Under the pieces are notes generated by a model. That model did no database searches and was not told the origin of the DNA. It saw only the letters and a list, made by a program, of their open reading frames with translations. This document shows, one piece after another, positions 1 to 64,000 of a stretch of 64,000 nt of DNA. Position 1 is the first letter of the stretch. Each line of letters opens with the position of its first letter. This DNA comes from Stieleria bergensis (GTDB taxonomy: Bacteria; Planctomycetota; Planctomycetia; Pirellulales; Pirellulaceae), in contig CP036272.1 of assembly GCA_007745635.1 (NCBI GenBank), positions 4,993,498-5,057,497 on the forward strand, written 5' to 3'. Position numbers and translations under genes: made by a program.

Positions 1-74
1 TTGATTGCCGCCGGGCATGGGCCAAATTTTAACGCCGTAGACTTCAGCGAATTTAAATCACTTTCCTTTGGGCT

Positions 75-1649
75 TTGCACGTGTCGAACGTAATTCCTGT
101 AAAAAACGCGTTGATCAGCGTCAGTGACAAACTTGGTTTGGCCGATTTGGCGGTTGGCCTTCAGCGGGCAGGAGTCAAGATTTACAGCACTGGCGGGACT
201 CGCAAGCACCTGGAACAGGTCGGTGTCGAAGTCCTGGATGTCGCTGAATACACGGGCTTTCCCGAAATGCTTGACGGCCGCGTCAAAACTCTGCACCCCA
301 AAGTGTTCGGTGGCATCTTGGCCCGTCGTGACAGCGACGAACACATGGATGCGATCACCGAGCACGACATCGTCCCCTTTGACTTGGTCGTGGTCAATTT
401 GTACCCCTTTGCCGCCACGGTCGCTCGCCCCGGTGCGACGTTCCAGGAATGCGTCGAACAGATTGACATTGGCGGCCCCAGCTTGGTTCGTGCGGCTGCC
501 AAAAACCATGGCGATGTTGCCGTGGCCACCAGCCCCGAGCAGTACGGCGAAATCCTAGAGCAGCTCGAATCCGGTGGCACCACTGACGCACTGCGCCGGC
601 AATTGGCCGCCGATGCGTTTGATCACACTGCGGCCTACGATCGTGCGATTACCGATTACATGCGTGGCGACTCGATCGCCGGCGAGTTTCCCTCGTCGAT
701 GCACATCGCGCTGCGTCGCAAGTCGAAACTTCGCTACGGCGAAAACCCTCATCAACGAGCTGCCTTGTACGTCGACCCTTCGATTCGCAATGCCAACTTG
801 GTTTCCGCTCGTCAGCTGAGCGGCAAAGAGCTCTCCTACAACAACTTGCTGGACTTGGACTCTGCCCTGGAAATTGTGCGGTCGTTCACCAAACCAGCTG
901 TCTCGGTCATCAAGCACAACAACCCTTGCGGCGCGGCCACCGATGATGTGCTTGCCGAAGCCTGCCAAAAAGCGCTCGACGGAGACCCGCTGAGTGCCTT
1001 TGGCTCGGTCCTGGGATTCAACAAGACCGTTGACTTGGCAACCGCCGAAAAGCTCTGTGAACCCGGTTTATTCATTGAAGCCATCGTTGCCCCGGACTTC
1101 GAAGCCGGTGCCGTTGGCATGCTGACCACCCGACCGCGCTGGCGAAACAACGTTCGCCTGATGCAGGTTGGCCTTTTGGAAGACACCACAACGGGCATTC
1201 AAAAGCGCTTCATCAGCGGCGGGATGCTGGTCCAAGACGGCGACCAGACCGCTCGCTCACGAGCCGAATGGAAAACGGTCACCGAAACGAAAGTGGAAGA
1301 CGACTTATGGGACGACGTTCAGTTCGGCTGGGACATGGTTCGCCACGTCAAGAGTAACGCCATCGTCCTGGCCAGCAACGCCTCACTGATCGGCGTGGGT
1401 GCAGGCCAAATGAGTCGCGTGGACAGCGTTGAAATCGCGATCGATAAAGCCGGCGACCGAACCAACGGAGCGATCCTGGCATCCGACGCATTCTTCCCGT
1501 TCCCAGATTCTATCGAAGCCGCCGCAGAAGCCGGTGTTGTCGCTGTGATTCAACCCGGTGGTTCCCGACGCGACGAAGAAGTCATCGAAGCCTGCGACAA
1601 GCTTGGCGTGGCGATGGTCTTCACCGGACGCCGTCACTTCAAACACTGA
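75..1649 (+). CDS. purH: Bifunctional AICAR formyltransferase/IMP cyclohydrolase
   Basis: Catalyses the last two steps of de novo purine synthesis in the cytoplasm: formylation of AICAR and cyclisation to IMP. The 524-residue length fits PurH. The N-terminal IMP cyclohydrolase (MGS-like) domain shows STGGT and KTLHPKVFGG. The C-terminal transformylase domain shows RYGENPHQ, the catalytic KHNNPCG (Lys280-His281) and the closing SDAFFPFPDS and IQPGGS motifs. The reading frame opens with TTG at 75; GTG at 81 is an equally good start and no clear Shine-Dalgarno sequence decides between them. trpC follows 25 nt downstream on the same strand, so the two are probably co-transcribed. Identification is secure; only the start codon is uncertain. 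Confidence 0.97.
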   Translation: MHVSNVIPVKNALISVSDKLGLADLAVGLQRAGVKIYSTGGTRKHLEQVGVEVLDVAEYTGFPEMLDGRVKTLHPKVFGGILARRDSDEHMDAITEHDIVPFDLVVVNLYPFAATVARPGATFQECVEQIDIGGPSLVRAAAKNHGDVAVATSPEQYGEILEQLESGGTTDALRRQLAADAFDHTAAYDRAITDYMRGDSIAGEFPSSMHIALRRKSKLRYGENPHQRAALYVDPSIRNANLVSARQLSGKELSYNNLLDLDSALEIVRSFTKPAVSVIKHNNPCGAATDDVLAEACQKALDGDPLSAFGSVLGFNKTVDLATAEKLCEPGLFIEAIVAPDFEAGAVGMLTTRPRWRNNVRLMQVGLLEDTTTGIQKRFISGGMLVQDGDQTARSRAEWKTVTETKVEDDLWDDVQFGWDMVRHVKSNAIVLASNASLIGVGAGQMSRVDSVEIAIDKAGDRTNGAILASDAFFPFPDSIEAAAEAGVVAVIQPGGSRRDEEVIEACDKLGVAMVFTGRRHFKH

Positions 1650-1674
1650 TCGACGCTCTAGAACCCATTTCCGC

Positions 1675-2460
1675 ATGACCATTCTCGATGAGATCCTGAT
1701 CAAGACCCGGCAGACGATTGCTCGGGACCAAGCTTCGGCAAGCGCCGCCGATCTTGAAGCTCGTGTCAAAGATCTGCCAGCATGCTTGGATTTCCACGCT
1801 GCTCTTGATGCGGGCTCGGCAGTCAACGTGATCGCGGAAGTCAAACGCGCCAGCCCATCGGCCGGCCTGATCCGCGATGATTTTGAACCGGTTCAGATCG
1901 CGAAGTGTTACGTTGATGGCGGTGCGTCCTGCATCAGCGTGCTGACCGATGAGCCCTTCTTTCAGGGATCGCTGAGCTTCTTGCAACAGATCCGCAAAGC
2001 CGTCTCGATCCCGCTGCTGCGGAAAGACTTCATTGTCGATCGCTATCAATTACTACAGGCTCGTGAAAGTGGAGCCGATTGCGTGTTGCTGATCGCAGAA
2101 TGCTTGTCGCCCGAAGAACTGCTAACGCTGCATCAGCAAGCTGCAGAGCTGGGCATGCAAACGCTGATTGAACTCTTCGAACCCAGCAACTTGGACGCCG
2201 TGCTGGCAACAGGAACCAAGTTAGTTGGCATCAACAACCGCGACTTGCGCACCTTTCAAACCACGTTGCAACACACTCTGGACCTCTGTCCACAGATCCC
2301 TGACGATCGGTTGATCGTCGGCGAAAGCGGGATCCGCACGCACCAAGACCTTCAAGAATTGGCGACCGGTGGCGTGAAAGCCGTCTTGGTCGGCGAATCG
2401 CTGATGCGTCAAGACGATGTCACGGAAGCCTTAAAGCGTCTCCGAGGCGTTTCCGCTTAG
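1675..2460 (+). CDS. trpC: Indole-3-glycerol phosphate synthase
   Basis: Closes the indole ring in tryptophan biosynthesis, converting CdRP to indole-3-glycerol phosphate. The open frame extends upstream into purH, but the ATG at 1675 gives the family's usual length (261 aa) and begins MTILDEIL. It is a (beta/alpha)8 barrel with the catalytic segment AEVKRASPSAGLI, then LLRKDFIVDRYQL, and the phosphate-binding end ESGIRTHQDL and VGESLM. It lies 25 nt after purH. No other trp gene is visible in the window, so the pathway genes are scattered, as is common in planctomycetes. Its 3' end faces nhaA across 88 bp that contain a hairpin-forming dispersed repeat. Confidence 0.95.
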   Translation: MTILDEILIKTRQTIARDQASASAADLEARVKDLPACLDFHAALDAGSAVNVIAEVKRASPSAGLIRDDFEPVQIAKCYVDGGASCISVLTDEPFFQGSLSFLQQIRKAVSIPLLRKDFIVDRYQLLQARESGADCVLLIAECLSPEELLTLHQQAAELGMQTLIELFEPSNLDAVLATGTKLVGINNRDLRTFQTTLQHTLDLCPQIPDDRLIVGESGIRTHQDLQELATGGVKAVLVGESLMRQDDVTEALKRLRGVSA

Positions 2461-2470
2461 CACCGATCAA

Positions 2471-2539
2471 CTTCGTCGGGTGCCGTGCTTGCACGCACCA
2501 ATCAACTCGCGGCTGGGCATTGTTGCCGTTGCAAGCACG
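2471..2539. repeat. Dispersed intergenic repeat with stem, copy 1
   Basis: Bases 2471-2513 match 21971-22013 at about 39 of 43 positions (shared cores CTTCGTCGGGTGCCG and GCTTGCACGCACCA). Within copy 1, CGTGCTTGCA (2484-2493) pairs perfectly with TGCAAGCACG (2530-2539). Both copies sit between convergent genes, so a bidirectional terminator or REP-like element is the best guess. Confidence 0.6.
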
Positions 2540-2548
2540 AAGCAGGCA

Positions 2549-3976
2549 TCAATCCTTCTCTGGCTTGATCCGCAAAACCTTGGCGATGATGATCGACAGC
2601 GGTGCGGCACCGAAGCTCAGCAGCGCCCCCATCTTGACCGAATCCTGAATCGGCCCCGCCACCGGGAAGGCAGCACTGGACACGAACAGAGCCACCGTGA
2701 ATCCGATCCCGGCCACAGCGCCAAGGGTGACCACGTGACGGTAGTCCATGCCCGCAGGCTTTTCCAACTTGAACCCCTTCTCAGCCAGCAAGGTCATCAA
2801 GGTGATCCCCAGCGGCTTACCGATCAACAGGCCAGCCAACACCAGCCAGGTTCCATTGCCAAGACTGCTTAGGATCACGCCCGCGTTGACCAAACCAAAC
2901 AGCCCCAGGATGCACTCGACCGGCGTTTTCCAGAAATGCTCAAATTCATTCAGCGTGTCGGTGCGTCTTGCTTCACCGGATGCAAAGACACCTAAATCAG
3001 TGTGAGCATGAGGCAGGAAGGGAATGATTGGCACCAGCCCCAAGGCGGCGTGCACGTGAGCGTTGTAAAAGGAGAACCAGGACATCACGCCGGGCACCAA
3101 GAAGTAGGCCCAGTGCGATGTGATCTTCATTTTCTTCATGACAAAGGCCAACGCCATCGCAGCGACTGAAAGCCCCAGCCACTGCAACTCGATCGGAGCC
3201 TGTGGATAGAACACCGCCAAGATTGCCAAACCCGCGGCGTCATCAGCGATCGCTAGCAACAGCAAAAACGCGATCGCAGGATGCGAGCCACCAAAAATCA
3301 TCCGCGCCACCAAGTAACTAAAGGCGATGTCGGTCGCACAAGGCACTGCCCAGCCACGCCCCAAATCGCTCATCGAGCCCGTGAAGTAGCAACCACCAAC
3401 ATAGACCAATGCCGGTCCAGCGATTCCGCCCACAGTCGCCATCAAGGGTGTCGCTGCTTTTCGAGGGTTCGACAACGAGCCACCGGGAAGCATCGATTCC
3501 CAGACTTCTTTAGCAGCAATCGCAAAGAACAGCGCCATCAAAACATCGTTGACAATGAACAACAAGTTGTACCAATTGTGTCCACTGTGCTCATCGTCAC
3601 TGTGCTCATCGTCACTGTGGCTGACACCATCTTTGTGGTCATCCTGATCCGCGTGCTTGTCATCCGAATCGGAGCCCACCGCTGTGCCTTCCGCGTCTGA
3701 TGCCTTGTCACTGTCAGTGGAGTGATCGTCAGCGTTCGAATTCGAATCATGCTGATCGGAGATCACAGGCGGCGTTTCGGCATGATGGTCGTCACCACCG
3801 CCCCACAGCGTACGCACATCAAAGTGAATGAATTCCTGGTAGCTGGTGCTGCCATTTTTGGCCGCTGCGTTGGCCCAGACCAAAGCAATCACCGCACCCA
3901 GAATCAACAGGATGGAGTTGTCAATCAGGAAGCGGATGATGCCGCCCTTAGCTTTTGTATCGTCGTGCCCAGACAT
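2549..3976 (-). CDS. nhaA: Na+/H+ antiporter NhaA with long acidic/His loop
   Basis: Inner-membrane electrogenic Na+/H+ antiporter for pH and sodium homeostasis. The NhaA ion-binding residues are present: Asp216 in PCATDIAF and the Asp245-Asp246 pair in IADDAAGL, with the spacing of E. coli Asp133 and Asp163/164. GFTVALFVSSAAF lies near the C-terminus. At 475 aa it is about 85 residues longer than E. coli NhaA. Most of the excess is an Asp/His/Ser/Glu-rich stretch at residues 60-133 between the first two membrane helices, with repeated SDDEH units. In E. coli the matching short hairpin faces the periplasm. The start is the ATG at 3974-3976 (MSGHDDTKAKGG). It is convergent with trpC. The family call is firm; the loop's function is unknown. 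Confidence 0.95.
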   Translation of the reverse strand: MSGHDDTKAKGGIIRFLIDNSILLILGAVIALVWANAAAKNGSTSYQEFIHFDVRTLWGGGDDHHAETPPVISDQHDSNSNADDHSTDSDKASDAEGTAVGSDSDDKHADQDDHKDGVSHSDDEHSDDEHSGHNWYNLLFIVNDVLMALFFAIAAKEVWESMLPGGSLSNPRKAATPLMATVGGIAGPALVYVGGCYFTGSMSDLGRGWAVPCATDIAFSYLVARMIFGGSHPAIAFLLLLAIADDAAGLAILAVFYPQAPIELQWLGLSVAAMALAFVMKKMKITSHWAYFLVPGVMSWFSFYNAHVHAALGLVPIIPFLPHAHTDLGVFASGEARRTDTLNEFEHFWKTPVECILGLFGLVNAGVILSSLGNGTWLVLAGLLIGKPLGITLMTLLAEKGFKLEKPAGMDYRHVVTLGAVAGIGFTVALFVSSAAFPVAGPIQDSVKMGALLSFGAAPLSIIIAKVLRIKPEKD

Positions 3977-4575
3977 GAAGGATTCGATGGTGCAGCGGAA
4001 GGGAAAGGGGATGGATAACGGGACTGACTGTGATTGGGAGACCTGCAGTCAAGCCAAGCCAGAACCCGCGCAAGTTCAGTCGGCGCAGATTCTAGCGATT
4101 ATGTCATTCTGTGAGCAGGGTACCTAGCATCAATCAAAACGTTGCTGCCAAACTTCATCCATCCGTCAATCGAACTGCGCCGCAGCGCTGGATGGTTGAT
4201 GGTCTGCCAATCAGGTCAGGTTTAATGTAGGTGCGCAGTAAGTGGCTCACTGCAGATCCAGTGCGGTTGCGACAGGGGAATTCATGGAGTCCCTCGTCCG
4301 CGGCCAACCTGCATGTCAACGAAACGCTTGACAAGTCACTGAAACTCAGCTCGCGATCTGCTGGTAACGTACCAAGTCATCGGGGTGACCAGAGACATTG
4401 CCCACGAGAATCGTAGAAGCTTTGGCCACGCTTTCCGAAAAAGGCCAAGTTGAGAGCAGGGCTGAGGCGTCTCCCTCACAAACCTTCGGACATTGATCGG
4501 AAACAAAGCGTGCGACGAAAACAAAGCACCTATTCCCCAGCACCTAGTCAGCGCATCTGGCTGCCAGCTGATCGC
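3977..4575. other. Gene-poor stretch upstream of nhaA
   Basis: About 600 bp with only short open frames, none with a recognisable motif or supported start. It should contain the nhaA promoter. I see nothing else that can be defended. Confidence 0.5.
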
Positions 4576-4650
4576 CTCCGTGTTGGGGCTCTCCGTGTTG
4601 GGGCTCTCCGTGTTGGGGCTCTCCGTGTTGGGGCTCTCCGTGTTGGCCCT
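4576..4650. repeat. 15-bp tandem repeat, five units
   Basis: Five head-to-tail copies of CTCCGTGTTGGGGCT starting at 4576, 4591, 4606, 4621 and 4636. The first four are identical and the last ends GGCCCT. The unit is a multiple of three, so short frames through it encode pentapeptide repeats (SVLGL or LRVGA). No signal for a real gene surrounds it. It is a minisatellite-like array in a non-coding region. Confidence 0.9.
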
Positions 4651-5424
4651 CAGTGGCGCGACGGGACTTGCGTCACTGGTTTGCAGTTTTGACCGCAGTT
4701 CGATCTGAAAACCGATTTGTCAAACGGGCCCGCAGCAAAGCGAGGCAACCACCGTCAGCGGTAGCTGTGATGCGTCACGGTGTTCACGGGGACTTGCCGC
4801 TGACTGTCGGTACTCTCCGAGGCGACTCCTTGGCTGGCGCGCTGACTGACTGGGCGGATGGCGTTCCTTGGGGGGCAAGCAACCGGTCTACCCATCGATG
4901 GCGTTGTGCGCAGAATGAATGGATTCGTCTGATTGCGGAGAACTCGCCGATGGCGGGACCGAGCGGAACTGATGGGGTGCGACAAAGTTGTGTGACGCGT
5001 TGGATGCGACGCGTCATGTTGAATCTGCAAGGGCGTCAAATTGTGAAGCTGCAAAGAAATGCCGACCAAGCTTTGCCCCGTAATTGTCGTTGCTGCTTCA
5101 GGGCGTTAAACTCTTGCTAGGAAAGAACGACTTGCGTCAATGGCGAACCTGCCAACGGCGTAGTGACGCCAATCGGCAATTCCTTCTCACAGCCGGGGAT
5201 TTGCCCTTTCTGGCACACAGAACGTGCCCTTAGCAGGTGTGCGAACGGACGGATTTCCTTAATAATGCAGCGATAGCATGCTGCGCCCAATCACACGTTG
5301 GTGCCCCCGCTTGGGAGTTCCGCCGTGCGGGCGTCGCGCCCCTCGTTTGCCGCGAGACATACACAGCGAATGTAACTGCGGATTTTGCTCCGCTTGGCCG
5401 CTCTCTTGGAACACGGATTACTCG
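4651..5424. other. Gene-poor stretch upstream of citrate synthase
   Basis: About 770 bp with a 155-codon open frame (4653-5120) that has no recognisable domain and an Arg/Trp/Cys-rich composition typical of chance frames. A perfect 7-bp inverted repeat, TGACGCG (4993-4999) with CGCGTCA (5010-5016), is present. The citrate synthase promoter should lie at the right end. Confidence 0.4.
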
Positions 5425-6741
5425 ATGACCTCCAGTTTGAACCTTGAAACCGAAAACTCTGGAACTGTTCGCTTGACCAGTGAAGGACAGGATCTTGAGA
5501 TGCCTGTCGTCCGAGGATCGGAGGGCGAACAAGGCATCGACATCTCCACGCTACGCCGCGACTCTGGGCTGGTGACTTTGGACGAAGGCTTCGTCAACAC
5601 CGGCAGCACGCGAAGCGCGATCACCTTTTTGGATGGCGAAAAGGGAGTGTTGCGGTATCGTGGTTATCCCATCGAAGACTTAGCTGCCAACTGTGACTTC
5701 ATTGAAGTTGCCTACCTGTTGATTCATGGCGAACTGCCTAACGCTGAACAAGCGGCCAACTTTCGCAGCGGCATCCGTCATCACACGATGATCCATGAGG
5801 ACATGCGGTCGTTCTACAACGGCTTTCCGCGTGATGCTCACCCGATGGCGATTCTTAGCAGCGTGGTCGGAGCCCTGTCGACGTTCTACCAGGACTCAAT
5901 GCAAGTTGATGATCCCGATCAGGTTGAAATCTCGATCTATCGCCTGCTGGCCAAACTGCCCACCATTGCGGCGTACAGCCACAAAAAATCCATCGGCCAG
6001 CCGTTTGTGTACCCGAACAACTCGCTGGATTACTGCGAGAACTTCTTGCACATGATGTTCGCCACCCCGGCGCACGAGCACTTGGTGGATCCCGATTTCG
6101 CCGAGGCGCTAAACTTGCTGTTGATCGTGCATGCCGATCACGAACAAAACTGCAGTACATCAACGGTTCGAATGGTTGGCAGCAGCAACGCGAACCTGTT
6201 TGCTTCGATCTCCGCTGGGATCTGTGCTCTGTGGGGACCGCTTCATGGTGGTGCCAATGAAGCCTGCGTCAACATGCTTGATCAAATCGCTGCTGACGGT
6301 GGCAACGTGAAGAAGTACGTCGACATGGCCAAGGACAAAAACAACAGCTTCCGCTTAATGGGCTTTGGACACCGCGTCTACAAGAGCTTCGACCCGCGAG
6401 CGACCATCATTCGTGCTTGCTGTGATAAGTTGCTTGCCAAACTGGAAATCAATGATCCGCTGTTCGAAGTCGCTCAAGAGTTGCAAGAGTACGCGTTGAA
6501 GGACGAATACTTCGTCGAACGCAAGCTGTATCCAAACGTTGATTTCTATTCCGGCGTGATCTACCGAGCCATGGGCATTCCGGTGCAAATGTTCACCGTC
6601 CTGTTCGCCATCGGCCGCTTGCCCGGCTGGATCGCTCACTGGAAAGAACTGCACAACACCCCTGGCAAACGAATCTATCGTCCTCGCCAAATCTATACCG
6701 GCAGCACCGAACGCAAGGTCCCGCCAATCGAAGAGCGATAG
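5425..6741 (+). CDS. gltA: Citrate synthase (type II)
   Basis: Condenses acetyl-CoA and oxaloacetate at the entry of the TCA cycle. The catalytic triad of the family is visible: His274 in GPLHGGANEA, His316 in GFGHRVYKSFDPR, and Asp373 in LYPNVDFYSG. HADHEQNCSTSTVRMVGSS lies at about residues 236-254. The open frame extends upstream to 5278, but that part is Arg/Pro-rich and unlike the family. The ATG at 5425 (MTSSLNLETENSG) gives 438 aa, close to E. coli GltA (427). The gene stands alone, with about 200 bp to the next one. A short stem, TAGGG-GTTTT-CCCTA, overlaps the stop codon and could act as a weak terminator. Confidence 0.96.
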   Translation: MTSSLNLETENSGTVRLTSEGQDLEMPVVRGSEGEQGIDISTLRRDSGLVTLDEGFVNTGSTRSAITFLDGEKGVLRYRGYPIEDLAANCDFIEVAYLLIHGELPNAEQAANFRSGIRHHTMIHEDMRSFYNGFPRDAHPMAILSSVVGALSTFYQDSMQVDDPDQVEISIYRLLAKLPTIAAYSHKKSIGQPFVYPNNSLDYCENFLHMMFATPAHEHLVDPDFAEALNLLLIVHADHEQNCSTSTVRMVGSSNANLFASISAGICALWGPLHGGANEACVNMLDQIAADGGNVKKYVDMAKDKNNSFRLMGFGHRVYKSFDPRATIIRACCDKLLAKLEINDPLFEVAQELQEYALKDEYFVERKLYPNVDFYSGVIYRAMGIPVQMFTVLFAIGRLPGWIAHWKELHNTPGKRIYRPRQIYTGSTERKVPPIEER

Positions 6742-6939
6742 GGGTTTTCCCTACAAATAGCCTGCTCATGGGGTTTTGATCGCTGATGAAGCTGGGCCGG
6801 CAGCTCGTCAGATTAGAACCTGTATCGGTTAGGAGACAGGTTCACCGCCCAAATGTGCCGAACCACCAAAAACTCTTCACACTGTTGCTTGATGCACTGA
6901 ATTCTTCAGCGGCAGATTCCGATTCTCGGTTGCAGGGGA

Positions 6940-7869
6940 ATGTTACCTCTTTCGCCGTGGAAAGATTCAGTGCCGCAAAGTTCATTTCTGTCAGACGTTT
7001 CAGTCCTGGTCCCAGTGATTCGAGAAGACTCTCTTTTCGAAGAAACACTGGCGAGCGTCCTACAGCATCGCCAACCAGGCCAGCAAATCGTTGTCGTTCA
7101 TAACGGCAGCTACGATGATCCGTTTGAACTGGCAGGCGAAGTCAAATTCGCGACGGCGAGGTCAGCGAATCTGGTCGACCTGATTCGCGACGGCTTAGCG
7201 GCCGTCGATGCTCCACTGGTCCACGTGATTGCCCCGGGAATGATCGCCACCGAGGGCTGGCTGGACGCGTCGAACGACGTCTTTGCCGATCCCCAAACAG
7301 CAGCTTGGATCCCTGACCTGATCGCCGCCGACGGAACCTTAACCACCGCAGGCTGGGCTGATACACCGCGTCGCCTGTGCCAACCGGGCCAGCGTGGCGC
7401 TGCTCTGCAGGTCGCCGGTTTCTACCTGGACGGCTTCACGATGCGAACCACGTTGCTGTATCAATTGTTCGAAGTGGTCGCCCCGGCGTTGTACGATCCG
7501 TTGCTGGTGAGCTATGCCTTTGGATGCTTATTGCATCGCACCGGCGCCCTGCTCGACCAAGCTCAGGGATGCACCCTTGAGCAACATCCTCAAGCGTCAA
7601 CCGAGCACCGCTTCGAGAGCGACAGCCGTCTCCAGCGCGGACGCGACTTGGCTGCCATTCAGGCCTTGGTTCTCAATGAATCGTTTTCCGTGGGTGGCTT
7701 CACCGGCTTGGCCGCATCGCTCTTTGGCGGCTCGGGAGCGATCGCAGAAACCGTTGGCATGTCCCGTTATCAGCAGTCCTTGCCGATGATGCGTCGTGCC
7801 ATCGATGTGCAAGGGTTTGATCTTTCGCAAGAGCAGGGCGTGCAAGCCGGATTCCGCCGCGCCGCCTAG
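6940..7869 (+). CDS. Glycosyltransferase family 2-like protein, divergent
   Basis: A 309-residue protein whose first third resembles the nucleotide-sugar-binding half of GT-A transferases: DVSVLVPVIREDSLFEETLASV, then a strand ending QQIVVVHNGSYDDP, then HVIAPGMIATEGWLDA where family 2 enzymes usually carry the DXD metal site. No DXD is seen at that position, so it may be a degenerate or non-catalytic member. The rest has no motif I recognise. The start at 6940 is the first ATG in frame and is preceded directly by GCAGGGGA, which is rather close for a ribosome binding site; a later start is possible. There is no obvious operon partner. The fold assignment is moderate and the substrate unknown. 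Confidence 0.6.
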   Translation: MLPLSPWKDSVPQSSFLSDVSVLVPVIREDSLFEETLASVLQHRQPGQQIVVVHNGSYDDPFELAGEVKFATARSANLVDLIRDGLAAVDAPLVHVIAPGMIATEGWLDASNDVFADPQTAAWIPDLIAADGTLTTAGWADTPRRLCQPGQRGAALQVAGFYLDGFTMRTTLLYQLFEVVAPALYDPLLVSYAFGCLLHRTGALLDQAQGCTLEQHPQASTEHRFESDSRLQRGRDLAAIQALVLNESFSVGGFTGLAASLFGGSGAIAETVGMSRYQQSLPMMRRAIDVQGFDLSQEQGVQAGFRRAA

Positions 7870-8008
7870 AGTGCCCCATTAGCCGCTGGCTGTTAGGCCC
7901 GGTTTCTTGCAGACCCAGTGGCCAGTACAATCGAATTGCGATTATTTTCCAGCAATGCAGCTGGCAAACAGATGATCACACCTTCCCAGGGCACAGAACG
8001 AGGGCCAG

Positions 8009-8473
8009 ATGAACCTTCCCAACCAACTACCGACCATCGGTTGGCGTGAGTGGGTACGGCTACCCGACCTGGGACTTCGCTTCGTGAAAGTAAAGGTCGA
8101 TACGGGTGCCGCCTCTTCCAGTTTACATGCGGTTGACATTGAGGAATTCGAGCGTGATGGCCAATGTTGGGTTCGCTTTGCCACACATCCTGTGCAACGA
8201 AATCGCACCAAGGTAGCCCATGCAGAGGCTCCGGTGATCGAGTTCCGCTCGGTTCGCAGCTCCAGTGGCGAATCCTCATTACGGCCAGTAATCATGACGG
8301 AAGTCGTGCTGCTTGAGCAACGCTGGCCAATTGAATTGACACTCGCAAACCGCGATGAAATGGGCTTTCGAATGCTGCTGGGACGACAAGCCATTCGGGG
8401 GCGATTTTTGGTGGATGCTGGCGGCTCTTACCACAGTGCTCGCCCCAAACGACGCAGATCCAACCAGCCCTAG
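8009..8473 (+). CDS. RimB-like retropepsin-type putative protease (PF05618 family)
   Basis: A 154-residue protein with the aspartic-protease signature VDTGAASSSLHA near residue 31 and the second-lobe motif LLGRQAIRGRFLVD near the C-terminus, as in the family often called putative ATP-dependent zinc protease or RimB. In Pseudomonas such a gene sits with rimK and supports RimK-mediated glutamylation of ribosomal protein S6. Here it lies 101 nt upstream of a rimK homologue on the same strand, which supports that reading. The start is ATG at 8009, after GAGGGCCAG. The C-terminal tail is basic (PKRRRSNQ). Whether it hydrolyses peptide bonds is not established for the family. Confidence 0.8.
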   Translation: MNLPNQLPTIGWREWVRLPDLGLRFVKVKVDTGAASSSLHAVDIEEFERDGQCWVRFATHPVQRNRTKVAHAEAPVIEFRSVRSSSGESSLRPVIMTEVVLLEQRWPIELTLANRDEMGFRMLLGRQAIRGRFLVDAGGSYHSARPKRRRSNQP

Positions 8474-8574
8474 GATGCACCTCCGCGTCACGCGGGAAAT
8501 TACGAACAGCTCCCCGTCCCTCCACAAACAGCTTTCATTCGGCAAAACGTTGCCTCTGCCTTTCAGGATGCAAG

Positions 8575-9843
8575 ATGAAACTCGGCATATTGTCCTGTAG
8601 CCCGCAATGCTATAGCACGCGTCGTCTGCGAGAAGCCGCTGAACAGCGTGGGCACAAAGTCAAGGTGCTCAACACTCTCAAATTTGCCATCGACTTGGAG
8701 GAGGGTGAACCGGACCTGTTCTTCCGCCGCAAGCAACTCTCGCACTATGACGCAGTGCTGCCAAGGATCGGAGCGTCCATCACTTATTTCGGCACGGCTG
8801 TCGTCCGTCAGTTTGAACAGATGGACGTGTTCTGCGCAAACTCATCGAGTGGAATTTCGAACTCTAGGGACAAGCTCCGCAGCCTGCAGATCCTGAGCCG
8901 ACATCAAATTGGTATTCCACAGACCACCTTTGTCCGCGATCGCAAAGATGTTATTCCCGCAATTGAACGCGTCGGTGGCGCTCCGGTCATCATCAAGCTG
9001 ATTGAAGGAACTCAGGGTATCGGTGTCCTGCTGGCGGAATCCAATTCTGCAGCGCATTCGATGATCGAATTGTTTCAAAGTCAGAAACAAAGTGTGCTGA
9101 TCCAAAAATTTGTTGCCGAAAGCAAAGGACGTGACATTCGCGCGTTCGTCGTTGGCGACCAAGTCGTTGGAGCAATGCGGCGTGTTGCCCAAGGACAGGA
9201 GTTTCGGAGCAATGTGCATCGCGGTGGAATCACTGACTCGGTCCGCTTGGATTCCGCGTACAGCGAAACCGCCATTCGCGCTGCACAAATCATGGGACTG
9301 CGAGTCGCTGGCGTGGACATGCTGGAAGGCAAAGATGGTCCACAGATCATGGAAGTCAACTCGTCGCCTGGCCTTGAAGGCATTGAACGCTGCACGCAAC
9401 TTGACATTGCTGGAGCAATCATGGACTACATGGCTGCTCAGGTTGACTTCCCTGAAATTGACTTGCGTCAACGGCTGACCGTGAGTCGCGGTTATGGCGT
9501 CGCGGAGATCCTTATTCCGGAGGGATCCAACTACATCGGCCAAGAACTCGGTCGCTCTAGCCTACGCGATCGAGATATCAATGTACTGACCCTTTATCGA
9601 GATTCGAAGGTCATCCCGAATCCACGACAGGACCGCCAACTCCAATCCGGCGATCGACTGCTATGCTTTGGCAAACTGGAGTTGATGCGCGACCTCATCC
9701 CTGCAAAAACGCGCCGGAAACGTCGCCCTAAAGTGGCCGTTCTACCAGAACTGCCGGTTGCTGATGAGGTCCACGTCGACCACGAAGTCACTCAAGTTGA
9801 CCAAGAAGAATCGCGTCGACAGCATTCCGAGGAAGAAGTTTGA
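8575..9843 (+). CDS. rimK: RimK-type glutamate ligase fused to an RCK_C-like domain
   Basis: ATP-grasp ligase of the RimK family, which adds glutamate to the C-terminus of ribosomal protein S6 or to related acceptors. Residues 1-290 are a complete RimK: KLGILSCSPQCYSTRRL at the N-terminus, SRDKLRSLQ, the ATP-grasp loop VIIKLIEGTQGIGVLLAE (about 139-156), RDIRAFVVGDQVVGAMRR, and the metal-binding end EVNSSPGLEGIE (about 259-270). E. coli RimK ends near residue 300; this protein runs to 422. Residues 303-368 resemble an RCK_C (TrkA-C) regulatory domain (AEILIPEGSNYIGQEL, DINVLTLYRD, LQSGDRLLCFG). A basic stretch (TRRKRRPK) and an acidic tail ending EEEV follow. It lies downstream of the RimB-like gene. 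RimK identity is firm; the RCK_C call rests on pattern only. Confidence 0.9.
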   Translation: MKLGILSCSPQCYSTRRLREAAEQRGHKVKVLNTLKFAIDLEEGEPDLFFRRKQLSHYDAVLPRIGASITYFGTAVVRQFEQMDVFCANSSSGISNSRDKLRSLQILSRHQIGIPQTTFVRDRKDVIPAIERVGGAPVIIKLIEGTQGIGVLLAESNSAAHSMIELFQSQKQSVLIQKFVAESKGRDIRAFVVGDQVVGAMRRVAQGQEFRSNVHRGGITDSVRLDSAYSETAIRAAQIMGLRVAGVDMLEGKDGPQIMEVNSSPGLEGIERCTQLDIAGAIMDYMAAQVDFPEIDLRQRLTVSRGYGVAEILIPEGSNYIGQELGRSSLRDRDINVLTLYRDSKVIPNPRQDRQLQSGDRLLCFGKLELMRDLIPAKTRRKRRPKVAVLPELPVADEVHVDHEVTQVDQEESRRQHSEEEV

Positions 9844-9856
9844 CCCTGCTCAGTAA

Positions 9857-11179
9857 TCACTTGATCACTGGCAGTTTCACCTCGCCGACGTCCTGACCAT
9901 CGGCTTCGCTGCTGCAACCGCCACCGCAACATCCGCCCCCAGAGCTTTCGGCGTCGGGATCTTGATAGTTGGCGGTGTCAAAGTGCTTGGTATAAGTACC
10001 AAAATCGTTGAAGGCATACTTCTTGGCCCAGCGATACACGAAACTTCGCTCGGGGATTTCATCACCGGGCTGATACTGACTGCGACGCGGCGAGACATTC
10101 TTGAGCTCTTCGATCACGCCACCGCGAATCGTGGTGTCACGGGCGTTGTGTTTCTCTGCCAAGTCAACCAGCAGATCCGGTCGTTCCATGATCACGCAGC
10201 CACGTGTATTCTGTGCCGTCAGTTCACGGAAGTCACGCAGAAACTCCGAGTCGTTAAAGGTGTCAGCAAGCGGCTTGTCGTCATAGATTGATTCTGCGGC
10301 CAGTTGAATGACCGGGCAAGGTTCCAAATCACCCTTGGGACCCACATGGTGCGTGAACCCAGTTGCGGCCGGACAAAGTGCGTTGCCAGCATCATCATGA
10401 TAGGCATCGACAACAATGATTGGCTTGGTGGCACGCGTGTCGACGACGAACTGACGAACGCGACGTTGCTCTTCGCTATTGAGCGCCAGTTGTGGGTTGG
10501 GTTCGGGACCCACGGGACGATAAATGTGGTACCAGCAATACATCACACCCATTTCAATCAAGCGATCCACCCAAGCGTCTCGCACCAAGTCATCAAGGTT
10601 CGTTTTACAAACGCTGGTGCAAACACCCACCAACAGATTGTGTTTGAGCGCGGTCTCAAGCCCCTTCATCGTTTGATTCAGCACCCCGTCGCGACCACGG
10701 CGTTGATCGCTAATGATCTCGGTCCCTTCGACACTGATCAGCGGTGTGACGTTGCCGCAGCGTTTCAGTTCAGCGGCCACTTCATCGGTAATGAAGTGCC
10801 CGTTGGTGAAAACTTGAAAATACACGTCGCGGTTCTGACGAAAGATCTCCAGTAAGTCTTTGTGCATGAACGGCTCACCGCCCAGGATTCCAAAGAAGCT
10901 ATTCCCTTTGGCTTTGGCTTGGCGAATGGTTTCGTTGACCGCGTCGACTTCGATCTTCTCTTGCTTGGCCGCCACGTCAACCCAGCACCCCTGGCAACGC
11001 AGGTTGCAACTGTTGATCACCGACAAGTACAGGAACGGTGGAAAGAACTCACCCCGTTTCAGTCGCCGCTTGTGCCGATGCACGCTAAGCAGCCCTTTGA
11101 CGCCCAGAATCCAGGCCGCCTTGGCCAGCAAACGTTTATCAGTTTCAAAAAGGAATCGTTTGGCGAGACGCAAATACAT
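9857..11179 (-). CDS. Radical SAM protein with SPASM-like C-terminus and CGGGC tail
   Basis: A radical SAM enzyme that should bind a 4Fe-4S cluster through the CxxxCxxC motif at Cys58, Cys62 and Cys65 (SCNLRCQGCW), followed by the SAM-binding GGEPF segment. Further cysteines in the C-terminal half (LCPAATGF, LEPCPVIQ, TRGCVIME) suggest an auxiliary-cluster (SPASM-like) domain. Near the C-terminus is a glycine/cysteine run, SGGGCCGGGCSS, that could hold metal. The frame is open upstream to 11479, but that part overlaps the amidohydrolase and looks non-coding. The ATG at 11177-11179 (MYLRLAKRFLF) gives 440 aa. The amidohydrolase lies 88 nt upstream on the same strand. The substrate is unknown; it is not an obvious sulfatase-maturating enzyme. 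Confidence 0.8.
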   Translation of the reverse strand: MYLRLAKRFLFETDKRLLAKAAWILGVKGLLSVHRHKRRLKRGEFFPPFLYLSVINSCNLRCQGCWVDVAAKQEKIEVDAVNETIRQAKAKGNSFFGILGGEPFMHKDLLEIFRQNRDVYFQVFTNGHFITDEVAAELKRCGNVTPLISVEGTEIISDQRRGRDGVLNQTMKGLETALKHNLLVGVCTSVCKTNLDDLVRDAWVDRLIEMGVMYCWYHIYRPVGPEPNPQLALNSEEQRRVRQFVVDTRATKPIIVVDAYHDDAGNALCPAATGFTHHVGPKGDLEPCPVIQLAAESIYDDKPLADTFNDSEFLRDFRELTAQNTRGCVIMERPDLLVDLAEKHNARDTTIRGGVIEELKNVSPRRSQYQPGDEIPERSFVYRWAKKYAFNDFGTYTKHFDTANYQDPDAESSGGGCCGGGCSSEADGQDVGEVKLPVIK

Positions 11180-11267
11180 AGTGGAACGCGATCCGCTGAA
11201 GGACGGAGAGAATCGGTGGGGCACGGTGAGGCCGCACTTGGATACCTCCATCATACCAAGCCGGCCA

Positions 11268-12641
11268 TCAATTACACCCAACAGAAGCCAAATCTTGAAG
11301 CGGGAATTCGGCAAAGTCACTCCACAGCTGATCCAAATTGACCGCAGAAGTCGGGACCATCGCGAGCTCGGCCAACCGAGATCGCCGCTCCATGATCTGC
11401 CCCGCCCCCCCCGACAAATGTCCTCCCAGTCCGACTTCGCTGACGGCTTGCTGCCCGCCGCCGAGCGCCAGAGCACCATTGAGCGTCGCCATTTCCAAAA
11501 CAGCTAGCGGAGACAGATCCTGGCGATGCTTGAACAGGAACTGCACCTCTTTCCAAAGACTGAGATCCGGATTGCTGGCTCGTGAATCGGTCCCCAAAGC
11601 AACGTTCACTCCGGATCCCAACAACTGCGCAACGGGATGTTTTCGATGCTGGAAAAAGTGATGTGTCCGCGGACAATACACGACGCTCAAGTTGCCATGC
11701 CCGCTAATGGCGTCAATCTCGTCCGGCTGCAAATCATTCCCATGAACAAGCAACGCTCGGGGCGCCTGAGCGAGTAACTTGATTAAGTCAACAACCACCT
11801 GGCTGCCAGACCAAGGGAAAAGCCCCGGCATCCAAAGACCAGCCGCTTGCAGTGTCTCTGCAAACGGACCCGTCCCCGTTTCCAGAAGCTCACGCTCATC
11901 AGGAGATTCACAAACGTGCATCGCCAATGCACATGCCCACTGCTTGGCTTGCTGCACACAGCGTTTGATCAAAGGCCACGGTGTTGAGTAAGGCGCGTGT
12001 GGACTGATTGCCGGCGCCGGGCAACCTGCAGGCTGGAGCGTTTTGAACTGCTCGAGTGCGGCGTCAAACCGTTCCTCAGAACGCGGTGGATTGAGCCCCA
12101 GGACCTCGGCAAAACTGACCACCGCAGGAACAGGATTGCTCGGATCCATCAACGGATAAGCCGATGGTGAAGTCGCGATGTCACCGATCATGGCGGTCCC
12201 TGCTTGAATGCATTCCTGCAACCCAAGCTCGATCGCCGCGTTGCGTTGCTCACCAGTCCCTACGCCTCGGGCCGCAATGACTTGACCAATCCAAGCTGAC
12301 AACGGCACCCCAGGTTCACCGATCGGCACCGGGCAATCACTGAACTCCAGGTGCGTGTGTGCGTTGACCATTTTGGGCAGCACCGCCACCTTGCCAAGAT
12401 CGATGCAGTTCGCAGCCGCCTGGTCGCCACGATCGAAACGCCCCACCTCGATCACCACTCCGTCCACCACGCGCAAGAAGCCGTCCTGAATCACGGGCTG
12501 GCTGATGGGCAAAATCCAGGCAGCGCGATAGACTGCCGGCGCGGCAGTGGTGCCAGCGCGATCGCTAGGCAGTGTCTGGCTATTCTGGGCCTGGCTATTT
12601 TGGGACTGGCTGTGCATGTGACGCTCACACGTTTCCTTCAC
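11268..12641 (-). CDS. Amidohydrolase-family deaminase-like protein
   Basis: Metal-dependent hydrolase of the amidohydrolase superfamily, closest in pattern to the chlorohydrolase / S-adenosylhomocysteine deaminase group. Metal ligands are visible: HTH in MVNAHTHLEF (His95, His97), a His in SPHAPYSTPW, another in MHVCESPDERE, and the Asp in GTDSRASNPDLSLW. In organisms using the futalosine menaquinone route a member of this group deaminates aminofutalosine, but nothing here proves that. The N-terminus has a low-complexity SQSQNSQAQNSQ segment and the start codon is only 4 nt from the divergent gene at 12646, so the true start may be at His10's preceding ATG or later. The radical SAM gene follows in the same direction. 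Confidence 0.82.
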   Translation of the reverse strand: MKETCERHMHSQSQNSQAQNSQTLPSDRAGTTAAPAVYRAAWILPISQPVIQDGFLRVVDGVVIEVGRFDRGDQAAANCIDLGKVAVLPKMVNAHTHLEFSDCPVPIGEPGVPLSAWIGQVIAARGVGTGEQRNAAIELGLQECIQAGTAMIGDIATSPSAYPLMDPSNPVPAVVSFAEVLGLNPPRSEERFDAALEQFKTLQPAGCPAPAISPHAPYSTPWPLIKRCVQQAKQWACALAMHVCESPDERELLETGTGPFAETLQAAGLWMPGLFPWSGSQVVVDLIKLLAQAPRALLVHGNDLQPDEIDAISGHGNLSVVYCPRTHHFFQHRKHPVAQLLGSGVNVALGTDSRASNPDLSLWKEVQFLFKHRQDLSPLAVLEMATLNGALALGGGQQAVSEVGLGGHLSGGAGQIMERRSRLAELAMVPTSAVNLDQLWSDFAEFPLQDLASVGCN

Positions 12642-12645
12642 TGAC

Positions 12646-13338
12646 TTGAATCGAGTTTTCGCTGTGCAATCGTCGCCCTCAGAACCGCCGATCGGACAAC
12701 GCTTGCAACAATCATTCTATGATCGCCCGACGGCCACCGTCGCCCGCGAACTGATTGGCATGCTCCTTCTGCATCGCCTCCATGCTGTAACGAACGCCGC
12801 TGTAACGAACGCCGCTGCTATTGATCCAGACAACTCACCATGGTTGGGCGGCCGGATTGTGGAAACAGAAGCCTATCTTGCCGAGCGGGATTTAGCTAGC
12901 CACTCCTCTCGCGGGCTAACACCCAGCAATCGATCGATGTTTCAGGCGGCGGGCACGTTCTACGTGTATCCCATTCACGCCAAGCATTGCCTTAACGCCG
13001 TCACCGAAGCAAACGGCGTTGGTGCGGCAGTGTTGATTCGCGCCATTGAGCCATTGTGGGGCCTGAGCTGGATGCAAACCCGTCGCGGCCAACAAGATCC
13101 GCTTAAGCTGACGCGTGGACCGGCCATGCTGGCACAAGCATTGGCGATCACGCGAGACGATGATGGACGCTGCTTGGTGACGGACCCGGATTTGGGAATC
13201 TTTTCGAACCAGCAAACCAAACCTCCAACCGTCAAACGCACGGTCCGCATTGGTGTTTCCAAATCCAAATCAAGACTGCTGCGATTCGTCGACCAGCACT
13301 CAAAGTATCTCAGCCGACCGTTTAGCAAACGCCGATAG
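12646..13338 (+). CDS. mpg: DNA-3-methyladenine glycosylase (AAG/MPG family)
   Basis: Base-excision repair glycosylase removing alkylated and deaminated purines. Family motifs run in order: FYDRPTATVARELIGMLL, the catalytic GRIVETEAYL (Glu acts on water), DLASHSSRGLTPSNRSMF, GTFYVYPIHAKHCLNAVT and the C-terminal LTRGPAMLAQAL. The length of 230 is normal. The frame opens with TTG at 12646, just 4 nt from the divergent amidohydrolase start; a later start is possible because the family's conserved part begins only around residue 22. A direct 15-bp duplication (12787-12801 and 12802-12816) inserts an extra VTNAA unit in a variable loop. It converges with the dehydrogenase gene at 13390. Confidence 0.92.
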   Translation: MNRVFAVQSSPSEPPIGQRLQQSFYDRPTATVARELIGMLLLHRLHAVTNAAVTNAAAIDPDNSPWLGGRIVETEAYLAERDLASHSSRGLTPSNRSMFQAAGTFYVYPIHAKHCLNAVTEANGVGAAVLIRAIEPLWGLSWMQTRRGQQDPLKLTRGPAMLAQALAITRDDDGRCLVTDPDLGIFSNQQTKPPTVKRTVRIGVSKSKSRLLRFVDQHSKYLSRPFSKRR

Positions 13339-13389
13339 ACATCCGTTGACCAACAGCCACGCAAAGCAAGGTACCGCAAACAAGACGGT

Positions 13390-16371
13390 CTAACGCACTT
13401 GGACCGGGCTTTGCAGATACGCGATCAGGTCCCGCACTTGCGCGTCACTTAGACTGTTGAGCATCCCCTCGGGCATCGGCGAGAGCATGGTTTGTTTCAT
13501 CGTTTCTATCGACTGCGTGGGCAGCGTTTCTCTTCGTGTCGGCGTTTGCAACACCAGCGTTTGGTCGTTCTTTAAAACCAACAGACCATTGAGCACGCGA
13601 CCGTCCTCGGTGACCACAACGGTCATGCGATGATCTTTGCCGACCACGGCACTGGGATCGAGCAAATTGATCAGCAGATAATCGAGGCTCTGACGCTGCG
13701 ATCCAGTGAGATCCGGACCGATCTGTTCCCCTTGACCAAACAACCGATGACACTGTGAACACGTTTTTGTAAATAGCTGCCGTCCCTTCGCGAGGTCAGC
13801 ACCGGCCAGGACTTCCGCTGTCAACTTTTCTTTCCACTGATCGATGAGCTCCTGCTTCTCTTCGCTGGTTTCTCGTAGCGATCCCCATTTCGCAGTCAGC
13901 TTGGCACTCAACTCTGGATCATCAAACGCCAGAATCTGACGCGCGTGAAAGGCATTGACTGCCGCACTGGGAATCGGGTCCTTGGCAGCGTCCAATTGAT
14001 CAAGCAAGGCATGCGCAAAGACAGGCCGCGAAGCCAAGATCTCGATCAATCCCTCGCGATCATTCGGATGAAAGCGGCGATAAGCATTTGCCAAGCGTTC
14101 GGCGGCGCGTGGATCGTTGCTAAGCGCCAGCCCGCGAGCTGCCACAGCATTGATCTCGCGTTCGGTGATCAAGGACTCACAAATCGAACGCAAGGTCTTC
14201 GGACGAGCGTTGATCAATGATTGCAGAGCTTCCATCCTGGTTTGCAGAGGCTGTTTTTTGTTGAGCACCAGCTGGCGCAACTGATCGATGGACAAGCCAT
14301 CACCGAATAGCTGCGATAACCGTGCCACGATGGCCTGCTGCTTGGCCACCGAATCAAGCATTTTAAATTCAGTCCAATGTTCCGGTTGCTGTGCCCGCAG
14401 CCAGCCCTTGGTTTGCTGATCCATGCCCATTAAGACCGCTAGCTGCAAGGCAGCCGGCATCGTCTCAGCACGCTTTAGCAATCCCGCCAGCGCTTCTGGA
14501 TCCGAGTTACATTTAGAAACAAGCCCTCGTGTGATCCAAGTCAATGTGTTGGGCCAGGTGCAGTCAGCGGCAACGCTGGCCAGTCCTTCCAGGTCGCCGT
14601 CGACCAGAGGCATCAAGCCAAACCAAACCATCGCTGGAAGATCACGATCCTCTGCCAGGCTTGCGTCACTGACCATTAACGTTGCCAACGCACTTCGTTT
14701 CTCAAGTGGCAGACGCTGCAACGTGGATGCCAAGGCCAGCTTAACCAATCCAGAGGAATCGTGTTTGGCAACGCGCAGCAACTGCTGATAGGTGGCCTGG
14801 TCATCGGGATACTTCACGTTTTTCATTGGCCCCATCAAGGTATCCAAGGGCCAACGATCGGTCAGCAGACGAATCGCCCACACGCGAACGTTTTCGTTGG
14901 GATCATCCAGTAACGCATGGAGTCGCTCGGTAGTCACTTTGCCTGCTTGATAATCAAGCCACAAGTCAGGTAGTTTTCCCGAACCGGCTAAGCACATGGG
15001 CTTGGCGAAGCGTTGTGCCTGGGCAACCGCACGTTTGTCACCTGGTGTTCGCTGGTAATGAAGTTTATAGATTCTTCCGCTGGTCCGATGAACGCCGGTA
15101 TGGTCATGGCATTCGCCTGTGTCGCTCCAATCTAAAACGTAAGCATCACCGTCCGGTCCGGTTTGAATTTCAAGCCCTCGAAAAAACGCATCCTTGGCGA
15201 GCATAAAATCTGGCTCGTGCGAACCGACGTAGCCGCTTCCCTGTCGCCGCAGTGATTCCACATTTGCTCGTTTGCCATGCTGATTCAAGGTAAACAGTTT
15301 GTCGTGATAGTTTGCTGGCCAACGATCCGATTGGTAAATCATCATCCCGATATGGGCGTGCCCGCCGCCTAAATCGTTCGCCGCTCCATCGCGACTTTGC
15401 TGCCACGATCCATTGCGATCATAGTGATAGTGGTCGGCAATCATGTCCAAGCGTTCAAAGACAAATGGATTGCGACTCTCTCCAAAGGACTCGATAAAGT
15501 GAGCACCGGGGATACAGTGCCACAAGTGACCGATCACGGTGTTAATAAAGAACAGTTCACCGTTCTTATCCCAGTCGTGCCCCCAAGGATTCACAGTGCC
15601 GTGAGTCAACACTTCGACGGTTTTGTGCTGGGGATGATAACGCCAGATCCCACCATCAATGGGCACTCGCTGTTCATCGAGGGTTCCCGGTGCGCCGATC
15701 CGACCGGGACAAGAATGACCGCAGCGACCATACAGCCAGCCATCGGGCCCCCAACGCAGACCGTTAGCAAAGTTGTGATAGTTGCTGCTCGACACCGTAA
15801 AGCCATCCAGAACAACTTGTGCCGGGCCATCGGGTTTGGCATCGCCATCGGCATCCGGAATGAACAACAATTGCGGCGGGCACATCAACCACACTCCACC
15901 ACGTCCAACTTCTACGCTGGTCAGCATTTGCACTTGATCGGTAAAGACTTGCCGCTGATCGGCTTTGCCGTCTCCGTTGGTGTCCTTCAGGACGATCACG
16001 CGGTCACGCAAGCTAAGGTCAAAATGCTGCTTTCGGTCTGAATACGTGTAGTTCTCGGCAACCCACATTCGTTGCTGGTCGTCCCACGCCATCGCGATGG
16101 GGTTCCTTACATCGGGTTCGCTGGCAAAGACTTGGGCTTCAAAGCCAGCGGGCAACTGCATCGACGCGGCAGCTTCCGCAGCAGGCATCGGCTGATCATC
16201 GTTGGCCGTTTCATTGTTCGTCACCTCGGGAAAGTCATCCCCTTCTGCGTCTGAACAACCAAGATTGGTCAACAGCAAAATCGCCATCAATGCCACCGGC
16301 ATCACGCGGGCAGCAAACAGGCACAGCAAGCTTAGGAAAGCATCAAACACACTGAGCGAGCGATGGTTCAT
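13390..16371 (-). CDS. PVC-type putative membrane dehydrogenase with HEAT-like region and haem c
   Basis: A large exported protein of the family annotated in planctomycetes as putative membrane-bound dehydrogenase. Starting at the ATG at 16369-16371 (MNHRSLSVF) gives 993 aa with a signal sequence and a lipobox-like LLTNLGC (Cys39). Next comes a six-bladed propeller of the glucose/sorbosone dehydrogenase type (MAWDDQQRMWVAENYTYSDR, DTNGDGKADQRQVF, NPWGHDWDKNGELFFINTV). The middle is a helical repeat region. The C-terminal cytochrome c domain has CSQCH at about residues 871-875 and ends SPMPEGMLNSLSDAQVRDLI. It probably oxidises a sugar-like substrate and passes electrons through the haem; the substrate is unknown. 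The frame is open for 34 more codons upstream, but these lack a signal peptide. Confidence 0.85.
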   Translation of the reverse strand: MNHRSLSVFDAFLSLLCLFAARVMPVALMAILLLTNLGCSDAEGDDFPEVTNNETANDDQPMPAAEAAASMQLPAGFEAQVFASEPDVRNPIAMAWDDQQRMWVAENYTYSDRKQHFDLSLRDRVIVLKDTNGDGKADQRQVFTDQVQMLTSVEVGRGGVWLMCPPQLLFIPDADGDAKPDGPAQVVLDGFTVSSSNYHNFANGLRWGPDGWLYGRCGHSCPGRIGAPGTLDEQRVPIDGGIWRYHPQHKTVEVLTHGTVNPWGHDWDKNGELFFINTVIGHLWHCIPGAHFIESFGESRNPFVFERLDMIADHYHYDRNGSWQQSRDGAANDLGGGHAHIGMMIYQSDRWPANYHDKLFTLNQHGKRANVESLRRQGSGYVGSHEPDFMLAKDAFFRGLEIQTGPDGDAYVLDWSDTGECHDHTGVHRTSGRIYKLHYQRTPGDKRAVAQAQRFAKPMCLAGSGKLPDLWLDYQAGKVTTERLHALLDDPNENVRVWAIRLLTDRWPLDTLMGPMKNVKYPDDQATYQQLLRVAKHDSSGLVKLALASTLQRLPLEKRSALATLMVSDASLAEDRDLPAMVWFGLMPLVDGDLEGLASVAADCTWPNTLTWITRGLVSKCNSDPEALAGLLKRAETMPAALQLAVLMGMDQQTKGWLRAQQPEHWTEFKMLDSVAKQQAIVARLSQLFGDGLSIDQLRQLVLNKKQPLQTRMEALQSLINARPKTLRSICESLITEREINAVAARGLALSNDPRAAERLANAYRRFHPNDREGLIEILASRPVFAHALLDQLDAAKDPIPSAAVNAFHARQILAFDDPELSAKLTAKWGSLRETSEEKQELIDQWKEKLTAEVLAGADLAKGRQLFTKTCSQCHRLFGQGEQIGPDLTGSQRQSLDYLLINLLDPSAVVGKDHRMTVVVTEDGRVLNGLLVLKNDQTLVLQTPTRRETLPTQSIETMKQTMLSPMPEGMLNSLSDAQVRDLIAYLQSPVQVR

Positions 16372-16874
16372 GGTGAGAGGCCGATGGCGGAAGATCGGTT
16401 GAAAGCAGGCGGGAAATAGTCGACTCGGAACGTTGCCCCGAAATGGTGGCGACATCACACAAGAGCCGTTCATCGAACGCTACAGTTTACACGATTGTCG
16501 GCCTCCCGAAGCGGGGAATCCAAAGCTGTCTTGCGTTGGGTTGTGCGGCGCGATATTCACGCATTCAACGGAGTTTTTGTGGCATAATCGCCAAGATTCC
16601 CCAAGCCCCTGCGGACGCCTTGATTAAACGGGCTAAAATGCGATCAGAGCTTGGCGAACCAATCGAGGCCACCGGCGGATCCAGATTCGGACGGATTTGC
16701 GTTCGAGCCATGATTTAGCTTCTGGAATGCCTACTCTCCCAGCCGGGAATTCAATTCCCCCCTGCCCTTCCCTCCTTCCATTTGACGCTGTTGCAGAATC
16801 CGTCCGCTGGACGCGATTTTGATCGGAATCTCATGTTTGCAAATAATGATCGCCCTCTGAGTGACGGCCTGTCC
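16372..16874. other. Divergent intergenic region
   Basis: About 500 bp between two divergently transcribed secreted-protein genes. It should hold both promoters. The open frame of the plus-strand gene continues back to 16782, but a signal peptide begins only at 16875. No repeat or RNA gene was recognised. Confidence 0.5.
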
Positions 16875-19800
16875 ATGAAGAACCTCCTCTTGGCACTGTC
16901 GGTTTGTGTATCCACTGCCGCACTGGGTCACGTCACCGCACTCGCAGATGATGTCGCCAGTGATCCAGAGGCTAGTGATCTCGATGCCAGCGCCATTCAT
17001 TTCAACCGACACATTCGACCGATCCTGTTCGGCAAGTGTGTCATCTGCCATGGCCCCGATGAGAACGAGCGTGCAGCCGGGTTGCGTTTAGACACGTTCG
17101 AAGGTGCCTGTGAAGACATGGGCGGTTACGCGGCCATCGTTCCCGGCAATGCCGAGGACAGCGAAATCATTCTCCGCATCTGCACCGACGACCCTGACGC
17201 GCGGATGCCACCGACTGGCAAAGCAGATCCATTGACCCAGGCAGAGATTGACCTGCTGACCCGCTGGATCAACCAAGGCGCCAAGTACGATGTGCATTGG
17301 TCGTATCAAAAGCCAACCCAGCCGAAGTTGCCTGAGGTCAAACAGAAGGATTGGGCGATCAATGCAATCGATCATTTTACGTTGGCCAAAATGGAAGCCG
17401 CTGGCCTGTCGCCATCACCGATGGCCAACAAACTCGCCCTCGCTCGGCGAGTCGCATTGGACGTTACGGGCCTGCCGCCAACCTGGGAACAAGCCAAGGC
17501 CTTTGCCGAAGACACCCACGAAGACGCCTACGAACGTTACGTCGACCAACTGTTAGCCAGCCCTGCCTTCGGCGAGCGTTGGGCACGGGTCTGGTTGGAC
17601 TTGGCTCGCTACGCTGACTCAGCCGGCTACGCTGATGATCCAGCGCGCACGATTTGGGGTTACCGCGATTATGTGATCCGCTCACTGAACGCGAACAAGC
17701 CCTTTGATCAATTCACCATCGAACAGATCGCTGGCGACTTACTGGACAACCCGACGGAGGAGCAACTGATCGCGACGGCCTTTCACCGCAATACATTGAC
17801 CAACAATGAAGGCGGAACAAACGACGAAGAGTTTCGCAATGTTGCGGTGGTCGATCGCGTGAACACCACCATGGCCGTCTGGATGGGCACCACGATGGCA
17901 TGTGCTCAGTGCCACACGCACAAGTACGACCCCATCACTCAAGAGGAATACTTTCGCTTTTTCGCGTTTTTCAATCAGAGCGAAGACGCGGATCGTCGCA
18001 ATGAAAGCCCGGTGATTGAAGTCTGGTCCCAAGAGCAAAAGCAACGCAAGCAAGCCTTGACGGATGAAATCGCAACGCTTCAGCAGACGCTAAAGACCAC
18101 CACACCAGCAATCGACAAGCAGCGTCAGGCCTGGGTGAAACAAATGCAGACAGCGCCGCAGTGGCGCCCCGCCCAATATGCCGACGTGAGTAGCGGCCGC
18201 GAGCTCCAACACGACGAAGAGGGCTGGATCAAGCCCGCCAAGGACGACACGCTGGAGAACGACACCTACGAGATCACTTTGTCAACGACCAAGGACCACC
18301 CGATCACCGGCCTCCAGCTGCAAACCGGAACCGAGCAGGCTCGCAACTTTGTCCTGTCACAAGTGACGGCCAATTGGAAGCCCCTCCAAGCCTCACCGGT
18401 AACTGCACAATTCGTCCGCGTCACCGTGCCCGGAAAGAACCGCTTTGTTCATCTGGCTGAAATCCAGGTCTTCCAAGGGGACAACAATGTGGCCGTGAAA
18501 GGCAAGGCCAGCCAAAGTTCACAGTATCAAGGCGCCGCAGCCTCGCGTGTGAACGATGGAAACACAAATGGCGACTACAACGCCCAATCGGTCCAACACA
18601 CCGAATCGCAAGACAGCCCTTGGGTGGAGATCGACCTGGGCAAACCGCTGCCCATTGATCGCATTGCTCTTTGGAATCGCACCGATGGTGGCGCTGCGAT
18701 TGCCGACCGAATCAAAGGCTATCAAGTGAGCTTGCTCGATGGCGAACGCAACGAAATCTGGACTCAGTCGCCTGGCACGGTGCCTCAGCCCAGTACGGAA
18801 TTCAGCCTGTCCGGACAACGCGCTGTCGGTATCAGCGTCGCCAGCGCTGACTTCGAACAATCTGGATTCGATGCCGCATCCGTGTTGACGAAGAAGCTCG
18901 ATCCCAACAAGGGTTGGGCGATTGCTGACCAAGTCGGAAAACAACATGAGCTGACCCTGGTGTTGTCTTCCCCGTTGCCTGCAGAGCCAGGGGAACTGCT
19001 CATCACGCTCAAACAGCAATCGAAACACAAGTCTCACCTCCTGGATCATTTTCGATTCTTGGAAACGGAAAACGATGACTTGTCCCGGTGGGCCAAAGTC
19101 CCCTCTGACGTCCGCCGCGTGCTGCTAACTGAAAACGAGTCACTGACCGATGCACAGCAACAGCGACTGGTCGACTATTACTTGTCCATTGCCACTGAAC
19201 TGGATCCGGTTCGAACCTCTTTGCAGAATGCGGAAAAACAACTGGCCGGGCTGCGTGCCATCACCACCGTTCCCGTGATGCGTCAACTGGCTGAAAATCG
19301 ACGTCGCGAGACGAAGATTCAACTGCGTGGCAACTATCAGTCCACCGGCGACGAAGTGCACGAAGGCACGCCAGTTGCGTTTCACAAAATCAAGCAAGCC
19401 AACGCGGATGCCTTGCCAACGCGACTCGATTTAGCCAACTGGTTAGTCGACCCCGAAAACCCGCTGACGGCCCGAGTGATTGTCAATCGTCACTGGGAAC
19501 AGTTGTTCGGGATTGGGATTGTCGAAACCAGCGAAGAGTTTGGATCTCAAGGAGAACCACCATCGCACCCAGGCCTGCTTGACTATCTAGCGGTGGACTT
19601 GCAAGCCAACGGCTGGGACTTAAAACGTTTGATCAAACAAATGGTCCTGTCGGCAACGTATCGCCAAAGCAGCGTGACGAACGCCGATGCGTATGCTGCT
19701 GATCCTGGCAACCGATTGCTGACACGGGGGCCGCGATTCCGTGTCTCGGCGGAAATGGTTCGTGACCAAGCCTTGATGGTTGCTGGCTTGCTTAGCGAGA

Positions 19801-20357
19801 AACAATTTGGTCCTCCCGTCAAACCACCACAACCAAACCTTGGCCTGAAAGCCGCCTTTGGTTCCGGGACCGACTGGAAAACCAGTGGGGGCGAAGACAA
19901 ATACCGAAGAGGACTTTATACGACCTGGCGTCGCAGTAGTCCGTATCCTTCCATGGCTCAGTTTGACGCACCAAACCGGGAAGTTTGTACGGTTCGTCGG
20001 ATCCGCACCAATACACCGTTGCAAGCCTTGGTGACTCTCAATGACCCCGTCTATGTGGAAGCCGCCCAGGCCTTTGCACGCCTGATCCTTGAACAAGACA
20101 GCTCTGATGAAGCACGGATACGCTTCGCCTTTCAGCGAGCACTGATTCGTCCAGCGAGCGACGCTGAAATCGCTTCAATCTTGCGTTTGGTTGAACAAGT
20201 CAAAGTGCATTTCGAAGACAAATCGGACGAGGCAGTGAAACTGGCCACTGCTCCACTTGGAGCATTGCCCGCCGAAGCCGACGTCGTCGAGCATGCTGCC
20301 TGGACGGTGGCTGCCAACGTGATTCTGAACCTCGACGAACTGTTTATGAAACGCTAA
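16875..20357 (+). CDS. Secreted DUF1549/DUF1553 protein with cytochrome-like and F5/8-type C domains
   Basis: Starting at ATG 16875 the protein has 1160 residues and a signal peptide (MKNLLLALSVCVSTAALG). It then shows a planctomycete cytochrome-c-like domain with CVICHGPDENERAAGLRLD (about residues 55-73), DUF1549 (WSYQKP, RRVALDVTGLPPTWEQA, DQLLASPAFGERWARVWLDL) and a second CxxCH, CAQCHTHKYDPITQEEYF (near 341). Residues 505-635 look like a discoidin (F5/8 type C) carbohydrate-binding insertion (VRVTVPGKNRFVHLAEIQVF, WVEIDLGKPLPIDRIALWN). DUF1553 closes it (NPLTARVIVNRHWEQLFG, GDLLDN-type motifs, TPLQALVTLNDPVYVEAAQA). The DUF1501 gene follows 67 nt later; these families commonly pair in planctomycetes. 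A role at the cell surface in polymer binding or oxidation is inferred only. Confidence 0.88.
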   Translation: MKNLLLALSVCVSTAALGHVTALADDVASDPEASDLDASAIHFNRHIRPILFGKCVICHGPDENERAAGLRLDTFEGACEDMGGYAAIVPGNAEDSEIILRICTDDPDARMPPTGKADPLTQAEIDLLTRWINQGAKYDVHWSYQKPTQPKLPEVKQKDWAINAIDHFTLAKMEAAGLSPSPMANKLALARRVALDVTGLPPTWEQAKAFAEDTHEDAYERYVDQLLASPAFGERWARVWLDLARYADSAGYADDPARTIWGYRDYVIRSLNANKPFDQFTIEQIAGDLLDNPTEEQLIATAFHRNTLTNNEGGTNDEEFRNVAVVDRVNTTMAVWMGTTMACAQCHTHKYDPITQEEYFRFFAFFNQSEDADRRNESPVIEVWSQEQKQRKQALTDEIATLQQTLKTTTPAIDKQRQAWVKQMQTAPQWRPAQYADVSSGRELQHDEEGWIKPAKDDTLENDTYEITLSTTKDHPITGLQLQTGTEQARNFVLSQVTANWKPLQASPVTAQFVRVTVPGKNRFVHLAEIQVFQGDNNVAVKGKASQSSQYQGAAASRVNDGNTNGDYNAQSVQHTESQDSPWVEIDLGKPLPIDRIALWNRTDGGAAIADRIKGYQVSLLDGERNEIWTQSPGTVPQPSTEFSLSGQRAVGISVASADFEQSGFDAASVLTKKLDPNKGWAIADQVGKQHELTLVLSSPLPAEPGELLITLKQQSKHKSHLLDHFRFLETENDDLSRWAKVPSDVRRVLLTENESLTDAQQQRLVDYYLSIATELDPVRTSLQNAEKQLAGLRAITTVPVMRQLAENRRRETKIQLRGNYQSTGDEVHEGTPVAFHKIKQANADALPTRLDLANWLVDPENPLTARVIVNRHWEQLFGIGIVETSEEFGSQGEPPSHPGLLDYLAVDLQANGWDLKRLIKQMVLSATYRQSSVTNADAYAADPGNRLLTRGPRFRVSAEMVRDQALMVAGLLSEKQFGPPVKPPQPNLGLKAAFGSGTDWKTSGGEDKYRRGLYTTWRRSSPYPSMAQFDAPNREVCTVRRIRTNTPLQALVTLNDPVYVEAAQAFARLILEQDSSDEARIRFAFQRALIRPASDAEIASILRLVEQVKVHFEDKSDEAVKLATAPLGALPAEADVVEHAAWTVAANVILNLDELFMKR

Positions 20358-20424
20358 TGCCACCGGCCGTTAGCGTGACGATTGATACCAGATCCCCATT
20401 TACTTGATCGACAGGAACTGTTCG

Positions 20425-21900
20425 ATGGACTTCCGAACTTCATTGCTGCAACATCAAACACGACGACACTTTCTAGGCAACGCAGGTGCTGGGATCGGTG
20501 CTGCCGCGCTGGCTTCACTGATTGGCCCGAGGACTGGTGCCAATGCCGAAGAGGGCGCCCGGACAGCGCTGCGACAAGTGGACAATCCACTGGCATCGCG
20601 ACAACCACATTTCCCTGCCAAGGCAAAGCGTGTCATCTATCTGCACATGACAGGTTCACCACCGAACTTGGACATGTTCGATTACAAACCGGAACTGATT
20701 AAACGCAGTGACCAAGAATGCCCCGATGAGTTTTTGGCCGGACGAAAGTTTGCCTTCACCAGTGGCACTCCCAAACTGATGGGATCGCCGCGAAAATGGA
20801 AACAGGTTGGCGAAAATGGCATGTGGATGAGCGATGCGGTGCCTCACTTCCACGAGGTTGCCGATGAAATGTGCCTCGTGCATTCGATGCACACCGATCA
20901 GTTCAACCACGCCCCCGCAGAACTCTTGGTCTACACCGGTTCACCACGCAGCGGTCGTCCCTCGATGGGTTCCTGGGTGACGTATGGCCTGGGGAGTGAG
21001 AACGAAAACCTGCCCGGATTCGTCGTTTTGATCTCCAGTGGCGTCCAGCCCAATGGCGGCAAAAACTCGTTTGGCAGTGGTTTCTTGCCCTCGGTTTACC
21101 AAGGAGTTCAGTGCCGAAGCAAAGGCGACCCGGTGCTCTATTCGTCCGACCCCGCCGGCATGGATCGATCACTCCGCCGCAAAACCCTAGATGCACTTGG
21201 CGAACTCAATCACTTGCAAGCTCAAGAGATGGGGCACCCAGAAACGCTGACTCGCATCAGTCAATTTGAACTGGCATTCCGCATGCAAACGGCTGTCCCC
21301 GAAGTCATGGACATCTCTCAGGAATCGAAAGAGACCCTGGAGGATTACGGTGCCATGCCCGGCGGTTCGTCGCTGGCAAACAATTGCCTGCTCGCTCGCC
21401 GACTGGTCGAATCAGGCGTCCGCTTCGTGCAGCTATTTGACTGGGGCTGGGACTTTCATGGCACCGGCGCTGGCACGGGTTTGACCGATGGACTGACCAA
21501 TAAATGTGCCACGATGGACAAACCCATCGCAGCTCTGATCCGAGACCTAAAACAGCGTGGGCTGTTGGACGAAACCCTGATTGTCTGGGGTGGAGAGTTT
21601 GGCCGCACACCGTTCCGAGAAGGCCGGACAGCCAAAGGCAAGATCCTAGGTCGCGATCACTACCCCGACACCTTTACGATGTGGATGGCCGGCGGAGGAG
21701 TGAAGGGCGGTTACGAATACGGCAACTCCGATGAACTCGGATTCCGTGTCGCCGAAAACCCGGTGCACGTGCATGACCTTCAGGCCACCATCCTGCACCA
21801 ACTTGGCTTCGACCACGAAAAACTAACGCACCGCTTCCAAGGACGTGACTATCGCCTGACCGACGTCCATGGTCACGTCGTCAAAGACTTGCTGAGCTAA
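20425..21900 (+). CDS. DUF1501 protein with Tat signal (sulfatase-like fold)
   Basis: Partner of the preceding DUF1549/1553 gene. The ATG at 20425 follows AGGAACTGTTCG and gives 491 aa; the open frame's extra seven codons are not needed. The N-terminus has a twin-arginine signal, TRRHFLGNAGAGIGAAALAS, which predicts folded export. The body has the DUF1501 landmarks: VIYLHMTGSPPNLDMFDYKP, VHSMHTDQFNHAPAELLVYT, GRPSMGSWVTYGLGSEN, FVQLFDWGWDFHG, and LIVWGGEFGRTPF near the C-terminus. The family is distantly related to alkaline phosphatases and sulfatases, but no member's substrate is settled to my knowledge. Co-transcription with the upstream gene is likely. Confidence 0.88.
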   Translation: MDFRTSLLQHQTRRHFLGNAGAGIGAAALASLIGPRTGANAEEGARTALRQVDNPLASRQPHFPAKAKRVIYLHMTGSPPNLDMFDYKPELIKRSDQECPDEFLAGRKFAFTSGTPKLMGSPRKWKQVGENGMWMSDAVPHFHEVADEMCLVHSMHTDQFNHAPAELLVYTGSPRSGRPSMGSWVTYGLGSENENLPGFVVLISSGVQPNGGKNSFGSGFLPSVYQGVQCRSKGDPVLYSSDPAGMDRSLRRKTLDALGELNHLQAQEMGHPETLTRISQFELAFRMQTAVPEVMDISQESKETLEDYGAMPGGSSLANNCLLARRLVESGVRFVQLFDWGWDFHGTGAGTGLTDGLTNKCATMDKPIAALIRDLKQRGLLDETLIVWGGEFGRTPFREGRTAKGKILGRDHYPDTFTMWMAGGGVKGGYEYGNSDELGFRVAENPVHVHDLQATILHQLGFDHEKLTHRFQGRDYRLTDVHGHVVKDLLS

Positions 21901-21970
21901 AGGATCGCGGCCAAAGAGCACTGTTCTGAACAACGCTGCATCCTGGCTGATGCAGCGTTTTGCTTGGGTT

Positions 21971-22064
21971 CTTCGTCGGGTGCCGAGCTTGCACGCACCA
22001 TTTAACTCGCAGCACACATTGGGCGGAAGTTGCGGGCTTTTTGGTAACACTGGTGCGCGCAAGC
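21971..22064. repeat. Dispersed intergenic repeat with stem, copy 2
   Basis: Second copy of the element at 2471-2513 (21971-22013 here). GCTTGCACGCACCA (21987-22000) can pair with TGGTGCGCGCAAGC (22051-22064) with one mismatch. A further related CACTGGTGCGTGC lies near 22096. It sits between the convergent DUF1501 and CBS genes. Confidence 0.6.
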
Positions 22065-22112
22065 ACGCTTCCTACCTTGGGCCTTTCTGGTGTCACTGGT
22101 GCGTGCTGGGGC

Positions 22113-22634
22113 CTAGCTTTCAGCAACTTCTGTTAGCAGAGCGTCCACGAATTCGAAGGCTCGATAGGGAGTCAAGATGCCCAGCGGCTGGTTGCGTTGA
22201 TCGACCACCGGAATGTGTCGAAACTGAGCGATCTGCTTGATCGCCGTTTGCACACTGTCTGAAAACTTCAAACTGGTCGGACAGGGCGTCATGATGTCCG
22301 CAACCGGTTGCTGACTGATTCGCTCGTATTGCTCCGTTGCACGCTGCAAGATGTCACGCTCGGTCACGATGCCCAAGACCTGATTGGCCTGAACGATCAA
22401 AACGCCCGAGGCATCCGCATCGTACATCAATTCAATCGTGCGACAAATGGTCGTCTCTGGCGAGATATGCAGGAACGGACGAATGCCCATCAGGCCAGTC
22501 TTCGTTTCGCCGATTAATTGATTGAGCGTCGACTGCGCTTGGCCTGGCATGCGTTGCAATGACGGATCATCAATTCGTAATTGACCGGGTGGGTTTGTCA
22601 TGCTGGTCGAACCTGTTTCAGGACTTGCCATCAC
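22113..22634 (-). CDS. CBS-domain protein (downstream of a pair)
   Basis: A 173-residue soluble protein made essentially of two CBS motifs, which bind adenosyl ligands and regulate partner proteins. Signatures include ISPETTICRTIELMYDADAS, GVLIVQANQVLGIVTERDIL, PVADIMTPCPTSLKF and HIPVVDQRNQPLGILTPYRA. The frame begins with GTG at 22632-22634, whose first base is the last base of the upstream gene's TAG stop, a TAGTG junction typical of translational coupling. An ATG follows directly and could be used instead. No catalytic domain is fused. The partner is not identified; the DASS anion transporter 2.7 kb away is one conceivable target. Confidence 0.88.
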   Translation of the reverse strand: MMASPETGSTSMTNPPGQLRIDDPSLQRMPGQAQSTLNQLIGETKTGLMGIRPFLHISPETTICRTIELMYDADASGVLIVQANQVLGIVTERDILQRATEQYERISQQPVADIMTPCPTSLKFSDSVQTAIKQIAQFRHIPVVDQRNQPLGILTPYRAFEFVDALLTEVAES

Positions 22635-23140
22635 TACGCTCCATGCTGAGGAAAATGATACGAACCGGCGTCCAGTTGCTGCGGTGAGGCCTGATTGACT
22701 TGTCGCGAAACTTCAGTGGGCGGGTTTTCAGCGCAGTGCTTGGCAAGGTAGGTTGCCAAACCGCGCTGGCCGGTGACTCCAAACAAACTGCCATCGTCAT
22801 TGGTGACGCAGATAAATCTTGCCTTGGTATCCAAGATCGTCTTCCAAGCCGACTTCACGGTCTGTCGCTTGTCCATACAAATGAAAAGCGGATCGGTAAA
22901 CTGGCTAACCGAGGTTTGGTCCAAACAACTCCCACGCAACAGCATGCTAATCACGCTACGTTCGGTAAAGATGCCGTGGGGACGTTGGTGATCATCGACG
23001 ATCACTGCACAGCCAAGTTCATTCTGTCGCATCATCGCGATCGCAGCACGCGCCAGCGTGTGTGAATCAACGGCGATCGCATTGCGCAAGTCAAGCTGTT
23101 CCAAGCGATCTTCAGAGAGGGCGTGAGAGAAGTCTACCAT
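22634..23140 (-). CDS. CBS-domain protein (upstream of a pair)
   Basis: A 168-residue protein with two CBS motifs: AIAVDSHTLARAAIAMMRQN, CAVIVDDHQRPHGIFTERSV, FTDPLFICMDKRQTVKSAWK and RFICVTNDDGSLFGVTGQRG. It overlaps the next gene by one base and is surely in the same transcript. The two proteins are similar in architecture but clearly diverged, so they may form a heteromeric CBS module. The start is ATG at 23138-23140 (MVDFSHALSED). Confidence 0.87.
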   Translation of the reverse strand: MVDFSHALSEDRLEQLDLRNAIAVDSHTLARAAIAMMRQNELGCAVIVDDHQRPHGIFTERSVISMLLRGSCLDQTSVSQFTDPLFICMDKRQTVKSAWKTILDTKARFICVTNDDGSLFGVTGQRGLATYLAKHCAENPPTEVSRQVNQASPQQLDAGSYHFPQHGA

Positions 23141-23682
23141 CGGCTTTGCCTATTGGATGTTAATCGTTACCCAGCACGATCCGCCAAATCGTTCGGTCCG
23201 GCGAAATGGTGAATCGAGACCATTCACCTCACGCGGAACCCGCTGCTGGCAGGATGAGGGAAGCAGATTGCGGGCCAATCCGAGCCTCTGGACGGACATT
23301 AGCCACAAATCGGGCAGCACCGATTCCAACGCTGTGCAGAGCAAAGCACCATTATCAAGGCTTCCTTCCACATTTGAGGCGGCGTGAGTCACATTAAGGA
23401 TCGAAAAGGTTTTACCAAAAGCTTTTCCACGACGCCTCGCCAGCACGCCTCTGATTCTTCTGCGTGCAAGCTGTGCATAGTTGTTAAGCAGGTGGGACGC
23501 TCACTCCCAGAGTTCGCGCGGCGTCGCAACGAGCGATGTGTGCGTCATCGCACTGTTGACCGTATCCTGCACGCACCGGTTGATGACTGCCCACTCAACA
23601 AACTGACGTTGCCGTGACGCCGCCAGACTTGCTACCCAGCCAGCATGCAAACCGGCTTGACAAACCATCAACGGACTTCGTG
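23141..23682. other. Divergent intergenic region
   Basis: About 540 bp between the CBS pair and the porin, which point away from each other. It must contain both promoters. Short open frames show no recognisable protein. Nothing else was seen. Confidence 0.5.
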
Positions 23683-25275
23683 ATGAATAGGAATGAGGTG
23701 CGCCTCCAGCCAGAACGGACGGGGCTCCCAGCTGATTCCTCCTCGCTGACGACGGGGCATTCAGACGACCGGACCCATCGCGTTTGGTACCGTCCGCAGT
23801 CCAGGACGGGTGGCCTGAGAGCCGTGCTTGGTGTCGGTTTACTGACGCTTGTTCTGATCGCCCGCCCCGCGAATGCCGCCCCTCCGGTCGCCTTGCTGAA
23901 CCCGCCGCTGGAAGACTTCGCAGACGCGGCTGTCGATCATGGTGACTCCGATTCCTTCCTGGAGCCATCGCTGGAACAGCGCGTCAACAGCCTGGAAGCT
24001 GAACTGGAGTTACTGCGTGGACGGGTCCCCCGACCGCAGATCGTCCCCGCGCGGGACTGCGATCAATTTGGCTCCACAGCGTTACCCGATCTCACTCATT
24101 ATGTGTTGTACGACCAAGGCTGGAAGATCAGGCCGTATCAGCCCAAGCAGCATCCCTTTGAACTTGGATTTCAGCTGCATAACCAGTTTCGCTACACCGG
24201 ATTCTGGCATAACGGTGACGAAGCATTCAACTCGGCGGGCGATCCGATTCCCGTGCTTGACCGCAGCACCTTTGACATCAATCGCGGCCGACTGGTGTTC
24301 TTTGGCTATGCCTTCCATCCGGAACTTCAGTATTACGTCAACATTGACTACGGAACGGTCTCGGGTGATTCCATCATGCCCTTGCTAGCCTGGGCATCAT
24401 TACCGCTTGGGGATGCGACGCGTTTCAAGATCGGCATGGGAAAGGTGCCTGGCAACTGGGAATGGCAGCAGACATCTCGGTATACCCTTGGCGCCGACCG
24501 GACGATGGCGACAACTTTCTTTCGTCCGTCGATCACCACTGGCATGTGGGTTGACGGCAAACTGACCCGCGACGTTCACTACACCGCCTTTTTAGGCAAC
24601 GGTCTGAACACGCTGACGTTACGTGCCGGCGAACTGGACAAAGACTTTCTCTATTCGCTGATGACCTGGTGGGAACCGTGGGGAGAATTTGGGGCGGGAT
24701 TCTCGGACATCGACTTCCATGATGCCCCGGTCATTCGCATCGGTCACGCATTGACCAAAACCTCGGTGGACGCCATCAATGATTTGAGCCCGGGCCCCGA
24801 ATCAACGGTTGTCCGCTTGAGTGACGGAACACGGCTGACGACCCCTGGCGCGTTGGGGATGGGAGAAACCGTCAACGCGTTTCAGTGGTGGCTGTACGCT
24901 GCTCACCTGGGTCTCAAGTATCGCGGCTTCAGCCTAGGCGTTGAATACAACTTGCGCTGGATACGAAAAATCACCAGCCAGACGGGCACGCGGCTCACGT
25001 CGCAATTCGATCATGGCGGATTCTTGCAACTGGGGTGCTTTGTCGTGCCCAAGCAACTGGAACTCTTTGGTCGCACCTCGTTTGTCACCGGCGCTCAGGG
25101 ATCGGGCGATGAGTATTCTCTCGGTGGCAACTGGTATCCTTTTGAAGTCCGCAACGTGCGTGCCACGGCAGATGTCACATGGGTCCAAGATTCGCCGGCA
25201 CAGCAATCGCGAACGGGTTACGTTGTGGCGGGCCATGGGCCGCTCTTTCGCCTACAGCTATGGACGATTCATTGA
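23683..25275 (+). CDS. Outer-membrane porin, OprP/OprO-like
   Basis: A 530-residue exported protein resembling phosphate-selective porins. From ATG 23683 there is a long polar N-region, then a hydrophobic signal core AVLGVGLLTLVLIARPANA. A short coiled coil (SLEQRVNSLEAELELLRGR) is typical of trimeric porins of this superfamily. The remainder is a beta-barrel pattern with alternating aromatic strands: HPFELGFQLHNQFRYTGFW, INRGRLVFFGYAFHPELQYY, FKIGMGKVPGNWEWQQ, FRPSITTGMWVDGKL and the final GYVVAGHGPLFRLQLWTIH ending in aromatic/aliphatic residues. The anion symporter follows 111 nt later on the same strand, which suggests an uptake pair. The start is uncertain because the signal core lies unusually far in. 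Confidence 0.78.
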   Translation: MNRNEVRLQPERTGLPADSSSLTTGHSDDRTHRVWYRPQSRTGGLRAVLGVGLLTLVLIARPANAAPPVALLNPPLEDFADAAVDHGDSDSFLEPSLEQRVNSLEAELELLRGRVPRPQIVPARDCDQFGSTALPDLTHYVLYDQGWKIRPYQPKQHPFELGFQLHNQFRYTGFWHNGDEAFNSAGDPIPVLDRSTFDINRGRLVFFGYAFHPELQYYVNIDYGTVSGDSIMPLLAWASLPLGDATRFKIGMGKVPGNWEWQQTSRYTLGADRTMATTFFRPSITTGMWVDGKLTRDVHYTAFLGNGLNTLTLRAGELDKDFLYSLMTWWEPWGEFGAGFSDIDFHDAPVIRIGHALTKTSVDAINDLSPGPESTVVRLSDGTRLTTPGALGMGETVNAFQWWLYAAHLGLKYRGFSLGVEYNLRWIRKITSQTGTRLTSQFDHGGFLQLGCFVVPKQLELFGRTSFVTGAQGSGDEYSLGGNWYPFEVRNVRATADVTWVQDSPAQQSRTGYVVAGHGPLFRLQLWTIH

Positions 25276-25386
25276 CCTAAGGAGCAATCCTTCGTGAAAA
25301 ACTCGCGACACCGGTGACAACAGCGCCGAGCTGGATAAGCTAAACACTTCCCAAGTGTCTCGTTTTGAAGTCTTGAGGTCAGTGAT

Positions 25387-26766
25387 ATGAACAAGCAGGT
25401 CATCGGTGGCGGCCTGGTGATGCTGACGTTGCTTTGTTTTCTGTCGGGCGTCGGTTTCGAGACGCTTGCCGAGCGTGACATGACGCAATCGTCGTACATC
25501 GCGCTGGGCATTTTGATCATCGCTGCCGTCGCTTGGATCACCGAAGCCGTCCCCCTGTTCGTCACGGGTTTGTCGGTTCTGTTTCTGGCCCTAGTGTGGC
25601 TGTATCCACAGACGCAATCTGACGGGCTGGATGTCAGCAAAGACAGTTTTCTGGTGGCCTTCTTTTCCGACGTGATTGTGTTGTTTTTGGGCGGCTTTGC
25701 GCTCTCCGCAGCCATGAACAAACGCCGATTGGACGAGTGGATTGCGTCGGCGATCATCAGCCGCGTCGGTGGCAGCCTGCCGCTGCTGATGCTGGCCGTG
25801 ATGGTGGTCACCGCCTTCTTATCGATGTGGCTTAGCAACACTGCCACCGCTGCAATGATGCTGGCAATGGTCTTGCCGATCACGGCCCGAATGAGCGACT
25901 CCGGCCCCGGCGCCAAAGGCCTGGTGCTGGCTGTTCCCTTTGCCGCGAACATCGGTGGATTGGGGACGCCGGTGGGCAGCCCGCCCAACGCGATCGCCCT
26001 GCAATACATGACGGACCTCGACCTTGCGCCTACGTTCTTTGAGTGGATGCTGGTGGGAGTCCCCGCCGTGATCAGTTTATTGGTGATCGCTTGGTTCATG
26101 CTGCTGTGGTTCTTTCGTGATCCCGATTGCCGGTTACCAGCGTTAAAACGTGAGGTCGAAATCAAACGCGACGTGCGGTATTGGTTGCTGATCGGAACGG
26201 TGCTGTTGACCGCCGTGGGCTGGATGACCAGCAGCTTTCATGGCTATTCGTCAGGCACGGTCGCAATGGTGCCGCTGCTGATCTTTTTCAGTTGCCGCAT
26301 TCTGGAAACCAAAGATTTACGCGAGATGCCGTGGGACATCTTACTGATGATGGGCGGTGGCCTGTGCCTGGGAACGGTGATCAATGGCAGTGGCTTGGCA
26401 GCCTGGTTAGTCCAGCAGCTGCCCGTTTCCGGAATGGGGCCTTACGCCTTAACCGTCATCTTTGGGATCACTGCGGTCAGCATGGCCTCGCTCATGAGTA
26501 ACACGGCGACGGCAAACCTCTTGATCCCCATCGTGATGGGATTTCATGTCGAACCCTCATCAGCGCCGGTCATGATTGGGACCGCGTTTGCTTGCTCGCT
26601 GGCCATGCCATTGCCGGTTTCCACACCGCCGAACGCCATGGCCTTTTCATCGGGCAAAATCGCAATGAGCGACATGATCAAGCCCGGCCTCGCGCTGACC
26701 GTGATTGGCATTCTACTGGCGCTGACGGTTGGTTACTGGTGGTGGGACTTTGTTGGACTGTGGTAG
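25387..26766 (+). CDS. DASS-family (SLC13-type) sodium/anion symporter
   Basis: Inner-membrane transporter for sulfate or di- and tricarboxylates coupled to sodium. The 459-residue protein has the two SNT motifs that bind sodium and substrate: Ser150-Asn151-Thr152 in WLSNTATAAMM and Ser371-Asn372-Thr373 in MSNTATANLL. About a dozen hydrophobic segments and GTPVGSPPNAIAL and PVSTPPNAMAFSSG, the matching hairpin regions, are present. The start is ATG at 25387, seven bases after a GAGGTCAGTG stretch. It lies downstream of the porin. Given the sulfatases elsewhere in the window, sulfate is an attractive substrate, but the sequence does not settle this. Confidence 0.92.
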   Translation: MNKQVIGGGLVMLTLLCFLSGVGFETLAERDMTQSSYIALGILIIAAVAWITEAVPLFVTGLSVLFLALVWLYPQTQSDGLDVSKDSFLVAFFSDVIVLFLGGFALSAAMNKRRLDEWIASAIISRVGGSLPLLMLAVMVVTAFLSMWLSNTATAAMMLAMVLPITARMSDSGPGAKGLVLAVPFAANIGGLGTPVGSPPNAIALQYMTDLDLAPTFFEWMLVGVPAVISLLVIAWFMLLWFFRDPDCRLPALKREVEIKRDVRYWLLIGTVLLTAVGWMTSSFHGYSSGTVAMVPLLIFFSCRILETKDLREMPWDILLMMGGGLCLGTVINGSGLAAWLVQQLPVSGMGPYALTVIFGITAVSMASLMSNTATANLLIPIVMGFHVEPSSAPVMIGTAFACSLAMPLPVSTPPNAMAFSSGKIAMSDMIKPGLALTVIGILLALTVGYWWWDFVGLW

Positions 26767-26814
26767 CGGGATAGAGCAGGGCAGTCCAGATTGCCCGATG
26801 CCGCTGGACCAAGA

Positions 26815-27123
26815 CTAAACGTCCTTCTGGGCCTCATCCAAAACCTTCAACGCAGCGGCATACCCGGTCTCAGCTTCGTTTTGACTGCGGTTGAACGCCT
26901 CCAGCCACTCACGACCGCTTTCACCTTGAGTCACGCGATGCGAGCGCAGATAGGACTCAATGCCTTTGCCGTGGTGATAGTAGTCTTTTAAATCATAGCG
27001 AGCGACCAATTCTTTGCATTTCGCACAGCGAACAAAGATCGTCTGCCGATCGCCTTCACGAACAATGATGTTCCGAACGTCGATCGAAAAGCACGATTGG
27101 CAGGTTTGACGCTTGACGTCCAT
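26815..27123 (-). CDS. Small zinc-ribbon-like protein, unknown function
   Basis: A 102-residue protein with two CxxC pairs (Cys8/Cys11 in TCQSCFS and Cys33/Cys36 in RCAKCKE) separated by 21 residues, as in a zinc ribbon. A charged helical C-terminal part follows (DYYHHGKGIESYLRSH). The ATG at 27121-27123 (MDVKRQTCQSC) is preferred because the upstream codons of the longer frame look non-coding. It converges with the symporter. I do not recognise the family beyond the zinc-binding pattern. Confidence 0.65.
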   Translation of the reverse strand: MDVKRQTCQSCFSIDVRNIIVREGDRQTIFVRCAKCKELVARYDLKDYYHHGKGIESYLRSHRVTQGESGREWLEAFNRSQNEAETGYAAALKVLDEAQKDV

Positions 27124-27411
27124 CGGAAGGCTCCTGCATCCAAGAAGCAAGTGAAGATTCGATCCACAGTGAATGTTCAGACATCTGAAAGTCGTGTGCA
27201 TTGTATCACGAGATTCAGATGACGGCGCAGCGGATTTGCATCCGTGACAGGTTTGCTTCCGATAGCCTCAATGCACCAGCGACTTCGCTCTACAAAATCC
27301 TTTGGCCAAGATCCCGACGCATCGCTCTGTCAAGGTCCTGCCAGGGTCCAGGTCCTGCTAGTCTTCCAAGCCGCGCAACAAACTGTCCGGTCACTCTCTG
27401 GGGAGAGCAGC

Positions 27412-28239
27412 CTAGCGATAGCGGTTGAACAAGCCGCTCAAGAGATGACTGACCCAAACGAGGTCCGCTGCGTTTTCCACCAACAAGTGGTCCGCCCCCG
27501 GCAGCGAAACCAGACTGACTTGGTGCTCGGTGCTTGGCGTTTGTCGCGCATCACTCGGACGATGCTGCAACAGACTCATCAGCCGCAATGCATGATCGAA
27601 GGCAACGGTGCGATCATCCGGTGAGTGCAGCAACAAGACGGGGCAGGGTACCGCGCTAATCTGGTCCGCGGCACGATGACTGCGAAAATCATCAATCATT
27701 TGCTGAGTGATCGTCCACTGAAACCCGCCGATCGTGACCTCGCCGCGCCCGTCTTGCTCAATGGCAGGATTCATGCTGACGAGCAAGTCTGCCAAATGCG
27801 CTGTATCACTGGGAGCTGCGATCGTGGCGACGGCAGCAAGCCCCGCCAACGCTGCGGGCTGCTTGGCCGCGGTCACCAATGACGCCACGCCACCAAAACT
27901 GTGACCGACCAGGCCTGTGACGGCGCCAAGCTCGTCGGTGGCAAACTCGATCGCCGCGGCAAGGTCTTGCAGATTGGTGGTGAAATTCGATTCACTAAAC
28001 GTCCCTTCACTGCCACCCAAGCCACGCATGTCGTAACGCAGCACGCAGATCCCGGACTTGGCCAGCGCACGACTGATGCGGACCGTGGCCTTCAGATCCT
28101 TGCTGCACGTAAAACAATGCGAAAAAACCACAACCGGTGGCGGCTGAGCAAGCGGATCAGTGGGCCGATCAATGATCCCGGCAAGCTGCAAGTCAGCCCC
28201 CGAACTGGAGAACTTGACGCGATACGATTTAGTGTTCAA
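27412..28239 (-). CDS. Alpha/beta hydrolase
   Basis: A 275-residue alpha/beta hydrolase with the full catalytic set: nucleophile Ser114 in GLVGHSFGGVAS, an acid in HSPDDRTVAFDHA and the His in LPGADHLLVENAAD. The oxyanion region is VVVFSHCFTCSKD, and RYDMRGLGGSEG lies before the nucleophile. The pattern resembles the hydrolase half of the OsmC-fused hydrolases but no OsmC part is present here. It is on the same strand as floA, separated by about 130 bp that contain a perfect hairpin, so it probably has its own regulation. The substrate is unknown. Confidence 0.85.
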   Translation of the reverse strand: MNTKSYRVKFSSSGADLQLAGIIDRPTDPLAQPPPVVVFSHCFTCSKDLKATVRISRALAKSGICVLRYDMRGLGGSEGTFSESNFTTNLQDLAAAIEFATDELGAVTGLVGHSFGGVASLVTAAKQPAALAGLAAVATIAAPSDTAHLADLLVSMNPAIEQDGRGEVTIGGFQWTITQQMIDDFRSHRAADQISAVPCPVLLLHSPDDRTVAFDHALRLMSLLQHRPSDARQTPSTEHQVSLVSLPGADHLLVENAADLVWVSHLLSGLFNRYR

Positions 28240-28258
28240 TCCAGGGCCTCAAACAAGA

Positions 28259-28286
28259 AATGCCAGCTCATTTACGAGCTGGCATT
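28259..28286. terminator. Perfect 11-bp hairpin between floA and hydrolase
   Basis: AATGCCAGCTC (28259-28269) and GAGCTGGCATT (28276-28286) form a perfect stem with the 6-nt loop ATTTAC. It is downstream of floA and just upstream of the hydrolase start. Only a weak T-rich tail (CTTGTTTG) follows on the minus strand, so it may terminate, attenuate or stabilise rather than be a classic intrinsic terminator. Confidence 0.6.
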
Positions 28287-28369
28287 GTATCGAGGCAATA
28301 TCAGAAAGAGCAGAGGATCAGGGAAATTAATTCTCCTGCACAACGACCGCTGGCAGCTTTTCAGCCACG

Positions 28370-29383
28370 TCAGTCTGCTGAAATGCGACCAGCTCGGAAG
28401 GCTTCTGCCATAGCCATCGGAACTTCGGCTTCGGCCAAAACCAGAGCGGAGCGGTTGTCGACAACCTTGGCTCGCATCTGTTGCTCATCTGCCACAGCTT
28501 CCGCACGACGACGTTCGGCATTCGCCTGAGCCACACGAGTGTCTGCTTCCGCCTGATCACTTTGCAATCGAGCACCAATGTTTTCACCGACGTCGATATC
28601 CGCGATATCAATCGAAACAATTGCAAACGCAGTTTGAGCATCCAAGCCGCGTTCCAGAACCACCCGCGTGATCATGTCGGGGTTTTCCAGAACGGTAAAG
28701 TGAGTGTCAGCTGAACCGATCGAACTAATGATCGCTTCACCAACCCGAGCGATCACAGTGTCTTCAGTCGCACCACCGATCAGTTGTTCCAAGTTCGTTC
28801 GCACCGTCACGCGAGCACGCACTCGAAGCTCAATCCCGTTCTTGGTAATCGCGCTCAAGGTGGTTTTGCCACTGCGAGTTGGATCGGGACATTCGATGAC
28901 TTTGGGGTAAACGCTCGTTCGCACGGCATCCAACACGTCACGGCCAGCCAAGTCAATGGCAGCCGCTTGGTCAAAGTCCAACGGGATCTCCGCTTTCCGC
29001 GCCGCGATGATTGCGTTGATCACGTTCAACACGTTACCACCAGCTAAGTAGTGAGCTTCCAGACGGCGTGTGCTGATGCCAAGCTTGCGGCTGATGTCGA
29101 GGCCCGTTTGCGCCGACATGACCTTGGCCTGTACAATCACACGCGGATTGACTTTCGTGAAGTGCATCCGAATCAAGCTGACTGCACTGACGTCTGCCTT
29201 GGACATGAACGCCTGCAACCAGAGCTTGCCGTAGATGCCCAGAAAGAACAATCCGACGACACCCATGACAGCCGCGATAATCCCTGCAACGATCAACAAA
29301 GTCATCCCCAGTGCATCCCCCAGCGGCAGTTGAAGGGCCGAGGTGATTGCCACAGGGGAATCGCTGCCAAGCAACGAATTCAT
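28370..29383 (-). CDS. floA: Flotillin-like protein FloA
   Basis: Membrane-anchored scaffold of functional membrane microdomains. The ATG at 29381-29383 (MNSLLGSDS) gives 337 aa, matching B. subtilis FloA (331); an alternative ATG lies 14 codons upstream. One hydrophobic hairpin ([20 protein letters not shown]) is followed by the SPFH/FloA core: [60 protein letters not shown] and the C-terminal coiled coil ([20 protein letters not shown]). FloA is often encoded next to an NfeD protein; none is visible here. The longer open frame upstream lacks family similarity. Confidence 0.93.
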
Positions 29384-29925
29384 GAGGTCGAATTCTGTCG
29401 AAAGTGATCTAGAAACTGCAAACATGGGGCCGGAAATCGATACGTGTATAAGTGTGTAAACGAACGACAGCACTATTCTATAGATTTTGACGTCTCCGTG
29501 TGGGCGTGAAATCCACCAAGTTCGGGCGATAAAAACATTGAAGTTCCCGTCGTTTCTCGCTCCTGACAGCAAACCTGCGACAACCGCACCGTTTTGCACC
29601 AACACGCCAACGCCGCAAACCGCCTCCAGAAGTCACAAAAACGCCCCCTGAGAAGCCTGGCAATCAGAACCACAGCCGCCCAATCCCATCTCCCACCAAA
29701 CGCAAACCGCCACATGAAGGAGACTCCCCACCGATGCGTTCCAGATCACAGAGCAAGCGGATCGAAGGAAAACTTCGTGCTCGCTGTGCTTCAATCTTCT
29801 TCCCAACGCTGACCATTGACGTTGCACCGCAAGACAGCCGCGGGTCAGGTTCGTCATCGATCGCATCAATGCAAAGCGAACTGCGGCCCATTCACCGTGA
29901 CGTTCGGCGTCGCAGTCGCGAGGGC
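29384..29925. other. Gene-poor stretch upstream of floA
   Basis: About 540 bp with short frames of no recognisable family. It holds the floA promoter and leads into the transposase-like remnant. The N-terminal nuclease part of that gene was looked for here and not found. Confidence 0.45.
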
Positions 29926-30392
29926 AACCTGAATCTGACCAATGGCCTGCAAATCCACCTTCTTGAGCTGCCAAAACACCCCCATCAAGCGATCATAAAG
30001 TGATCGCTGATCCGGTCGAGGCGTGGGCGTACTTTTTCCGTCAAGCCGACGCAATGACCACCGACGAAATCCAGCAACGGTTCAACTGCCCCGCGTTCAC
30101 CGAGGCCGCTCAGGTACTTGACATGACCCAACGCCCCCAGCAACATCGAAGCCAATACGAACAGCGTCTCAAAGCCCAGCGCGATGAGAGGGCGAGAATG
30201 CAATACGCCGTCGATCAGGCACGCCTTGAGGGCGAAGCACTTGGCGAAGCACGCGCTGAAGCACGTGGACGGATTTCGATTCTACGAAAGATCCTTGGCG
30301 GCGAACCCGAGTCGCTTGACAGCTTGTCCCTGGAGCAACTGACGGTGATCGAAAAAGAACTGCAAAACCAGCTTCGTGAACGAGGTATTTAG
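29926..30392 (+). pseudogene. Remnant of a PDDEXK/Rpn-family transposase-like gene
   Basis: Two abutting frames together match the C-terminal half of the PD-(D/E)XK nuclease family transposases (Rpn/PDDEXK_2). The first, to a stop at 30001-30003, ends with LTNGLQIHLLELPKHPHQ, matching the family's ELxxLELPKF strand. The second opens with GTG at 30000 and continues PVEAWAYFFRQADAM, then SQYEQRLKAQRDERARMQ and a charged coiled C-terminus ending QLRERGI. The N-terminal nuclease core is absent and a frame change separates the two parts, so this is a decayed copy. The 130-codon second frame could still be translated. Confidence 0.65.
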
Positions 30393-30532
30393 CAACCTCG
30401 TCCAGCCAATAAGTCCTGAACCGACTTCTGATGTGGGCACGGCTCCTAAGCGGTGATGGGTTGCCTGTATTTTTTTGGGCAAGCAAACCCTTCGGGGGAG
30501 GAGCCTGTGTTTGCCAGCGTCGCTGGGCAAAC

Positions 30533-30563
30533 AAAAAAAGGCCCGACCGTAATGGCCGGGCCC
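30533..30563 (-). terminator. Rho-independent terminator of the YTV gene
   Basis: Read on the minus strand, a GC-rich stem (GGCCCGACC against GGCCGGGCC on the plus strand, 30540-30548 and 30554-30562, one mismatch) is followed directly by seven T (30533-30539 as A on the plus strand). It lies about 60 nt past the stop of the YTV gene. Confidence 0.9.
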
Positions 30564-30624
30564 CTGCGTCCACCCGTGCACCAAGCGCTGTTGGATGACG
30601 CTTGGAAGTGGAATCAAATCACCA

Positions 30625-32730
30625 CTAAATTTCGTCAGTGGCTTCGTCTTCGCTCGCAACTGGAGCTGGCGGTGCGTGACTGTCAGCGTCGTCGTGACTG
30701 TCAGCGTCCGCTGTCACATCGGAAGGATCACCGCATCCGTCTCCGCTGCATCCGCACCCCGTCGATGTATAGACGGGTCGACAAACGCGACGTTGCACGG
30801 TTCGCATTTCCGTGTGCGGAACGCAAACGGTGTAGGTTTCAGGAACTTCCTCTGTCACAGTATCGTACAACGTGACGTTGTACTTCTCGGTCCGTTTCTG
30901 CGGCACCATGACGGTGTAGCAGACTTCGCGTTCACGAGGCTGACATTCGATGCGGCATTTTTGGATGCATCGAGTGCGTTGTTCGCACTTGAAAGAAACC
31001 TTGTTCACCATACGGGTGCGAGTTTCCAGACGAGTCTTGCAAACAGGCACCATGCGTGTTCGAGTTTCCCGAACCAGCTTGCAAACAGGCACTTCACGGG
31101 TTCGAGTTTCCAGACGGCACTTGGTGACTTGGCAAGTTTTTTCGACGGGACGAACCTTGCGAACACAAACCATTCGAGTGCGTTCTTCCACGGTGTTCTC
31201 GGTGAAGCAGACTTCACGAGTACGCTCTTCAGCACGACACTTCCTGACACAGATGGTACGAGTGCGTTGCACTGGAACCATCACGCAGTAAGGAACTTCG
31301 CGAGTGCGATCTTCCAAGCGGCACTTGGTGACCATGACTTCGCGGCAGCGTTGCTCGCAACGATACTTGGTCACGCATCGCGTCCGCTCTTCGGCCCGAA
31401 ACTTGCAAACCTTGATCGTACGCGTGCGGGTTTCGTTGCGGAACTTGCGAACAGGAACCATACGAGTGCGTTCTTCACACGCGAACGAGGCGCATGTGTA
31501 GGTGTAAGGCTGCTCGACCATTTTCGTTTCATACGTTGTGCATGGAACTTCCTTGGTGACCAGATTTGGCACCCAGACTTTGCAAGGCTTGGCACAGGGA
31601 TTGCAGTCCGACTGGCAACCGCTGCAACCTGAGTCACAGCCACTACAGCCTTCGCCTGCGTTGCCATCATCGCCTTCGGCATCCGCTGGCGCCGAGACCG
31701 ATGTCTGCTCTTGCCAGCTTCCCATGTCTTGCGTCACGGTGCGGGTCTTGGTCACTGGAACGCACTTGGCAACGAGGCGAGTTCCTGTTTTGGTTTCCCG
31801 GACGGGCACACGAACGGTGTACTTCTGTTCAACGCACTCGCTGTAGGGAACGCAAACGGTGTACTGAACCTGCTGTTGCTCCGTGTAAGGAACACGAACA
31901 GTGTAAGCCTGCGTTTCTACATAAGGAACACGCACCGTGTAGGTTTGTGATTTCGCTTCTTTGTAGGGAACGCTTACTTTGTAGTTTTCTGTCCGCATGC
32001 GTCGTTCAGGAACCATCACGGTGTACTGTTTCTGAACCTGTTCCGTGTACGGCACTTGAACCGTGTAGGTTTCGGTACGTTTGCGCAGGACAGGCACACA
32101 GACTTTGTATTTCTGTTCCACCTGTTCCGTGTAGGGAACCATCACGGTGTAGCTTTTCGTTTCCTGGTAGGGAACTTTCACCTGATAGGTCTCCGTGCGC
32201 ATTTCCTTTTTAGGAACGCAAACGGTGTACTGCTTGGCAACTTGTTCGGTGTACTTCACCGGAACTTTGTAGCACTGTTCAACCTGTGTACAAACAGGGA
32301 CACGCACGGTGTAAGTTTGTTCCTCGGTATAAGGAACTTTGACTTTCACGTTATACGTTTCTTTGCGTGTGCGTTGTTCGGGAACACAGACCGTGAAGGT
32401 GCGTTCGCGAGTTTCGCAGCGAGGAACCTTTTTGCAAACCGTTTTCGTGCGGGTGCGGGTTTCTTGCTTGTAGGTTGTGACTGGAATCTCACAAGCTTCC
32501 ATCACAGTTTCATAGCGAACTGTTTCGCAGCAAGCTGGGGCCGAACAGCAGGAAGAGTCTCCGCACTGTTGGCCACAGCATGCACCAGATGCTTGAGCAC
32601 CTGAGGCAGTCGTGGTTGTGGCTACGGATTTTCCGCAACTGGCACAACCGGGTCCATCAGCATGCACCGTTGCAACGACAAGCATTGCAGCTAAGCAGGC
32701 GAAGAACCACCGTGGCAAACGACATGTCAT
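30625..32730 (-). CDS. Cysteine-rich YTV-repeat cell-wall protein
   Basis: Planctomycete-specific secreted protein of the YTV family, described as cysteine-rich and associated with the protein cell wall. The 701 residues begin with a signal peptide (MTCRLPRWFFACLAAMLVVA, cleavage after HA near residue 24). A Cys-rich head follows. Residues about 100-340 are imperfect repeats of roughly 14 residues around the core YTVxVPYxE; the tripeptide YTV occurs 11 times in the protein. A Cys/Asp/Gly-rich linker (CSGCDSGCSGCQSDCNPC) separates these from a second zone of repeats built on EERTRxVxVxK, strongly basic and Cys-bearing. The tail is acidic. The regular basic/aromatic strands and many cysteines suggest a cross-linked extracellular fibre or lattice. 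The gene is monocistronic with its own terminator. Confidence 0.9.
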   Translation of the reverse strand: MTCRLPRWFFACLAAMLVVATVHADGPGCASCGKSVATTTTASGAQASGACCGQQCGDSSCCSAPACCETVRYETVMEACEIPVTTYKQETRTRTKTVCKKVPRCETRERTFTVCVPEQRTRKETYNVKVKVPYTEEQTYTVRVPVCTQVEQCYKVPVKYTEQVAKQYTVCVPKKEMRTETYQVKVPYQETKSYTVMVPYTEQVEQKYKVCVPVLRKRTETYTVQVPYTEQVQKQYTVMVPERRMRTENYKVSVPYKEAKSQTYTVRVPYVETQAYTVRVPYTEQQQVQYTVCVPYSECVEQKYTVRVPVRETKTGTRLVAKCVPVTKTRTVTQDMGSWQEQTSVSAPADAEGDDGNAGEGCSGCDSGCSGCQSDCNPCAKPCKVWVPNLVTKEVPCTTYETKMVEQPYTYTCASFACEERTRMVPVRKFRNETRTRTIKVCKFRAEERTRCVTKYRCEQRCREVMVTKCRLEDRTREVPYCVMVPVQRTRTICVRKCRAEERTREVCFTENTVEERTRMVCVRKVRPVEKTCQVTKCRLETRTREVPVCKLVRETRTRMVPVCKTRLETRTRMVNKVSFKCEQRTRCIQKCRIECQPREREVCYTVMVPQKRTEKYNVTLYDTVTEEVPETYTVCVPHTEMRTVQRRVCRPVYTSTGCGCSGDGCGDPSDVTADADSHDDADSHAPPAPVASEDEATDEI

Positions 32731-32857
32731 TTACACAATCTCCTTGGGTCATAGTGGAACGTGTTTGCGATCGGGTGAAAGTCCCCCCCGTTGCCCTCCC
32801 GGCGTGCGATTGCTCTCCTAGCTCACGATTGATTAAGTGACGAACTCTAGCGCCTTG

Positions 32858-32915
32858 CTACTAACAGTCAAAAAAGAATCAGACAGTTCATCCTGTCACT
32901 GAAACATGTTAGTAG
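32858..32915. promoter_or_regulatory. Inverted repeat upstream of the YTV gene
   Basis: CTACTAACA (32858-32866) and TGTTAGTAG (32907-32915) are perfect 9-bp inverted copies about 130-185 bp before the YTV start codon. A second small stem, GACAG-TTCATC-CTGTC, is nested inside. It could be an operator or a cruciform; no regulator is assigned. Confidence 0.45.
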
Positions 32916-33400
32916 ACACCGTCTTTCTGCACTCTTGACGGCTAGATTTCAACGGGAATGACGACATGGCAACACGCCTGTTGTGCCGATCAGGCGGGGC
33001 CGATTGCCCTCGTTCATCGATTGTTCTGAACTCCTGATTGGACAGCCCGACAACAAACTTCTAGTCTTCGAGCTTGCGCTCTAAACGATGCTTCATCACC
33101 GGCCAGCATGAGGGCTTGTTGCCTTTGCCTGACCGTTTGTAGACGAGGGTTTCTGGAGCCGCCGAATTCCAGATCGCCTGGCAAACACTGCTGCCGTGGC
33201 AGACGCTGCCAACACAGTGCCGAACAGCGATCGCGTTGCCGGCCGCTGACTCTCTGATGTTTCCGCCTCCCGGCAAGCCAGGACAGCTGGATGCCGTCCG
33301 GCGATGGCATCCCGACGGCACGACTGTTGCTTTGTCCGGTGGCTGGCTAGCATGTAGCGGTTGTTACTGATCCATTCTTCATCGACAGACGAGCGCACCT
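32916..33400. other. Gene-poor stretch before the S4 gene
   Basis: About 480 bp. Minus-strand frames of 86-136 codons exist here but have no recognisable domain or credible start, and compete with each other. Possibly a decayed gene; nothing firm. Confidence 0.4.
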
Positions 33401-33745
33401 GTGTCGGCAAGCCCAATAGAGCCGGAGAATCCCCTCCATCGCGAGCACCAAGCTCAACCGGCGAAACCCGCCGCCTCAAGGCCGAACCATCCATCTGGCG
33501 AGCCAAACGAGTCGCAGGTGGATCAACCGGCAGCTGAAAAGCTGATGATCCGCCTCGATGATTTGCTCAAGCGGCTTGGCTGGGTAGAGTCCGGGGGGCA
33601 GGCAAAAGTCTTCATTCAGGATGGCCAAGTGAGCGTCAACGGCCAGACGGAGACGCGACGGCGCAAGCAGCTTTTTGTGGGCGACCTGATCGAATGTCTT
33701 GGACAGGAGTTCGAATTAGAGAGTTCTTTCTTCGATTGTTATTAA
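33401..33745 (+). CDS. S4-domain RNA-binding protein
   Basis: A 114-residue protein whose second half is an S4 RNA-binding fold: MIRLDDLLKRLGWVESGGQA, KVFIQDGQVSVNGQTETRRR, KQLFVGDLIECLGQEFEL. This matches the stand-alone YaaA/RqcP-like S4 proteins that act on ribosomes or stalled complexes. The N-terminal 45 residues are a Pro/Glu/Ser-rich disordered extension. The frame opens with GTG at 33401; a shorter protein starting near Met49 is possible. It precedes infC on the same strand by about 310 bp, so a link to translation is natural though they may be separately transcribed. Confidence 0.82.
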   Translation: MSASPIEPENPLHREHQAQPAKPAASRPNHPSGEPNESQVDQPAAEKLMIRLDDLLKRLGWVESGGQAKVFIQDGQVSVNGQTETRRRKQLFVGDLIECLGQEFELESSFFDCY

Positions 33746-34057
33746 AAACTCGCTGTTTCACCGGTTTTCACTGTTGACGCTTACCCAGCTTGGGCCGGAT
33801 ACTGCCTCCAAAGTATGCTAGCGTTGTGCGTGATCCGCGCTCCGCTAGCATGATTAAGCAAGAATTTGCGTGACCGCATCCTGCTGAAGCTACACTACGC
33901 GTAACGCAACCTTATTCGCTGGCGGTTTGGTTGAGACTGGTTTCAACTGGCGGCCGCTAGTGATCTTCACATCATTCAGTGCCTTGTTGGCTCTGAATCG
34001 TGACGAAATCAAACCGAATTGTCCGGAACGCCAACCGGCAGGAGAAGAATGTTTTAA
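33746..34057 (+). promoter_or_regulatory. infC leader with inverted repeat and two-codon mini-ORF
   Basis: 312 bp before infC. ATGCTAGCG (33815-33823) and CGCTAGCAT (33843-33851) form a perfect 9-bp stem. Just before infC, the Shine-Dalgarno AGGAG (34040-34044) is followed by ATG-TTT-TAA (34049-34057), which abuts the infC GTG at 34058 in the same frame. The spacing from AGGAG is 4 nt to the ATG and 13 nt to the GTG, so the ribosome may load on the mini-ORF first. Confidence 0.5.
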
Positions 34058-34588
34058 GTGGCATTGGCACGACGCAATCAACAAACCGAGAATCGCGACA
34101 CCGTTCGCATCAATGGCAATATTCGCATCACCCCGATCCGCGTCGTCAGCGAGACCGGAGAACAGTTAGGCGTCATCCCTACAGAGCAAGCTCTGGAACG
34201 GGCACGTGACGTCGGACTCGATCTTGTCGAGGTCGCTCCCAACGAGCGCCCCCCGGTATGCCGAATCATGGATTACGGCAAATACAAATACGACAAGAAC
34301 AAGAAGTCGAATCGAGGCCAAAGCCATACCAAGACCAAAGAAATCAGGCTGCGGCCTAAAACCGGTGACGAAGACATTCGCACCAAGATCCGCCGCGCTG
34401 AAAAGTTCTTGTTGAATAAAGACAAAGTCCAAGTCAGCGTTCTCTTTCGAGGCCGCGAAATGGCTCACATCGAAGAAGGCCGCAAAGTGATGCAGCAGGT
34501 CATCGAGATGCTGGACGAGGTTGGCAAGGTTGAAACCTCTCCTCAACAGCATGGCAAGCGAATGATCTGCATGATCTCGCCTAGGTGA
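34058..34588 (+). CDS. infC: Translation initiation factor IF-3
   Basis: Binds the 30S subunit, checks the start codon and initiator tRNA and prevents premature 50S joining. The 176-residue protein shows the N-terminal domain ([40 protein letters not shown], the linker [12 protein letters not shown]) and the C-terminal domain ([48 protein letters not shown]). The frame starts with GTG at 34058, directly after a TAA. In E. coli infC uses the rare AUU start, by which IF-3 represses its own synthesis; a non-ATG start here may serve the same control. The usual rpmI and rplT genes do not follow; a Nif3-like gene does, 13 nt on. Confidence 0.96.
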
Positions 34589-34601
34589 TCTGACGTCACC
34601 G

Positions 34602-35399
34602 ATGGCTGCTTCTTTGGACAACATTTGTCAGACTCTGGCTCAGCTTGCACCGCTGCGTTTAGCCGAGTCATGGGACAATGTCGGTCTGCTCGCGGGAGAT
34701 CGCAGCGGCCAAGTCCAGCGCGTGATGACGTGCCTGACGCTGACGCCCGATGTTGCCCACGAGGCAATTGCCAAGCAGGCCAATCTAGTCGTTGCCCATC
34801 ATCCGCTGCCCTTTCGCCCGCTAAAGAAACTCACCAGCGATGATCTGACCGGCGCGACGCTGTGGAAACTCAGTGGCAGCGGCGTGGCCGTCTACAGCGC
34901 TCACACAGCGTACGATTCAGCCTCCACTGGAATCAATCAGCAGTGGACAGAGTTCCTGGGGCTCACCGACGTGAGGCCGATCACGGAGCCTGATGACAAC
35001 AATCCGCTGGGAGCCGGTCGCATGGGTGTGACCGGTGAACCGCAGACTCCGCGTCAACTGATCAAACAGTGCGCCCAGTTTGTCGGTTCACCTTCACCGG
35101 CGGTCATTGGCCCCATTGAGCCATTGATCAACAGAGTAGGCTTTGCCTGTGGTAGCGGCGGCAGCTTTGTCGCTCAAGCCAACAGGCGCGGCTGCCAATT
35201 GCTAATCACTGGCGAGGCGACGTTTCACGACTGCCTGTTAGCCAGAAGCCTCGGCATGACCCTCGGGTTGCTGGGCCATTACCATAGTGAACGGTTCGCA
35301 ATGGTTCGACTGGCAGACAAGCTTCACGAGCAACACCCAGACTTGGATTGCTGGGCCAGCGAAGTTGAAACCGATCCCATCGTCAGACTGAATCTCTAA
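34602..35399 (+). CDS. Nif3-like dinuclear metal-centre protein
   Basis: A 265-residue member of the NIF3/YbgI family, hexameric proteins with a two-metal site whose enzymatic role is unsettled (sometimes labelled GTP cyclohydrolase 1 type 2). The hallmarks are LAESWDNVGLLAGD at the N-terminus, the metal-binding VVAHHPLPF, YSAHTAYDSASTGINQ, and the C-terminal ITGEATFHDCLLAR and LLGHYHSERFAM. It starts with ATG 13 nt after infC and is followed 16 nt later by the glycosyltransferase gene, so these genes are almost certainly one transcript. Confidence 0.92.
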   Translation: MAASLDNICQTLAQLAPLRLAESWDNVGLLAGDRSGQVQRVMTCLTLTPDVAHEAIAKQANLVVAHHPLPFRPLKKLTSDDLTGATLWKLSGSGVAVYSAHTAYDSASTGINQQWTEFLGLTDVRPITEPDDNNPLGAGRMGVTGEPQTPRQLIKQCAQFVGSPSPAVIGPIEPLINRVGFACGSGGSFVAQANRRGCQLLITGEATFHDCLLARSLGMTLGLLGHYHSERFAMVRLADKLHEQHPDLDCWASEVETDPIVRLNL

Positions 35400-35415
35400 C
35401 ATTCATCCCAACGCT

Positions 35416-36168
35416 ATGCCTCAAGACGAACGCTGGTTGGCAGCACTGCCAATTTTTAACGAAGTCCAGTACGTTGATCGAATCTTAGATCAGGTGTCGC
35501 AGTTCGCCTCCAATATCCTGGTCGTCGACGATGGCTCGACCGATGGAACCAGTGAAAAGCTGGCCCAACGACGTGACATCGCAATCATCCGACATCCGAC
35601 CAATCGTGGGTACGGCGCCGCACTCAAATCAGCCTTTGACTACACGCTAGCCAATGGATTTGCCGGCGTGGTCACCTTGGACGCCGACGGCCAGCATCAA
35701 CCCAAGCGGATTCCGGCGTTCATCGATATGGCTCGCACCGCAGACATTGTTTCTGGCAGCCGCTACCTGCATCACTTTGACGGAGACGATGCACCACCGG
35801 AAGAGCGTTTGTTCATCAATCGCCGCATCACAATGGACATCAATCGCAAGTTTGGTCTTCAGTTAACGGATTCGTTTTGCGGTTTCAAAGCCTATCGCCG
35901 CAGCGCCTTGGAACGCCTGGACATCACAGAATTCGGCTACGCTATGCCGTTGCAACTGTGGGTCCAAGCCGCCAATGCTGAATTGGAAATTGTCGAAATG
36001 GCGGTGCCGCTGATCTACCTTGATTTGGAACGCAACTTTGGTGGTTCGCTCAATCACGCCGAAACCCGCTTGAATCATTACAACGAAGTCATTCAAACGG
36101 AACTCGATCGCCTTGCGGCCGCCTCGGACTGTGTCGACCGATCAGATGATCACTGCCAGTGGTCCTAG
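35416..36168 (+). CDS. Glycosyltransferase family 2, DPM1-like
   Basis: A 250-residue cytoplasmic glycosyltransferase resembling dolichol/polyprenyl-phosphate mannosyl- or glucosyltransferases. It shows ALPIFNEVQYVDRILDQV, the nucleotide-binding NILVVDDGSTDGTSEKL, PTNRGYGAALKSAFDYTL, the metal-binding LDADGQHQP (Asp89 and Asp91), IVSGSRYL, and the acceptor-side DSFCGFKAYRRSALERL. No C-terminal membrane helices are present. The gene lies 16 nt after the Nif3-like gene. The lipid acceptor and sugar are not determined by the sequence. Confidence 0.9.
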   Translation: MPQDERWLAALPIFNEVQYVDRILDQVSQFASNILVVDDGSTDGTSEKLAQRRDIAIIRHPTNRGYGAALKSAFDYTLANGFAGVVTLDADGQHQPKRIPAFIDMARTADIVSGSRYLHHFDGDDAPPEERLFINRRITMDINRKFGLQLTDSFCGFKAYRRSALERLDITEFGYAMPLQLWVQAANAELEIVEMAVPLIYLDLERNFGGSLNHAETRLNHYNEVIQTELDRLAAASDCVDRSDDHCQWS

Positions 36169-36221
36169 CATCCACGTGCGTTGGTGAGTTCACACCGTAG
36201 ATCAAGACCCAAAACGTAGCC

Positions 36222-37802
36222 GTGCAACACGAAGTCTTCCCGCAGTTTCGTGCTCCACGACAGGACGGCCAGTCTCTTCTTTGGCCGTCGCTCTGGAGCG
36301 TGCCCAAGCTGCTCGCTGCCAATCGATTGGTTCAACAGTCTCTGCCGGCTGAATTGGCAATGCTCCGTGACTCGGCGCGACGGCGATTGATTCAGCAAGC
36401 GTTGCAATACACGGGCCAGTACCGCGATTCAGCCACCCTGGCCGACGATGCCGAATTGCAGTCGCTACCGATCATCATGTCCGGGCACCAGCCGACGCTT
36501 TTCCATCCTGGCGTCTGGTTCAAGAACTACTCTCTCAGCCAGATTTCCGCTCAGCAAAACGCTCTGGCCATTAACCTGGTCGTCGATGGCGATGTCTCTG
36601 GCCCCACGTCGATTTCGGTACCCGTTCGCACACCTGGGAACCAACTTGAACTGGAGAAAATCCCTTATGACCACGCCGGTGCAGGGCTTCCCTATGAACA
36701 ATCCGGCGTTAGTGACCAGGAATCCTTTGATCGATTTGGCCAGGCCGTTGCCCATCGACTGAGAGGCTTCATTGACGATCCGCTGATCGGCAAACTTTGG
36801 CCACAGGCCGTTGAACGCAGGCTTGAAACAAACAACACAGCATTGGCAATCGCTGGAGCCCGCCATGCCTTGGAAGGCGACATGGGCTGGCAAACGCTAG
36901 AGGTTCCCCAGAGCCAGATCTGCCAAACGCCCCAGTTCGCAAGCTTCCTTTCGCTGATCCTGGCAGACCTGCCGCGTTTCGTCCAGTGCTACAACGATTC
37001 AGCAGACCTGTACCGGGGGGCACATGGAATTCGCAGCTCCGCCCACCCCGTCCCCAATCTTAGCCACGACGCCCCATGGCTTGAAGCTCCACTTTGGATC
37101 TACGGTGACGCATCGCCCCAGCGCCGTGCCGTCTGGGTGCGTCAACGGGGAACCGAGCTGACACTAAGCGATCGGCAGGGCTTTGAAGTCACCTGCAACC
37201 GCGAGCACTTGTCAGAGTGCTTGCAAAGCCTAGACAGCAGCCAATACAAACTGCGTTCGCGAGCCCTGATCACGACGATGTACGTCAGAATGCTGCTCAG
37301 CGACTTGTTCCTGCATGGCATCGGCGGCGGCAAGTACGACCAACTTGGTGACTTGATCAGCCAAGCATTTTGGCAGTGCCCACCGACACAGTTCATGGTG
37401 CTCTCGGCTTCCGTGCTGCTTCCCGGCCACCAACGCCATTGCCCACTTCAAATCAATCAGCAACTTCACGAGGTACACAGAACGCTGCGTGATTGCCGTT
37501 TTCACGGGGAACAGTTCGATGGCGAACACGCAGTCTCGGCGGACCTTGTTCAGCAGAAACACGCACTGCTGGAGCGTATCCCGCCACGTCATCAACGCAA
37601 GCAATGGCACGCACAGATGCAAGCGGTCAACTTAGCAATGTCCAAACAGCTCAGCCAGTTAGCCACTGAACTGCACGATCGCTCGCTGGCACTACAGGCT
37701 GAACGTCGCCTCGCAGAACGCTGGAACAGCCGCGACTATTCGTTTTGCCTGTATCCTCAGGAACAAATCCAAAACGCCTTCGACACGATGCTGCTCCACT
37801 AG
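36222..37802 (+). CDS. Conserved protein with BshC-like features
   Basis: A 526-residue protein beginning at GTG 36222, 53 nt after the glycosyltransferase. I do not recognise it with certainty. The motif IIMSGHQPTLFHPGVWFKNY recalls the TGQQ-segment of BshC, the cysteine-adding enzyme of bacillithiol synthesis, and LLSDLFLHGIGGGKYDQLGD recalls the central BshC region; a long C-terminal helical part (NLAMSKQLSQLATELHDRSL) also fits the BshC coiled coil. No other bacillithiol gene is seen here. Its stop codon shares CTAG (37799-37802) with that of the convergent LRR gene. It could equally be an unrelated planctomycete family. Confidence 0.5.
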   Translation: MQHEVFPQFRAPRQDGQSLLWPSLWSVPKLLAANRLVQQSLPAELAMLRDSARRRLIQQALQYTGQYRDSATLADDAELQSLPIIMSGHQPTLFHPGVWFKNYSLSQISAQQNALAINLVVDGDVSGPTSISVPVRTPGNQLELEKIPYDHAGAGLPYEQSGVSDQESFDRFGQAVAHRLRGFIDDPLIGKLWPQAVERRLETNNTALAIAGARHALEGDMGWQTLEVPQSQICQTPQFASFLSLILADLPRFVQCYNDSADLYRGAHGIRSSAHPVPNLSHDAPWLEAPLWIYGDASPQRRAVWVRQRGTELTLSDRQGFEVTCNREHLSECLQSLDSSQYKLRSRALITTMYVRMLLSDLFLHGIGGGKYDQLGDLISQAFWQCPPTQFMVLSASVLLPGHQRHCPLQINQQLHEVHRTLRDCRFHGEQFDGEHAVSADLVQQKHALLERIPPRHQRKQWHAQMQAVNLAMSKQLSQLATELHDRSLALQAERRLAERWNSRDYSFCLYPQEQIQNAFDTMLLH

Positions 37803-38764
37803 GGAAGCAAACGAACGCCACATGCCTTCAAGGCTGCCGTGGCTGCTTGCGTTGCTTTTGCATCAGCCTTGTTGCCGGTCAGTTTGACTTTTAGATAAGG
37901 AGCGAAGCGGGCCTCCTCTTGATCCGCCTGACAAGACTTGACCAAGGGTGAAAAATCAGCGATCTGATTGCGATCGATCATCAGTGTTCGCAGTGCTTTC
38001 AGATCTGCCAGAGCATCGATCTTGGTGATCTTGTTACTGGACAGTTGCAAGAGCGTTAACCAGCCCAAGGCTTTGATTGGCTCGATCGACTCGATTTGAT
38101 TGGCCGAGGCATCTAACGTCCAAAGCTTTGTGAGCCCGGCAATGGGCTGCAGATCCTTGATCTGGTTGCCGGCAGCGAGCAACGTGCGCAAGTTGCTCAT
38201 CTCTTGAACCGGTGACAGATCGGCGATCTTGTTGCCAGTGACGTCCAGCAACTGCAGAGCCTTGAGCTGCTTGATGGGTTCGAGCGACTGGACTTGATTC
38301 TTTGCCAAAGACACCGACTGCAACCGTTGCAACTTGGCGATCGGCGTTAGGTCCGCAACTTGGTTATCGGAAACGTCTAGCAGCATCAGCGCGTGACAAT
38401 GCTCCAAACCGCTCAAGTCTTTGACCTCCTTGCCAACCGCGATCACTTGCGAAACCTTGGCAACATCAGCGACCGTGATCGGCTGATCATTGTGTCGCTT
38501 CGCAAACACCTCCCGACGAACCGCTGCCTCCAGTGCTTTGTCAGGAAAGATAGAGACCGGCTTTGCTGGGGCGGCCTTCTTCTCGGCGGCGTTTTTCTCG
38601 GCGGCTGGCTTGTCGTTGCCCTTGCCATCGTCTGCGTTCGCACTTTCAATCGTCAGTAAAAACATCGCCAGCACGCACATCGCAATCAGGCGAGCAAACG
38701 TGCAGGATGCGAAAGGAGAGAAACCGACACAAGGCAGGCATTGAAATCGAGAGTTTGTCATCAT
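37799..38764 (-). CDS. Secreted leucine-rich-repeat protein
   Basis: A 321-residue exported protein with a signal peptide (core FARLIAMCVLAMFLLTIESA, cleavage near ANA). A Lys/Ala/Pro linker and a helical cap (FPDKALEAAVRREVFAKRHN) lead into seven consecutive LRR units of exactly 22 residues with the SDS22-like pattern L-x-x-L-x-x-L-D-x-S-x-N-x-I-x-D-L (for example LQLLDVTGNKIADL and LRTLMIDRNQIADF). The arrangement recalls internalin-type binding proteins and suggests a protein-binding role outside the cytoplasm. The start is ATG at 38764 or the next codon; the longer frame upstream adds a non-signal sequence. It converges with the BshC-like gene, overlapping by 4 bp. Confidence 0.88.
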   Translation of the reverse strand: MMTNSRFQCLPCVGFSPFASCTFARLIAMCVLAMFLLTIESANADDGKGNDKPAAEKNAAEKKAAPAKPVSIFPDKALEAAVRREVFAKRHNDQPITVADVAKVSQVIAVGKEVKDLSGLEHCHALMLLDVSDNQVADLTPIAKLQRLQSVSLAKNQVQSLEPIKQLKALQLLDVTGNKIADLSPVQEMSNLRTLLAAGNQIKDLQPIAGLTKLWTLDASANQIESIEPIKALGWLTLLQLSSNKITKIDALADLKALRTLMIDRNQIADFSPLVKSCQADQEEARFAPYLKVKLTGNKADAKATQAATAALKACGVRLLP

Positions 38765-39343
38765 CAGATTCAGACGCGGAAGGCAAAACGTGGAGGTCAA
38801 TCGGTGTGGAATTTAGACAGCGCCTCGCAGATTTCCGCCAACCGCTGATCAGGCCTATTGTACGTCAACTAAGAAAAAACGCACGCCCGAGCTGATTCAC
38901 CGGCACAGGAAGGCCGAAAATTGGGTGACAAGCCAGTGGCCGATTCGCGACGTGCCCGTCGCCAACTCCGGCTGAACACCACGTCGCTGGCTGAGATCCC
39001 TGGGTGGACTAGCTATCTTGAGCCAGATTGATGTAGTCTGCGAACGCCATATTTGGTCCGATATGCCAGATCACTGGGCCCGCTGGACAGTGCCCCACAA
39101 ACTTTTTTTGGAAACCAGACAGCGGCACAGAACCACTTACCTCCTGCGTTTGCAGACGCACGGACTGAATGCAGATTTTGATTCGCTTGGCGGAGGCCAA
39201 AAAAACAGTCGCTTTCCGCAGAAAGCCTCGCCCGATGCCAAGCGGTTGCCAGCCTTGGTGAAAGAGAAAATCGGCATCAACGGATTCCCGCTTTGTGCTT
39301 TGGCGGCTCTTCGCAACTTGTTTTTTAGTCAGGTCAACGATTC
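38765..39343. other. Divergent intergenic region
   Basis: About 580 bp. A plus-strand frame of 109 codons (39018-39347) overlaps the next start by 4 bp, but shows no domain; it might be a small upstream gene, which I rate unlikely. It should contain the promoter of the anchored-protein/ABC unit. Confidence 0.4.
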
Positions 39344-40798
39344 ATGAATCCACGACGAATCAACTTCGCCCTCGGACTGATTTTCTGGACGGCCATGCTG
39401 CTCTGGTTGGGCAACTTCCTAACCCCTCCGTCCCCAGAAGCCGATCACGCCTCATCGAGCAAGCCAAACGACGAAACCACGACGACGGCCGAAACCACCT
39501 CAGGCACACCCCTGAAGTCGATCTCGCAGTTCGTGTTCAATCGCGCTGAGACCGTCACCATCAAGATTGCTCCCAACTCACTACAAGTGGGTGACCCTGT
39601 TTTTATCAAGCGTGGTCTGGCAGGCGATTGGTCGAACAATTCGGCAGCAACCAAACGAAGCAACAGCACGTCGATCAATACAGACACCGTTCTGCAAAGC
39701 ATTATCTGGGACAGCGGCCAGATGCACTATCGCCAAGTTGGCTATGTGGTGCAGGTCAACGAAGACATCGCCTTGGTGCAGTGGTATGATCCAGAGCTAT
39801 CGCCACAGGACTGTGATTGGGTTCAGCATCAAACCAGCCAAGCTTTATCTGATGTCGTTGAAACACTCTTGCCACCCAAAAAACGCCAGCAGATCGCGCT
39901 GCAGATCACTGCAGCCATGTCCCAGCACGGGCAACAAGTCTCCGACGCCATGATCCCTTTGATTCAGCAGACGGTTGAAGAATCAATGCCGATCATCGAG
40001 GACGAATTCAAGAAATCAATGGAACGGCACTCGGGAGAGCTGAGAGTATTTTCGGATCGTTGGAAAAACGAATGGCTTAAAGAGCGGTTCGTTCCTCTGG
40101 CTCGGTCGGAAATTCTGCCCATTGTTCGACAACATGCTGAGCCAGCCGCTGAGAAGATTGGTCGGGAAATCTGGGATCGCGCCTCCCTGTGGCGATTCGG
40201 CTGGCGAGCGGTTTATGACACCGCGCCGCTTCCCAAACGGAACTTGGTTCGCAGTGAATGGAAACGCTTTGTCGACGAAGAAGCCCTCCCGGTCATCGAA
40301 CGAAATCTGGACATCATGGTTGTTGCAATTGAAAACACCGCCAAAGAGATCGCTGACAACGACAAAGTTCGCCAGGAATTTGGCACCTTGATCGAAGGGG
40401 TTGCCACCGATCCAGAGAGCCGCCGCTTGGTCAGCGTACTGCTCAAAGAATCACTGATCGAAAACAAACGCCTTCACCAAGCTTGGCGTGACGTGTGGGA
40501 AAGCCCAGAAGCCAAAGCCAGCCTTCGACAAGTCAGTGAACGCGTCGAACCGGTCGTTCGCAGTATCGGAGACCAGATTTTTGGCAGCCGCGAACATGGT
40601 ATCGAACCAAACTTTGCTCGTGTGCTGAGATCTCAAATTCTGCGTAAGGATCGTCGTTGGTTGATCGCCAGCCCGATACCGGACCAGCAACTTGACGCCC
40701 TAACGAAGCCGGAAACAAAGTCCCCCATTCAAGTGACGCGTGCCAAGAAGTCCATGGTCTACCCGGTCATCTACATCGTCCAGGATCGAACCGACTGA
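39344..40798 (+). CDS. Membrane-anchored protein next to MlaFE-type transporter, unknown function
   Basis: A 484-residue protein with one N-terminal membrane helix (INFALGLIFWTAMLLWLGNF) and an otherwise soluble, probably periplasmic body. After a Ser/Thr/Glu-rich linker, residues of about 70-150 look like a small beta domain (TVTIKIAPNSLQVGDPVFIK, GYVVQVNEDIALVQWYDPEL). The rest is long amphipathic helix with no named domain (for example EDEFKKSMERHSGELRVFSD). It is followed 80 nt later by an MlaF-MlaE fusion. MCE proteins fill this position in known systems and also have one helix, a beta domain and a helical tail, so this may be a divergent or analogous substitute. I see no clear MCE signature. 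Confidence 0.55.
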   Translation: MNPRRINFALGLIFWTAMLLWLGNFLTPPSPEADHASSSKPNDETTTTAETTSGTPLKSISQFVFNRAETVTIKIAPNSLQVGDPVFIKRGLAGDWSNNSAATKRSNSTSINTDTVLQSIIWDSGQMHYRQVGYVVQVNEDIALVQWYDPELSPQDCDWVQHQTSQALSDVVETLLPPKKRQQIALQITAAMSQHGQQVSDAMIPLIQQTVEESMPIIEDEFKKSMERHSGELRVFSDRWKNEWLKERFVPLARSEILPIVRQHAEPAAEKIGREIWDRASLWRFGWRAVYDTAPLPKRNLVRSEWKRFVDEEALPVIERNLDIMVVAIENTAKEIADNDKVRQEFGTLIEGVATDPESRRLVSVLLKESLIENKRLHQAWRDVWESPEAKASLRQVSERVEPVVRSIGDQIFGSREHGIEPNFARVLRSQILRKDRRWLIASPIPDQQLDALTKPETKSPIQVTRAKKSMVYPVIYIVQDRTD

Positions 40799-40878
40799 TC
40801 GCCGAGCATTCCTGCGCTCTGCCCTGCCCTTTCGATCTCATTGGAAACACTCCTCAGCATTCCCACTGAGCCGCACCT

Positions 40879-42642
40879 ATGTCTACCAACGATGACGCAC
40901 AACCATTGCCCGACGATTCAACTCATGAAACCTCAGGTTCAAACGACCGCAAGCAAAAAGTCCCCCCAGGTCAACCGGACGCTTTGCAAGACAGTCAACA
41001 AGCCTCAAGCGGCCTGTCCATTGATTCGCTGACCGTCCATGCTGGCGACCATTGCTTGCTGCAAGATGTCCAAGCCTCGCTACCAGCAGGCAAGATCACC
41101 TTGATCGTTGGTAGCAGCGGCGCGGGCAAATCGGTGCTGCTGCGGATTCTGGCGGGGCTCGTTGGCCGACAATCCGGCTCATTACGTTGGGAAGGCACGA
41201 TCACCAAGACAGACAATCAACAAGAGCCGCAGATCGGCATCGTCTTTCAACAGTTCGCCTTGTTTGATGAATTGTCTCCACAGGCCAACGTGCAATTCGC
41301 ACTGGATCATCGCTTCACGGAACCCCAGCGTGATCAAGTGCCGCCGACGCAGACTGACAACGAAGCGTCTAGCCCATCGAGCGAAACAGCGTTTGGCCAT
41401 TGGCCTGCAACCCAATGGATTGATCACTTGGGTGTGCCTGGGAAAACTCCTGTCGCTCACTTAAGTGGCGGCCAGAAGCAACGCGTTGCCGTGGCGAGAA
41501 CTTTGGCCGCATCGCCCGATGTGATCTTGTATGACGAACCGACCAGTGGCTTGGATTCATCCAGCGGCGCCTTGGTTGCCAATCTGATTCAGCAGATTCA
41601 GCAACAGGACCAGAAGACCTGCATTGTGGTCACACATGATTATCAGACGTTACTGCCCATCGCTGATCACGTGCTGCTGCTCGACTGGCAGTCGAAACAA
41701 CTGGTCCCCTTGCGGCCCGAACAGTGGCAGGAGATCCCAAACCGCATGACACCCGTTGCCAACAAGACCGAAAGCGCAACATCGACTGCGGAACAAAGCC
41801 TTGGCAAACAAGCTGCTGGCAAGCTAAGCGACTTTTTCGAGTCCAGTGGACGTGCCGTAATGGCGGCGGCACGTTTGCCTGTTGATCTAATTCCTCTTGT
41901 GCCACGTCCCAAATGGGCATTTCGATTCACCGCCCATTACTTGCGTTTGGTTGCTGGACCATCCGCTTGGGTGTACTTAATTATTGCAGGACTGATCATC
42001 GGCTTCACTTCAACGTATTTCACGTTCAAGTTCCTGCCCTTCCGGTCCTATTCCCAGCCGCTGTTGATTGATGAACTGCTGGCATCGATCGGTTTTGCGT
42101 TGTACCGAGTCTTGGTGCCGATCCTGGCAACGATTTTGATCGCGGCTCGCTGCGGTTCTGCGGTCGCGGCCGACGTCTCGGTGAAACAGTACGGAGGACA
42201 AGTCGACGCGATGCGTACGCTGGGTGTCTTGCCAAAATCCTATTTGCTGCTGCCGATTGTGTGTGCGTTTCTGATTGGGACACCCTTGCTGGAATGGGTG
42301 ACCTTTGCTTCAGCGCGGTTCATCAGCATGGTGGTCTATGTCTCCATGTTTCCGAACGACGGGCCCTATTTCTGGCAACAGTACTTTGATCGCAATCTTG
42401 TCGCGGGCAGCGCCAGTGAAACCGTTTCGCTGTTCGGCATCATCGAGTTCTATCGCGATTGGCAGTGGGTCCAAGCCAAGAACCTCTTTTGTGCCTTGGG
42501 GATCGCAACGATCAGCTACTATCGAGGCCTGACGCCCAAGCGATCTGCTGGCGATGTCAGTCGATCGATCACCTCAACGGTACTATGGACCACCCTGTAT
42601 GTGCTGGTGGTCCACTTCGTGGTTGCCTTGGTTGAGTTTTAA
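40879..42642 (+). CDS. Fused MlaF-MlaE lipid ABC transporter (ATPase-permease)
   Basis: A 587-residue fusion of the ATPase and permease of an Mla/MCE-type phospholipid transporter. Residues 1-45 are a polar extension. The ATPase has Walker A GSSGAGKS (about 78-85), Q-loop region IGIVFQQFALFDELSP, signature LSGGQKQRVAVART (near 195), Walker B VILYDEPTSGLDSS and H-loop VVTHDY. A linker of some 40 residues leads to the MlaE-type permease (about 355-587) with the family signature AARCGSAVAADVSV and QVDAMRTLGV, and several membrane helices. MlaF and MlaE are separate proteins in E. coli. A 30-residue polar insertion sits between Q-loop and signature. It probably forms a unit with the anchored protein upstream. 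Confidence 0.88.
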   Translation: MSTNDDAQPLPDDSTHETSGSNDRKQKVPPGQPDALQDSQQASSGLSIDSLTVHAGDHCLLQDVQASLPAGKITLIVGSSGAGKSVLLRILAGLVGRQSGSLRWEGTITKTDNQQEPQIGIVFQQFALFDELSPQANVQFALDHRFTEPQRDQVPPTQTDNEASSPSSETAFGHWPATQWIDHLGVPGKTPVAHLSGGQKQRVAVARTLAASPDVILYDEPTSGLDSSSGALVANLIQQIQQQDQKTCIVVTHDYQTLLPIADHVLLLDWQSKQLVPLRPEQWQEIPNRMTPVANKTESATSTAEQSLGKQAAGKLSDFFESSGRAVMAAARLPVDLIPLVPRPKWAFRFTAHYLRLVAGPSAWVYLIIAGLIIGFTSTYFTFKFLPFRSYSQPLLIDELLASIGFALYRVLVPILATILIAARCGSAVAADVSVKQYGGQVDAMRTLGVLPKSYLLLPIVCAFLIGTPLLEWVTFASARFISMVVYVSMFPNDGPYFWQQYFDRNLVAGSASETVSLFGIIEFYRDWQWVQAKNLFCALGIATISYYRGLTPKRSAGDVSRSITSTVLWTTLYVLVVHFVVALVEF

Positions 42643-42776
42643 ACCGCTCACCGGGGACGGCAGTTTAAACCAAAATGGTGAACTATCGTTGGCCACCGGA
42701 TCGATTAGAATGTTGATCCCCCGTTTGCTTTGCCCAGCCCTGCCCTTCCCTCGCAACACTTGCTCTAGGCGGTTTG

Positions 42777-44618
42777 ATGTCGATTGCGCTCTCTGTTCGT
42801 TTCCAGCTCATGCTTTGTTTCTTGGCACTGACTGTGTGCAGTCCGCTCTGCCTGCCCGCACAACGACTGGCGGCAGACGAATCCACACGGCCCAACGTTG
42901 TCGTGATTCTCTCCGACGACCAGGGCTGGGGGGATTTAAGCCTGCATGGGAACCCCAATTTATCCACGCCCAACATCGACTCTCTGGCCAAGCAAGGCGC
43001 ACACGTTGACAACTTTTATGTCTGTGCAGTCTGCTCTCCGACACGAGCCGAATTTCTAACCGGTCGCTATCACGGACGATCTGGCGTGTACAGCACGTCA
43101 GCCGGCGGGGAGCGTTTTGATGCCGCCGAACAAACCATCGCGCAAGTGTTTCAAAAGGCTGGTTACCAAACCGCCTGCTATGGCAAATGGCACAGCGGCA
43201 TGCAATGGCCCTACCATCCCAATGCTCGTGGCTTTCAAGACTACTATGGGTTTTGCAGCGGGCACTGGGGCAACTACTACGATCCCATGCTGGAACACAA
43301 TGGCAAGATCGTCCAAGGCGAAGGGTTCATCATCGATGATTTGACCAATCATGCGATGGAGTTCATCAGCAACAGCGGCGACAAACCATTTTTCGTCTAT
43401 CTGCCGCTCAATACTCCGCACTCACCCATGCAGGTGCCGCAGGCGTATTGGGATCGATTCAAAAACAAAGAGCTCGTGCCGGATGCAGCCAAAGCCAATC
43501 GCAAAGCACAGAAAACTCCGCACGCTCGAGCAGCGCTGGCGATGTGCGAGAACATCGACGACAACGTTGGCCGATTGATGAAACACTTGGAGGCAACCGG
43601 CAAGGATCGCGAAACCATTGTTGTTTACTTTAGCGACAACGGTCCCAACGGAGCTCGCTTCAACGGTGGCATGCGAGGCCGTAAAGGATCGACCAACGAA
43701 GGTGGCCTGCGCTCGCCTTGCGTGATTCGCTACCCCGACAAGATTAAACCCGGCACCAAAGTTGCCACCATCAGCGCAGCAATTGACCTGCTGCCAACCT
43801 TGGCTGACTTTGCCGGCATTGACTGGAAAGCATCCCAAGTTAAGGATCGCCCAGTGGATGGAGTCTCCTTTGCCAATCAGTTGTCCGACAACGACCGCAG
43901 CGATGAAGCGCGCGAGCGGATTCTGTTCAGCAACTGGAACAACAAGTTCACCGCCAGAACGCAGCGGTATCGTTATCACCACACAGGCACGCTGTACGAC
44001 ATCGAAGCGGAACGCGGTGAAATGACCGACGTTGCCGATCAGCATCCCGAAGTGGCGAAGAAACTTGACGCCGCCCTGCAACAGTGGAAATCGTCCCTGT
44101 CACCGATTGTTAACCTGCCGCGTAACAACATCAAACCGCGACCGTTTCCAATTGCACACCCTGATGCTCTTTGGACACAGCTGCCGGCTCGCGATGCCAC
44201 CTACACCGGCACAATCACGCGCAGCAATAGGTTCCCCAACTGTTCGTATCTCTTCAACTGGTCTGACACCGAAGCTGAGATTCGCTGGGACGTCGAAGCA
44301 TTGGGCAGTGGACGCTATGAAGTGCAAATGTACTACGCTTGCCCGGAACCAGACGTGGGCGCTAAGATTGAGCTACGCTATGGAGATTCGAAAACGACGG
44401 CAACGATTAGAAAACCCGTCGAGTCACCGTTTATTGGTGCGGTCAATGATCGTGTGCCGCGCTCCGAAGGAGATGTGCGACGTTGGCAAGCAATGGATCT
44501 AGGCGAACTGAAAATCACGCCCGGTCGTCAGCCATTGATCTTGAAAGCCACCAAAGTGCCCGGCAAACAAGTGGCTGAATTGCGATTGCTAATGCTCAAA
44601 AAGATCGACGCTCAATAG
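42777..44618 (+). CDS. Secreted sulfatase with C-terminal beta domain
   Basis: Type I sulfatase hydrolysing a sulfate ester, probably on a polysaccharide. From ATG 42777 it has 613 residues and a signal peptide (FQLMLCFLALTVCSPLCL). Metal ligands lie in NVVVILSDDQGWGDLSLHG; the formylglycine site is Cys86 in CSPTRAEFLTGRYHGRSG; FVYLPLNTPHSPMQVP and VVYFSDNGPNGARF follow. The sulfatase core ends near residue 440 and is followed by about 150 residues (SYLFNWSDTEAEIRWDVEAL, YEVQMYYACPEPDVGAKIEL) that look like a carbohydrate-binding or accessory beta sandwich. It stands upstream of three more sulfatase genes. Confidence 0.93.
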   Translation: MSIALSVRFQLMLCFLALTVCSPLCLPAQRLAADESTRPNVVVILSDDQGWGDLSLHGNPNLSTPNIDSLAKQGAHVDNFYVCAVCSPTRAEFLTGRYHGRSGVYSTSAGGERFDAAEQTIAQVFQKAGYQTACYGKWHSGMQWPYHPNARGFQDYYGFCSGHWGNYYDPMLEHNGKIVQGEGFIIDDLTNHAMEFISNSGDKPFFVYLPLNTPHSPMQVPQAYWDRFKNKELVPDAAKANRKAQKTPHARAALAMCENIDDNVGRLMKHLEATGKDRETIVVYFSDNGPNGARFNGGMRGRKGSTNEGGLRSPCVIRYPDKIKPGTKVATISAAIDLLPTLADFAGIDWKASQVKDRPVDGVSFANQLSDNDRSDEARERILFSNWNNKFTARTQRYRYHHTGTLYDIEAERGEMTDVADQHPEVAKKLDAALQQWKSSLSPIVNLPRNNIKPRPFPIAHPDALWTQLPARDATYTGTITRSNRFPNCSYLFNWSDTEAEIRWDVEALGSGRYEVQMYYACPEPDVGAKIELRYGDSKTTATIRKPVESPFIGAVNDRVPRSEGDVRRWQAMDLGELKITPGRQPLILKATKVPGKQVAELRLLMLKKIDAQ

Positions 44619-44699
44619 CTCGCTTCCAGAGCATGATCACGCCCGCCAACCGAACGTGAATCACCGGTCACTCGCTTCAGCGCCGTTTGCCACGCTGAG

Positions 44700-45695
44700 C
44701 TAACTGGCGTTCACATCCACGACGACGCGGCCTTGCACTTTGCCTTTTAAAACCTGACTGGCGATCTTGGGCACCTCTGCAAGCGACACGATTTGCGTCA
44801 TTGCATCGAGTTGCTGCAATGGCAAATCCGTCGCGAGACGCTGCCAGACGGTCAAGCGTTTTGCATAGGGCTGCATGACGCTGTCGATCCCCAACAGATT
44901 GACACCTCGCAACAGAAACGGAATCACGCTGGTTGGTAAGTCAGCACCGCCAGCCAAGCCAACCGCTGCGACGGAGGCTCCGTATTTCATTTGCCCAAGA
45001 ACTCGCGCCAGCATCGTCCCGCCCACTGCGTCCACGCATCCAGACCAGCGTTCAGATTCCAGGGGCTTCTTGATTGTCGCAGACAGTTCGGATCGATCAA
45101 TCACACTGGTTGCTCCCAAGTCGTGCAAATAGCCGGTCAATTCACGTCTGCCGGTGACTGCAGCCACTTGGTATCCAAGCTGGCTAAGCACGGCTGTGGC
45201 AATGGAGCCAACACCTCCCGCAGCGCCCGTCACCAACACACTGCCGTCTGCTTTTTCCAGCCCTTGATTTTCAAGCGCCACAATGGCCAACATCGCTGCG
45301 ACTCCAGCCGTGCCAACAGCCATCGCCTGCTGGGCCGAGAGAGCCTCCGGCAACGGGACCAACCAGTCTGCACTCACCCTCGCTCGCTGCGACAATCCTC
45401 CCCAATGACTCTCGCCGACTCGCCAACCAGTGAGCACCACGCGGTCGCCGGCTTGATAGCGTGCGTCGGTAGACGAATGCACCACCCCGGCAAAATCAAT
45501 GCCTGGCACGTGCGGATAGGAACGCACCAAACCGCCGCCACCGGGCAACAAGCAAAGAGCGTCTTTGTAATTCACAGTCGAATACAAAACGTCAACCATC
45601 ACCTCTCCGCTAGGCAACTGATCGTCCGTCAATTCCCGCACCTGTGCGGACACATCCGCCTGATTGGTCTCCACGACAAGGGCACGAAAGCTCAT
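44700..45695 (-). CDS. AcuI/YhdH-family NADPH-dependent reductase
   Basis: A 331-residue medium-chain reductase lacking the catalytic zinc, of the YhdH/AcuI group that reduces acrylyl-CoA and related enones. Family features are VDVLYSTVNYKDALCL near residue 36, HVPGIDFAGVVHSS, GESHWGGLSQRARV, AMAVGTAGVAAMLAIVALEN and the Rossmann motif VLVTGAAGGVGSIATAVLSQ. The start is ATG at 45693-45695. It lies between two plus-strand sulfatase genes on the opposite strand. Substrate not determined; detoxification of acrylyl-CoA from osmolyte breakdown is the known role of relatives. Confidence 0.92.
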   Translation of the reverse strand: MSFRALVVETNQADVSAQVRELTDDQLPSGEVMVDVLYSTVNYKDALCLLPGGGGLVRSYPHVPGIDFAGVVHSSTDARYQAGDRVVLTGWRVGESHWGGLSQRARVSADWLVPLPEALSAQQAMAVGTAGVAAMLAIVALENQGLEKADGSVLVTGAAGGVGSIATAVLSQLGYQVAAVTGRRELTGYLHDLGATSVIDRSELSATIKKPLESERWSGCVDAVGGTMLARVLGQMKYGASVAAVGLAGGADLPTSVIPFLLRGVNLLGIDSVMQPYAKRLTVWQRLATDLPLQQLDAMTQIVSLAEVPKIASQVLKGKVQGRVVVDVNAS

Positions 45696-46373
45696 GGTTA
45701 CTGGCCTTTTAAAGGGACGGAATGGGTTCTATAGACAGCACAACTGAAGCGATAAACAAATACAGCGAGAAATTCCCGTACAAGCAGTTGCTGTTCTCAA
45801 TGACTGTATCAAAAAAGAACCGCCAGATCGATCCGGCGACCTCATCAAGGGCAGCGATGCCATTCACGCGGCCTGCATCTTCCACCCTGCCAACGCGCCC
45901 GGGAGTGTTCCCAGCAAATTGCACCGCTTCGATAGCTCAGGGGCAGCACGATGGAACCTAGCAACGATGCGAACAAGAACACTGCCACGAAACATTTTGC
46001 AATGCGCGTGTGCGTCATCTATGCTGCTGCACTCTGAAGAAATCTCTTCGTGATTGACCTGTGGCGTTCGCAAATCCCGCCGAACGTCCGCCTGTGTGTG
46101 TAGGGAAGCCCTGTGTGTGTAAGGAAGCCCTGTGTGTTTGTGGAAGCATGGATTGTGAACGCAGTGCTTGCAAGCAATCATTTTCCAGTGACGCATCACC
46201 CCAACAAGCAGCCCGTGCAGTATTGCCCGCGGGGATCGTTTTCCTGATTCGTCGCCGAAGACCGTCACGCGAGCATGTCGCATGAAGAGATGCAAGTTAA
46301 ACATTCCGGCGTCTCAATCTGCTAACATGCCGGTTTGAATGCTTCTGATCCTCCCGTGACTCGTTGTGATTCC
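45696..46373. other. Gene-poor stretch before the second sulfatase
   Basis: About 680 bp between divergently transcribed genes, with only short frames of no recognised family. It contains three copies of a 19-bp GTGTGT-rich repeat (listed separately). Promoters for both flanking genes should lie here. Confidence 0.45.
46091..46147. repeat. 19-bp tandem repeat, three units
   Basis: Three consecutive units at 46091-46109, 46110-46128 and 46129-46147, based on CCTGTGTGTGTARGGAAGC. The first two differ at one base and the third at a few. Non-coding by context. Confidence 0.85.
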
Positions 46374-47960
46374 ATGAAACTCATCCTTACGATCCTGCTG
46401 ACCGCAACGCTGTCGTGGATTTCATCCTCGCATGCTGCGGAACGAGCCCCGAACATCGTTTTCTTTCTGGTCGACGACTTGGGCTGGAAGGATTTAGGAT
46501 GCTACGGAAGCTCATTTTACGAGACACCTCATGTCGATCAACTTGCCCAGCAAGGTGTTCGTTTCACCAATGCCTACGCTGCCTGTCATGTCTGTTCGCC
46601 GACGCGAGCGAGCATCATGACCGGGAAGTACCCCGCCAGACTAAAACTCACTGATTGGCTGAGCGGCCGGCGTGAATTTCCCTTTCAACGCCTCAAGAAT
46701 GCAGACATTGTTCAGCAGCTTCCGCTGTCAGAAATCACGCTCGCAGAAGCGTTGAAAGAACACGGCTATCAAACCATGCACATCGGGAAATGGCACCTTG
46801 GCGAAGATCCGCACGGTCCCCTGCAGCAAGGTTTTGATCGTCGGGTACCGCAATGGAACAAAGGCTGGCCGAAAGCAGGCTACCATGCTCCATTTAAGTT
46901 TGCTGACATGGTGGATCAACCCGGAGAATACCTGACGGATCGCTTAACGGATTCTGCGGAAGCGTTTATTCAGGCCAATCAGGACCGTCCGTTCTTCCTG
47001 TACCTGTCTCACTTCGCGGTCCATGATCCCATTCAAGGGCGTGAGGACCTGGTCGATCAGTATCACAAAAAGCTCAGACTTACAGCGAAACCAACCGGCC
47101 CCGACTTCATTCTCGAAGGGAATCCAGACGATCCACAGCCTGCATCGCGTCAGCAGCTTGATGAACTCGCCAAGCAAGCTTCGCACCAAGGCTACAAAGT
47201 GCTTCCCCAGCGCACCGTGAAAATCAAGCAACATCAAGACAACCCACAGTTTGCCGCGATGGTCAGCGCGATGGACGAAAGCTTGGGGCGGATCGTGAAA
47301 ACGTTGGAATCGGTCGGAGTCTCAGAGAACACGATCATCGTTTTCTTTTCCGACAACGGCGGCATGTCGGCGGCAAACTTTGGCAATCCCAAACGGGTCG
47401 TCCGGCCAACCCAACTGGATGCTGCCTTTTCCACGTCGAATTTGCCGTTGCGCGGCGCAAAAGGTTGGCTGTACGAAGGCGGCATCAGAGTGCCCTTGAT
47501 CGTCAAATGGCCCGGCACCAATGGAACGCGTCATGGAAAAGCTGGCGAGGTCTGTGATGAACCCGTGATCAGCACGGACTTTTTCCCCACACTGCTCGAA
47601 ATGGCCGGCTTGCCAGCGATGCCCCAGCAAGCTGTTGATGGCGTCAGCTTCGCGGCTGCATTAGAGGGAAAATCGTTTGAGCGTGGACCACTGTTTTGGC
47701 ATTTCCCTCATTACAGCAACCACGGGATGCAAAGCCCTGGCGGTGCCATCCGATCCGGCCATTACAAACTGCTGGAATCATTCGAAAACGGAACCCTGCA
47801 GCTTTACAACTTGCAGGACGATCTTGGCGAACAACACGACCTTGTTTCCAAGCAACCCGCCATCGCAAAACAATTGCACGGTCAGTTGCAAGCGTGGCGA
47901 GAACGAGTCCACGCAAACATGATGCCGCCCAATCCGAATTACAATCCACCGTCACATTAG
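46374..47960 (+). CDS. Secreted sulfatase (arylsulfatase A-like)
   Basis: From ATG 46374, 528 residues with signal peptide MKLILTILLTATLSWISSSH. The sulfatase core has NIVFFLVDDLGWKDLGCYGS, the formylglycine site Cys74 in CSPTRASIMTGKYP, the MHIGKWHLGEDPHGP segment, FLYLSHFAVHDP and IIVFFSDNGGMSAANF, and PLFWHFPHYSNHG near the C-terminus. That end resembles the arylsulfatase A / iduronate-type group. The open frame has 13 further upstream codons that lack a signal sequence. The ThuA gene follows 162 nt downstream on the same strand. Confidence 0.94.
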   Translation: MKLILTILLTATLSWISSSHAAERAPNIVFFLVDDLGWKDLGCYGSSFYETPHVDQLAQQGVRFTNAYAACHVCSPTRASIMTGKYPARLKLTDWLSGRREFPFQRLKNADIVQQLPLSEITLAEALKEHGYQTMHIGKWHLGEDPHGPLQQGFDRRVPQWNKGWPKAGYHAPFKFADMVDQPGEYLTDRLTDSAEAFIQANQDRPFFLYLSHFAVHDPIQGREDLVDQYHKKLRLTAKPTGPDFILEGNPDDPQPASRQQLDELAKQASHQGYKVLPQRTVKIKQHQDNPQFAAMVSAMDESLGRIVKTLESVGVSENTIIVFFSDNGGMSAANFGNPKRVVRPTQLDAAFSTSNLPLRGAKGWLYEGGIRVPLIVKWPGTNGTRHGKAGEVCDEPVISTDFFPTLLEMAGLPAMPQQAVDGVSFAAALEGKSFERGPLFWHFPHYSNHGMQSPGGAIRSGHYKLLESFENGTLQLYNLQDDLGEQHDLVSKQPAIAKQLHGQLQAWRERVHANMMPPNPNYNPPSH

Positions 47961-48122
47961 GCAATCGGATGCTAAACGGCGGAAGCACGTCTCGTGAGAC
48001 ACCGGGCGTTGCTCCCAACGTGGCAGAACTTGAAGACACCGCGCCTGAAACTCGATCATTTGTTCACCATCAAGCCATTGAACGATGGCAATTCGACGAA
48101 CCACCTCTTGCGAGGCAACGCG

Positions 48123-49004
48123 ATGAAACGCCCCTTACTTGCCACCCCGTTGGCCCTTTTGTTCGCGATGTTGTGCAGCGTCGCAACCGCAGAGAAGACA
48201 AAGATTGTTTTCATTTCCGGTAGCCCGAGTCATGGCCGCATGCAGCACGAGCATCGAGCCGGAAACATGATTCTGGCTGAAGCCTTGAATGAATCCGGTT
48301 TAGACGTTCAAGCTGAACTTGTCCCTCACCCCGGATACCCCAAGGACACGTCGATCCTGAAAGATGCCGCCACGGTGGTGATCTTCTGCACAGGCCATCG
48401 AGGACATGTACTGAACCCTCACCTTGACGAATTTGACAAACTGATGAAGTCAGGCACAGGCGTCGTGATGATCCACTGGGCAACGGAAGCAGAGAAGGGG
48501 AAGCCGGGAGAAAAGTTTTTGGATTGGATGGGCGGCTTCTGCGACCTGGACTGGTCCGTCAACCCACACTGGACGCCGAACTTTGACAGCCTTCCCAAAC
48601 ATCCGATCACAAGAGGCGTAAAGCCGTTTAGCGTGAATGACGAATGGTACTACCACATGCGATTTGTCAAAGACATGAAAGGGGTGACACCGATCCTGTC
48701 CGACCTGCCCCCGCTGACGACACTTCGACGTCCCGACGGTGCTCGCAGTGGCAACCCGACGGTTCGCAAGTCTGTCGAATCAGGTGAATCACAGGTGGTC
48801 GCCTGGGCTTATCAACGTCCCGCCGGAGGAAGAGGTTTCGGTTTTACGGGAGCCCATAATCATGTCAGCTGGCAGGATGAAAACTTCCGAAAGGTCGTTC
48901 TCAACGCGATTCTCTGGACAGCCCATGTCGATGTCCCCGAAACTGGCTGCCCATCACCTGCCATCAGCGACGAACAGCTAAAAACGAATCTCGACAAAAA
49001 GTAA
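48123..49004 (+). CDS. Secreted ThuA-like protein
   Basis: A 293-residue protein starting at ATG 48123 with a signal peptide (MKRPLLATPLALLFAMLCSV). The body is the class I glutamine-amidotransferase-like fold of the ThuA (trehalose utilisation) family: KIVFISGSPSHGRMQHEHRA, ATVVIFCTGHRGHVLNPHLD, GVVMIHWATEAEKG, the family segment HPITRGVKPFSVNDEWYYHM and GFGFTGAHNHVSWQDENFRK. ThuA homologues in planctomycetes are common in polysaccharide and inositol catabolic clusters. Its enzymatic activity is unknown. It is co-directional with the sulfatases on both sides. Confidence 0.9.
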   Translation: MKRPLLATPLALLFAMLCSVATAEKTKIVFISGSPSHGRMQHEHRAGNMILAEALNESGLDVQAELVPHPGYPKDTSILKDAATVVIFCTGHRGHVLNPHLDEFDKLMKSGTGVVMIHWATEAEKGKPGEKFLDWMGGFCDLDWSVNPHWTPNFDSLPKHPITRGVKPFSVNDEWYYHMRFVKDMKGVTPILSDLPPLTTLRRPDGARSGNPTVRKSVESGESQVVAWAYQRPAGGRGFGFTGAHNHVSWQDENFRKVVLNAILWTAHVDVPETGCPSPAISDEQLKTNLDKK

Positions 49005-49227
49005 ACCGACATTCCCAACGTTGCCGCGGTCGCGGAGACGCTTCAATCAGCGTTGGCGGAGAAACGCTTGATCAGATGCGATCTGTCACAAACCAACCGC
49101 ATCACCTCGCCGATGATGCCACTGATTGCGGCGCCGTAATGCTCCACCGTTTCGCACGTTGGATCGGCGAGGCTCGCCAAACCACCTTCCCTGCTTTCTC
49201 TCATCACCTCTTCGTTGAGTGCTCCCG

Positions 49228-50757
49228 ATGACTCGCCGTCTTCTTTTTGTGGCTTTTGCGTTTCTCCTTTGTGGCTGGGGAGAACACGGTTCAACCGATG
49301 CCAATGATCGCCCCAATATTTTGCTTTGTATTTCCGATGACCAAAGCTTTGAACATGCCACAATCAATGGCTGCCGCGGTGTAAACACACCGGCCTTCGA
49401 TCGGATCGCTCATGAAGGCATTCGTTTTACCAACGCCTACTGCGACGCGCCCAGTTGCGGGCCTTCACGCAGCGCCATTCTAACGGGGCAACCCATCTGG
49501 CGATTGAAGGAAGCAGGCAACATTCATAGCACCTTGCCCGCTGAGTTTGCCACGTATCCGGAACTTTTAAAGAGAGCCGGCTATCACGTTGGCGCTACCG
49601 GAAAAGCTTGGTCGCCGGGGCGTTTGGCACCAGGCGGACGAACCGAGAATCCGGCTGGCAAACTCTATGTCGGCCGCAAACGAAAGCCGGCTTACGCCAA
49701 CATCAGTCAAACAGATTACGCTGGCAATTTCGCGGACTTTCTGGCTGCAAAGCCCGATGCCGAACCGTTCTGCTTCTGGCTAGGTACGTATGAATCACAC
49801 CGCGGCTTTGAAAAGGGAATCGGAATCAAGGAGGGCAAACAACTCGATCAAATCCGAGTGCCCGCCTACTTACCGGACGAGACAGTCGTTCGCAGTGACC
49901 TGTTGGACTATCTGGTGGAAGTCGAAGACTTCGATTCAGTTGTCGGGCGAACAATTGACTTGCTGGAAAAGACCGGCCAATTGGAGAACACAATCATTGT
50001 CGTCACCAGCGATCATGGCATGCCGTTCCCAAGAGCGAAAGCGAGTCTCTATGATGCCGGGACGCGCGTCCCCTTTGCCGCGAGATGGCCAGCGGGAATC
50101 CAACAGCCAGGACGCACATCAAAGGCATTCGTCAATCTAAGCGACCTAGCAACAACCTTCCTAGCAGCCGCCAAGATCGATATCCCCGATCAAATGACGG
50201 GACGGAATCTAGGGCCCATCTTGACGAACACGCAACAAGAGGACGATCGAACGTTCGATCGAGCGTTCATTGCAATGGAGAGGCACGATGGTTGCCGAGC
50301 AGGAGGCAAAGGCTATCCTTGCCGCGCGATTCGCAAAGACAACTGGCTGTACATCCAAAACGGCGCCCCTGAACGCTGGCCAGCAGGCGACCCCGATGCT
50401 TCAGAATGCGCCCGCGCAATCCCGTTTGGAGAAGTGGATTCGTCACCGTCCAAATCATTCCTGATGGACCATTCCGATGACCCCAGGATTCGCCGGTATT
50501 ACGACCTAGCATTCGCGAAGCGACCGGCGGAGGAACTCTACCGTGTCGACACAGATCCGGACCAAATCACGAACCTGGCAGGCCTGGAAGAGTACGTTCA
50601 GGTCCAAGACCAATTACGCCAGGAACTTGAGGAACATCTAACGCAGACAAACGACCCTCGCATGACCGGAGAACCAGCCCTGTGGGATTACTATCCTTAT
50701 TACGGCCTGCGAAGAAACAAAGATTGGCAAGTCGCCAAGAGGCCTGCAACGCCGTAA
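49228..50757 (+). CDS. Secreted sulfatase (heparan N-sulfatase-like)
   Basis: From ATG 49228, 509 residues with a signal peptide (MTRRLLFVAFAFLLCGWG). NILLCISDDQSFEHATINGC carries the metal-binding Asp pair, and the formylglycine Cys77 lies in SCGPSRSAILTGQP. Other core segments are GYHVGATGKAWSP, FWLGTYESHRGFEKG and IIVVTSDHGMPFPRAKASLY. The CxPSR variant with the short DDQSFEH opening is typical of the N-sulphoglucosamine sulphohydrolase branch. It belongs to the sulfatase block but is about 220 bp from the ThuA gene. Confidence 0.92.
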   Translation: MTRRLLFVAFAFLLCGWGEHGSTDANDRPNILLCISDDQSFEHATINGCRGVNTPAFDRIAHEGIRFTNAYCDAPSCGPSRSAILTGQPIWRLKEAGNIHSTLPAEFATYPELLKRAGYHVGATGKAWSPGRLAPGGRTENPAGKLYVGRKRKPAYANISQTDYAGNFADFLAAKPDAEPFCFWLGTYESHRGFEKGIGIKEGKQLDQIRVPAYLPDETVVRSDLLDYLVEVEDFDSVVGRTIDLLEKTGQLENTIIVVTSDHGMPFPRAKASLYDAGTRVPFAARWPAGIQQPGRTSKAFVNLSDLATTFLAAAKIDIPDQMTGRNLGPILTNTQQEDDRTFDRAFIAMERHDGCRAGGKGYPCRAIRKDNWLYIQNGAPERWPAGDPDASECARAIPFGEVDSSPSKSFLMDHSDDPRIRRYYDLAFAKRPAEELYRVDTDPDQITNLAGLEEYVQVQDQLRQELEEHLTQTNDPRMTGEPALWDYYPYYGLRRNKDWQVAKRPATP

Positions 50758-50892
50758 CAGGCATCCCCATCAAGGCACCTCCACCACATGCAATTTTGCC
50801 TTAAACAACCGCGTTCCGCACATGCCGCGATGTCGCTTCGCCCACCTGGTGTTTAAAGACAAGACGGCAAAGCAAGTGCTGGCAACTGGCGG

Positions 50893-52293
50893 CTAGTCCA
50901 ACAGGTTGGGCGTCTCTGGATAGAGGGGGCGTTCTTTGGCAGTCCGACCTAACTTTCCTGAAGGAACTGGTGGACACTGCTTCAATAAGAACGCCAGCTC
51001 CTTACGGACATTCGCTGCTTCACCGTCAACGGAACCGCCCAGATCATTGGCTTCATCCAGATCCATCGGGACATCATAGTAGCGCCCATCGCGATACAAT
51101 TTGTACTGAGCTGTCCGAGCGTACTGGCCGGGTGCCTTGTTCCAATAGCACTGATAATGGCACAACACCCACTGTCGGCGATTGCCTTCTTGGCCGTTTA
51201 GTTGAGGAAAGAAACTGCGTCCATCGATGGGGTCGTCGACGGTCTTCTGGCGTCCTGCCGCATCGGACAAGGTGGCGTAGAAATCTGTGAAGTCAATTAA
51301 ATCGGATAGCACTTTGCCTTTGGGCGTGTGTCCTGTCCAGCGAGCGACAAACGGCACATGCGTCCCATTATCCTTCATCCCGGCTTTGCCGCCTCTGATC
51401 TCCGTTCCATTCCACTGCGAGCGAATCCCCGTATTGGTTCCGTTGTCAGCGGTGAACATGATGATCGTCTCTTCTCCTAAGCCTAACTCGTCCACTTTGT
51501 CGGCGATCTTTCCGATCAGCTTATCCATGTAATTCACCATGGCCACAAAGTTCTCTTTCTTGGCGTCATAACCTTTAGGGGCTTTGTTTAACGCATGATT
51601 GATTGGCCGATCGCCAAGGTTATCCGGCGTGGGCACAAACGGGTCGTGGACCAGAACCATTGGGTAATAGACAAAGAACGGTTCCTCTTGGTTGCGTTCA
51701 ATGAAATCACAAACAAAGTCCGTCAGCAAGTCAGGACCATACTTCCCAGCATTCTCCTCTTTGGTAATGAACTTGCCGTTGTGTTCGAGAGGCGGATCCC
51801 AGAATCTCTCTCCACCGTCGCCGCCTTTTCCTCGCGTGACCTGCCACAGCAACGACTCGTCAAAGCCAGCCTTCTGTGGCCGCGTTGGGTCGTCACTTCC
51901 TGGCAAGGTGTTGTACAGCCCGTTCAACTGCCACTTCCCAGCGATTGCCGTGCGGTAACCAGCATCCTGCATCATGTGACCAAACGTCTTTTCCTTTGGA
52001 TTCAGGTATCCAAAGTGCGAGTAATTTCGAAAGCCATACTTGCCCGTCATGATCTTCACGCGTGAGGGCGTGCAAATCGGTGTGGAATAGCAATGCTGGA
52101 AACGCACTCCCTGAGCCGCCAAGCGATCGATATTCGGCGTTTTGTAATCCTGGGCACCGTAACAACCAAAACACTCCCAGCTGACATCGTCTGCCATGAT
52201 CAGAATCACATTGGGCCGATCCGCAGCGCGGGCCCCGGCGACCAAGCCAATGGAAATCAATACGAACGCCAGAGATCTTAGGATTGCAGTCAC
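50893..52293 (-). CDS. Secreted sulfatase (minus strand)
   Basis: The open frame runs to 52392, but the GTG at 52291-52293 starts directly on a signal peptide (TAILRSLAFVLISIGLVAGA), giving 466 residues. NVILIMADDVSWECFGCYGA holds the metal ligands; the formylglycine Cys74 is in CTPSRVKIMTGKYGFRNY; IAGKWQLNG, FVYYPMVLVHDPFVPT and IIMFTADNGTNTGIRSQW complete the core. It is divergent from the dehydrogenase at 52546, with about 250 bp between them, so the two may share regulation. Confidence 0.92.
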   Translation of the reverse strand: MTAILRSLAFVLISIGLVAGARAADRPNVILIMADDVSWECFGCYGAQDYKTPNIDRLAAQGVRFQHCYSTPICTPSRVKIMTGKYGFRNYSHFGYLNPKEKTFGHMMQDAGYRTAIAGKWQLNGLYNTLPGSDDPTRPQKAGFDESLLWQVTRGKGGDGGERFWDPPLEHNGKFITKEENAGKYGPDLLTDFVCDFIERNQEEPFFVYYPMVLVHDPFVPTPDNLGDRPINHALNKAPKGYDAKKENFVAMVNYMDKLIGKIADKVDELGLGEETIIMFTADNGTNTGIRSQWNGTEIRGGKAGMKDNGTHVPFVARWTGHTPKGKVLSDLIDFTDFYATLSDAAGRQKTVDDPIDGRSFFPQLNGQEGNRRQWVLCHYQCYWNKAPGQYARTAQYKLYRDGRYYDVPMDLDEANDLGGSVDGEAANVRKELAFLLKQCPPVPSGKLGRTAKERPLYPETPNLLD

Positions 52294-52545
52294 GATGGTT
52301 TCTTGATTCAAAAAGGAAGAGCACTCAAGCGGCTTCAACCGCTGGGGGACACATGATACCAACAGCAGAACCTTGATGCACGACAAAGGCATTCAGAGTT
52401 CGTCAAATCGAGCCGGGAAAACCGAGCAGACGTTCAGTCGCTGCAGCCAAAGTGGGTTAGAATATCGAAGCCAGTTTCCCCTCCTCGCGGTGTGCTCTCA
52501 CGTCGCTGACACTCCTGCAATTCGTAACCTTTTCTAAAGTTCGCC

Positions 52546-55152
52546 ATGAATCGCCTTTGCTCGCTGCTGCTGCTGATCGCCTTGATCGCAGCGACTGCCA
52601 CCTCCCGAGAAACATCAGCGCAAGAAAAAGCAGCGCAACCGGAAAGCTCCCCGAAAGGAACCGCACAGCAAGCCACACCGGTCAGCCGTATCAAAGCCGC
52701 TGATGGATTCAAAGTCGAACTGCTCTACTCTGTCCCCGCAGAGAAGCATGGCTCGTGGGTCAATCTGTGCACTGATGACAAGGGTCGGCTTCTGGTCAGC
52801 GATCAATTCGGCGGCCTGTATCGTGTGCAGCCTCCGAAGACAAACCAAACACTGAGCGACTCTGATATCCAACCCGTCCCTGCCAAGATTCGCGCCGTCA
52901 ATGGCATGGTCTGGACGAAGGGGGCGTTGTACGTCGGCGTCAACGACTATGAAAGCAAAATCCCCAGTGGCCTGTATCGCGTCACCGATAGCGATCAAGA
53001 CGACCAATTGGATCACGTTGAACTGTTGCGAGAACTGCAGGCGCGCGGTGACCACGGCGTGCACGCTGTCGTGCCCAGCCCCGATGGAGAGTCGTTGTTC
53101 CTGATCACAGGTAACACTACAAAACCCACGCAGCTTGCGAACACGTCACAAGTGCCTCAGGTCTGGGGCGAAGACCACTTGCTACCGAGTTTTCCTGATG
53201 GCCGAGGGCACAACCGTGGTGTCTTGGCCCCTGGAGGCATCATTTACAAAGTCGACTTTGACGGTCAAAACTTCGAAGCCTATGCCAACGGTTTTCGCAA
53301 TATTTTTGACGCCGCGTTTAATCGTGACGGAGAACTCTTCACCTATGACGCGGACATGGAGTATGACTTCAACACACCGTGGTATCGTCCGACTCGAATC
53401 AATCATGTCACCAGTGGAGCCGAGTTTGGCTGGCGAAACGGAGCTGGCAAACGCCCACCCTTCTACGCTGATAATCTGCCGGGAGTTCTGGACATTGGAC
53501 CGGGCTCTCCAACCGGCGTGACGTTTGGATACGGAGCCAAGTTCCCAGCGAAGTATCAAGACGCTCTATACGCCTTGGACTGGAGCTGGGGCAAACTCTA
53601 TGCAGTTCACCTGGAACCCAACGGTTCATCCTACACGGCGACGAAGGAAGAGTTTGTCACCGGTGCCCCATTGCCAATTACCGACGCCATCATTCACCCC
53701 GGCGATGGTGCGATGTATTTCACCATTGGCGGTCGTAAAGTTCAATCGGGACTGTACCGAGTGACCTACGTCGGCAATGAATCCACCAAGCCGCAGAAGG
53801 CTGCGTCCCAGATCAGTGACGCGATCAAACAACGACGATCGCTGGAAGCCTATCATGGCCGCCACAATCACAGCGCGGTTGTGGCCGCTTGGCCTCAATT
53901 GTCCAGCGAGGATCGCTTCATTCGCTTCGCTGCACGCACCGCACTCGAACACCAACCGTGGTCCACTTGGTCCGAACAAGCCTTGACGGAAGCCGATCCA
54001 AGTCTCCGCGTCGAAGCGCTTCTAGCCCTCGGTCGCGTCGCGGGAACCTGCCCGAAACATCGTCCAGAAGATTCGCCGGCGGTGGACACAGCGATGCGTC
54101 AGAAACTGCTCACATCGCTCTTGGAGATTGACCACAACCAACTCGACTTGTCGCGTCAACTGACCTACCAACGTGCCTTGCAGATCATTTTGATTCGGTT
54201 TGGCCGCCCAGACGAAGCCTCTGTCAAACGGATCGTCGAGAAGATCGATCCGTTGTTTCCAGCGGAATCCGCTGAACTGAACTGGCTGCTCTGCGAGACC
54301 CTGGCTTGGCTGCAAGCACCACAGACGGCGACGAAAGCGATGGCGATGATCCGCTCGGTTCCGACTCAGGAAGAGCAAGTCCAGTACGCTCGTTCGATCC
54401 GCTTGCTAAAAACTGGCTGGAACGAAGAACTGCGAACAGAGTACTTCCAATGGTTTTTAAAAGCCGCCAACTATCGAGGCGGCGCGAGCTTTGAAGCGTT
54501 CGTCAAGTTCATTCGCGATGACGCGGTGGCATCGCTTAGCAAATCAGACAAAGCTGCGCTCAAGGAAATCCTGGCCAAGAAGCCGGAAAAGAAATCGGCC
54601 TTGGAAAACTTGGGCGAAATCTTTGCCGGGCGCAGTGAAACGCAATGGACGGTCGATCAACTGGCACAGTCCGCCAGCAGCAAACCCCAACAACGTGATT
54701 TTGCAAATGGTCGGAAGATGTTTGCCGCCGCTGGCTGCTACGCCTGTCACCGTTTCCAGAATCAAGGCGGCATGACAGGCCCTGATTTGACCACCGCTGG
54801 CAGACGCTACTCCGTTCGTGACTTAATCGACCAAGTCATCCACCCAAGCAAAGTGATCAATGACCAGTTCTCGTCGGTGCAAGTGCTGACCGATGAAGGC
54901 CAAATCCATTCGGGCGTCATTGTCAATTTGGGTGTGCGCAGAAACGGAGACGCCATCGTCATCAACACGGACCTGACTGACCCCAACGCCCGCGTGACCA
55001 TCTTTCGCGATCAGATTGAAAGGCTGGTCGTTTCAAAGGTCTCACCGATGCCCGAGGGGCTTTTCAATCGGATGACTGAGGAAGAGATCATGAACCTAAT
55101 CGCGTATCTGATCAGTGGCGGGGACGCCAAGCACGAACTCTTTCAGCCATAA
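52546..55152 (+). CDS. Secreted PVC-type dehydrogenase with haem c (868 aa)
   Basis: An exported sorbosone-dehydrogenase-like propeller followed by a helical repeat region and a cytochrome c domain. It starts with ATG 52546 and a signal peptide (MNRLCSLLLLIALIAATATS). Propeller segments include WVNLCTDDKGRLLVSDQFGG, GFRNIFDAAFNRDGELFTYD and GSPTGVTFGYGAKFPAKYQD. The haem site CYACH is at residues 731-735 (FAAAGCYACHRFQNQGGMTG). The C-terminal SPMPEGLFNRMTEEEIMNLI is the family's closing segment. The larger fusion gene follows 98 nt downstream. The likely role is sugar oxidation in the periplasm-like space; the substrate is unknown. Confidence 0.88.
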   Translation: MNRLCSLLLLIALIAATATSRETSAQEKAAQPESSPKGTAQQATPVSRIKAADGFKVELLYSVPAEKHGSWVNLCTDDKGRLLVSDQFGGLYRVQPPKTNQTLSDSDIQPVPAKIRAVNGMVWTKGALYVGVNDYESKIPSGLYRVTDSDQDDQLDHVELLRELQARGDHGVHAVVPSPDGESLFLITGNTTKPTQLANTSQVPQVWGEDHLLPSFPDGRGHNRGVLAPGGIIYKVDFDGQNFEAYANGFRNIFDAAFNRDGELFTYDADMEYDFNTPWYRPTRINHVTSGAEFGWRNGAGKRPPFYADNLPGVLDIGPGSPTGVTFGYGAKFPAKYQDALYALDWSWGKLYAVHLEPNGSSYTATKEEFVTGAPLPITDAIIHPGDGAMYFTIGGRKVQSGLYRVTYVGNESTKPQKAASQISDAIKQRRSLEAYHGRHNHSAVVAAWPQLSSEDRFIRFAARTALEHQPWSTWSEQALTEADPSLRVEALLALGRVAGTCPKHRPEDSPAVDTAMRQKLLTSLLEIDHNQLDLSRQLTYQRALQIILIRFGRPDEASVKRIVEKIDPLFPAESAELNWLLCETLAWLQAPQTATKAMAMIRSVPTQEEQVQYARSIRLLKTGWNEELRTEYFQWFLKAANYRGGASFEAFVKFIRDDAVASLSKSDKAALKEILAKKPEKKSALENLGEIFAGRSETQWTVDQLAQSASSKPQQRDFANGRKMFAAAGCYACHRFQNQGGMTGPDLTTAGRRYSVRDLIDQVIHPSKVINDQFSSVQVLTDEGQIHSGVIVNLGVRRNGDAIVINTDLTDPNARVTIFRDQIERLVVSKVSPMPEGLFNRMTEEEIMNLIAYLISGGDAKHELFQP

Positions 55153-55250
55153 CCCTTGATTGAGTGCTTCAAGCGGGTGATGGCCACGCGTGCCAATCGC
55201 CAGCTCTTGTATGTTCTGTCGCTCGCTTCCTTTCAGCGGACCAATCCCCA

Positions 55251-58200
55251 ATGCACCGAATCAAGTTGATTGCAACATTGCTCGTGATGCTGGTTCTAAA
55301 CGTTTTTGAACCGGTCGCAGGCGAACAGACCATTTCCCTGCCCCCGCACCATTTCACGATCCCCGATGGCTATCAACTAAAAAAGGTCGCCGGCCCTCCA
55401 TTGGTCAAGCGTCCCATTCACATGTGCTATGACCAGGCGGGCGCGCTGTATGTCACCGATAGCTCAGGCAATACCGACAAAGCACCCAAACAACTTAACG
55501 ATCCTCAGCATCGCATTTTGCGACTGGTTGATCGCGACGGTGATGGTGTTTTTGATCAGTCCACGGTCTTTGCCGAGAACCTCTCGTTTCCCGAAGGCAT
55601 TCTGGTGCACGAGGGGGCGGTCTACGTTGGCGCGCCACCCTGCATCTGGAAATTCCGTGACACTGACGGCGATCATGTCGCCGATGAGCGAACGATCTGG
55701 TTCGATGGCGGGTCCATTGAAGGCTGTGGGAACGACCTGCATGGTCCTTACTTAGGCCCGGATGGCTTTTTCTATTGGTGCAAAGGGGCCTTCGCACCAC
55801 AGGAACATCAGCTCAGCGGTGGACGCCTCGTTCAGTCCAACGCGGCACACATTTACCGCGCTCGCCCCGACGGCAGCCAATTGGAAATGGTGATCACCGG
55901 CGGCATGAACAACCCCGTGGGATTAGCGTTCAGCCAAACCGGTGAACGATTCTTGAGCGGCACATTCTTTGATCTCTCGAAACCAGGACGGCGCGATGGC
56001 ATCTTGCACGCTGTTTATGGAGGTACCTACGGACGGAAAAACCCCAGGGTCTTGAAACCTCATCCGGCGACTGGTGACTTGTTGCCGATCTTGACTCAAC
56101 TCGGGCCGGCGGCACCCTCGGGCATGGTCATGGCGAAAACTGATTCATTGGGTTTACAAGGCGATTTGCTCTGCACGCAATTCAACATGCGCCGACTCTC
56201 GCGACATGTTCTCACTCCAGCACAGTCCACCGTTACGGCTCAAACCAGCACGCTGCTTGAAAGCGATCAAACGGACTTCCATCCGACGGACGTGATCGAG
56301 GACGTTGACGGAAGCTTACTGATCGCCGACACAGGCAGTTGGTACATGATCTGCTGCCCGACATCAAAGATCGCCAAACCGGACGTCTTGGGTGCGATTT
56401 ATCGTTTAGAGAAGCAAGGTGGTAAACCCCCTCACGATCCCCGTGGCTTGAATCTGGCCTGGACCGTGCCACAGGTCAGCTGGCTTTCCGATCCCCGCCC
56501 TGCGGTGGCCAAACGAGCCATGGATGCACTTGCCAAACCAGAGAACATCGCGGCCTTGTCCCACGGCCAAGCGTCCGTGCCGGGAGTGTGGACATTGCAT
56601 CGCATCGATGATCCGCGAGCACGCGATGCCGTTCGATCCTGTCTCACGAGCGCAGACAAAGACATCGTCTCAGCGGCGATTCATAGCATTGCTCTTTGGC
56701 GTGATTCCCAAGCGACCGAGGACCTGATCACGTTGCTTGGCAACCACGACCCACACCTTGGTCGACTGGCTGCGATGGCACTGGGGCGTTTGCAAGACCG
56801 AACCGCAGTGCAGCCATTGCTGGATTGCTACTCCGACAGCATGGACGCTTTTTTCAAGCACGCGATCATCTATGCCCTGTTTGAAATCGCGGATGAAACA
56901 GTGCTCGCGTCCGATCATGCGCTCGCCAAACAAGTTCGCGCCATGCAGAGAGTCGCGCAAGAGAACGCTCCTCAAGTCGAGTACCCAGAAATCTTGCCCG
57001 CCAAACCCTTGCCGGTCTCACCGGACGAAATAGCACGTCAGCAGGCGCACCTGAATCAGTTGGCAACCTTCCTGCCCAAGGCGGATGCAGGGCGCGGCGC
57101 CAAGCTTTTTGCAAACCAAGAACGATCCAAGTGCCTGCTCTGTCATACGCGTGGCAACCAGGGCGAAAAATTGGGGCCGGACCTCACCATGATCGGAGCC
57201 ATTCGCAGTGAGCGAGATCTGCTTGAAGCAATCGCCTATCCCAGTGCCTCGATCGCCCGCTACCACGAAACCATCAATGTCCTAACCGAGGATGGCAACG
57301 TCGTTTCTGGCTTGCTGGTCAAAGAGACCGCCAAACAAATGTTCTTGGCAACCTCTGAAACGCAGGTGCAAGCCGTTTCCTATCAGCAGATCGAACAAGC
57401 CCGTTACTCCAACGTCTCGATGATGCCTCAGGGCCTTGATAAGATGCTGACCTCGCAGGAGATTGCAGATCTGGTTGCCTATTTACGACAACCGCTGTCG
57501 CAACGGGAAACGATCCAGCAAACGATTCATGAAATGCCGCCGCACAGGGCGATCACTCTGCCCGGACTGCACGCCTATGCTCAAAAAAGCATTGCGGCCG
57601 GCGACGAAATCGAGTTCCGCGTTAGCAGTACGGTTCCCTACAAACTGCGTGTGGTTCGGCTTGGCGCCGATCCTGAAAACCGTGACCAAGATCCGGTCCT
57701 GGCAAGTTTCCCAAATCCAGAGCCCACTTCTCAGCCCATCCACCCCGGCTCGTACATTCATGCTGACAAAGGCCTGGCCGCCGATCGCGAGCTTAGCCAA
57801 CTGACAATTGAATGCTGGATCCGCCCGTTCTCATTGGCCGGTTGGCAAGGCCTGATCACCCAGCATGATTACCCCGAGCATTCCGGGATTGGGCTGTTCC
57901 TCAATGGTGATCGCATCGCATTCATCACCGACCAAGGCGGTCAATTCAATCGCGCCGCGCTGCACGAATCCGACTCCGGATGGCTTAAGACACAACAGTG
58001 GCACCATGTTGTCGGGACTTGGGACGGCAAGATGAAACGCATCTTCATCGATGGTGAACTGGCCGGTGAGTTTCCTTATCAAGGGACCGTTCTGCCCGGC
58101 CAGACCGCGCTGCGAATTGGTGCGTACGGCAGCCATGGCGTGAGTGACAACTTCTACAATGGCGATGTCGCCATGGTCAGTCTGTCTGACAAAGCACTCT

Positions 58201-59786
58201 CCACGGCCAACGTCAAACAGCGACATGCCGATCGTGGACTGACTGTCCCCAAAGGCAACGCAGTGCTAGCCTGTTGGCCGCTTCGTGAAGAGAGAGGTTC
58301 CTTTGTCGCAGAGGTGGGCGGCAACGCCAGACATGGAACCATCATCAACAACGGAACCTGGATGATCGGCGGACCAAGCTTTGATGCTGCCAGCGTTGAT
58401 CGTCATGACAGCGATTACGACCCCACCGCTGACTCAGATCGTGGCCATGGACTGCGACTAGCGTCCGATGAACTATACGACGCCCGCTGGAGCGTCAGCC
58501 ATTCGTTTGAAGTGCCTGCCGACGCTCGGTCAGGGCTGTATGCAGGACGATTTGATTTCAAAATCGATGGCCAAGCGAAAACAGTTTACACCACGTTCAT
58601 CGTCCGCCGCCCAAAGGATCGCCCCAAAGCACCAATCTTGGTTCTCGTGTCATCAAACACATGGCTGGCGTACAACTCGGCACCGTTTGCTCACGCCCAT
58701 GGCCCCCAGCTGACACAAATGGGAACCGGCGGCCTAACGAACAGTCACCCCGGTGCTCCAGCGTACAGTTGTTACCGCGACCATCAACATGGCCAACCAA
58801 CGTACAAGCTGGGAATGAAAATCCCTTGGCCATCCGCGGGCCCCAACAAGACGTACATCAACAATCAATACAGCCACCTGATGCGTGGCGAACGTTTCCT
58901 ACACCTCTGGCTGGACAAACAGGGTTACGCCTACGACGTGGTCACCGATCGTGACCTCGACCGTGATCCAGACCTCTTGAAAGGATACGAAGCGGTTGTG
59001 ATCAATGGTCACAGCGAATACTGGTCTGCACGAGCCTACGATGGACTGGACAACTACCTCAAAGCCGGCGGTGATGCGGTGGTGCTTTCGGGCAACACCA
59101 TGTTTTGGCGTGTCACCTACGACAAGGACGACGCCTACATGGAGTGTCGTAAATTTGGCACCAGCATTGGCGGACGACGGCACGCCCAAGTCGGCGAACT
59201 CTATCACAGCCACGACTTCGAACGGGGCAGCCTCATGCGTTTCTGTGGCTACCCTGCTTGGAAGGTCGTCGGTTTGACGTGTATTGGCTGGGGTGGAACC
59301 TTCAAGCCCTACCAAGTCCAGCAACCCGATCACTTCTTGTTCAACGAACCTCACAAAGTGGGTCTCAAGAAAGGCGCTACGCTGGGGATCATTCGCAAGG
59401 GTGTCGGAGCGGTGGGCCATGAGTACGATGTGCGGCTTTCAACGCTGCAGCGAGCCACAGCCGACTCGGTGGTCAAAGGTCTGGTCGAACCCAAAGGCAT
59501 TGTCACCGTTGCCAGCAGCCACGATCAGCGACGTGTGATTGATTACAACGCCGAAGGTCACAAACCACGCATCGGCAATGAGAGCACCATCGCTGAAATC
59601 ATTTACTGGGAACGTCCTCAAGGTGGTCGCGTCTTCCACACCGGATCGATCGCAACAGCCTGGGGCGTTTACCATGATCCCGCGATGAGTAAACTCTTGC
59701 AGAACGTGCTGCATCGATTTGACGTGCGACCGGAGCAGGCGGATTCGCTTCCCAACATGCATGGGAAACCAACCGGACCGCTGTAG
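55251..59786 (+). CDS. Dehydrogenase-cytochrome c-LamG-dimethylformamidase fusion protein
   Basis: A 1511-residue exported protein from ATG 55251 (signal peptide MHRIKLIATLLVMLVLNVFE). Residues about 30-400 are a sorbosone-dehydrogenase-like propeller (FTIPDGYQLKKVAGPPLV, YVTDSSGNTDKAPKQ, NNPVGLAFSQTGERF). A helical repeat region follows, then a cytochrome c with CLLCH at 628-632. About 845-1000 is LamG/concanavalin-like (LTIECWIRPFSLAGWQGLIT, WHHVVGTWDGKMKRIFIDGE). About 1090-1500 matches the large subunit of N,N-dimethylformamidase: NTWLAYNSAPF (Tyr1141), INGHSEYWSARAYDGL (His1254, Glu1256), VVLSGNTMFWRVTY. Tyr1141 and Glu1256 are 115 residues apart, close to the 122 between Tyr399 and Glu521, iron ligands I recall for Paracoccus enzyme. 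A terminator follows the stop. Domain calls are strong; the substrate is unknown. Confidence 0.85.
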   Translation: MHRIKLIATLLVMLVLNVFEPVAGEQTISLPPHHFTIPDGYQLKKVAGPPLVKRPIHMCYDQAGALYVTDSSGNTDKAPKQLNDPQHRILRLVDRDGDGVFDQSTVFAENLSFPEGILVHEGAVYVGAPPCIWKFRDTDGDHVADERTIWFDGGSIEGCGNDLHGPYLGPDGFFYWCKGAFAPQEHQLSGGRLVQSNAAHIYRARPDGSQLEMVITGGMNNPVGLAFSQTGERFLSGTFFDLSKPGRRDGILHAVYGGTYGRKNPRVLKPHPATGDLLPILTQLGPAAPSGMVMAKTDSLGLQGDLLCTQFNMRRLSRHVLTPAQSTVTAQTSTLLESDQTDFHPTDVIEDVDGSLLIADTGSWYMICCPTSKIAKPDVLGAIYRLEKQGGKPPHDPRGLNLAWTVPQVSWLSDPRPAVAKRAMDALAKPENIAALSHGQASVPGVWTLHRIDDPRARDAVRSCLTSADKDIVSAAIHSIALWRDSQATEDLITLLGNHDPHLGRLAAMALGRLQDRTAVQPLLDCYSDSMDAFFKHAIIYALFEIADETVLASDHALAKQVRAMQRVAQENAPQVEYPEILPAKPLPVSPDEIARQQAHLNQLATFLPKADAGRGAKLFANQERSKCLLCHTRGNQGEKLGPDLTMIGAIRSERDLLEAIAYPSASIARYHETINVLTEDGNVVSGLLVKETAKQMFLATSETQVQAVSYQQIEQARYSNVSMMPQGLDKMLTSQEIADLVAYLRQPLSQRETIQQTIHEMPPHRAITLPGLHAYAQKSIAAGDEIEFRVSSTVPYKLRVVRLGADPENRDQDPVLASFPNPEPTSQPIHPGSYIHADKGLAADRELSQLTIECWIRPFSLAGWQGLITQHDYPEHSGIGLFLNGDRIAFITDQGGQFNRAALHESDSGWLKTQQWHHVVGTWDGKMKRIFIDGELAGEFPYQGTVLPGQTALRIGAYGSHGVSDNFYNGDVAMVSLSDKALSTANVKQRHADRGLTVPKGNAVLACWPLREERGSFVAEVGGNARHGTIINNGTWMIGGPSFDAASVDRHDSDYDPTADSDRGHGLRLASDELYDARWSVSHSFEVPADARSGLYAGRFDFKIDGQAKTVYTTFIVRRPKDRPKAPILVLVSSNTWLAYNSAPFAHAHGPQLTQMGTGGLTNSHPGAPAYSCYRDHQHGQPTYKLGMKIPWPSAGPNKTYINNQYSHLMRGERFLHLWLDKQGYAYDVVTDRDLDRDPDLLKGYEAVVINGHSEYWSARAYDGLDNYLKAGGDAVVLSGNTMFWRVTYDKDDAYMECRKFGTSIGGRRHAQVGELYHSHDFERGSLMRFCGYPAWKVVGLTCIGWGGTFKPYQVQQPDHFLFNEPHKVGLKKGATLGIIRKGVGAVGHEYDVRLSTLQRATADSVVKGLVEPKGIVTVASSHDQRRVIDYNAEGHKPRIGNESTIAEIIYWERPQGGRVFHTGSIATAWGVYHDPAMSKLLQNVLHRFDVRPEQADSLPNMHGKPTGPL

Positions 59787-59788
59787 GG

Positions 59789-59815
59789 ACCGACTGCTTT
59801 AGTCGGTACATTTTT
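59789..59815 (+). terminator. Rho-independent terminator after the fusion gene
   Basis: ACCGACT (59789-59795) and AGTCGGT (59801-59807) form a perfect 7-bp stem with loop GCTTT, followed by ACA and five T. It starts 2 nt past the stop codon of the 1511-residue gene. Confidence 0.85.
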
Positions 59816-59822
59816 GGATCAC

Positions 59823-59849
59823 CGTTTTCCGCGACGCCCGCGGAAAACG
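59823..59849. promoter_or_regulatory. Perfect 11-bp inverted repeat before the FAD oxidoreductase
   Basis: CGTTTTCCGCG (59823-59833) and CGCGGAAAACG (59839-59849) pair without mismatch around a 5-nt loop, ending 21 nt before the ATG at 59871. No T-run follows, so an operator or a structured leader is more likely than a second terminator. Confidence 0.6.
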
Positions 59850-59870
59850 AGGCATGGAGTGTCAGAATTG

Positions 59871-61451
59871 ATGAACACAACAAAGTATGATGTCGCCATC
59901 GTTGGCGGTGGACACAATGGATTGGTTGCGGCTTGCTACTTGGCACAGGCTGGCAAGTCCGTGGTGATCTTAGAACGCAATGCCGAATTCGGTGGGGCAA
60001 CACGCTCCAAAGAGGTCTTTGCCGGGCGAGACGCCAAACTCTCGGTTTACTCTTATCTCGTCAGCCTGCTGCCGCAAAAAATCATTGATGATCTGGGACT
60101 GAAGCTAAATCTGCGAACGCGCAAAACAGCGTCCTGGACTCCGTCATTTCAGGATGGCCAGTTTCGCGAACTGCTCATTCGCAACGGGGATCGGGCTGCC
60201 AATCGCCAGGCGTTTCTCGATCTCACGGGCGACGAGAACGATTACCGTGGCTACTCGAAACTGCAAGAGATGCAGCGGCAAGTGGCAAGCGTGATCTGGC
60301 CTAGCTTGACTGAACCGATGATCACACGCCAAGAGATGCGGTCGCGTTTAGGCGACGCGGGATCGGCCGCCTGGCAGGCACTGATCGAAGAACCACTTGG
60401 CGACATTATCGAACAATTGATCCGTGACGATCTGATTCGCGGCATGGTGTTCACCGATGCCAGAATCGGGGTCTCGACGTTCCCTGATGATCCATCTTTG
60501 CTGCAGAACCGCTGTTTTCTGTACCACATCATCGGGCAGGGAACGGGCGAATGGAAAGTCCCCGTGGGCGGCATGGGAACGCTACTGAACCAATTGCTTG
60601 GCGTGGCGCTGGACAGCCGTCAGGTCACGTTTGTCAAACATGCCAACGTCACCCATCTCGACTCCAGTGCCGATGGCTGCACGGTGACCTATGACAACGA
60701 CGGCACTGCGATTGACATCGAATCTCAGATCGTACTCTGCAATGCCTCTGCAGATGAACTCGCCCGGATGACTGGCGATCCCAGTGCGGCCAAAGCCACC
60801 GAAGTCGAAGGCGCCGGCTTTAAGATCAACTTGCTGCTGAAGCGACTGCCGCAACTGCGTTCTAGCCAGTGCAGGGCAGAGGAGGCCTTTGCCGGAACCG
60901 TCCACATTGACGAAGGCTACCAGCAGATGATCACCAGTTACCAGCAGAGCATGGCGGGCCAGATCCCCCAGAAGCCGCCCGGCGAAATCTACTGTCACAC
61001 ACTGACCGACAATTCGATCCTGTCCGATGAATTGAACCAGCAAGGCTTCCACACGATCACCTTGTTCGGCTTAGACCTTCCCTATCGGCTGTTTACAGAA
61101 AACAACGACCAGGCGAAGCAACAGGTTGTCGATCGTTACCTCGCAGGGATCAACCAGTTCCTTGCCGAACCCATTGAGGACTGCTTGGCGACCGATGCTG
61201 ATGGCAACGTTTGCTTGGAAACCATGAGCGCCCGAGACCTCGAACAGATCATCCACCTGCCAAAGGGCAATATCTTTCATGGCGACCTCACGTGGCCATT
61301 TGCCGAAACGGATGACGAAGCAGGGCAGTGGGGCGTGGAAACAAGTCTGCCCAACGTCTTACTCTGCGGTTCGGCTGCCAAACGCGGTGGTGCCGTCAGC
61401 GGAATCCCAGGTCATAACGCAGCCATGAAGGCGCTAGAGCAACTGCCCTGA
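59871..61451 (+). CDS. FAD-dependent oxidoreductase, phytoene desaturase/PYROXD2-like
   Basis: A 526-residue flavoprotein of the amine-oxidase/phytoene-desaturase superfamily. ATG 59871 (MNTTKYDVAIVGGGHNGLVA) places the FAD-binding GGGHNG motif at the usual distance from the N-terminus; VVILERNAEFGGATRSKEVF completes the dinucleotide fold. The conserved second FAD segment appears as VPVGGMGTLLNQLLGVALDS and the C-terminal FAD motif as LLCGSAAKRGGAVSGIPGHN. The closest pattern is the PYROXD2/CrtI-like group of unknown substrate. An inverted repeat lies just upstream and the dehydrogenase fusion before that ends in a terminator, so it probably has its own promoter. Confidence 0.9.
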   Translation: MNTTKYDVAIVGGGHNGLVAACYLAQAGKSVVILERNAEFGGATRSKEVFAGRDAKLSVYSYLVSLLPQKIIDDLGLKLNLRTRKTASWTPSFQDGQFRELLIRNGDRAANRQAFLDLTGDENDYRGYSKLQEMQRQVASVIWPSLTEPMITRQEMRSRLGDAGSAAWQALIEEPLGDIIEQLIRDDLIRGMVFTDARIGVSTFPDDPSLLQNRCFLYHIIGQGTGEWKVPVGGMGTLLNQLLGVALDSRQVTFVKHANVTHLDSSADGCTVTYDNDGTAIDIESQIVLCNASADELARMTGDPSAAKATEVEGAGFKINLLLKRLPQLRSSQCRAEEAFAGTVHIDEGYQQMITSYQQSMAGQIPQKPPGEIYCHTLTDNSILSDELNQQGFHTITLFGLDLPYRLFTENNDQAKQQVVDRYLAGINQFLAEPIEDCLATDADGNVCLETMSARDLEQIIHLPKGNIFHGDLTWPFAETDDEAGQWGVETSLPNVLLCGSAAKRGGAVSGIPGHNAAMKALEQLP

Positions 61452-61492
61452 CTCAGTTCACGTCCCCTTTCCCAGCAGTCTTGGCTTGAAAG

Positions 61493-62803
61493 TCACTCTT
61501 CGATGTCCGGCGGCGGGACGGGGACGCCTGCAGCGCCAGGGGTAAACAGCAAGGATGCCTCGACACGTTTCACAGTCACTGGATCAATCGCACGCAGCGC
61601 TTCGATCCGTTGTTTGGCAACTGGGCCCGGACAGGCTTTAAGATACTGAATCACCGCTGGTTTCAGCAAAGGTGTTTGAGCGGTCGATCTCTTGAACAAT
61701 TCGACCATGCGATCAACATGCGACCAATCTTGCCAACGTGCTAAATCAGAAATCACCAAGTCCGCAGCCTCTGGATAGCGAAGCATTCGCGACAGAGCCG
61801 CCGCCAGGCGTGGACGAGGAATCACATGAAGATCCGTCCCATGAACTCGCAGGGCCTGGACCGCAGCAAAACCGTCTGAAGACATGGCCGATTCCCCAGA
61901 GAGGAACTCTCGTTCCACTCGCCCCAGCGCCGCTTCCCCGCCCAAACACAAATAACAGGAGATCGCCGCATCCAGGCCCACTTGATAGCTGGGATCAAGG
62001 CCACGTCTGGCAAGCGCCTGATCAAAAAGCTGTGCGTCCTGATCGTTGCCACATTGACTGAGCAAACTCCAGCAAAGCCTGCGGTGATGAAGCGGCACAT
62101 CCGGGTTGCGAAGGCTAGCGATCACCCATTGGCGATCCATCTGGTCACTCAGCCCAGCGATCGACTCCAGCGATGCGTCAGCAAACTCGTTGTAGGCATC
62201 GCGGGCGATCAATTCTTCGGAATGCTTGAGGTAGGGCAAGAAGTACTCCAACCGCTTCACACCCGCTTCGGGCAACCGCTTCAGTCCAGTCAAGTAAGCT
62301 TGGCCAGCAGCACTGATCACCAAGGGTTGATCCCATTGAATCTGCTGGTCACCGAACCCCAGCAGCCAAACAATGTCACCGTTTCGAACCTCACCAGCAT
62401 CGGACAGCTGATCTGCATCTGCTGGATCGCTCTCATCCTGCGGTGACGTGGCAGAGACACTGGCAGCTGGCAATCGCAGCACCTTCTGCGTGAACGATTC
62501 ACCGCCTTTGACAACCGCCAGCACGCTCAACTGCAAATGACTGGAGCCGTCGGCCGCTTGATGAAGGCCTTGTGATTTTGCCAGCAATGCCACAGCAGCA
62601 TCGTCAAAATCATCACTCAGTGTGCGAGGAACCGAGGTGCAAAACGGACAGGCGATCGCGACAGTGCTCCAGGCGATCAGCAATAGCTGCAGCAGAACGA
62701 ATCGAAAACCATTGCGATTGAGCACTGGCCACAGGGCGTGATGCCTCGCGCGTTGTCGATTCCATTCACGAACGCCTGAAGTTGCCATCGATGAGTGGGA
62801 CAT
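61493..62803 (-). CDS. Secreted protein with CPFC motif, unknown function
   Basis: A 436-residue protein taken from the ATG at 62801-62803 (MSHSSMATS); an ATG five codons on is also possible. After a basic start, the hydrophobic segment FRFVLLQLLLIAWSTVAIA directly precedes CPFCTSVPRTLSDDF. The body is mostly helical with repeat-like units (LIARDAYNEFADASLESI, DVPLHHRRLCWSLLSQCG, YQVGLDAAISCYLCLGGEAA), which may be HEAT-like. A Gly/Pro-rich tail ends in PPPDIEE. I do not recognise the family; such secreted CPFC proteins seem to occur in planctomycetes. It is followed on the same strand, 54 nt upstream, by the Fur-family gene. Confidence 0.65.
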   Translation of the reverse strand: MSHSSMATSGVREWNRQRARHHALWPVLNRNGFRFVLLQLLLIAWSTVAIACPFCTSVPRTLSDDFDDAAVALLAKSQGLHQAADGSSHLQLSVLAVVKGGESFTQKVLRLPAASVSATSPQDESDPADADQLSDAGEVRNGDIVWLLGFGDQQIQWDQPLVISAAGQAYLTGLKRLPEAGVKRLEYFLPYLKHSEELIARDAYNEFADASLESIAGLSDQMDRQWVIASLRNPDVPLHHRRLCWSLLSQCGNDQDAQLFDQALARRGLDPSYQVGLDAAISCYLCLGGEAALGRVEREFLSGESAMSSDGFAAVQALRVHGTDLHVIPRPRLAAALSRMLRYPEAADLVISDLARWQDWSHVDRMVELFKRSTAQTPLLKPAVIQYLKACPGPVAKQRIEALRAIDPVTVKRVEASLLFTPGAAGVPVPPPDIEE

Positions 62804-62857
62804 GCCAAGCGACTTGCAATGGTGGTGACGCAGCGTCCGTAAAATCAACCAATCATC

Positions 62858-63274
62858 TTATTTACAATCATTGCAGAGTCCTCGCAAGAGAATCTCGGCG
62901 ACGTCGCCGATTTTGTCACTCTCGCGCAGGCTGCCCGCAGTCAGTTTGACGTTGTCCAGGCAAGCAATCGTGCCACAGGTGGTGCACACAAAGTGTGGAT
63001 GAGCTTGCCCGCCATCCTCACCGTGACGCACCTCCTCAAAGCGATACACATGGTCACCGAGTTCGGTTCGCCGCAGCAATCCGGCCTCCGTCATATCGTT
63101 CAGATTTCGAAACGCCGTCGCCTTATCCACGCCAAACTTCGCCAAGTGCTCGGCAACATCAGCATGCGTCATCGGCGCGGTGGCTTCTCGCAACAGCTGT
63201 AGCGTCGCGACACGCGCCGGCGTCGCCCTTAAACCGACATCACGAATCTCGTTTTGGATGGTTTCTACGGTCAC
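62858..63274 (-). CDS. Fur-family transcriptional regulator
   Basis: A 138-residue metalloregulator starting at GTG 63272-63274 (MTVETIQNEIRDVGLRATPA). The open frame extends to 63430 but the added residues are not Fur-like. The winged-helix DNA-binding part has RATPARVATLQLLREATAPM and VDKATAFRNLNDMTEAGLLR. The metal-binding part has His92 and His94 (HPHFVC), the structural zinc pairs Cys97/Cys100 and Cys134/Cys137. Fur, Zur and PerR cannot be told apart from this alone. It is divergent from a MerC-like gene whose upstream region has a long inverted repeat, so the pair may be an autoregulated metal-response unit. Confidence 0.9.
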   Translation of the reverse strand: MTVETIQNEIRDVGLRATPARVATLQLLREATAPMTHADVAEHLAKFGVDKATAFRNLNDMTEAGLLRRTELGDHVYRFEEVRHGEDGGQAHPHFVCTTCGTIACLDNVKLTAGSLRESDKIGDVAEILLRGLCNDCK

Positions 63275-63737
63275 CGATGATGCACTCTTTTTGACATTCA
63301 GAACAAGGACAACAACAGGCGAACATTGAGATCGTCGGAGCCAACGTCGCCTTTGCGTCTGGTTGACGCCCCGAATCTCATTCGGTTGACGTCCAAAAAA
63401 ACAGTATAGAGCGGACAGAGCAAGGGTCAAGCCAACGAGTGCCCCGGTCGATCGGGACTCGCCAACAAAGAGTCATGCTCGCGTGGCGACAGTCAATCGC
63501 CTGCAACCATCAGCCCCCAGTGACGCTTACCGGCAGGTGTGACGAGCGGGGCTCCGCCACCTTACCGGGATTGCCTGAGCATCCAGCACGCGACAGTGTG
63601 CAAGGAGGACCGCGAGTTTTGCAAAACGATTGCATTTGCGGTTGCCGGTGAGACCACCTGCGGTTCTAATCACGAGCCGCAAATGCACTTCGTGTGCAAC
63701 TACTTATTTTCGGCCGCCTGCTGACTGAGAGAGCATC
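63275..63737. other. Fur/MerC divergent intergenic region
   Basis: About 460 bp with no credible gene. It holds the promoters of both flanking genes and the inverted repeat and palindrome listed separately. Confidence 0.5.
63616..63687. promoter_or_regulatory. Palindrome and 11-bp inverted repeat, candidate operator
   Basis: GTTTTGCAAAAC (63616-63627) is a perfect 12-bp palindrome. TGCATTTGCGG (63631-63641) and CCGCAAATGCA (63677-63687) are perfect 11-bp inverted copies. They lie 50-120 bp before the MerC-like start. This placement suits a regulator-binding site; the Fur-family protein encoded alongside is the obvious candidate. Confidence 0.55.
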
Positions 63738-64000
63738 GTGAGTGACTCAATTGAACTTCCCCACCTAGAAGTCACCGAGAGCACGCTTTCCTCGCCTTCG
63801 CCGTGGGGTGACCGCGTAGGAATCATCGCCTCCGTTGGCTGTGCGATTCATTGTGCAGCGATGCCGCTGGTCATCGCTTGGCTCCCTGCGCTGGGACTGA
63901 GCTTTCTGGCCGAGGAAGGCTTTCACCAATGGATGGCCGTGCTTTGTTTCGGAATCGCCTTGGCGGCGTTCGTCCCGGGCTGGCGATTGCACCGGCGTCT
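63738..64000 (+). CDS. MerC-domain membrane protein (partial, runs off the window)
   Basis: Starts with GTG 63738 and stays open to the window edge, so only the first 87 residues are seen. After a polar N-terminus come PWGDRVGIIASVGCAIHC and a following hydrophobic stretch (AAMPLVIAWLPALGLSFL), then a second helix (WMAVLCFGIALAAFVPG). The CAIHC cysteine pair in the first membrane helix is the MerC signature; relatives transport mercury or are uncharacterised metal-related membrane proteins. The divergent Fur-family gene suggests metal control, perhaps of zinc or iron rather than mercury. Confidence 0.8.
   Translation, partial: MSDSIELPHLEVTESTLSSPSPWGDRVGIIASVGCAIHCAAMPLVIAWLPALGLSFLAEEGFHQWMAVLCFGIALAAFVPGWRLHRR

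Follow-up and report, generated by a model that had tools for sequence, protein, structure and literature searches.

One of the closest described systems is the dimethylformamidase (DMFase) of Paracoccus, for which DMF, NMF, NEF and formamide are given as substrates and in which the small subunit has a mass of 15 kDa (PMC7686228). According to the same description the iron is bound by Y399, Y440 and E521 and the H519A variant is inactive, and the legend of a figure names both H519 and N547 as essential (PMC7686228). Another is formed by the PVC cytochromes, which are abundant in planctomycete and verrucomicrobial genomes; a survey describes the function of the planctomycete-specific cytochromes (PSCyt) as being entirely without knowledge (PMC5615132).

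In the stretch of Stieleria bergensis DNA that was analysed (64,000 nucleotides, the window in what follows), a single gene joins relatives of both systems. From our point of view, and with a probability of roughly 0.55, its product is an exported two-module protein in which an iron amidohydrolase is carried by an electron-transfer or docking chassis and both parts act jointly on an N-acylated compound.

The DMFase-type half of the fused protein

The domains of the fused protein and the genes upstream of it are collected in Table 1. The putative N-terminal signal peptide agrees with the earlier proposal of a secreted protein, and export is probable on this basis. Misassembly of the gene was considered and rejected in view of 95 fusions with the same order of modules (forward fusions) and of the single-contig genome. 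The first-pass annotation had described a four-part fusion of dehydrogenase, cytochrome c, LamG and DMFase-like domains, of which the iron-enzyme half and the haem c domain are supported, whereas a true dehydrogenase and LamG as an added part are not.

Table 1. Fused gene, domains of its product and upstream genes, in positions of the window
Feature	Position	Strand	Basis
Sulfatase	46335-47960	+	
ThuA-family gene	47994-49004	+	
Sulfatase	49219-50757	+	
Sulfatase	50893-52392	-	
Further propeller-cytochrome c gene (868 aa), not part of the fusion	52546..55152	+	TIGR02604 below cut-off (78 bits)
Whole fused protein, 1511 aa	55251..59786	+	ORF and domain profiles
Putative Sec signal peptide MHRIKLIATLLVMLVLNVFEPVAG	55251..55322	+	by eye, without predictor
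PVC-type beta-propeller TIGR02604 / PF23500, residues 34-390	55350..56420	+	profile match
HEAT repeats, residues 462-543	56634..56879	+	profile match
Haem c domain TIGR02603, residues 611-747	57081..57491	+	profile match
Complete DMFase-large-subunit-type module, residues 765-1511	57543..59783	+	homology, fold match
Pentraxin/LamG domain (equivalent to DMFase domain II), residues 848-988	57792..58214	+	
Iron domain DMFA2_C with ThuA-like fold, residues 1071-1473	58461..59669	+	profile match

In a profile search with the fused protein, DMFA2_C (PF20254) is matched at 4e-56 and 191.5 bits (cut-off 27), homology to the chains 8i5a and 8huy spans the full module 765-1511 (6.7e-33), and homology to DMFase covers residues 1067-1495 (1.2e-21), so that a DMFase match is found beyond residue 1090, where the first-pass annotation had proposed to look for one. 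The fold match of the predicted structure takes in 655-669 of the module's 747 residues, and the three-domain layout of Ig-like, pentraxin and ThuA-like domains is present. Judged by this layout and by the fold match, the LamG domain, which had been taken for an extra polymer-binding part, is the enzyme's own domain II. Foldseek also returned clostridial toxin lectin domains, which were taken as a jelly-roll likeness of the pentraxin part.

In the HMMER alignment, Y399, Y440, E521, H519 and N547 of DMFase correspond to Y1141, Y1175, E1256, H1254 and N1282, in line with a DMFase-type iron site of two Tyr and one Glu ligands plus a catalytic His, for which the first-pass annotation had named Y1141, H1254 and E1256. 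With regard to the second iron ligand, for which Y1172, Y1175 and Y1185 had been considered, the alignment points to Y1175, since its register matches that of Y440, whose column is marked by the Y440A chain 6lvd; the block 1142-1208 around it is poorly modelled (mean pLDDT 48). At position 1172, 119 of 121 proteins have Tyr, and Y1185 is invariant in 121/121, yet aligned with Gly in a short PF20254 paralogue.

All five residues are invariant where ungapped among 228 proteins, namely 95 propeller-cytochrome-DMFase fusions (the forward fusions, own protein included), 114 DMFase-type enzymes alone (standalones), nine cytochrome-DMFase proteins and ten reverse or sulfatase-containing forms; H1254, E1256 and N1282 are kept in 92/92 ungapped forward fusions. 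These 228 proteins, own included, result from a search with residues 765-1511 inside proteins of ~831-2644 aa (best 120 of 175 matches) and one with the 747-aa module as a protein (best 120 of 952 matches), whose lists overlap and represent the top of the ranking, not a random sample. On these grounds, module 765-1511 is likely to be an iron-binding amidohydrolase that hydrolyses an amide.

As had been remarked before, no gene for a small DMFase subunit lies directly beside the fusion, where the gaps are too short for one: the 868-aa propeller-cytochrome gene ends 98 bp upstream, and 27 bp separate the stop codon from the mechanical start of the next ORF, which encodes an FAD oxidoreductase. 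The latter is listed from 59814, with an in-frame ATG near 59871 as the likelier start, and within 59787-59871 of the window a hairpin (ACCGACT-GCTTT-AGTCGGT) with a short T run is, by eye, a possible terminator.

The propeller, HEAT and haem c half

Both PVC-type profiles exceed their curated cut-offs (TIGR02604, 145.6 bits vs 122.2; TIGR02603, 107.6 vs 68.15). The haem c motif of the annotated CLLCH cytochrome, C628-LL-CH632, is intact, with C628, C631 and H632 present in 100/100 ungapped rows, and the haem c domain has a PDB relative in 7zs0. M725 is kept in 95/95 forward fusions and could possibly serve as axial haem ligand.

A profile built from eight propellers matches PQQ glucose dehydrogenases at 4e-10, and the model of the N-terminal half (mean pLDDT 75.8, pTM 0.59) resembles, in each case over one part only, 2ism, 3a9g and 1c9u as well as alphaReps of the HEAT type and the diheme cytochrome Kustd1711. 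This remote homology and these propeller folds, together with the intact haem motif, favour the sequence of events imagined by the first-pass annotation, in which an amide is cleaved, the product is dehydrogenated by a PQQ-type propeller and the electrons pass to the haem. However, H144 and R228 of soluble PQQ glucose dehydrogenase (sGDH), which we take to be its catalytic residues, are replaced in the forward as well as in the reverse fusions. The position of H144 is occupied by N161 in 93/93 ungapped forward fusions and by Asn in 117/117 further proteins of the subfamily, nearly all of them unfused, and that of R228 (N220) is Asn in 81 and Asp in 12 of 93 forward fusions. In the reverse fusions, Ser stands at the H144 position in 9/9 ungapped rows and Ala at that of R228 in 9 of 11, some of which are spurious partial matches. 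His and Arg are retained at both places in the upstream 868-aa gene and in one further propeller (L115), as judged by eye from the alignment. Because Asn (N161 and N220) stands in the fused protein at the places of H144 and R228, we use 'dehydrogenase' as a label for the fold that does not imply activity, and oxidation of the product by an sGDH-type enzyme was not upheld. N161, D162, H164, N221 and H344 are invariant in the forward fusions, and the propeller may thus have a different active site; on balance, product dehydrogenation appears unlikely to us.

Module orders, relatives and neighbourhood

The two modules are joined in more than one order. The ten reverse or sulfatase-containing forms consist of three DMFase-propeller-cytochrome, four DMFase-sulfatase-propeller-cytochrome, two sulfatase-DMFase-propeller-cytochrome proteins and one sulfatase-DMFase protein, extra propeller labels of low score within sulfatases being discounted. 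Six chains of ~2600 aa (P0101, P0106, P0108, P0110, P0112 and P0117) combine the DMFase-type enzyme, a sulfatase and a propeller-cytochrome in two orders. Among the matches listed, fused loci bear planctomycete or verrucomicrobial record titles; for standalones, labels of Acidobacteriia, Bryobacterales, Variovorax and, in one MAG, Scytonema are found as well. Five standalones (P0126, P0147, P0157, P0174 and P0200) begin, by eye, with twin-arginine-like leaders, for instance RRDLLKG and RRQFLKQ, which would be compatible with iron being loaded before export.

In a sample of 392 Planctomycetota genomes, PF20254 was found in 46, and in frames of >=1500 aa it gave five matches in four genomes, the propeller being confirmed in two of them (the own genome and G064:C110). 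Within the genus of the window it occurs in 11/14 genomes, and in a frame of >=1500 aa in 3/14, a patchy presence as with transfer or loss.

In a tree of 95 DMFase-type modules (32/95 forward fusions, 53/114 standalones, all ten reverse or sulfatase-containing forms and 0/9 cytochrome-DMFase proteins; a quick method with SH-aLRT support only), the forward fusions and 17 standalones form one branch (100 SH-aLRT), and all reverse and sulfatase-containing forms together with eight standalones form another (100 SH-aLRT), which is nested among more standalones. Since these supported branches are separate and standalones lie between them, the two orders most simply arose independently. The standalones within the forward clade look like losses of the N-terminal half, some of which may be artefacts of gene calling. 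In a propeller tree of 40 rows, the forward and reverse propellers share one clade (100/99) with L089, L032 (part of a fused gene that is split) and L073, an unfused propeller-cytochrome gene of the same propeller type directly upstream of a standalone DMFase-type gene. This clade stands apart from 11 other propellers of the S. bergensis genome, of whose 16 proteins five are omitted from the tree (L107, L116, L118, L121 and the 868-aa gene; match absent or too short); deeper joins are unsure owing to long branches.

Many propellers of the subfamily are not fused. In a search for them, whose length limits left out full-length fusions, 112 of the best 120 rows had neither LamG nor PF20254. Among 397 Planctomycetia genomes (E <= 1e-170, with G583 (51% identical) and the cut-off G724 and G687 excluded), five of the ten complete members were fused and five unfused. 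Three of the unfused, all from one genus (g18), are followed on the same strand, after ~60-100 bp, by a short PF20254 gene, and of the remaining two one has no PF20254 gene nearby and one (G639) lies at a contig edge. Near the next-closest propellers (45-51% identical), a PF20254 gene was seen in 0/5 of the stretches fetched (five of six loci, as L160 had no called propeller ORF). The short paralogue (~534 aa, without pentraxin) has all five site residues in 13/13 rows (a duplicate locus and an incomplete row among them), and it lies right beside unfused propeller genes in L146, L147 and L148. It is also found in 8/35 fused loci (L027, L028, L029, L038, L041, L042, L043 and L062), in four of which (L028, L038, L041 and L043) it directly adjoins the fusion. 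In 41/42 standalone loci, many with short flanks, no gene of a fusion-type propeller was seen.

The repeated joining of both modules suggests that the halves work together, i.e., that they are functionally coupled. Such coupling would not be obligatory, since the fused clade also contains standalones, some of which carry a leader peptide of their own, and a strict partnership is ruled against by the many unfused propellers and detached enzymes. One could also imagine loose domain shuffling, in which the PVC chassis is attached to many hydrolases and the fusion merely co-localises unrelated activities. In the S. bergensis genome, related chassis are indeed fused to ThuA in three ORFs (L107, L108 and L109), to sulfatases and 3-keto-disaccharide hydrolase, to DUF6807 and to a GDSL-like domain below the Pfam cut-off, which makes the fused amidase protein one of a modular set, and within the fused clade the N-terminal half seems to have been lost more than once, which points in the same direction. 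Shuffling of this kind is nevertheless rather unlikely in our view, as the DMFase-joined propellers of both orders form a clade of their own and unfused propellers recur beside a second PF20254 enzyme. Among these ORFs, L107 additionally has AP_endonuc_2 and plastocyanin-like domains, and a 2594-aa ORF on the - strand (L116:805-8586; G000:C1:6714500-6724500) combines a cytochrome and an F5/8 domain with two stretches each of sulfatase and 3-keto-disaccharide hydrolase, and it also has a propeller whose TIGR02604 match falls short of the cut-off.

The sulfatase neighbours that had been pointed out before are there, three of them upstream; as an argument by themselves they are weak, given 153 sulfatase matches in the 7.1 Mb genome (~1 per 46 kb). 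The flanks of fused loci contain 30 sulfatase ORFs in 400.8 kb (18/35 loci) and those of standalone loci 13 in 483.9 kb (11/42 loci), three of 80 loci (L070, L080 and L101) having been dropped as no qualifying ORF was called. Sulfatase clustering was rejected as main evidence, as both genome and clustering act as confounders of the excess, and the sulfatases fused into some relatives are the stronger evidence. No glycoside hydrolase is among the 25 of 95 families listed from a scan of 82/93 eligible neighbours, sulfatases and recurring clusters having been set aside beforehand and clusters c2, c11 and c23 lying outside the annotation; a polymer substrate could hence not be named.

Proposed action and comparison with known systems

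In the reading that we prefer, the C-terminal half would be a complete amidohydrolase with ferric iron, a member of the DMFase / beta-phenylalanine-acylase superfamily, that hydrolyses an amide by means of a 2-Tyr-1-Glu iron together with His and Asn. The propeller, HEAT repeats and haem c would form an electron-transfer or docking module from a PVC subfamily that appears repeatedly tied to such amidohydrolases. The substrate may be an N-acylated compound, small or oligomeric and in many cases sulfated, on which the protein would act alongside sulfatases; this is a guess, made for sulfation because sulfatases are fused in relatives, and for an N-acyl group because characterised relatives take N-formyl or, by name, N-acetyl groups. 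As a further guess, electrons would either leave the product or serve to hold the mononuclear iron ferric.

If the latter were the whole role of the cytochrome, it would be an electron sink for the non-haem iron, apart from any oxidation of the substrate. The iron of DMFase is described as Fe(III) and its activity as hydrolytic (PMC7686228), and here two redox centres lie on one chain in repeated fusions; on the other hand, many relatives have no fused haem (114/228 are the enzyme alone), and no haem appears in the description of DMFase (PMC7686228), so that we regard this role as very doubtful. A bolder proposal, and in our estimation quite an improbable one, would be a class of redox-coupled amidohydrolases in PVC bacteria, in which the Tyr2-Glu ferric amidase and the haem c propeller are one functional unit in at least two independent orders, sometimes with a sulfatase, and in which a single exported chain would strip one sulfated amino-sugar-like substrate of its sulfate, its N-acyl group and electrons.

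In the open-licence literature, we found neither a link between dimethylformamidase and Planctomycetes nor a published one between the DMFase-type family and PVC cytochromes, and no characterised relative was among the entries listed. The N-acetyl-(R)-beta-phenylalanine acylase (8huy, 8i59, 8i5a) is ~25% identical to the module, and its matched chains, unlike the fusion, come without propeller, HEAT or haem module. The large subunit of Paracoccus DMFase (6lvb) has the Ig-like, pentraxin and ThuA-like layout in common with the fusion; it is described as inactive alone and as requiring the small subunit (PMC7686228), whereas none is seen beside the fusion. With soluble PQQ glucose dehydrogenase (1c9u), the propeller fold and a remote homology are shared, but the equivalents of H144 and R228 are replaced. 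The PVC-type heme-binding CxxCH proteins (TIGR02604 plus TIGR02603) have the same propeller-HEAT-haem chassis, and the fusion differs from them in the attached iron amidohydrolase. The PSCyt proteins with CBM domains are likewise PVC cytochromes and often lie near sulfatases, but their set is defined by other domains (PSCyt1-3, PSD1-5), and a DMFase-type domain is absent from the description given there (PMC5615132). A chassis repeatedly joined to an enzyme with a solved active site offers a handle: once an amide substrate is found, the role of the cytochrome becomes testable. The 2-Tyr-1-Glu iron site, which was called unique at its discovery (PMC7686228), would extend beyond solvent degradation and now appears to span a large, probably exported family in planctomycete and verrucomicrobial bacteria.
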